A DNA stretch of 21,235 nt from Candidatus Eiseniibacteriota bacterium (GTDB lineage: Bacteria; Arandabacterota; Arandabacteria; JAGLYR01). The position numbers and the translations under genes were made by a program. The stretch covers positions 1 through 21,235 of the forward strand of contig JAGLYR010000042.1 in the NCBI GenBank assembly GCA_023132135.1. Direction: 5' to 3'. Shown here in pieces: positions 1-21,235 of this stretch. Numbering within the stretch: position 1 is the stretch's first letter; each line of letters opens with the position of its first letter. The notes beneath the pieces are model-generated. The model was given only the letters and a program-made list of their open reading frames with translations. It made no database searches and was not told the origin of the DNA.

Positions 1-348
1 ATTATCGGTATTCTTGCGGCGATCGCGATTCCGAACTTCATCAGCATGCAGGACAGAGCCAAAGAGGCGAGCGTGAAGGCGAACATGCACACGTTCCAGC
101 TGGCCTCTGAGGACTACTCGGTCCAGAACGACGGCAGCTATGCAACCACGGCTGCGCTCGCAGCTGCGCTGCTGCCATCCGATTTCAAGAACCCGTTCAC
201 GGGCGCTTCGGGTGCGGACGCGGCCTGGATGAACGGCGCGGCCAGTGCCCAGGGTATCGTGGGTTACGCCGGGACGGCTGTCAGCTACACCATCAGTGGC
301 TTCGGCCGCACAGCGGCGCTGAGCCTGACGCTGACCAGCGGAGGCTAG
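1..348 (+). CDS. Type IV pilin / pseudopilin, 5' end missing
   Basis: The reading frame is open from the first base and ends at TAG 346-348, giving 115 visible residues. The first visible residues, IIGILAAIAIPNF, are the second half of the hydrophobic N-terminal helix of type IV pilins and type II pseudopilins. The prepilin peptidase site (G before F/M, with Glu5) must lie upstream of the window. After the helix comes a charged spine (QDRAKEASVKANMHTFQLASEDYSVQNDG) typical of PilA/PulG proteins, then a short Ala/Gly/Ser-rich globular part. No cysteine pair for a C-terminal disulfide loop is visible. The product would be exported, processed and polymerised into a pilus or pseudopilus. The small C-terminal domain fits a short PilA of the Geobacter type as well as a pseudopilin, and the sequence alone does not decide between them. 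A strong terminator follows, so this is the last gene of its transcript. Confidence 0.9.
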   Translation: MIGILAAIAIPNFISMQDRAKEASVKANMHTFQLASEDYSVQNDGSYATTAALAAALLPSDFKNPFTGASGADAAWMNGAASAQGIVGYAGTAVSYTISGFGRTAALSLTLTSGG

Positions 349-380
349 CGCACAGACAGATCAATCTGCTGAATACGAGA

Positions 381-420
381 GCGGGTTCTTTGGCGTACCG
401 AAGAACCTGCTTTTCTTTTC
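381..420 (+). terminator. Intrinsic terminator after the pilin gene
   Basis: Bases 381-390 pair with 401-410 over 10 bp with one G-U wobble. The stem continues inward (391-393 with 398-400), leaving a CGTA tetraloop at 394-397. It is followed directly by a T-rich tract, TTTTCTTTTC, at 411-420. This is a near-ideal rho-independent terminator, 32 bp after the pilin stop codon. Confidence 0.9.
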
Positions 421-424
421 GAGC

Positions 425-454
425 TTGAATCTGGTGAGAAACGCAGGCTAGATT
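425..454 (+). promoter_or_regulatory. Possible promoter for the kinase-propeller gene
   Basis: TTGAAT (425-430) and TAGATT (449-454) are 18 bp apart, an acceptable sigma-70-like pair, located after the upstream terminator and about 70 bp before the next start codon. Downstream, TAGGTCG occurs twice (470-476 and 481-487) with an 11-bp offset, about one helical turn, which could be a regulator site. This rests on a motif match only. Confidence 0.4.
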
Positions 455-521
455 ACACGGTGTCCGGGATAGGTCGAGGTTAGGTCGGCGGACAGTCTTC
501 GTCACTCTGATCAGAGGTTCC

Positions 522-3209
522 GTGGGCGTGACGGTTGGAGAAAAGATTGGCGGGTATCGGATCCTGAGGGCGCTGGCCACCGGCGCGACGGGACCCCTGT
601 ATGTCGCCTCCCGGGAACCGGCCCAGGGGCAGGCGATTCTCAAGATCCTCCCGCGCTGCTCTCTGGGAGACGATGCTCTCAGGCGGATTGTCCTTCGTGA
701 AGTGGCAACGGCCGCTGGTCTGAAGCATCCGAATCTCGTGCGGAATCTGGGCGTCGAGGACCACGAAGGCCGGGTCGTGCTGGTCTTTGAGCACCTGGAC
801 GCAGAACCTCTGGGAAACCGGATGGCCACGGGGCCCGGCACAGAGGTTCAGGTTCTCGACCTGGCTCTTCAGGTTCTGGATGCGCTGGACGCTTTCCACG
901 AGTACGGTCTCCTGCACTGCGACATCTGTCCCGAGAACATCCTGATGGAACCCGACGGCAAGGCCCGTCTTATTGGTTTGGGGCTCGGGAAGAATGCCGG
1001 GAGCTTCCGTCATGCCGGGGGAGCTTCCCAACAGGCTTTCCCCTGTTCTGCCCCGGAGCAACTGGAAGGGGCCCGGTGCACCGGGCGGAGCGACCTGTTT
1101 TGCCTGGGTGCTGTTCTGTACGAGTGGCTGACGGGAGAACGTCCCTTTGCCGGGGCGGATGAGGAGTCGTACCGGAGATCTCTTTCGGCGGGATCGCCGG
1201 CGCCACCATCACAAAAAACGGTGGGGGTCTCACGGAAAACGGACGCTCTGTTGCTCAAGGCTCTTGAGACCGACCCATCACGCCGGTTCTCAAGCGCTGC
1301 GGCCATGCGCGACGCGGTGGCCAGGGTTCGCCGGAGTGTCCTCCCGCAGAAGACCGAAGAGGCAGACGAGCGTGAGCGTCCGGTCTCCAGGGAACCGGGT
1401 CTCGCGAGGTGGACTCCGCTCATTGTCGCGGCGGTGGCCTTGGCCGTGGTGGTGCTGGTGTCGTGGTATCTGAGCCGAAGGCAGGCCCCCGGGATTGTGC
1501 CGGAGCGGGGCGTAGTGGTAACCCAGATTACAAACTGGCCGGGGGTGGAAACGGATCCCAGCATTTCGCGCGATGGGCGGCGGGTCGCTTTCAGTTCGGA
1601 CTTCTGCGGCAACCGCGATCTATGGGTCGCCGATCTGGAGACCGGCGACGTTGCTCAGATTACCAGCACAGTGGAATGTGAATGCCACCCTTGCTGGTCT
1701 CCGGACGGGACGAGCCTTGCGTACTGCCTGGACGGCGCCTCCGAGGGTATCCGGGTGATTCCCGCCGCTGGCGGAGAATGGCGCGATGTTTCGCCTACCG
1801 GATACCGGCCCGACTGGTCTCCCTTGGGGAATGCCATCGCATTTGACGCGAGAACCCGCACGGAGCGCCCGAGAGTCTGGGTGATCACTCCTCAAGGGGA
1901 GGTCGTCGGGCAGATGACCCGGGCCGAGGAACCGGCATCTGTGCATCTGCGACCCCGGTGGTCGCCCGACGGGCAGGGCATCATCTACCAACGCATCAGG
2001 GATCAAGCCCACGACATCTGGTTTGTTTCTCCGGAGACCCGGATCCAGCGTCCGGTGACCCGTGCGCCCCAGCGGGATTTCGACGGCATCTGGGATCCGA
2101 CGGGCAAGTGGATCTACTTCTGCTCCGGGATCGGGGACAGCGTTCACATCAACCGGACCATCGCCCGGGGTGGGCGCCGGTTCCGGATGACGCGCGAGGC
2201 AGGCTACTACTCGGAACTTTCCATATCGGGCGACGGGCGTCGCATTGTGTTCTCCACGGTAGAGCGGCAGATTCACCTGTGGCGGGTGCGGGTGGGAAGC
2301 GGGGAGGCCGAGCGTGTGAAAACGTCTCTGGCCCGAACTGTCTCGCCCGGCGTTTCACCGGACGGCCGCCGGATAGTGGCGAGCTCCGATGCCCTTCGGA
2401 GCTGGGATGTGTTCATTGTGGAGGGGGGAACAGCGACCCGGATGACTGCCGGGTCCGGGAACGAGCTTCATCCCCGGTGGGCGCCGGATGGGGGGCGCCT
2501 GGCATTTGTGAGCCGGTACAATTTCGAAAGCTCGGATATTGGTGTGGTCTGGCCGGGGGAGGCAGGCACACGGCTGGTTGTCTCGGGCGGAGAGAACACG
2601 GATCCCTGCTGGTCGCCCGATGGCCGGTCGTTGGCTTTCGTGAAGGTCCACAGTCCCAGCCGCAAGGATATCTGGACTGTAGATGTGACTTCAGGCTTGG
2701 CGCTGCCCATCACGCAGGCGGGGGTGAACATGACGCCCGTGTGGTCGCCCGACGGCTCGAGGATTCTTTTCTATTCCAAGGGGGAAAGTTGGTCGGGACT
2801 CTACGTTGTGGCAGCTGGGGGAGGAGTGATCCCTCGCTTCGTGGTCGATGGGCAAGACGGGAGGTGGTCTCCCGATGGAGGGGCCATCGCCTATTCGGCA
2901 GGGGATCCGGGCCATGAGGATATCTGGGTGTTTGACCTCAAGAATGTGACCGGCACAAGACTGACGAACCAGGCGGGAGGCTTCCGTTGTCCTGCCTGGT
3001 CTCCGGATGGACGCCGCGTTGCTTTCGTGTCCGATTCGTACGGATCGCCCGATCTGTGGTACGTGTCGGCCACCGGCGGTTTGCCCCGGCGGGTGGCGGA
3101 AAACACCTGCCTGGATGGGTATCCCGTGTGGTCACCCGATGGGAAATGGTTGTATTTTGCGAAGGAAGAAGAAGTGGGTGGGGATATCTGGATGTACGAG
3201 ACCTTCTAG
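522..3209 (+). CDS. Membrane-anchored (pseudo)kinase with PD40/TolB-like beta-propeller
   Basis: The 895-residue protein has three parts. Residues 10-270 are a protein-kinase fold: Lys41 (AILKIL), Glu60 of helix C, HCDICPEN at 132-139, APE at 177-179 and the helix-F Asp191 are visible. Residues 298-317 form one membrane helix. From about 330 to the end there are about 13 repeats of the WSPDGxxxAF type, as in TolB/PD40 propellers, enough for two six- or seven-bladed propellers. The expected topology is kinase inside and propeller in the periplasm, suggesting a receptor that senses an outer ligand. The active site is degraded: the glycine loop begins ATG instead of GxG, the catalytic-loop Lys is Cys136, and the DFG Asp is Gly152 (GLG). 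Metal-dependent phosphotransfer is therefore doubtful. The GTG at 522 has AGAGG at 513-517 (spacing 4); the GTG at 528 is an alternative with spacing 10. The stop codon is the first triplet of a dispersed repeat. The family call is firm; the loss of activity is inferred. Confidence 0.9.
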   Translation: MGVTVGEKIGGYRILRALATGATGPLYVASREPAQGQAILKILPRCSLGDDALRRIVLREVATAAGLKHPNLVRNLGVEDHEGRVVLVFEHLDAEPLGNRMATGPGTEVQVLDLALQVLDALDAFHEYGLLHCDICPENILMEPDGKARLIGLGLGKNAGSFRHAGGASQQAFPCSAPEQLEGARCTGRSDLFCLGAVLYEWLTGERPFAGADEESYRRSLSAGSPAPPSQKTVGVSRKTDALLLKALETDPSRRFSSAAAMRDAVARVRRSVLPQKTEEADERERPVSREPGLARWTPLIVAAVALAVVVLVSWYLSRRQAPGIVPERGVVVTQITNWPGVETDPSISRDGRRVAFSSDFCGNRDLWVADLETGDVAQITSTVECECHPCWSPDGTSLAYCLDGASEGIRVIPAAGGEWRDVSPTGYRPDWSPLGNAIAFDARTRTERPRVWVITPQGEVVGQMTRAEEPASVHLRPRWSPDGQGIIYQRIRDQAHDIWFVSPETRIQRPVTRAPQRDFDGIWDPTGKWIYFCSGIGDSVHINRTIARGGRRFRMTREAGYYSELSISGDGRRIVFSTVERQIHLWRVRVGSGEAERVKTSLARTVSPGVSPDGRRIVASSDALRSWDVFIVEGGTATRMTAGSGNELHPRWAPDGGRLAFVSRYNFESSDIGVVWPGEAGTRLVVSGGENTDPCWSPDGRSLAFVKVHSPSRKDIWTVDVTSGLALPITQAGVNMTPVWSPDGSRILFYSKGESWSGLYVVAAGGGVIPRFVVDGQDGRWSPDGGAIAYSAGDPGHEDIWVFDLKNVTGTRLTNQAGGFRCPAWSPDGRRVAFVSDSYGSPDLWYVSATGGLPRRVAENTCLDGYPVWSPDGKWLYFAKEEEVGGDIWMYETF

Positions 3210-3267
3210 CCTGGATTATTCATGAATCCCTGCTGCTCGCTACGGGATTCCTGAATAACCCAGGCTA
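3207..3267. repeat. Inverted-repeat element starting at the stop codon of the kinase gene
   Basis: Two 24-bp arms (3207-3230 and 3244-3267) are reverse complements at 22 of 24 positions and enclose a 13-base loop. The left arm begins with the TAG stop codon of the upstream gene. The first 30 bp (3207-3236) recur exactly at 21109-21138, again starting at a stop codon. The hairpin has no T-tract, so it is not a classical terminator. It resembles REP/BIME-type intergenic elements in form, but I do not recognise the family. Confidence 0.85.
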
Positions 3268-3291
3268 CAATAGCAGTATTCCCCAATCCCA

Positions 3292-3319
3292 GTCGCCTGT
3301 CACCCGTCACCTGTCACTG
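3292..3319. repeat. Heptamer tandem array A1 (GTCACCY type)
   Basis: Four consecutive 7-bp units follow one another: GTCGCCT, GTCACCC, GTCACCT, GTCACTG. The array sits in the loop of an imperfect inverted repeat, with left arm 3281-3293 and right arm 3316-3327 pairing over 12 bp with one bulged base. No coding function is evident. Confidence 0.75.
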
Positions 3320-3352
3320 GGTTGGGGCCGATGGCGTCGCCAGGTACCCATA

Positions 3353-3380
3353 GGAAATCGGAAATAGGAAATGGGAAATA
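3353..3380. repeat. Heptamer tandem array A2 (GGAAATN type)
   Basis: GGAAAT starts at 3353, 3360, 3367 and 3374, an exact 7-bp period, with a variable seventh base (C, A, G, A). It lies between array A1 and the YchF gene. With the inverted repeat and A1, this accounts for much of the 263-bp gap between genes. Confidence 0.8.
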
Positions 3381-3441
3381 GGGCGAAGGCCGACACGGTG
3401 TCCGTGCTGCTTTTCACTTCTCATCCCAATCCCTTTCATAG

Positions 3442-3447
3442 TATAGT
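3442..3447 (+). promoter_or_regulatory. Possible -10 box for the YchF-type gene
   Basis: TATAGT at 3442-3447 lies 26 bp before the GTG start and just upstream of the ribosome binding site AGGGGG (3460-3465). No convincing -35 box is seen at the matching distance (TTCTCA at 3418 is weak). Confidence 0.35.
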
Positions 3448-3472
3448 TTCCCCACTCACAGGGGGATAGTCC

Positions 3473-4564
3473 GTGAAACTCGGGATCATTGGATTGCCGC
3501 TCGCAGGCAAGACGACCATCTTCAATGCTATCACCCAGCTGAAGGCGGAGACTTCCGACTACGGGCCCGGCAAGAGGATGCCGAATATGGGAGCGGTCAA
3601 GGTCCCGGATGCTCGCCTCGATCGGCTGGCCGAGATGTTCGCCCCCCGGAAGCCCGTTCACGCCACCCTCGAGTTCCTCGACATCGCGGGCTTGAGCCGT
3701 GGCGATTCAACCAGGGGCGATACGGAAGCCCAGCTTCTGGCCAGGATCCGGGAGGCCGATGGGCTCATCCACGTGATTCGGGCTTTTGAGAATGAGAACG
3801 TTCTCCATCCCGAAGGTTCCAACAATGTGGCCCGGGACGCGGGAATCGTGGACGACGAACTGATCCTCGCGGATCTGGCCATTATTGAAAAGCGACTGGA
3901 AAGAGTCGAATCCGATCTCAAGAAAATAAAGAGCGCCGAGCTGGTGAAGGAACAGGAGATCCTTCGCAGCTGTCAGGTCTCGCTCGAGGAGGAGAAACCT
4001 CTTCGGAATGTGGATTTCGACAAGAACGATCTCCGAGTCATCAGCGGGTATTGCTTCCTGACCCAGAAACCCGAACTGTACGTGGTCAACCTTGGAGAGG
4101 AACAGAAGGGGAAGGAAGACGAACTGCTGAGTCTGCTCAAGGGTCCCATCGAGAACCGGAAGACCCGCGCGGCGGCTTTTTTCGGAAGGCTGGAAGCCGA
4201 GATCGGGGAGCTGGACGAAGAAGATGCAAGGGCATTCCTCGAAGACCTGGGGCTGAGCGAGCCCAGTCTGGAACGGCTCGTCCAGGAAGCATACGCGGTG
4301 ATGGGCGTTCACACGTTCTTCACCATCGGCGACGACGAGGTGCGGGCCTGGGCAATTCCGATTGCGGCCTGCGCGGTCGACGCTGCCGGCGAAATCCACT
4401 CCGACATAGAGCGAGGATTCATTCGGGCGGAAGTCGTGGCCTTCGATGAACTGATGGAGTGTGGGTCCTTGGCCAAGGCAAAGAGCGAAGCGAAATTGAG
4501 GTTGGAGGGCAAAGGGTACGAGGTGCAGGACGGGGATGTCATCCAGTTCAGATTCAGTGTGTAG
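3473..4564 (+). CDS. YchF/OLA1-type ATPase, divergent subfamily
   Basis: This 363-residue protein has the length and layout of the YchF/Obg-like ATPase family: an N-terminal P-loop NTPase domain with a helical insertion, then a C-terminal TGS domain (about 282-361, starting FFTIGDDEVRAWAI). The P-loop is GLPLAGKT (7-14), the Walker B/G3 motif is DIAGL (70-74), and the nucleotide-base motif is NLGE (206-209), matching the NxxE that gives YchF its ATP preference. The helical insertion (about 130-170) is charged and coiled-coil-like. YchF proteins bind ribosomes and influence translation and the oxidative stress response. Two things are unusual: the P-loop has Lys-Thr where canonical YchF has NVGKS, and the conserved NYPFCTIEPN switch-I segment is replaced by DYGPGKRMPN. 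I read this as a YchF paralogue rather than the standard enzyme and give no gene symbol. The GTG start is set by AGGGGG at 3460-3465, seven bases upstream. Confidence 0.85.
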   Translation: MKLGIIGLPLAGKTTIFNAITQLKAETSDYGPGKRMPNMGAVKVPDARLDRLAEMFAPRKPVHATLEFLDIAGLSRGDSTRGDTEAQLLARIREADGLIHVIRAFENENVLHPEGSNNVARDAGIVDDELILADLAIIEKRLERVESDLKKIKSAELVKEQEILRSCQVSLEEEKPLRNVDFDKNDLRVISGYCFLTQKPELYVVNLGEEQKGKEDELLSLLKGPIENRKTRAAAFFGRLEAEIGELDEEDARAFLEDLGLSEPSLERLVQEAYAVMGVHTFFTIGDDEVRAWAIPIAACAVDAAGEIHSDIERGFIRAEVVAFDELMECGSLAKAKSEAKLRLEGKGYEVQDGDVIQFRFSV

Positions 4565-4595
4565 CGGCACTGTTTTCCTTGCAAACGGAGAGTAG

Positions 4596-5993
4596 ATGTC
4601 AAACTCTTTGAGTGGACCTGGCTCGCAGAAGCCGTATCCGTTTGTTGTCCGGGCGGTTTTCTATATCTGCCTGGCGGCTCTTGGTGCGGGGGTGATATAC
4701 CTTGTCGTGCGCCTGCCGAGTCGTAGCGCGGGCGAGGCGGCGCGATCCGAGAGGCTTTGCGAGAGTGCCGAGCTTGCCCTGGCCTCGCCGTATGTTCCCA
4801 AACTCGCGGGTTTGGCTTCCGATTCGCTTCTCTACGAACAGGTGTCTCACACCGAGGAGATCAAGGGGACGATTCGCAGACGGGACACGGTGAGCGATCT
4901 GCTGCTCCGCCACGGGTTCTCCCACGAACTGGTCCATGCGGTGAACCAGGCGGCCCGCCCGGTCTTTGATCTCAGGAAAATCCGAGCCGGGCAACGCTAC
5001 GCCCTGGCCTCAGCGGGAACGACCTTCTGCCATTTCACCTATGAGATCGACCCCGAGCACTATCTTCTGGTCGAATCACGGGGTGGGGAATTCCACTCCG
5101 AGATCCGCGAGTATCCCTTTCAGATCCGGGCGGATTCTCTCGTAGGAATCATCGCCAGTTCTCTGTTCAAGACCGTTCTGGACCTGGGTGAAGGCCCGGA
5201 TCTTGCGTTGGAACTCACGGAGGTTTTCGCCTGGGACATCGACTTTTTCCTGGACATTCGCAAAGGGGACAGCTTCAAGATTTTCTTCGAGAGGAAGTGT
5301 CTGGGTGACACTACGGTGTGCTACGGCAGGGTCCTGGCAGCGGACTTCAGTGTCCAGGGCAAGTCGCACAAGGCTGTCTACTTCTGTGACGAGACAGGCT
5401 ACGACGACTACTACACCTTTGAGGGCGGATCCCTGAGAAAGGCCCTTCTGAAGGCGCCGCTCCGGTACACGCGCATCAGCTCGAATTTCAGCTACCGTCG
5501 ATTCCATCCCGTCCGGCATCGGTACGCTCCACACCTGGGGATTGACTACGCGGCCCCGACAGGAACCCCCGTGCGGGCCACGGGAGACGGAACGATTGCT
5601 TTTGCCGGCCGCAAGGGGGACAACGGGAACATGATTCAGATCCGGCACAACGAGACCTACAAGACCTACTACCTCCACCTGTCCAGGTTCGCCAAAGGAA
5701 TCAGCAAGGGGAAACACGTCAAGCAGGGAGACGTGATAGCATACGTGGGGTCCACAGGTTGCTCGACGGGTCCCCACCTCGACTACCGGATCAAGAAACA
5801 TGGTAAGTTCATCAATCCTCGCAAGGTAGACCTGCCGGCTGCGGATCCCGTGGCGGACGCGTACCGCCCGCAGTTCGAGACCCTGCGGGACCACTGGGCA
5901 GGACGTCTCGCCCGGCTTGGCAGTGAACCGACTGAAGAGATTGCCCTCGGGGGTCCATCAAATCCTTTCAGCTCCTGTTCTCCTGATCGTTGA
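4596..5993 (+). CDS. Membrane-anchored M23 family peptidoglycan peptidase
   Basis: The product has 465 residues. A single membrane helix at about 17-38 would anchor it with the rest in the periplasm. Residues 85-280 resemble the LysM-like/OapA-like N-terminal region of MepM/Csd3-type endopeptidases (RRRDTVSDLLLRHGF...). The M23 (LytM) domain spans about 300-410: HLGIDYAAPTGTPV supplies zinc ligands His313 and Asp317, YLHLS supplies His361, and GPHLDYRIKKHGKFINP holds His394 with Asp396. In most M23 enzymes this last motif is HLH, so the third zinc ligand is Asp here; HLxYR variants are known in related proteins, so activity is still possible. The likely role is cleavage of peptide crosslinks in murein during growth. 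ATG 4596 follows GGAG at 4587-4590, and the upstream gene ends 31 bp before. The C-terminal tail after about 425 is low in recognisable features. Confidence 0.9.
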   Translation: MSNSLSGPGSQKPYPFVVRAVFYICLAALGAGVIYLVVRLPSRSAGEAARSERLCESAELALASPYVPKLAGLASDSLLYEQVSHTEEIKGTIRRRDTVSDLLLRHGFSHELVHAVNQAARPVFDLRKIRAGQRYALASAGTTFCHFTYEIDPEHYLLVESRGGEFHSEIREYPFQIRADSLVGIIASSLFKTVLDLGEGPDLALELTEVFAWDIDFFLDIRKGDSFKIFFERKCLGDTTVCYGRVLAADFSVQGKSHKAVYFCDETGYDDYYTFEGGSLRKALLKAPLRYTRISSNFSYRRFHPVRHRYAPHLGIDYAAPTGTPVRATGDGTIAFAGRKGDNGNMIQIRHNETYKTYYLHLSRFAKGISKGKHVKQGDVIAYVGSTGCSTGPHLDYRIKKHGKFINPRKVDLPAADPVADAYRPQFETLRDHWAGRLARLGSEPTEEIALGGPSNPFSSCSPDR

Positions 5994-6003
5994 TGGGGTA
6001 TTG

Positions 6004-7983
6004 ATGAAACGCGCACCGGTCCGCGTTCTGGTCCTTCTGCCTTTTCTGCTTCTCGCCACTGCCGGAGCCCCCGCCGCAGGGGCCCCGAAGGAAGCTCCCA
6101 GCGGTTTTCGGGTCGATATCCAGGCTCCGTCCTGTGTCACCTCCGGCACGCCCTTCGACCTTGGTGTGATTGTCACCGATGATCTGGGGCGGCCTGTCCG
6201 CTCCTTTGCAGGGCCCATCCGGATTTCCTCCCCCGGTCACAATCTGTTTCTGCTGGATGGGGATGGAACCCGGCGGCCGATTCCCCCGGTCGACCTGGCG
6301 GATGGAAAAGCCGTGGTTGAGGATCTGACCTTCACACAATCCGGGATCCGGCGGATCGAAGTACGCTGCCCAGGCGACGGCGAGCACGCGGTGGGAGCGG
6401 CCGAGGTGCGCGTTCTTCCGGGTGTGCTTTCCATTCTCCCCCCGATCCTGGCCATTGCACTGGCTCTCATCTTCCGCCAGGTGGTGATAGCCCTTTTCTG
6501 CGGAATCTGGATGGGCGCCAGTTTCCTCCACGGGTTCAACCCGCTGGACGGTTTCCTGAGGACGCTGGATACGTATCTGGTGCAGGCTGTGGGAGACCCA
6601 TCCCACGCAGCCATCATCCTCTTCAGCCTGACCCTCGGTGGGATGGTGGGCATTCTTGCTCGCTCCGGTGGAATCCGCGGAATCGTGAAGGCCCTGTCCC
6701 GGTATGCCCGCACTGCGCGGTCCGCCCAGATTGCCACTTGGGGAATGGGACTGCTCATTTTTTTCGACGACTATGCCAACACCCTGCTGGTGGGAAACAC
6801 GATGCGGTCGGTGACCGATCGACTGAGGATCTCGCGCGAGAAGCTGTCGTTCATCGTGGATTCCACAGCCGCTCCTGTAACCAGTATCGCTTTCATCTCC
6901 ACGTGGATCGGCTACGAGCTGGGGCTGATTGCGGACGCTTTCCAATCCATCGGTGTGGAGAAGAATGTCTACCTGGTTTTCATCTCCACCATTCCGTACA
7001 GGTTCTACAGCATCCTGCTCCTCGTGTTCGTGTTTCTGGTGGGTTGGACGGGCCGCGACTTCGGGGGAATGCTGGCGGCCGAAAGGCGGGCCCGGGCCAC
7101 GGGCAAGGTTCAGCGGGACGGCGCGGCTCCGCTGTCCCAGATGGATCTGCAGGAGATGAAGACCCCCGAGAGCGCCCGGTGTGTCTGGTGGAACGGACTG
7201 CTGCCGATCCTGACCGTGATCGTGGTCACCGTGGTGGGCCTTTACGTGAGCGGACGCAGCGCGCTGGTCTCTCGGGAAGGCATCGAGGCTCTGAGGGGAG
7301 CCGGCCTCCACGAGGTGATCGGTGCGGCCGACTCCTTTGCCGTGCTCATGTGGGCGGCCTTTGCCGGGACGCTGGCAGCCGGGATTCTCTCCACCGCGCA
7401 GCGGGTGCTGACCCTGACAGAAGTTGTGGATGCCTGGGTGGTGGGTGTGCGGGCGATGGTTGTGGGCATGATCATCCTCGTGTGTGCGTGGGCCATTGGC
7501 AGGGTCTGCATGGATCTCCAGACCGGAGAGTGGGTTTTCCAGGTCACCCGCGATGTTCTCTCGCCTAAGTTCCTGCCCATGCTCTGCTTCCTGTTGGCCG
7601 GGGGAGTGGCCTTTGCCACCGGAACGTCCTGGGGCTCCATGGCTATCCTGATGCCACTGGTTGTTCCCCTGGCGTTCCGGTTGAGTGGAGAGCCCGGCAT
7701 CCAGCTCGGGACCATTGCCGCGGTCCTGGCCGGCTCCACTTTCGGAGACCACTGCTCGCCCATCAGCGACACCACTGTGATGTCGTCTATGGCGTCCGCG
7801 GCGGACCACGTGGATCACGTTCGAACACAGGCCCCGTATGCGCTCACGGTGGGGGCGATTGCCTGTCTCGCGGGGTACCTGCCCGCGGGATTCGGGTTTC
7901 CTGTGTGGTTATCGTTGCCGGTGGGACTCGTGTTGCTGTGGGTTGTGTTGAGGGTTGTGGGGAAGAGGGTGGAGGAGACGTGA
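6004..7983 (+). CDS. NhaC-family Na+/H+ antiporter with exported Ig-like N-terminal domain
   Basis: The start is placed at ATG 6004, preceded by GGGG (5995-5998), rather than at the upstream in-frame ATG 5917, because translation from 6004 yields a clean signal peptide (MKRAPVRVLVLLPFLLLATAGAPAAG). The protein has 659 residues. Residues 30-140 form a soluble beta-rich segment resembling a bacterial Ig-like domain (VTSGTPFDLGVIVTDDLGRPV...), expected outside the cytoplasmic membrane. From about 145 onward there are many membrane helices with NhaC/antiporter-superfamily motifs: FFDDYANTLLVG (about 254-263), GTSWGSMAILMPL, and GDHCSPISDTTVMSS (from 581). The role would be exchange of sodium or another ion, or a small metabolite, for protons at the inner membrane; specificity cannot be read from the sequence. 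The start lies 10 bp after the M23 stop codon, so the two are probably cotranscribed. The TGA stop codon is part of heptamer array B. Confidence 0.88.
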   Translation: MKRAPVRVLVLLPFLLLATAGAPAAGAPKEAPSGFRVDIQAPSCVTSGTPFDLGVIVTDDLGRPVRSFAGPIRISSPGHNLFLLDGDGTRRPIPPVDLADGKAVVEDLTFTQSGIRRIEVRCPGDGEHAVGAAEVRVLPGVLSILPPILAIALALIFRQVVIALFCGIWMGASFLHGFNPLDGFLRTLDTYLVQAVGDPSHAAIILFSLTLGGMVGILARSGGIRGIVKALSRYARTARSAQIATWGMGLLIFFDDYANTLLVGNTMRSVTDRLRISREKLSFIVDSTAAPVTSIAFISTWIGYELGLIADAFQSIGVEKNVYLVFISTIPYRFYSILLLVFVFLVGWTGRDFGGMLAAERRARATGKVQRDGAAPLSQMDLQEMKTPESARCVWWNGLLPILTVIVVTVVGLYVSGRSALVSREGIEALRGAGLHEVIGAADSFAVLMWAAFAGTLAAGILSTAQRVLTLTEVVDAWVVGVRAMVVGMIILVCAWAIGRVCMDLQTGEWVFQVTRDVLSPKFLPMLCFLLAGGVAFATGTSWGSMAILMPLVVPLAFRLSGEPGIQLGTIAAVLAGSTFGDHCSPISDTTVMSSMASAADHVDHVRTQAPYALTVGAIACLAGYLPAGFGFPVWLSLPVGLVLLWVVLRVVGKRVEET

Positions 7984-8008
7984 ATCGTCAGTCGTGAATC
8001 GTGAATCG
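7981..8008. repeat. Heptamer tandem array B (TGAATCG type)
   Basis: Four consecutive 7-bp units: TGAATCG, TCAGTCG, TGAATCG, TGAATCG. The first unit begins with the TGA stop codon of the antiporter gene. The array ends 5 bp before the ribosome binding site of the next gene. Confidence 0.8.
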
Positions 8009-8028
8009 GGGCGGAAGGAGCGAACCCC

Positions 8029-8505
8029 ATGGATCTCTATCTGGTACGCCATGGCCAGGCAGAATCTCCGGCCGGAGATCCCGAGAGGGGTCTGACGGAT
8101 CTGGGAATCAAGCAGGCGGATGCGGCCGCCGAGTGGGCGGCGGAAGCGGGCGCGCGGGTCACACAGATCTGGCACAGTGGGAAGAAGCGGGCTGTGGAGA
8201 CGGCGGAGATCTTCGCCAAGCACCTGCACCCACCCGGAGGCGTGCTCCAGGCGGGCGGTCTTTTGCCCAACGATGACGTCGTGCCGGTGGCGGATCTTGT
8301 GGAATCGGAATCGGAGTCCGTCATGATCGTGGGGCATCTGCCGTTTCTGCCGCGCCTGGCCAGCGTTCTGGTTGCCGGTGATCCCGAGCGAGTAGGATTC
8401 GGGATGTTCGAAGGCAGCGTCGTCTGCCTGCACCGGCGGGACGGTCGGTGGTATGCAAAGTGGATGGTGAGTCCGAATGAAGTGCTGAGCAAGAGCAGTC
8501 CGTAG
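8029..8505 (+). CDS. sixA: SixA-type phosphohistidine phosphatase
   Basis: This 158-residue protein is a small member of the histidine phosphatase (phosphoglycerate mutase-like) superfamily. The N-terminal LYLVRHGQAE carries the RHG motif (Arg7, His8, Gly9; His8 is the phospho-acceptor). SGKKRAVETAEIFA is the usual second conserved block, and MIVGHLPFLPRL brings the second catalytic His103. Size and pattern match SixA, which dephosphorylates phosphohistidine on HPt domains or PTS proteins; no such partner is encoded in this window. The protein is cytoplasmic, with no signal or membrane segment. ATG 8029 follows GGAAGGAG at 8013-8020, eight bases upstream. The last codons and the TAG stop are built from units of heptamer array C1, so the C-terminus SSP may have been set by the repeat. 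It is probably cotranscribed with the antiporter, 45 bp upstream. Confidence 0.88.
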   Translation: MDLYLVRHGQAESPAGDPERGLTDLGIKQADAAAEWAAEAGARVTQIWHSGKKRAVETAEIFAKHLHPPGGVLQAGGLLPNDDVVPVADLVESESESVMIVGHLPFLPRLASVLVAGDPERVGFGMFEGSVVCLHRRDGRWYAKWMVSPNEVLSKSSP

Positions 8506-8524
8506 TCCCTAGTACGTAGTCTAA
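8497..8524. repeat. Heptamer tandem array C1 (AGTCCCT type)
   Basis: Four 7-bp units: AGTCCGT, AGTCCCT, AGTACGT, AGTCTAA. The first two units include the last codons and TAG stop (8503-8505) of the SixA-type gene. Together with about 12 bp of flank it forms the first copy of a 35-bp direct repeat (8502-8536) that returns at 8556-8590 with 32 of 35 bases identical. Confidence 0.8.
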
Positions 8525-8543
8525 GGGAAAGGGCATTAGAACA

Positions 8544-8578
8544 AGTCCCTAGTGCGTAGTCCCTAGTACGTAGTCCAA
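8544..8578. repeat. Heptamer tandem array C2 (AGTCCCT type)
   Basis: Five 7-bp units: AGTCCCT, AGTGCGT, AGTCCCT, AGTACGT, AGTCCAA. It is a second array of the same unit family as C1, separated from it by about 19 bp. It is part of the 299-bp non-coding gap between two convergent genes. Confidence 0.8.
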
Positions 8579-8603
8579 GGATAAGGGCATCGGAGGGGTT
8601 AAA

Positions 8604-8660
8604 GCCCCCGGAGGGGGCGGCTCAATGTTAGCCCCGGGTGGAACGAAGTGGAACCCGGGG
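8604..8660. repeat. Two GC-rich stem-loops in the convergent intergenic gap
   Basis: GCCCCC (8604-8609) pairs with GGGGGC (8613-8618) over a GGA loop. CCCCGGGT (8632-8639) pairs perfectly with ACCCGGGG (8653-8660). Neither stem has a T-tract, so they are not classical terminators, although they lie where two converging transcripts would meet. I see nothing coding here. Confidence 0.6.
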
Positions 8661-8701
8661 GGACAGAACGACAACGCCCAACCCTTTCTCGCCCTCGCGC
8701 C

Positions 8702-8790
8702 CGTCGTCCCCGCGAACGCGGGGACCCATTTTTCATATGCACGCTGTCCCAGCAACATCAAAATGGATTCCCGCGTTCGCGGGAATGACG
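8702..8790. mobile_element. Palindromic MITE-like element, full copy
   Basis: This 89-bp element has terminal inverted repeats of 31 bp (8702-8732 and 8760-8790) that agree at 27 of 31 positions. Each arm contains its own smaller palindrome (CCCCGCGAACGCGGGG on the left, TCCCGCGTTCGCGGGA on the right). The outer ends resemble the GTCATTCCCGCGAA type of palindromic repeat scattered through many bacterial genomes. A reverse-oriented half copy lies at 21186-21235, with 44 of 50 bases identical. It encodes no transposase and would depend on an enzyme in trans if it is mobile. It ends 14 bp from the stop codon of the minus-strand gene. Confidence 0.75.
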
Positions 8791-8804
8791 CTCGGCTTCG
8801 CCCG

Positions 8805-10523
8805 TTACTCACCCGTCGCTAGGCTGCAATCGCAGAACAACAGATCGAAATACCCCATCCCCGGGTAAAGGACGGGCCGGATGTGCTCCACGCGGATCAC
8901 CGGGTCCTTGAGGATGCGATCGTCCATCGGGCCGGCCACGATGGTGAAACGGTCGATCCCCAGGGTGCGGAAGCGATCAATGAGTTGGTGGAAGTGTGGG
9001 GTGTCCGTCACGCCGAAGATGCGGTGTTCGCTATAGGTGGCGGCCACTTCCAGGGGGAACCACCACACGTTGGTGATGATCTCTCCTGAAACATCCTCCC
9101 GGAGGAAGTCCAGCGTTCTGGCGGTCCCTCGCTTCTTGATCTGCAGGGCAGTGATGCTGTGGGTCTGGATGGCGAAGGAGAGGACGAGCACCAGGACCCC
9201 GAGGGCCGCCACGGCGCGGTGATGCTTGAGATACCCGGCGGCGCGGCGAATGCCGGCAAGCCCGAGGATGGCTGCGAAAGGAAGTACGGGAAGCAGGTAC
9301 CGGGGTCCCCAGTGAACGCCCCGCTGGTACTTGACCGGGCTCAGGAGAACGGCCGCAGAGAGGAAGATGAGAACCAGAACGCCGAGGAAGATTTCCCGCC
9401 GGGTCCTGTGGTGTTCCCCCGGCAGGATTGCCCCGGTCAGCAGAACGGCAAGTATCGGCGCCGTTGCGAAGAGCCCCCCCGCGAAATAGGTGGAAAAGAC
9501 ACGCTCGTCGAGGCTTCCGAGAACGGCCAGGCACAGGATGGCGTAGACAGCGGTTGCTCCCCAGGTCAGGACCAACCGGTTCTTGTTTCTTCCGAGGATC
9601 AGGAACAGCACGAGTCCGGCGATCAGGGGGATCGATACCAGCAGTGTGAGGCCCGCGTTCTGGTGCAGACCGAGAGTCCAGGCGTAGAGGGTCTCGACCC
9701 TGTCTCCCAGGTAGCCCAGGACGCCGGTCCCGGTTTCCTGCGGGAGCAGTCCGTATTCGGCTGCGCCCTCGACGCGTTTTCCGAAGGGTTTCCCAAGCAC
9801 TTGCCACTGAAGAATCCAGAGAGGGAAAACGGTGGCGGCCGCGCCCGCAATGGACCCCGCGACGGATCTCAGCCCCGATCGGGTCACGAGGAGAGTCAGA
9901 ACTACAGAGGCGGCAAAGAGGTAGCATTCCTCCCGGAACCAGATGGCCGCACCCAGAAGAAGCCCGGCGGCGAGGGATGTCCGGATCGAAATCGCATTTC
10001 CGTCCCTCAGAAGGACAACGACGGCGGCCGTTGTGGCCAGGACGGCCAGGTTGTGCTCCCAGAAGGTCACCGCGTAGAAGAACAGAGGAGTAGCCAGGCC
10101 CAGAATCGGAATTGCCCACGGCGACCACGTCCCAAGAACAGGTCGGCCCAGGCGGTAGACGAGCCACAGTGCAACCAGCGTTGCCGCAAGCGGCAGCAGG
10201 TACAGCCCCATCCAGGAAAACGCCATGTAGAGCGGGGCCGCAAGGATGGGAAAGACCAGCGACACATCCGGGTAGAAGCGTTCCCCAACCCGGGTGGCCA
10301 TGGGCGGTTTCATTGGGAAAAAATCGCCCGCCGGGTCGATCCTCTCTCCGGGATAGGGGATCGAGACATCCCGGAAGGAGCTCCCGGCCAACCGCTCGAC
10401 GGTGACGAACTTCAGTCCGCCGTCAATGGTCCAGAAAGCATGCCTCGGGCCGGCAAGGACGACTGCCACGTAGACGGCAGCCAGAGCAACGAGGAAGATG
10501 AGAGCGATCCGGGATGGCGTCAC
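8805..10523 (-). CDS. GT-C-fold membrane glycosyltransferase-like protein (PMT/ArnT type)
   Basis: The 572-residue protein has roughly ten or more hydrophobic helices over its first 430 residues and a soluble C-terminal part. The first helix (about 6-26) is followed by a loop with Asp34 in WTIDGG, the position where GT-C enzymes of the PMT/ArnT families carry their catalytic acidic residue. Such enzymes use polyprenyl-phosphate-linked sugars on the outer face of the inner membrane. The acceptor and sugar cannot be inferred. The start ATG (complement of 10521-10523) overlaps the TGA of the upstream TPR gene as ATGA at 10520-10523, indicating translational coupling. It is the last gene of the minus-strand operon. 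The stop codon lies 14 bp from the MITE-like element. It could also be a GT-C-fold protein without transferase activity. Confidence 0.75.
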   Translation of the reverse strand: MTPSRIALIFLVALAAVYVAVVLAGPRHAFWTIDGGLKFVTVERLAGSSFRDVSIPYPGERIDPAGDFFPMKPPMATRVGERFYPDVSLVFPILAAPLYMAFSWMGLYLLPLAATLVALWLVYRLGRPVLGTWSPWAIPILGLATPLFFYAVTFWEHNLAVLATTAAVVVLLRDGNAISIRTSLAAGLLLGAAIWFREECYLFAASVVLTLLVTRSGLRSVAGSIAGAAATVFPLWILQWQVLGKPFGKRVEGAAEYGLLPQETGTGVLGYLGDRVETLYAWTLGLHQNAGLTLLVSIPLIAGLVLFLILGRNKNRLVLTWGATAVYAILCLAVLGSLDERVFSTYFAGGLFATAPILAVLLTGAILPGEHHRTRREIFLGVLVLIFLSAAVLLSPVKYQRGVHWGPRYLLPVLPFAAILGLAGIRRAAGYLKHHRAVAALGVLVLVLSFAIQTHSITALQIKKRGTARTLDFLREDVSGEIITNVWWFPLEVAATYSEHRIFGVTDTPHFHQLIDRFRTLGIDRFTIVAGPMDDRILKDPVIRVEHIRPVLYPGMGYFDLLFCDCSLATGE

Positions 10524-12271
10524 TGTTCTCTTTCCTTCAGCTCCTGGACGGCCCTCAGGTTAGCCCGGGCTTCCAGGTGATCCGGGTCCATCCTCAGTAT
10601 CCACCGAAATTCTCCCTCTGCCTCGTCCAGTTTCCCCAGTTGACCCAGGCAAATCCCCAGGTTGTTGCGGGCCGGGAGGAAACGGGGGCGGAGCCGGATG
10701 GCTTTGCGGAAGAAGGGGATAGCTCCCTCATGCTCGGCCAGGCTCAAGTAGGCCAGGCCCAGATTGTAGATCACGGAAGCCTCATCGCTCTTGAGATGGT
10801 ACGCTTCCTCGAAGGCCGTCCGGGCCCTTTCGAACTGCTTCTGCTCCGCGTACACGAGCCCCAGGTCGTAGTGGTCCTGCCACCGGGCGGTCCCGGCTAC
10901 TCCCAGGGAGCCGGAGTTGCTGAGGATCAGGAAAGAGATCCCGATGAGGCCGGCGACGGTGGCAGATCGGAAGCAACCGCGCCGGACCTGGCGAGCTGTC
11001 TCCAGAATACCCCAGACAGCGAAGGGGATAGCGACCGGAAGCAGCGCCACCCGGAATCGCGCGCATACGAAAAAGAGCAGGATTGCCAGCGCCTGGCAGA
11101 ACAGAAAGAGATACAACACCAGGTACTTCCTCGGACGGGTGGTGGAGAGCGCCAGGCCGACCGCGGCCAGGGGAATCAGAAGTCCGGTTGGAAATGCGAG
11201 ACCGCGCTTCCAGAGCAGAGTGTTCAGCACCCGGGAGCGTGCCTTGAAGAAGTAGAGGTCCTTGTTGTTGGGAATCTCGAATCCGTTCAGGAGGAAGTAG
11301 ATCTTCCGGGCGAAGAGCCCCGTGGCCTGCCATGGCTGTTCTCCGATGAACCGGAGAGCTTTCCCGGTCCAGAAGCTCGATTCCCGGGAGGGTGTCAGGG
11401 GACGGCCCGCCTCAGCTTCGGCCATCCTGCGGGTATCATCTTCAAAGGTGCTCCAGTCGCTCTCCGGATCCGTCCAGCCGGGGAGCTGCGCGGATTTGCC
11501 GTCGGCCTCGGGGTTGTTTCCCATGTAGAAGTTGACGCCGCCCTGGGAGGCTATCAGCACCGCATCGTTTCCTATGACGGCGTTGCGGATGGTGACCGGG
11601 GTGATGATGATCATCGCCCCTGCCAGAAACGCGATCAGGGATCGTCTTCCTTGCGATCGATCCGCGAGGAGCCAGATGAGGACCCCGGTTCCCAGGATCA
11701 GAATCTGGGGGCGCGTGAGGGCGGCCAGGCCGAGAATGAGCCCGGGCACAACCCAGCGCCGCAGACTCCTCGATCCGTCGGCCCGCAGGACGAGATAGAG
11801 GAAGAGCGCGCCGAGGAAGGTGGCAATCCCTGTGGCCAGGAGCTCGCCGTCGAAGAAAATGAGCGTGGGATAGAGAGCGGCGACGAGTCCGGAGATCAGG
11901 GCGGTCCTGCGGTCGAAGACCTGTCTTGCAGCAAGAGAGAGAAGGGCACAGGTTCCTGCTCCCAGGACCAGTTGGACGATCCTGGGTCCCTGGGGATTCT
12001 CCCCCAGCACCCGGTACCAGAAGGCGACAAAGTAGGAATAGAGAGGTCCCCGGAAGAAGACATCCTCTCCCCGGAAATCCCCCTTGAGAATGTCGATTGC
12101 GGAGCGATGATACCAGGCGGAGTCGAGAAGCGGAACCTGGTAGTACGCGTCGTTTCGAACCGTGAGGAAATAGACGAGGCGCGCGGCGAGTGCGACGAGG
12201 AAGATGACAAGGATCCCCCAGTCGAGTCCACGGAGCCGGGGATGATTGTGATGCTCGATCTCCGGGGTCAA
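10520..12271 (-). CDS. GT-C-fold membrane glycosyltransferase-like protein with C-terminal TPRs
   Basis: The 583-residue protein contains about a dozen membrane helices over residues 17-460, then three tetratricopeptide repeats at about 466-575 (YDLGLVYAEQKQFERARTAFEEA, IYNLGLAYLSLAEHEGAIPFFRKAI, NNLGICLGQLGKLDEAEGEF). The first outer loop holds Asp50 (VPLLDSAWYH) and is followed by FFRGPLYSYF, as in PMT_2 (dolichyl-phosphate-mannose mannosyltransferase-like) proteins. It probably transfers a lipid-linked sugar onto a protein or envelope polymer, with the TPR part binding a partner. Both ends overlap neighbours as ATGA: the start with the methyltransferase stop (12268-12271) and the stop with the start of the next gene (10520-10523). 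This tight coupling argues that all three are made together. Confidence 0.8.
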   Translation of the reverse strand: MTPEIEHHNHPRLRGLDWGILVIFLVALAARLVYFLTVRNDAYYQVPLLDSAWYHRSAIDILKGDFRGEDVFFRGPLYSYFVAFWYRVLGENPQGPRIVQLVLGAGTCALLSLAARQVFDRRTALISGLVAALYPTLIFFDGELLATGIATFLGALFLYLVLRADGSRSLRRWVVPGLILGLAALTRPQILILGTGVLIWLLADRSQGRRSLIAFLAGAMIIITPVTIRNAVIGNDAVLIASQGGVNFYMGNNPEADGKSAQLPGWTDPESDWSTFEDDTRRMAEAEAGRPLTPSRESSFWTGKALRFIGEQPWQATGLFARKIYFLLNGFEIPNNKDLYFFKARSRVLNTLLWKRGLAFPTGLLIPLAAVGLALSTTRPRKYLVLYLFLFCQALAILLFFVCARFRVALLPVAIPFAVWGILETARQVRRGCFRSATVAGLIGISFLILSNSGSLGVAGTARWQDHYDLGLVYAEQKQFERARTAFEEAYHLKSDEASVIYNLGLAYLSLAEHEGAIPFFRKAIRLRPRFLPARNNLGICLGQLGKLDEAEGEFRWILRMDPDHLEARANLRAVQELKEREQ

Positions 12272-13053
12272 ACCGATTCCTTTGTTGAGGGTATTCTGTA
12301 CTTGCCCGTGGCCAGTCGCTCGGCTGCGAATTCGTAGTACTCGCGCACAATCTCAAAACCGACGTACCGGCGGTTGAGCATTCTGCTTACGACTGCGACC
12401 TGGCCGGACCCGAGGAAAGGGTCGAGAACAACATCTCCTTCCTCAGAGGAATAGAGAAGGGTCTTCTTGATGAGCTCGGCCGGCAGTTTTGTCGGCGTTT
12501 TCTTGTCTCCGGTCCAGTACTCACGCTTGATAACCCAGACGTCCTCCTTGTCTCTGTAGTGCGCACTGCCCCCTTCGGCGTGTCTTTCGTGCTGGGGGAA
12601 CCGGGCAAAGGGGAAGAACTTCCTCAACCTGTCGTTCTTGCAGACGTAGAGGCAGTGGTAATGAGACGTTACGAATTTCCTTCTTGTGACGACCCCGAAC
12701 TGGTACTTCCAGACGATGTGATTCACCGTTGTGAATCCGAGTGTGTCCAGGGCGGCGAGAATGTCCTTCAGATAGTTCCAACCGGAAAAGACGTACATGC
12801 TCCCGGATTTCTTGAGGATGCGACGGACTCCCTCCATCCACCGGAGCGTGAAGTCATAGTACTCGTCACCCGGAATCTCATTGTACCCCTCAATTACCCG
12901 GGACAGGCTGCGGTTGTAGTTGCCCCGTTTGGCCCGGAAGTTTATGGCGAAAGGAGGATCGGTGATCACGAGATCGATACTCTCGTCGCCAATCCGCTTC
13001 ATGCCGCGGATACAGTCTTCGTTGTAGATCCTGTTGAACTCAAGTGACTCCAT
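12268..13053 (-). CDS. Orphan beta-class DNA methyltransferase (N6-adenine or N4-cytosine)
   Basis: The 261-residue protein matches the N6_N4_Mtase family. Catalytic motif IV is TDPPF (31-35) near the N-terminus, and the SAM-binding motif I is DPFLGSGQ (211-218) near the C-terminus. The order IV then I defines the beta class. KTPTKLPAELIKKTL (about 185-199) corresponds to the conserved block preceding motif I, and YVGFEI follows it. It would methylate adenine N6 or cytosine N4 at a short recognition sequence that cannot be deduced here. No restriction endonuclease or specificity subunit is encoded nearby, so it is solitary in this window. It lies inside a glycosyltransferase operon: 14 bp after the upstream gene and overlapping the next start as ATGA. 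The start ATG is supported by AGAAGGA seven bases upstream on the minus strand. Confidence 0.88.
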   Translation of the reverse strand: MESLEFNRIYNEDCIRGMKRIGDESIDLVITDPPFAINFRAKRGNYNRSLSRVIEGYNEIPGDEYYDFTLRWMEGVRRILKKSGSMYVFSGWNYLKDILAALDTLGFTTVNHIVWKYQFGVVTRRKFVTSHYHCLYVCKNDRLRKFFPFARFPQHERHAEGGSAHYRDKEDVWVIKREYWTGDKKTPTKLPAELIKKTLLYSSEEGDVVLDPFLGSGQVAVVSRMLNRRYVGFEIVREYYEFAAERLATGKYRIPSTKESV

Positions 13054-13067
13054 GGCACAATCCTTCT

Positions 13068-14774
13068 CTAGAATTCGAACGCGGCCAGATTCTCGTCCTC
13101 GAACACCCTCTCGGGCGCCATCTCTCGCAGCACAGACAGTGTGTGTTGCAGCTCCTCGGGCGGGATCTCGAGCTTGTCGACGGTTACGAAGCGAAACCCG
13201 TAGCCCATCAGCATCCGCCGGTGTTTCGAAGCCAGAAGAGCGCGGGACGCGTCCGTCAATCCATCTGTCCTCTCCGGCCGGAACAGAGTGTCAAGGAAAT
13301 CGCCGAAGCCGTCACTCCGCCAGAAGGTGAGGCTACGGTCGGGCGATCTGGGATACACGCGCCGGACGGCAGCGATCTTCCTCTCATGAACCGTCTGGTG
13401 AAGGAGCGACGCACGGTCCTTTGGTGGCAGCTCGAGGACGGCGCCCTCGGCCGGCGTAGCGGCGAGTTGGTGGTAGTAAGGATGAACCTCCACGGGCGTC
13501 ATCTTGAGGGGGAGCGAGAGCGTTTCGAAGACGAGCAACGCGCCGGCGACGGCAGCAGCCAGGCGGCGGCGGGACGATCCGCCTGGTGTCGGCGCCAGAG
13601 CGTATCCCACCAGTATGGCTGTGACCAGGTGGACGCCGACCACCGCGCGCATCGGGGTCCGGGAGATCTCGATCCATGGAACAGTGGCGGTCAGACCCGC
13701 GTAAAGGGACGGAATCTGGGTGTGGAAGCCACCGAGCCGAATCACGGGCCCCAGGCAGTACAGGAAGAAAAAGATCCCCAGTCCCGCCCATGGCCAGGTT
13801 TTTTGGCGGTCGCCCGTGACAAAGGCCCAGATGGACAGGATCACAGCCACCAGGGGGACGCTCATTCCGAATCCGCCCGACCCACCGTGGAATCCTTCCT
13901 CTATGACCGAAGACCAGGATCCGAAGAGCGGGTGCCGGGGATTGGGAACCAGGAAGTCCAGGAAATCCGCGGAGAACACGACCGCATGCGCCGTGGCCCG
14001 GGCGCCGCCTCCGAGGCCATGGGATGACATGGCTGCCAACAGCGGCAGGGCAGACACGATGAAGCACCCGGCTGCGGCCAATTTCGGCCACAGCATCCGG
14101 CGGGTCCAGATCCTCCGGGGGTTACGGACGGAGTGATAGATGATGGCGAGGAGGATCCCCGCCAGCAGGAATGCGAAGTACTCCTTGGATGAGTAGAGCG
14201 TGGCGGCCGCGAAGATGCCGACCAGCACTCCCCACCAGACCTTCTTCTCCTCCACCATGCCCACCAGCGCCCAGGCGCAGAAGGGCAGGACGGCGGTTTC
14301 CAGCGCGTGGAGCCGGACGGTGTTGCAGAAGCGGTAGTAGGTGAAGGCGTACACAAGACCCGAGACAAAGGCGGCGCTCCGGGATCCTGTGAGTTTGTGG
14401 ACGAGAAGATAGGTGCCCAGCGCGCTCAGGAAAAAGGAAACCAGGATCACGAGATTGTAGCCGACGAAGAGCCCTTCCAGTCCGGGACGGAAGAAGCTCA
14501 GGATCATTCCCAGGAGCGTGCCGGGCAGGGGGAACGTATGCAGCGCCAGGTTGACGCCGTCCGGGTAGAAGATGAAGTCGGTGATGTACGGACTGGTCTG
14601 GAGGCCGAGGAGCGCTTTCTTCAGCCACCAGATGTTCCAGACAAAGATGTAAGCGTCCTCCCCCGCGCCGGCATCCAGCATGAGACGCGTCAGGCGGAAA
14701 GCAAGGGGATAGGTGAGGAGAATCGTGAGGGCTGCATAGCCGGCCATCGTCCAGGGAAGATTTGGCTTTCTCAT
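13068..14774 (-). CDS. Large multi-pass membrane protein, GT-C glycosyltransferase-like
   Basis: The start is set at the ATG complementary to 14772-14774, where GGAGG (complement of 14783-14787) sits eight bases upstream and the first helix follows at once (MRKPNLPWTMAGYAALTILL). A longer in-frame start at 14984 would add 70 low-complexity residues crossing the promoter region and is rejected. The 568-residue product has about a dozen helices up to residue 430 and a soluble C-terminal part. The first outer loop holds GEDAYIFVWNIWW, with Asp40 at the GT-C acidic position. It looks like an undecaprenyl-linked sugar transferase or a YfhO-like protein, and the substrate is unknown. It is the first gene of the minus-strand operon, behind a good promoter. 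Confidence 0.7.
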   Translation of the reverse strand: MRKPNLPWTMAGYAALTILLTYPLAFRLTRLMLDAGAGEDAYIFVWNIWWLKKALLGLQTSPYITDFIFYPDGVNLALHTFPLPGTLLGMILSFFRPGLEGLFVGYNLVILVSFFLSALGTYLLVHKLTGSRSAAFVSGLVYAFTYYRFCNTVRLHALETAVLPFCAWALVGMVEEKKVWWGVLVGIFAAATLYSSKEYFAFLLAGILLAIIYHSVRNPRRIWTRRMLWPKLAAAGCFIVSALPLLAAMSSHGLGGGARATAHAVVFSADFLDFLVPNPRHPLFGSWSSVIEEGFHGGSGGFGMSVPLVAVILSIWAFVTGDRQKTWPWAGLGIFFFLYCLGPVIRLGGFHTQIPSLYAGLTATVPWIEISRTPMRAVVGVHLVTAILVGYALAPTPGGSSRRRLAAAVAGALLVFETLSLPLKMTPVEVHPYYHQLAATPAEGAVLELPPKDRASLLHQTVHERKIAAVRRVYPRSPDRSLTFWRSDGFGDFLDTLFRPERTDGLTDASRALLASKHRRMLMGYGFRFVTVDKLEIPPEELQHTLSVLREMAPERVFEDENLAAFEF

Positions 14775-14809
14775 GGCATGATCCTCCGTCAGAACGTTTC
14801 CCATTCTCC

Positions 14810-14839
14810 TTGATAGGACTCTTCCGGCAGAGAAGTCAA
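14810..14839 (-). promoter_or_regulatory. Promoter of the minus-strand glycosyltransferase operon
   Basis: On the minus strand TTGACT (complement of 14834-14839) and TATCAA (complement of 14810-14815) are 18 bp apart, close to the sigma-70 consensus. Transcription would start near 14803, leaving a leader of about 28 bases that contains the GGAGG ribosome binding site. Confidence 0.65.
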
Positions 14840-14864
14840 CCAGCAAATCCGCGCCACAATCTTC

Positions 14865-14893
14865 TTGACGAGGAACCCGGGGAGTCGTATAAG
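14865..14893 (+). promoter_or_regulatory. Promoter of the ABC transporter operon
   Basis: TTGACG (14865-14870) and TATAAG (14888-14893) are exactly 17 bp apart, a strong sigma-70-like pair. Transcription would start near 14900, with a leader of about 75 bases to the GTG at 14975. It is back to back with the minus-strand promoter, the two -35 boxes being 25 bp apart. Confidence 0.7.
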
Positions 14894-14974
14894 ACTGCTC
14901 TACGGAGCGCGTCGCCCCCGGCATACCTGATGGGTTTGGCATTACCATTGCGTGAAACGAGTGAGGGAGTCGCT

Positions 14975-15928
14975 GTGGAAGCACAACCCGCGATGATCGA
15001 GGTGCGGAACCTCTGGAAGAGTTTCGGCGAGACCGTCGCCGTCCAGGATGTCTCCTTTGACGTCAGGAAAGGCGAGGTGTTGGGGTTTCTGGGGCCCAAC
15101 GCGGCCGGCAAGACGACCACCATGCGGATTCTCACCTGCTACCTGTCGGCGGACAGGGGAGAAGCGCGGGTGGGCGGCTACGACGTCTTCGAGGAGTCCC
15201 TCGAGGTAAGACGAAGGGTCGGCTACCTTCCGGAAAGCGCCCCGCTCTACATGGACCAGGGTGTTGTGGAATGCCTGGAGTTCGTCTCGGAACTCCGCGG
15301 GATCCCGGGCCGCGAGCGGGCCTCTCGTATCCGGCGAATGGTGGAAGTCTGCGGTTTGGGCGACGTGATGCACAAGACCATCGGCCAGCTCTCCAGGGGC
15401 TTCCGGCAACGAGTTGGTCTGGCGCTGAGCCTCGTCCACGATCCCGACATCCTGGTTTTGGACGAACCGACCTCGGGTCTCGACCCCAACCAGATTGTGG
15501 AGATCCGGGATCTCATTCGCCGGATCGGCCGCGAGAAAACCGTTATCCTCTCCACCCACATTCTCCCGGAGGTCCAGGTCACATGCGACCGGGTCATCAT
15601 CATTGACCGGGGGAAGCTGGTGGCCTCGGGAACACCGGAGGAACTGGCAAGCAGGCAGGGTGGCGGGACCAGTATCCACGTGGAGATCCAGGGACCGCAG
15701 GAGGAAGTGGAGTCGGCGCTCCGTGGGCTGGCGGGCGTAACCTCGGTAAGCTGGAAGGCGGCCAAGCGGGCCGACCGGCATTGCTATGTCCTGAAGGCAT
15801 CCGATGGAGAGACGCTGACTGAAGAGGTGTTCCGGCTGGCGGTCCGGCGGAACTGGGTTCTGAGCAAACTGTCCGCGGAGAAGGCGAGTCTGGAAGAGGT
15901 GTTCTCAGCACTGACTTCCAGGGAGTAA
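14975..15928 (+). CDS. ABC transporter ATP-binding protein (GldA-like)
   Basis: The GTG start at 14975 has AGGGAG at 14964-14969 five bases upstream; the next in-frame ATG is 14993. An in-frame ORF extends back to 14762 but runs through the promoter, so it is rejected. The 317-residue protein has Walker A GPNAAGKTT (40-48), signature LSRGFRQR (139-146), Walker B ILVLDEPTSGLD (159-170) and an H-loop His195. After residue 225 a C-terminal extension follows, as in DrrA/GldA-type ATPases of ABC-2 exporters. It powers the permease encoded six bases downstream; the following GldG-like and DUF4340 genes place it in a Gld-type ABC complex. In Bacteroidetes, GldA-GldF-GldG is linked to gliding and type IX secretion. 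Outside that phylum the cargo is unknown. Confidence 0.92.
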   Translation: MEAQPAMIEVRNLWKSFGETVAVQDVSFDVRKGEVLGFLGPNAAGKTTTMRILTCYLSADRGEARVGGYDVFEESLEVRRRVGYLPESAPLYMDQGVVECLEFVSELRGIPGRERASRIRRMVEVCGLGDVMHKTIGQLSRGFRQRVGLALSLVHDPDILVLDEPTSGLDPNQIVEIRDLIRRIGREKTVILSTHILPEVQVTCDRVIIIDRGKLVASGTPEELASRQGGGTSIHVEIQGPQEEVESALRGLAGVTSVSWKAAKRADRHCYVLKASDGETLTEEVFRLAVRRNWVLSKLSAEKASLEEVFSALTSRE

Positions 15929-15934
15929 GGGAAG

Positions 15935-16651
15935 ATGAGAAACATCTGGACTCTGTTCAAGAAGGAATTCAGGAGCTACTTCAATTCGCCCATTGCCTAC
16001 ATCTTCATCACCGTTTTCCTGGTAGTGATGGGATGGCTGGTGATGACGGGTTTCTTCATTGAGAACCGGGCATCCATGCGGGCTTTCTTCGGCCTGCTGC
16101 CCTGGGCGTTTCTGTTCTTCGTGCCGGCGGCGACCATGCGGCTCTGGGCCGAGGAGAAAAAACTGGGAACCACGGAGTTGCTGATGACACTTCCCGTCAG
16201 GGACCATGAAGTGGTCCTGGGGAAGTTCCTGGCCAGCTTCTCCTTCGTTTCCCTGGCGGTGGCCCTGTCGTTTTCGTTGCCCATCACGGTGGCAGCGCTG
16301 GGCAATCCGGACCCGGGGCCTATCATCGGAGGGTACCTGGGGGCGTTTCTGATGGGGGGCGCGTATCTTTCCATCGGGCTCTTCGTCTCGGGGCTCACGG
16401 AGAACCAGATCGTGGCCTTTATCGTCGGTTTTGTCCTCTGCTTCCTGATGTTCATCGTGGGAGCGGAGTTCGTACTGTTCAGCCTTCCCCACTGGCTGGT
16501 ACCTGTCTTCAAGTACCTGGGGCTGGGATCCCACTTCGACTCCATAGGCCGTGGCGTGATCGACTCGAGGGACATCATCTACTACCTGTCGGTCATCGGC
16601 TTCTTCCTCTGGCTGAACGTCCGCTGGATTGAGAGCAGGAGGTGGGCGTGA
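15935..16651 (+). CDS. ABC-2 type permease (GldF-like)
   Basis: The 238-residue protein has about six membrane helices and starts with KKEFRSYFNSPIAYIFITVFLV, the typical opening of GldF/ABC-2 permeases. The loop between helices 2 and 3 carries AATMRLWAEEKKLGTTELLMTLPV, a conserved feature of this family that contacts the ATPase. It forms the transmembrane channel with the upstream ATPase. ATG 15935 follows an AAGGGAAG ribosome binding site, six bases after the ATPase stop. The TGA stop (16649-16651) overlaps the GTG start of the GldG-like gene as GTGA, so translation is probably coupled. Confidence 0.9.
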   Translation: MRNIWTLFKKEFRSYFNSPIAYIFITVFLVVMGWLVMTGFFIENRASMRAFFGLLPWAFLFFVPAATMRLWAEEKKLGTTELLMTLPVRDHEVVLGKFLASFSFVSLAVALSFSLPITVAALGNPDPGPIIGGYLGAFLMGGAYLSIGLFVSGLTENQIVAFIVGFVLCFLMFIVGAEFVLFSLPHWLVPVFKYLGLGSHFDSIGRGVIDSRDIIYYLSVIGFFLWLNVRWIESRRWA

Positions 16652-18261
16652 GCATGAGCGGGTCGCGCAAGGCATCTACGACTAATGCAATCCTATCGGT
16701 GGTGATCATTCTCGGCATCCTGGTGGTGATCAACTTCCTCTCCTCCAGGCACTTCTCCCGGGTGGATCTGACGGAGTCGAAGCAGTTCACCATCACCCAG
16801 TCTACGCGGAATATCCTCGGCCGGCTGGACGACGTCGTGAACATCCGTGTGTACTTCACCGGCAACAACAAACTGCCCTCACGCCTTGTGTCTCTGGGCC
16901 AACAGGTCAAGGATCTTCTGGACGAGTACGGTGCGTACGCCGACGGCAATCTCAACATTCAGTTCATCGACCCGGAGGGCAATCCGGAAGACGAAACCGC
17001 CGCGCGCCAGCTGGGCATTCCCCAGGTTCCGCTGCAGATTATCGAGAAGGACAAGCTCCAGATCCTGAACGCCTATCTCGGCATTGCAATCCTCTATGGC
17101 GACAAGAGCGAAGTGATGCCCCAGGTCCTGGATGTTCGCAATCTTGAGTATGACTTGACCTCCAAGATCCTGAAGGTGACCCAGGCGGAGCAGAAGACGG
17201 TAGGTTTCCTGACGGGGCATGGGGAGCTGGATCTCGAGACGGATCTTTCGGGGATCAAGGGCGCCCTGGAGGAACAGTACCGTGTTGTCCCGGTACCCGG
17301 AGGTAAGCCGGTTCCGCAGGATGTCACCACCCTGATCGTAGCCGGACCCAAGCAGGTTCCGGAGCGGGACAAGTACGAAATCGATCAGTTCATCATGCGC
17401 GGCGGCAAGGCGGTCTTCCTTCTGGACGCCGTGGACATTGTCCCCGGTAGGCTCCAGGCTCGGGTGGCTGAATCGGGACTGGAAGATCTCATGAAGCACT
17501 ACGGGGTCACTCTGAGCAAGGAACTGGTGGTGGACCCGGTGAACGTGAACGCGTCCTTTAACATGGGCAGGATCACGTTCAGCCTTCCGTACCCGTTCTG
17601 GCCGAGGGTGACAGAGTCCGGTTTCAGCGAGGAATCGCCCATTGTGAGCGACCTCAGCATGCTCGTCCTTCCCTGGGCGGGTCCCACAGTGGTGGCCGAT
17701 GGCGGGGAAGATTCCTCTTCCGTTGATGCAACTGTCCTGGCGAAGAGTTCCCCTGGATCGTGGGTGCAGACGGGATTCTTCGATTTGAATCCCCAACAGA
17801 GATTCGTAAACCCGGGCGGAGAGGAGAAGGAATATCCGCTGGCGGTTGCGCTCGGGGGCGGCTTCGGGAGTTTCTACCTGGGCAAAGAGATTCCGGAAGC
17901 CGGGGTGGGGGAGGGAGAAGAACCACCCGAGACGCTGCCCCTGCTCGAAGTGAGCCCTATGACCCAGATTGTGGTCGTAGGCAGTTCCTCCTTTGCGAAG
18001 AACGATTTCCTCCGGCAGTTTCCATCGGGCGGGGTTTTCATCCTCAACACCGTGGACTGGCTGACGATTGGTGAGGACCTCATCGGGATCCGTTCCCGTG
18101 CTCTGGAGTCGCGGCCGCTCAAGGAGATTTCCGAGGGCGCCAAGGCAGCGGTGAAGTTCATCAATATTTTTGCGGTCCCGCTTCTGGTTATCATCTATGG
18201 GCTGGTTCGGGTCTACGCGCGGCGAAGGGCGAGGAAGATCTACGAAGCGTACGGAGCGTAG
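16648..18261 (+). CDS. GldG-like ABC transporter auxiliary protein
   Basis: The 537-residue protein starts with a membrane helix (about 10-30, AILSVVIILGILVVINFLSS) followed by RHFSRVDLTESKQFTITQSTRNIL, the hallmark of GldG/ABC_transp_aux proteins. A long periplasmic domain follows (TGHGELDLE is a typical conserved element), and a second helix near the C-terminus (FINIFAVPLLVIIYGLVRVYARRR) returns to the cytoplasm. GldG works with GldF and the ATPase in a Gld-type complex. Three in-frame starts are possible: GTG 16642, GTG 16648 and ATG 16654. AGGAGG at 16637-16642 sits five bases before GTG 16648, which also overlaps the permease stop, so 16648 is chosen. Confidence 0.88.
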   Translation: MSMSGSRKASTTNAILSVVIILGILVVINFLSSRHFSRVDLTESKQFTITQSTRNILGRLDDVVNIRVYFTGNNKLPSRLVSLGQQVKDLLDEYGAYADGNLNIQFIDPEGNPEDETAARQLGIPQVPLQIIEKDKLQILNAYLGIAILYGDKSEVMPQVLDVRNLEYDLTSKILKVTQAEQKTVGFLTGHGELDLETDLSGIKGALEEQYRVVPVPGGKPVPQDVTTLIVAGPKQVPERDKYEIDQFIMRGGKAVFLLDAVDIVPGRLQARVAESGLEDLMKHYGVTLSKELVVDPVNVNASFNMGRITFSLPYPFWPRVTESGFSEESPIVSDLSMLVLPWAGPTVVADGGEDSSSVDATVLAKSSPGSWVQTGFFDLNPQQRFVNPGGEEKEYPLAVALGGGFGSFYLGKEIPEAGVGEGEEPPETLPLLEVSPMTQIVVVGSSSFAKNDFLRQFPSGGVFILNTVDWLTIGEDLIGIRSRALESRPLKEISEGAKAAVKFINIFAVPLLVIIYGLVRVYARRRARKIYEAYGA

Positions 18262-18264
18262 GGT

Positions 18265-19203
18265 ATGAAAAAAAACACGCTGGTGATGCTGGTGATCCTG
18301 GTTGTTCTTCTGCTGGTTGTGCTCGTGCTGGAGAACCCTTTCGGGGGTAGTGAGAAGAAGGCGGTGTCACCACTGTTCCCCGGGTTGGATTCGGCGGCCG
18401 TGGCTGTGGTTGAGGTCTACTCCCCTTCGGATTCCACGCGGCTGGAGAAGGTGGACGGGATCTGGCGTGTGGCCACACAGGGCGGCTATCCCGCCGATGC
18501 TCAGGCCGTGGGGGAGATTCTGGCCAAGGTCTGCGACATGGGACGCGATGAGGTGGCGTCGCGCAATCCCGAGAAACAGTCGATCTTCCAGGTGGACGGG
18601 AGCAACATCGAGGTGCGCTTCCTCGGGGCCGACGACAACGTCTTCGCCCACTTCTACGTTGGCAAGAGCGGTCCGGGCCACTCGGGCGCCTACGTGAGGT
18701 CGGTAGATTCGGACAACGTGATTCTGGCCAGGGGCTACCTGCGGGGTGTTTTCGACAAGGGCGCGCGGGGATGGCGGGATCGCGAGATTGTCGATGTCAA
18801 TCAGAACGAGATCTTGCGCTTCACCATGGCTCACGGAGACACGGTAATCACTGTCCGGACGGACGACAAGATCCGCTGGTACATCACGGAACCGGACTCC
18901 GTGGAGGCCAGGATGAACACGACGGACAATGTGCTCAGGGCTTTCTCGACGCTGATGGCTGACGATTTCGGCCCGGATGTGTCGCTGGAGGATGCGGGGC
19001 TGGACCAGCCCTGGGGCACCTTCACAGCTCACCTGGCGGACGGGACGGACCTCGTCCTGCTGGTGGGCAGCGAGGAGGCCGGTAGCCGCTGGGTCAAGGG
19101 CTCCGACAAGGACATGGTCTTCAAGATCCGGCAGCATCGGGTGGACAGCCTGTTTCCGCCTCTCGATCGTCTGCGCGAGCCGACACCGGTGCCCACCAAG
19201 TAG
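18265..19203 (+). CDS. DUF4340 domain protein, membrane-anchored
   Basis: The 312-residue protein begins with a strong N-terminal helix (about 6-23, TLVMLVILVVLLLVVLVL) that should anchor it with the rest in the periplasm. The body repeats a pattern seen in DUF4340 proteins: VEVYSPSDSTRLEKVDGIWRVA, then VRFLGADDNVFAHFYVGKSG, and RGWRDREIVDVNQNEILRFTM. DUF4340 genes commonly sit directly after GldG-like genes in non-Bacteroidetes Gld-type ABC clusters, as here (3 bp gap). Its biochemical role is unknown; a periplasmic partner of GldG is the simplest idea. ATG 18265 follows GGAG at 18253-18256. Confidence 0.85.
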   Translation: MKKNTLVMLVILVVLLLVVLVLENPFGGSEKKAVSPLFPGLDSAAVAVVEVYSPSDSTRLEKVDGIWRVATQGGYPADAQAVGEILAKVCDMGRDEVASRNPEKQSIFQVDGSNIEVRFLGADDNVFAHFYVGKSGPGHSGAYVRSVDSDNVILARGYLRGVFDKGARGWRDREIVDVNQNEILRFTMAHGDTVITVRTDDKIRWYITEPDSVEARMNTTDNVLRAFSTLMADDFGPDVSLEDAGLDQPWGTFTAHLADGTDLVLLVGSEEAGSRWVKGSDKDMVFKIRQHRVDSLFPPLDRLREPTPVPTK

Positions 19204-19218
19204 CCCGTGAGGGATAAC

Positions 19219-21111
19219 ATGCGCAATCGCACCGCCATCCTAGGCAGCCTTTGGGTGGGGCTGGTGTCCGGAGCCCTGTGTGGCCTGGCGCTGAGTGTGC
19301 TCTTCAGCCCACGCCTGTTTGTCGCATACCTGTTTTCCATTCTCGTGTACAGCGCGGCCGGTGGCATGGGCGCCCTTGCTCTCTCTGCGATTCTTGTCCT
19401 CGTAGCCAATCCGCACAGGGCGCTCAGGATCGTCGCCGGGTTGGTGTCCGGCTCCTACGTCTTCTTTGCACTGGCCTACTGGGGAAACCGTTGGCTCCTG
19501 GTCGGTAATCCCTTCACCAGCTCGTCCAGCCTCAAGTTCGACGCGGCGGCCCTGGCTGTCGCGATTCTGATCGGTGTTCTCGTCGCGGTGCTCTTCGGGA
19601 GATGGCTGGGGGCGAGATACGGGCCCCGCCATAGACTCCCTCGCGACGGCTCGGGATCTACTCGGGGCGAACGGGAAAGGCCTGTCGGACGCATGGTGGC
19701 CGCCGGGACCGGCGTTCTCGTGGTGCTACCCCTCGTCCTGCTGCTGGTGATCTCTGTGAGGGGCATGTCCGATCTGTCCGATTCGAAAGCCCGCAAGCCA
19801 TCGGTGATTCTGATCTCGATTGACGCCCTGCGGGCCGACCACCTTGGTTGCTACGGGTATCCCAGGAAAACGACTCCCGTGGCCGACCGGCTGGCCGCAG
19901 AGGGCGTGAGATTCGAGTACGCGTTCTGCCCGGTGCCTTCGACCGGGCCTTCCCACGCCACGATGCTGACAGGGTTGACTCCCTCCACCCACGGGCTGCG
20001 GCGCAATGGGGACTCACTCCCGGATTCTGCTCTCACCCTGGCGGAGGTTCTCTCCGAAGCCGGGTACGCCACCGGGGGTTTCACTACCAATATTGTCCTG
20101 GACGATCAGTTCGGTTTCACGCAGGGCTTCGATACCTATGTGGAGTCGGGGCATGTGGAGAAGCTCAGGCCGATTACGTGGTCCCTGCTTGCCCAGACGC
20201 TGGCGGCCAAGGAGATTTTCGACAAGTTCCTGGCCCAGACCGGCCGAGGCCGGGACCTGACGATCCTCTCTGCCCGGAAGTGGTTAGCGGGCAATGCCGA
20301 AAGACCCTTCTTCCTCTTTCTTCATCTTCTGGATCCCCACCATCCCTACGAGCCTCTGGAACCCTACCGATCCCGTTTTTCGCGAGACCTCGAAGGTCCG
20401 GGGAATTCCCTCTGGATCGAACAGGGCCGGGATCCCGAGGCCCTGGCGATGCAGCTTGCCCTCTACGACGGGGAGATTGCGGCGGCGGATGCAAAGGTGG
20501 GAGATCTCCTGCAGTATCTGGAAGACGCCGGGATCATGGATGGCACCCTCATCGTCTTCACCGCGGATCACGGGGAGAACATGGGGGACCACGAGCTCTT
20601 CTTCCGCCACACGGACGTCTACGATGCCTCCATGCGTGTGCCTCTCATTATCCGGTTCCCGGGGGTTCTGAGGGCGGGCCGGACGCTCACCCAGGTGGTC
20701 GAGAACAGCGCTCTGTTCCCGACAATCCTGTCGCTCATCCACCATGATGTTCCTGCAGGGTTGGATGGGGAAGATCTTGCTCTGTTGATGGAAGGGACGG
20801 CGGCGGAGAGGTTCCGGTTTGCCTTGGCCAACAGCGGGCGGCGGTGGGCGCTGAGAACCGGCTCGTGGAAAATCCGGATCGATTTCGGAGACGGATCCCG
20901 GCGGCTTTACGACCTGGTGAACGATCCCGAGGAAACGACGGATGTTCTGGCGGACCATCCGGAGGTCGGCGAGGAACTCGAGACCATCCTCCTGGCGGAA
21001 ATCGAGAGGCTGGAGGGAGCTCTGCCGAGCGGGGAAGAGGAAGCGTCTCCCTTCGAGGGACTGGATCGAGAGACGATTGAGCGATTGAAGGCCTTGGGAT
21101 ATGTACAATAG
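19219..21111 (+). CDS. Membrane-anchored sulfatase-fold enzyme with probable Thr nucleophile
   Basis: ATG 19219 is chosen over GTG 19207 because AGGGA (19210-19214) lies just before it and nothing resembling a ribosome binding site precedes the GTG. The 630-residue protein has about five membrane helices within residues 6-182 and then an alkaline-phosphatase/sulfatase-superfamily domain. Metal ligands fit LISIDALRADH (Asp202) and TADHGENMGDHELFFRHTD (Asp450, His451). The nucleophile region reads STGPSHATMLTG (241-252). Classical sulfatases have CxPSR there, needed to make formylglycine; here Thr242 and His246 replace Cys and Arg. This agrees with Thr-nucleophile enzymes of the superfamily, such as phosphoethanolamine or phosphoglycerol transferases, so a lipid or glycan headgroup transferase or hydrolase is likelier than a sulfatase. 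The C-terminus is LKALGYVQ. The TAG stop is the first triplet of a dispersed 30-bp repeat. Confidence 0.85.
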   Translation: MRNRTAILGSLWVGLVSGALCGLALSVLFSPRLFVAYLFSILVYSAAGGMGALALSAILVLVANPHRALRIVAGLVSGSYVFFALAYWGNRWLLVGNPFTSSSSLKFDAAALAVAILIGVLVAVLFGRWLGARYGPRHRLPRDGSGSTRGERERPVGRMVAAGTGVLVVLPLVLLLVISVRGMSDLSDSKARKPSVILISIDALRADHLGCYGYPRKTTPVADRLAAEGVRFEYAFCPVPSTGPSHATMLTGLTPSTHGLRRNGDSLPDSALTLAEVLSEAGYATGGFTTNIVLDDQFGFTQGFDTYVESGHVEKLRPITWSLLAQTLAAKEIFDKFLAQTGRGRDLTILSARKWLAGNAERPFFLFLHLLDPHHPYEPLEPYRSRFSRDLEGPGNSLWIEQGRDPEALAMQLALYDGEIAAADAKVGDLLQYLEDAGIMDGTLIVFTADHGENMGDHELFFRHTDVYDASMRVPLIIRFPGVLRAGRTLTQVVENSALFPTILSLIHHDVPAGLDGEDLALLMEGTAAERFRFALANSGRRWALRTGSWKIRIDFGDGSRRLYDLVNDPEETTDVLADHPEVGEELETILLAEIERLEGALPSGEEEASPFEGLDRETIERLKALGYVQ

Positions 21112-21138
21112 CCTGGATTATTCATGAATCCCTGCTGC
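21109..21138. repeat. Second copy of the 30-bp repeat that starts at a stop codon
   Basis: All 30 bases are identical to 3207-3236, and the first three are again the TAG stop codon of the preceding gene. The sequence after it differs: instead of the long right arm found at 3244-3267 there is only a 6-bp hairpin (CTGCGA with TCGCAG, about 21134-21148). Confidence 0.9.
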
Positions 21139-21185
21139 GAGTGTCGCAGGATGTGTCTGGACTGCGCCCTGGCGCCGAAGCCGAT

Positions 21186-21235
21186 CGTCATCCCCGCGAA
21201 AGCGGGGATCCATCTTGACCTTGCTGGGACAGCGT
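21186..21235. mobile_element. Partial second copy of the palindromic MITE-like element
   Basis: The last 50 bases match the reverse complement of 8741-8790 at 44 positions, including the CCCCGCGAAAGCGGGG palindrome and the segment TTGCTGGGACAGCGT. The rest of the element is cut off by the end of the window. Confidence 0.75.

Follow-up and report, generated by a model that had tools for sequence, protein, structure and literature searches.

What holds a tandem repeat to a step of seven bases when the repeated sequence changes from one array to the next? This question is raised by a stretch of 21,235 nucleotides (hereafter the window), in which five short heptamer arrays had been read as sharing a strict 7-bp period. 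TRF located period-7 arrays at 3299–3317, 3350–3382, 7979–8008, 8497–8521 and 8544–8576. A lag scan of the window returned exactly five segments at lag 7 (3289–3317, 3350–3382, 7979–8008, 8497–8520 and 8544–8574), all called intergenic, and no intergenic segments at lags 3–6 or 8–13. With about 0.2 arrays per lag expected in the window from a Markov null, against five observed at period 7, the arrays and their common period are real. The repeats and their immediate surroundings are as follows:

3208–3268, strand not assigned: REP-like palindromic repeat AGCCTGGATTATTCATGAATCCC...GGGATTCCTGAATAACCCAGGCTA beside array 1, about 20 copies in a 0.67 Mb sample of the genome.
3289–3317, forward strand: array 1, GTCACCY heptamers (TRF and lag scan), within the left half of an element that we call B.
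3319–3349, forward strand: spacer holding the mosaic joint, where element B (GGGTTGGGGCC) meets a second element, A (GATGGCGTCGCCAGGTACCC), at GGCC; from comparison with L024 15979, L033 3206 and L054 (B) and with L024 40–200 (A).
3350–3382, forward strand: array 2, GGAAATN heptamers, a single arm of fold-back element A, the other arm being missing here.
7979–8008, forward strand: array 3, CGTGAAT heptamers, solitary (TRF and lag scan).
8497–8521, forward strand: array 4, AGTCCNT heptamers (TRF and lag scan).
8523–8543, forward strand: 21-bp spacer AAGGGAAAGGGCATTAGAACA between arrays 4 and 5, conserved at many AGTCC arrays of the genome.
8544–8576, forward strand: array 5, AGTCCCT heptamers, about 4.7 units (TRF and lag scan), with a core of three TAGTCCN units shared with 189 places in the genome.
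8577–8590, forward strand: second copy of the spacer, AAGGATAAGGGCAT, then the next module, GGAGGGGTTAAAGCCCCCGGAGGGGGCGGC, from sequence comparison within the genome.

As originally placed, the arrays lie in or at the edge of gaps, being intergenic or at gene ends: array 3 includes the TGA stop codon (7981–7983) of the upstream Na+/H+ antiporter gene, and array 4 the TAG stop codon (8503–8505) of a His-phosphatase gene. Against the four or five units ascribed to each array, array 1 has only about three good GTCACC copies. An Rfam search of the window returned no known RNA family. The window also carries a DNA N6/N4 methyltransferase gene (PF01555) at 12268–13053.

The same period prevails across the window's own genome (3.40 Mb in 345 contigs). 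Three TAGTCC cores at 7-bp spacing matched 189 places with up to two mismatches, compared with 0–1 for the reversed pattern and none anywhere in the genome at a spacing of 6 or 8, and the GGAAAT core gave 64 matches at spacing 7 and none at spacing 8. Counted by period in 1.05 Mb of contigs, part of which had been picked because they held the core, intergenic arrays numbered 74 for period 7, one for period 6, 10 for period 8 and seven for period 9; a Markov null gave fewer than one array per period (0.67 Mb sample). Contigs picked regardless of the core (443 kb) held 12, one, five and three arrays of periods 7, 6, 8 and 9, respectively, where period 7 exceeded periods 6 and 8 together (p = 0.005) and the comparison of 7 with 8 alone was not significant (p = 0.14). 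The genome-wide scan proposed in the original prediction therefore came out in its favour, though the sample free of selection bias is small. The preference for period 7 is real, with periods 8 and 9 forming a minor class.

The units that keep this period are many, with 28 distinct canonical units in the own-genome sample and 115 in the loci from other phyla described below, and a single unit behind all arrays is ruled out by these counts. The claim of four unrelated units in the window holds only in part. Single arrays can alternate between GGAAATC and GTGAATC, as in AATGGGAAATCGGAAATCGTGAATCGGAAATCGG at L024:143–176, with many more matches genome-wide, which places arrays 2 and 3 in a single family of variants. 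Unit identity was 0.90 between neighbours and 0.79 at distances of 5–7, compared with a flat value of about 0.82 when the order was shuffled, and this fall with distance fits local slippage. The unit switches along the array in 30 of 96 long arrays, such that the two ends share no more than four of seven positions and the 7-bp register is kept. Some unit-changing arrays run into their own reverse complement (e.g. L087:3247–3321 and L171:3181–3255). Stepwise unit change or an own reverse complement, with the 7-bp register intact, was seen in long cyanobacterial arrays at these two loci and at L105:5240–5405 and L162:4835–4936.

Several arrays of this genome belong to larger, dispersed elements. 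The AGTCC arrays mostly hold 3–5 units each. A conserved spacer, AAGGARAAGGGCAT, comes next, in many cases extended by YRGAACA, and leads to a further array of AGTCC or GTGCTAC units; the window has one such module in arrays 4 and 5 and the 21-bp spacer at 8523–8543. Since the same spacers, and even identical arrays of several units, recur at many AGTCC loci, the copying of ready-made elements contributes here. Array 3 yielded no further copy when its stretch was compared with the genome sample by BLAST. Some AGTCC arrays run straight into the REP-like palindrome AGCCTGGATTATTCATGAATCCC (L011 and the end of L018), which has a second window copy at 21109–21138. Two more dispersed modules follow array 5, at 8596–8660 and 8700–8790, with AAGCCCCCGGAGGGGGCGGCTCAAT and the palindromic CGTCGTCCCCGCGAACGCGGGG...CCCGCGTTCGCGGGAATGACG; the second of these recurs, inverted, at 21176–21235.

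Arrays 1 and 2 have a composite origin in the comparison with these dispersed copies. The left half of element B in the window comprises the lead ATTCCCCAATCC at 3278–3289, the GTCACC arm (array 1) and the tail GGGTTGGGGCC; L013, L019, L024, L033, L050 and L054 carry homologous copies in which lead and arm are the same, and complete copies run on into an inverted GTGACA/GTGTCGA arm. Array 2 with GATGGCGTCGCCAGGTACCC corresponds to the loop of element A plus one of its two arms; in complete copies of A (e.g. L024:58–180 and L214:9424–9540) the two arms are inverted and of the GGAAAT type. A whole-genome search gave about 10 copies of element A, including those at C86, C310, C119 and C140, and the window matches only positions 30–86 of the 161-position query; the copies at C310, C140, C177 and others are known from their search positions. 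The two elements meet in the window at GGCC, which is common to both. By this alignment, arrays 1 and 2 are a mosaic in which halves of two different fold-back elements have been fused. Inverted ends combined with dispersed copies, as in REP/MITE-type elements, are found here, the inverted arms in part of the elements.

Beyond this genome, we looked for the same arrays in relatives and in other phyla. Neither TAGTCC nor GGAAAT arrays were found in the seven other genomes of the phylum (eight genomes including the window's own). At least 118 stretches, drawn from many phyla and groups, hold the exact TAGTCC array; cyanobacteria, Acidobacteria, Bacteroidota, Planctomycetota, Verrucomicrobia, Chloroflexi, Geomonas and Hydrogenedentota are among the sources. 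After the hits and their surrounding 150 bp were excluded, these loci, which were selected for carrying a heptamer array and are not a random sample of bacteria, contained 66 intergenic arrays of period 7, three of period 6, eight of period 8 and 11 of period 9, with many other units. The STRR sequences of filamentous cyanobacteria are degenerate heptamers of fixed period that lie between genes. Loci of Calothrix, Nostoc and Anabaena with the TAGTCC array show just such degenerate, fixed-period intergenic heptamers; they belong to another lineage, whereas the arrays here are linked to a 21-bp spacer and to fold-back halves. That heptamers of this kind reach beyond cyanobacteria is thus borne out by the TAGTCC array, although the class and its heptamer bias had been described previously.

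Arrays are often accompanied by an inverted partner. Among the loci from other phyla, 72 of 205 intergenic period-7 arrays had an inverted partner within 200 bp and 18 of 205 a direct one; the corresponding counts in this genome were 13 and two of 74, and shuffled flanks gave 0 to 1 partners. Counted as pairs, the inverted excess reached significance in other phyla (p = 6.6e-5), whereas here it was no more than suggestive (p = 0.07). The element A copies fold as hairpins (L024:58–180, z = −2.8 as RNA and −2.5 as DNA; L214:9424–9540, z = −4.2 and −3.7), and z-scores of −2.4 or below were obtained for the element A copies, two other pairs of this genome and one Geomonas pair. The fused arrays 1 and 2 of the window (z = −0.14) and one copy of element B (z = −0.65) folded no better than shuffled sequence. 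In other phyla, gaps between divergent genes hold fewer arrays than expected (30 of 232, where 26% would be expected; p = 4e-6; eight of 96 for paired arrays), and in this genome 12 of 71 lie there against 27% expected (p = 0.06). Most AGTCC arrays downstream of a same-direction gene start within 50 bp of its stop codon. The arrays may serve as terminators or at mRNA ends.

Orthologous loci in Geomonas show how such arrays differ between species. At one gene end, ...AAGGACTAG is followed by about 5.7 GGGACTA units in G. propionica, about three in G. azotofigens, and 3.6, 1.7 and 1.7 in three further genomes; others have none. Sister Geomonas genomes carry period-6 arrays of the AAGACT/AAGATT type at the same gene end, and both GGGACTA and the period-6 units resemble the local gene end and stop-codon sequence. 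Period-6 arrays at this period-7 gene end were noted in L261 (genome G027), with about eleven AAGATT units, and in L262. Read from the aligned sequences, this gene end shows arrays growing in place by entire units, and seven is not a fixed period there. The range from 0 to about 5.7 units, together with period 6 in sister genomes, speaks for duplication in place and slippage rather than for a protein that strictly counts bases. Because the eight genomes of the window's phylum include no close relative, in-place growth is demonstrated for Geomonas and not for the window's lineage. At two further Geomonas loci, some species have paired GTTCTAC or GTTCAAC elements and others either lack them or hold different hairpins in their place; the loops between the arms differ among the paired elements. 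For these two loci insertion or replacement is as good a fit as in-place growth. Period-8 arrays occur two at a time in Geomonas (L274/L275, L284/L285 and L288/L289; for example, concatenated positions 891–915 and 974–996 of G009), perhaps like the paired octamers of Geobacter metallireducens.

A constant period without constant sequence had been taken to indicate a process that sets length. This is partly supported: seven exceeds 6, 8 and 9 outside genes both here and around the arrays of many phyla, and the register outlives unit change. A strict counter or templated addition is not supported, given the arrays of periods 8 and 9 and the period 6 of Geomonas. Beside the observed period-7 excess, dispersal, mosaics, inverted pairs, gene-end bias, unit-wise change in Geomonas and similarity of neighbouring units, we set a reading that on balance we consider probable: bacterial intergenic heptamer repeats would arise by duplication of local sequence, softly favouring a step of seven, followed by slippage, the formation of hairpin pairs and, here, dispersal into mosaics. 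A short stretch, often at the 3′ end of a gene, would be duplicated in a step that is preferentially, but not absolutely, seven bases, and the arrays would then gain and lose whole units through replication slippage. Inverted partner arrays would turn many of them into hairpin (fold-back) elements, the second arm probably coming from strand switching or fold-back copying, unless the pair arrives together, and arrays may be retained near gene ends as hairpin-forming or neutral elements. Several elements would then have been copied in this genome to many intergenic sites and recombined into mosaics, such that the window may be understood as two fused half-elements (arrays 1 and 2), a solitary stop-codon array (array 3) and a module of two arrays separated by the 21-bp spacer (arrays 4 and 5).

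A peak at seven is not what ordinary slippage predicts. We put forward only tentatively, as a possibility, that a conserved feature of replication or repair at hairpin-forming gene ends favours duplication or re-copying in seven-base steps whatever the sequence, such that the register would survive replacement and inversion of units across unrelated phyla.

Of the alternatives to local duplication, the one that fares best is that the arrays are non-autonomous mobile elements (MITE- or REP-like), spread ready-made by a transposase for which the heptamers are subterminal binding sites. The modular copies with conserved spacers, the inverted arms, the pairs present or absent at the two orthologous Geomonas loci and a single match in the genome to a Y1 transposase (RAYT-type, REP-associated; C145:6435–6620) are all as such elements would have it. 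We nevertheless regard this as unlikely, since one genome holds 28 canonical units, copy number in Geomonas changes unit by unit with units that resemble the local gene end, and the loops between the arms of Geomonas elements differ; no target duplication was seen, without a systematic search.

A dedicated enzymatic step that duplicates exactly seven bases, by a staggered cut with fill-in or by templated addition, would account for the sharp mode at seven in many phyla with unrelated units, and for the result of the fixed-core test (189 matches at spacing 7 against 0 and 0 at 6 and 8). Period-6 arrays at the Geomonas gene end that bears period-7 arrays in sister species, and arrays of periods 8 and 9 within the same genomes, make it quite improbable. 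We give marginally less credence still to predicted binding by a protein whose dimer covers 7 bp, such as a ribbon-helix-helix protein. Omega of pSM19035, a protein of this type, binds contiguous 7-bp WATCACW repeats, accepts direct and inverted heptads and needs at least four for full activity, and the arrays here mostly have 3–5 units. Such a seven-base-counting protein is possible for single units, but the many unrelated units, too many for one protein, and their drift inside arrays speak against it, as does the position of arrays near 3′ ends and their depletion between divergent genes, where operators would be expected. Least probable of all is selection for stop codons in all frames at gene ends, seven not being a multiple of three: a gene's own stop is often inside the array (arrays 3 and 4; the Geomonas locus), but unit counts largely refute it as the cause of period 7, with a stop on at least one strand in 16 of 28 units here against 15.3 expected and a mild excess elsewhere (71 of 115 against 62), and periods 5, 8 and 10 would serve equally.

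Comparable repeats have been reported in several lineages. The intergenic GGGAATC and GGGGA(C/T)T heptamers of Xanthomonas and Nostoc resemble the present arrays in their period of seven, mostly few units and rarity between divergent genes, and lengths at a given locus differ between species; inverted convergent heptamer pairs are reported in Xanthomonas (PMC4692102). They were studied there as one unit family per genome, G-rich and quadruplex-capable, whereas here there are many units, several not G-rich, and spacer-linked modules. On consensus inspection, GTCACCY, TGAATCG and GGAAATN lack the GGG tract in every unit, on either strand, that four-G-tract quadruplexes of the Xanthomonas/Nostoc type have, and AGTCCCT (GGGACTA on the other strand) has one in only part of its units. 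G-quadruplexes as the general reason for the arrays were rejected on inspection, most window units being without regular G-tracts. The TAACTGA repeats of Beggiatoaceae, cyanobacteria and Bacteroidetes are likewise short intergenic heptamer arrays, in hundreds and scattered over phyla, but have one dominant unit and lie just upstream of start codons, whereas the arrays here are mainly near 3′ ends (PMC4679880). In Geobacter metallireducens, multicopy heptamer/octamer elements comprise four to five tandem heptamers, mostly as opposite-strand pairs, as here; that account interprets them as regulator binding sites and is not known to describe unit mixture or mosaic joints (PMC2700814). Mrazek et al. 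(2007), as cited in PMC4692102 and PMC4679880, found heptamers to be the commonest long repeat class in prokaryotes and proposed polymerase slippage; as represented there, theirs is a work of genome statistics on long simple sequence repeats, and the heptamer excess is common to both studies.

Heptamer excess, inverted pairs and gene-end bias are therefore already published, and the arrays are members of a known, unexplained class. In the openly licensed literature we did not find described one array across this many phyla, general inverted pairing, a change of period at an orthologous gene end, or mosaic half-elements such as those of this genome. The bias of bacterial tandem repeats to seven has been an open question since at least 2007, and it is narrowed here: the step is preferred but not absolute, units are replaceable without loss of register, and arrays at a gene end grow where they stand. 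Inverted pairs able to form hairpins are not peculiar to Xanthomonas but common across many phyla. Geomonas, with many sequenced species and differing copy numbers at one gene end, is a tractable system in which to measure the step length of slippage.
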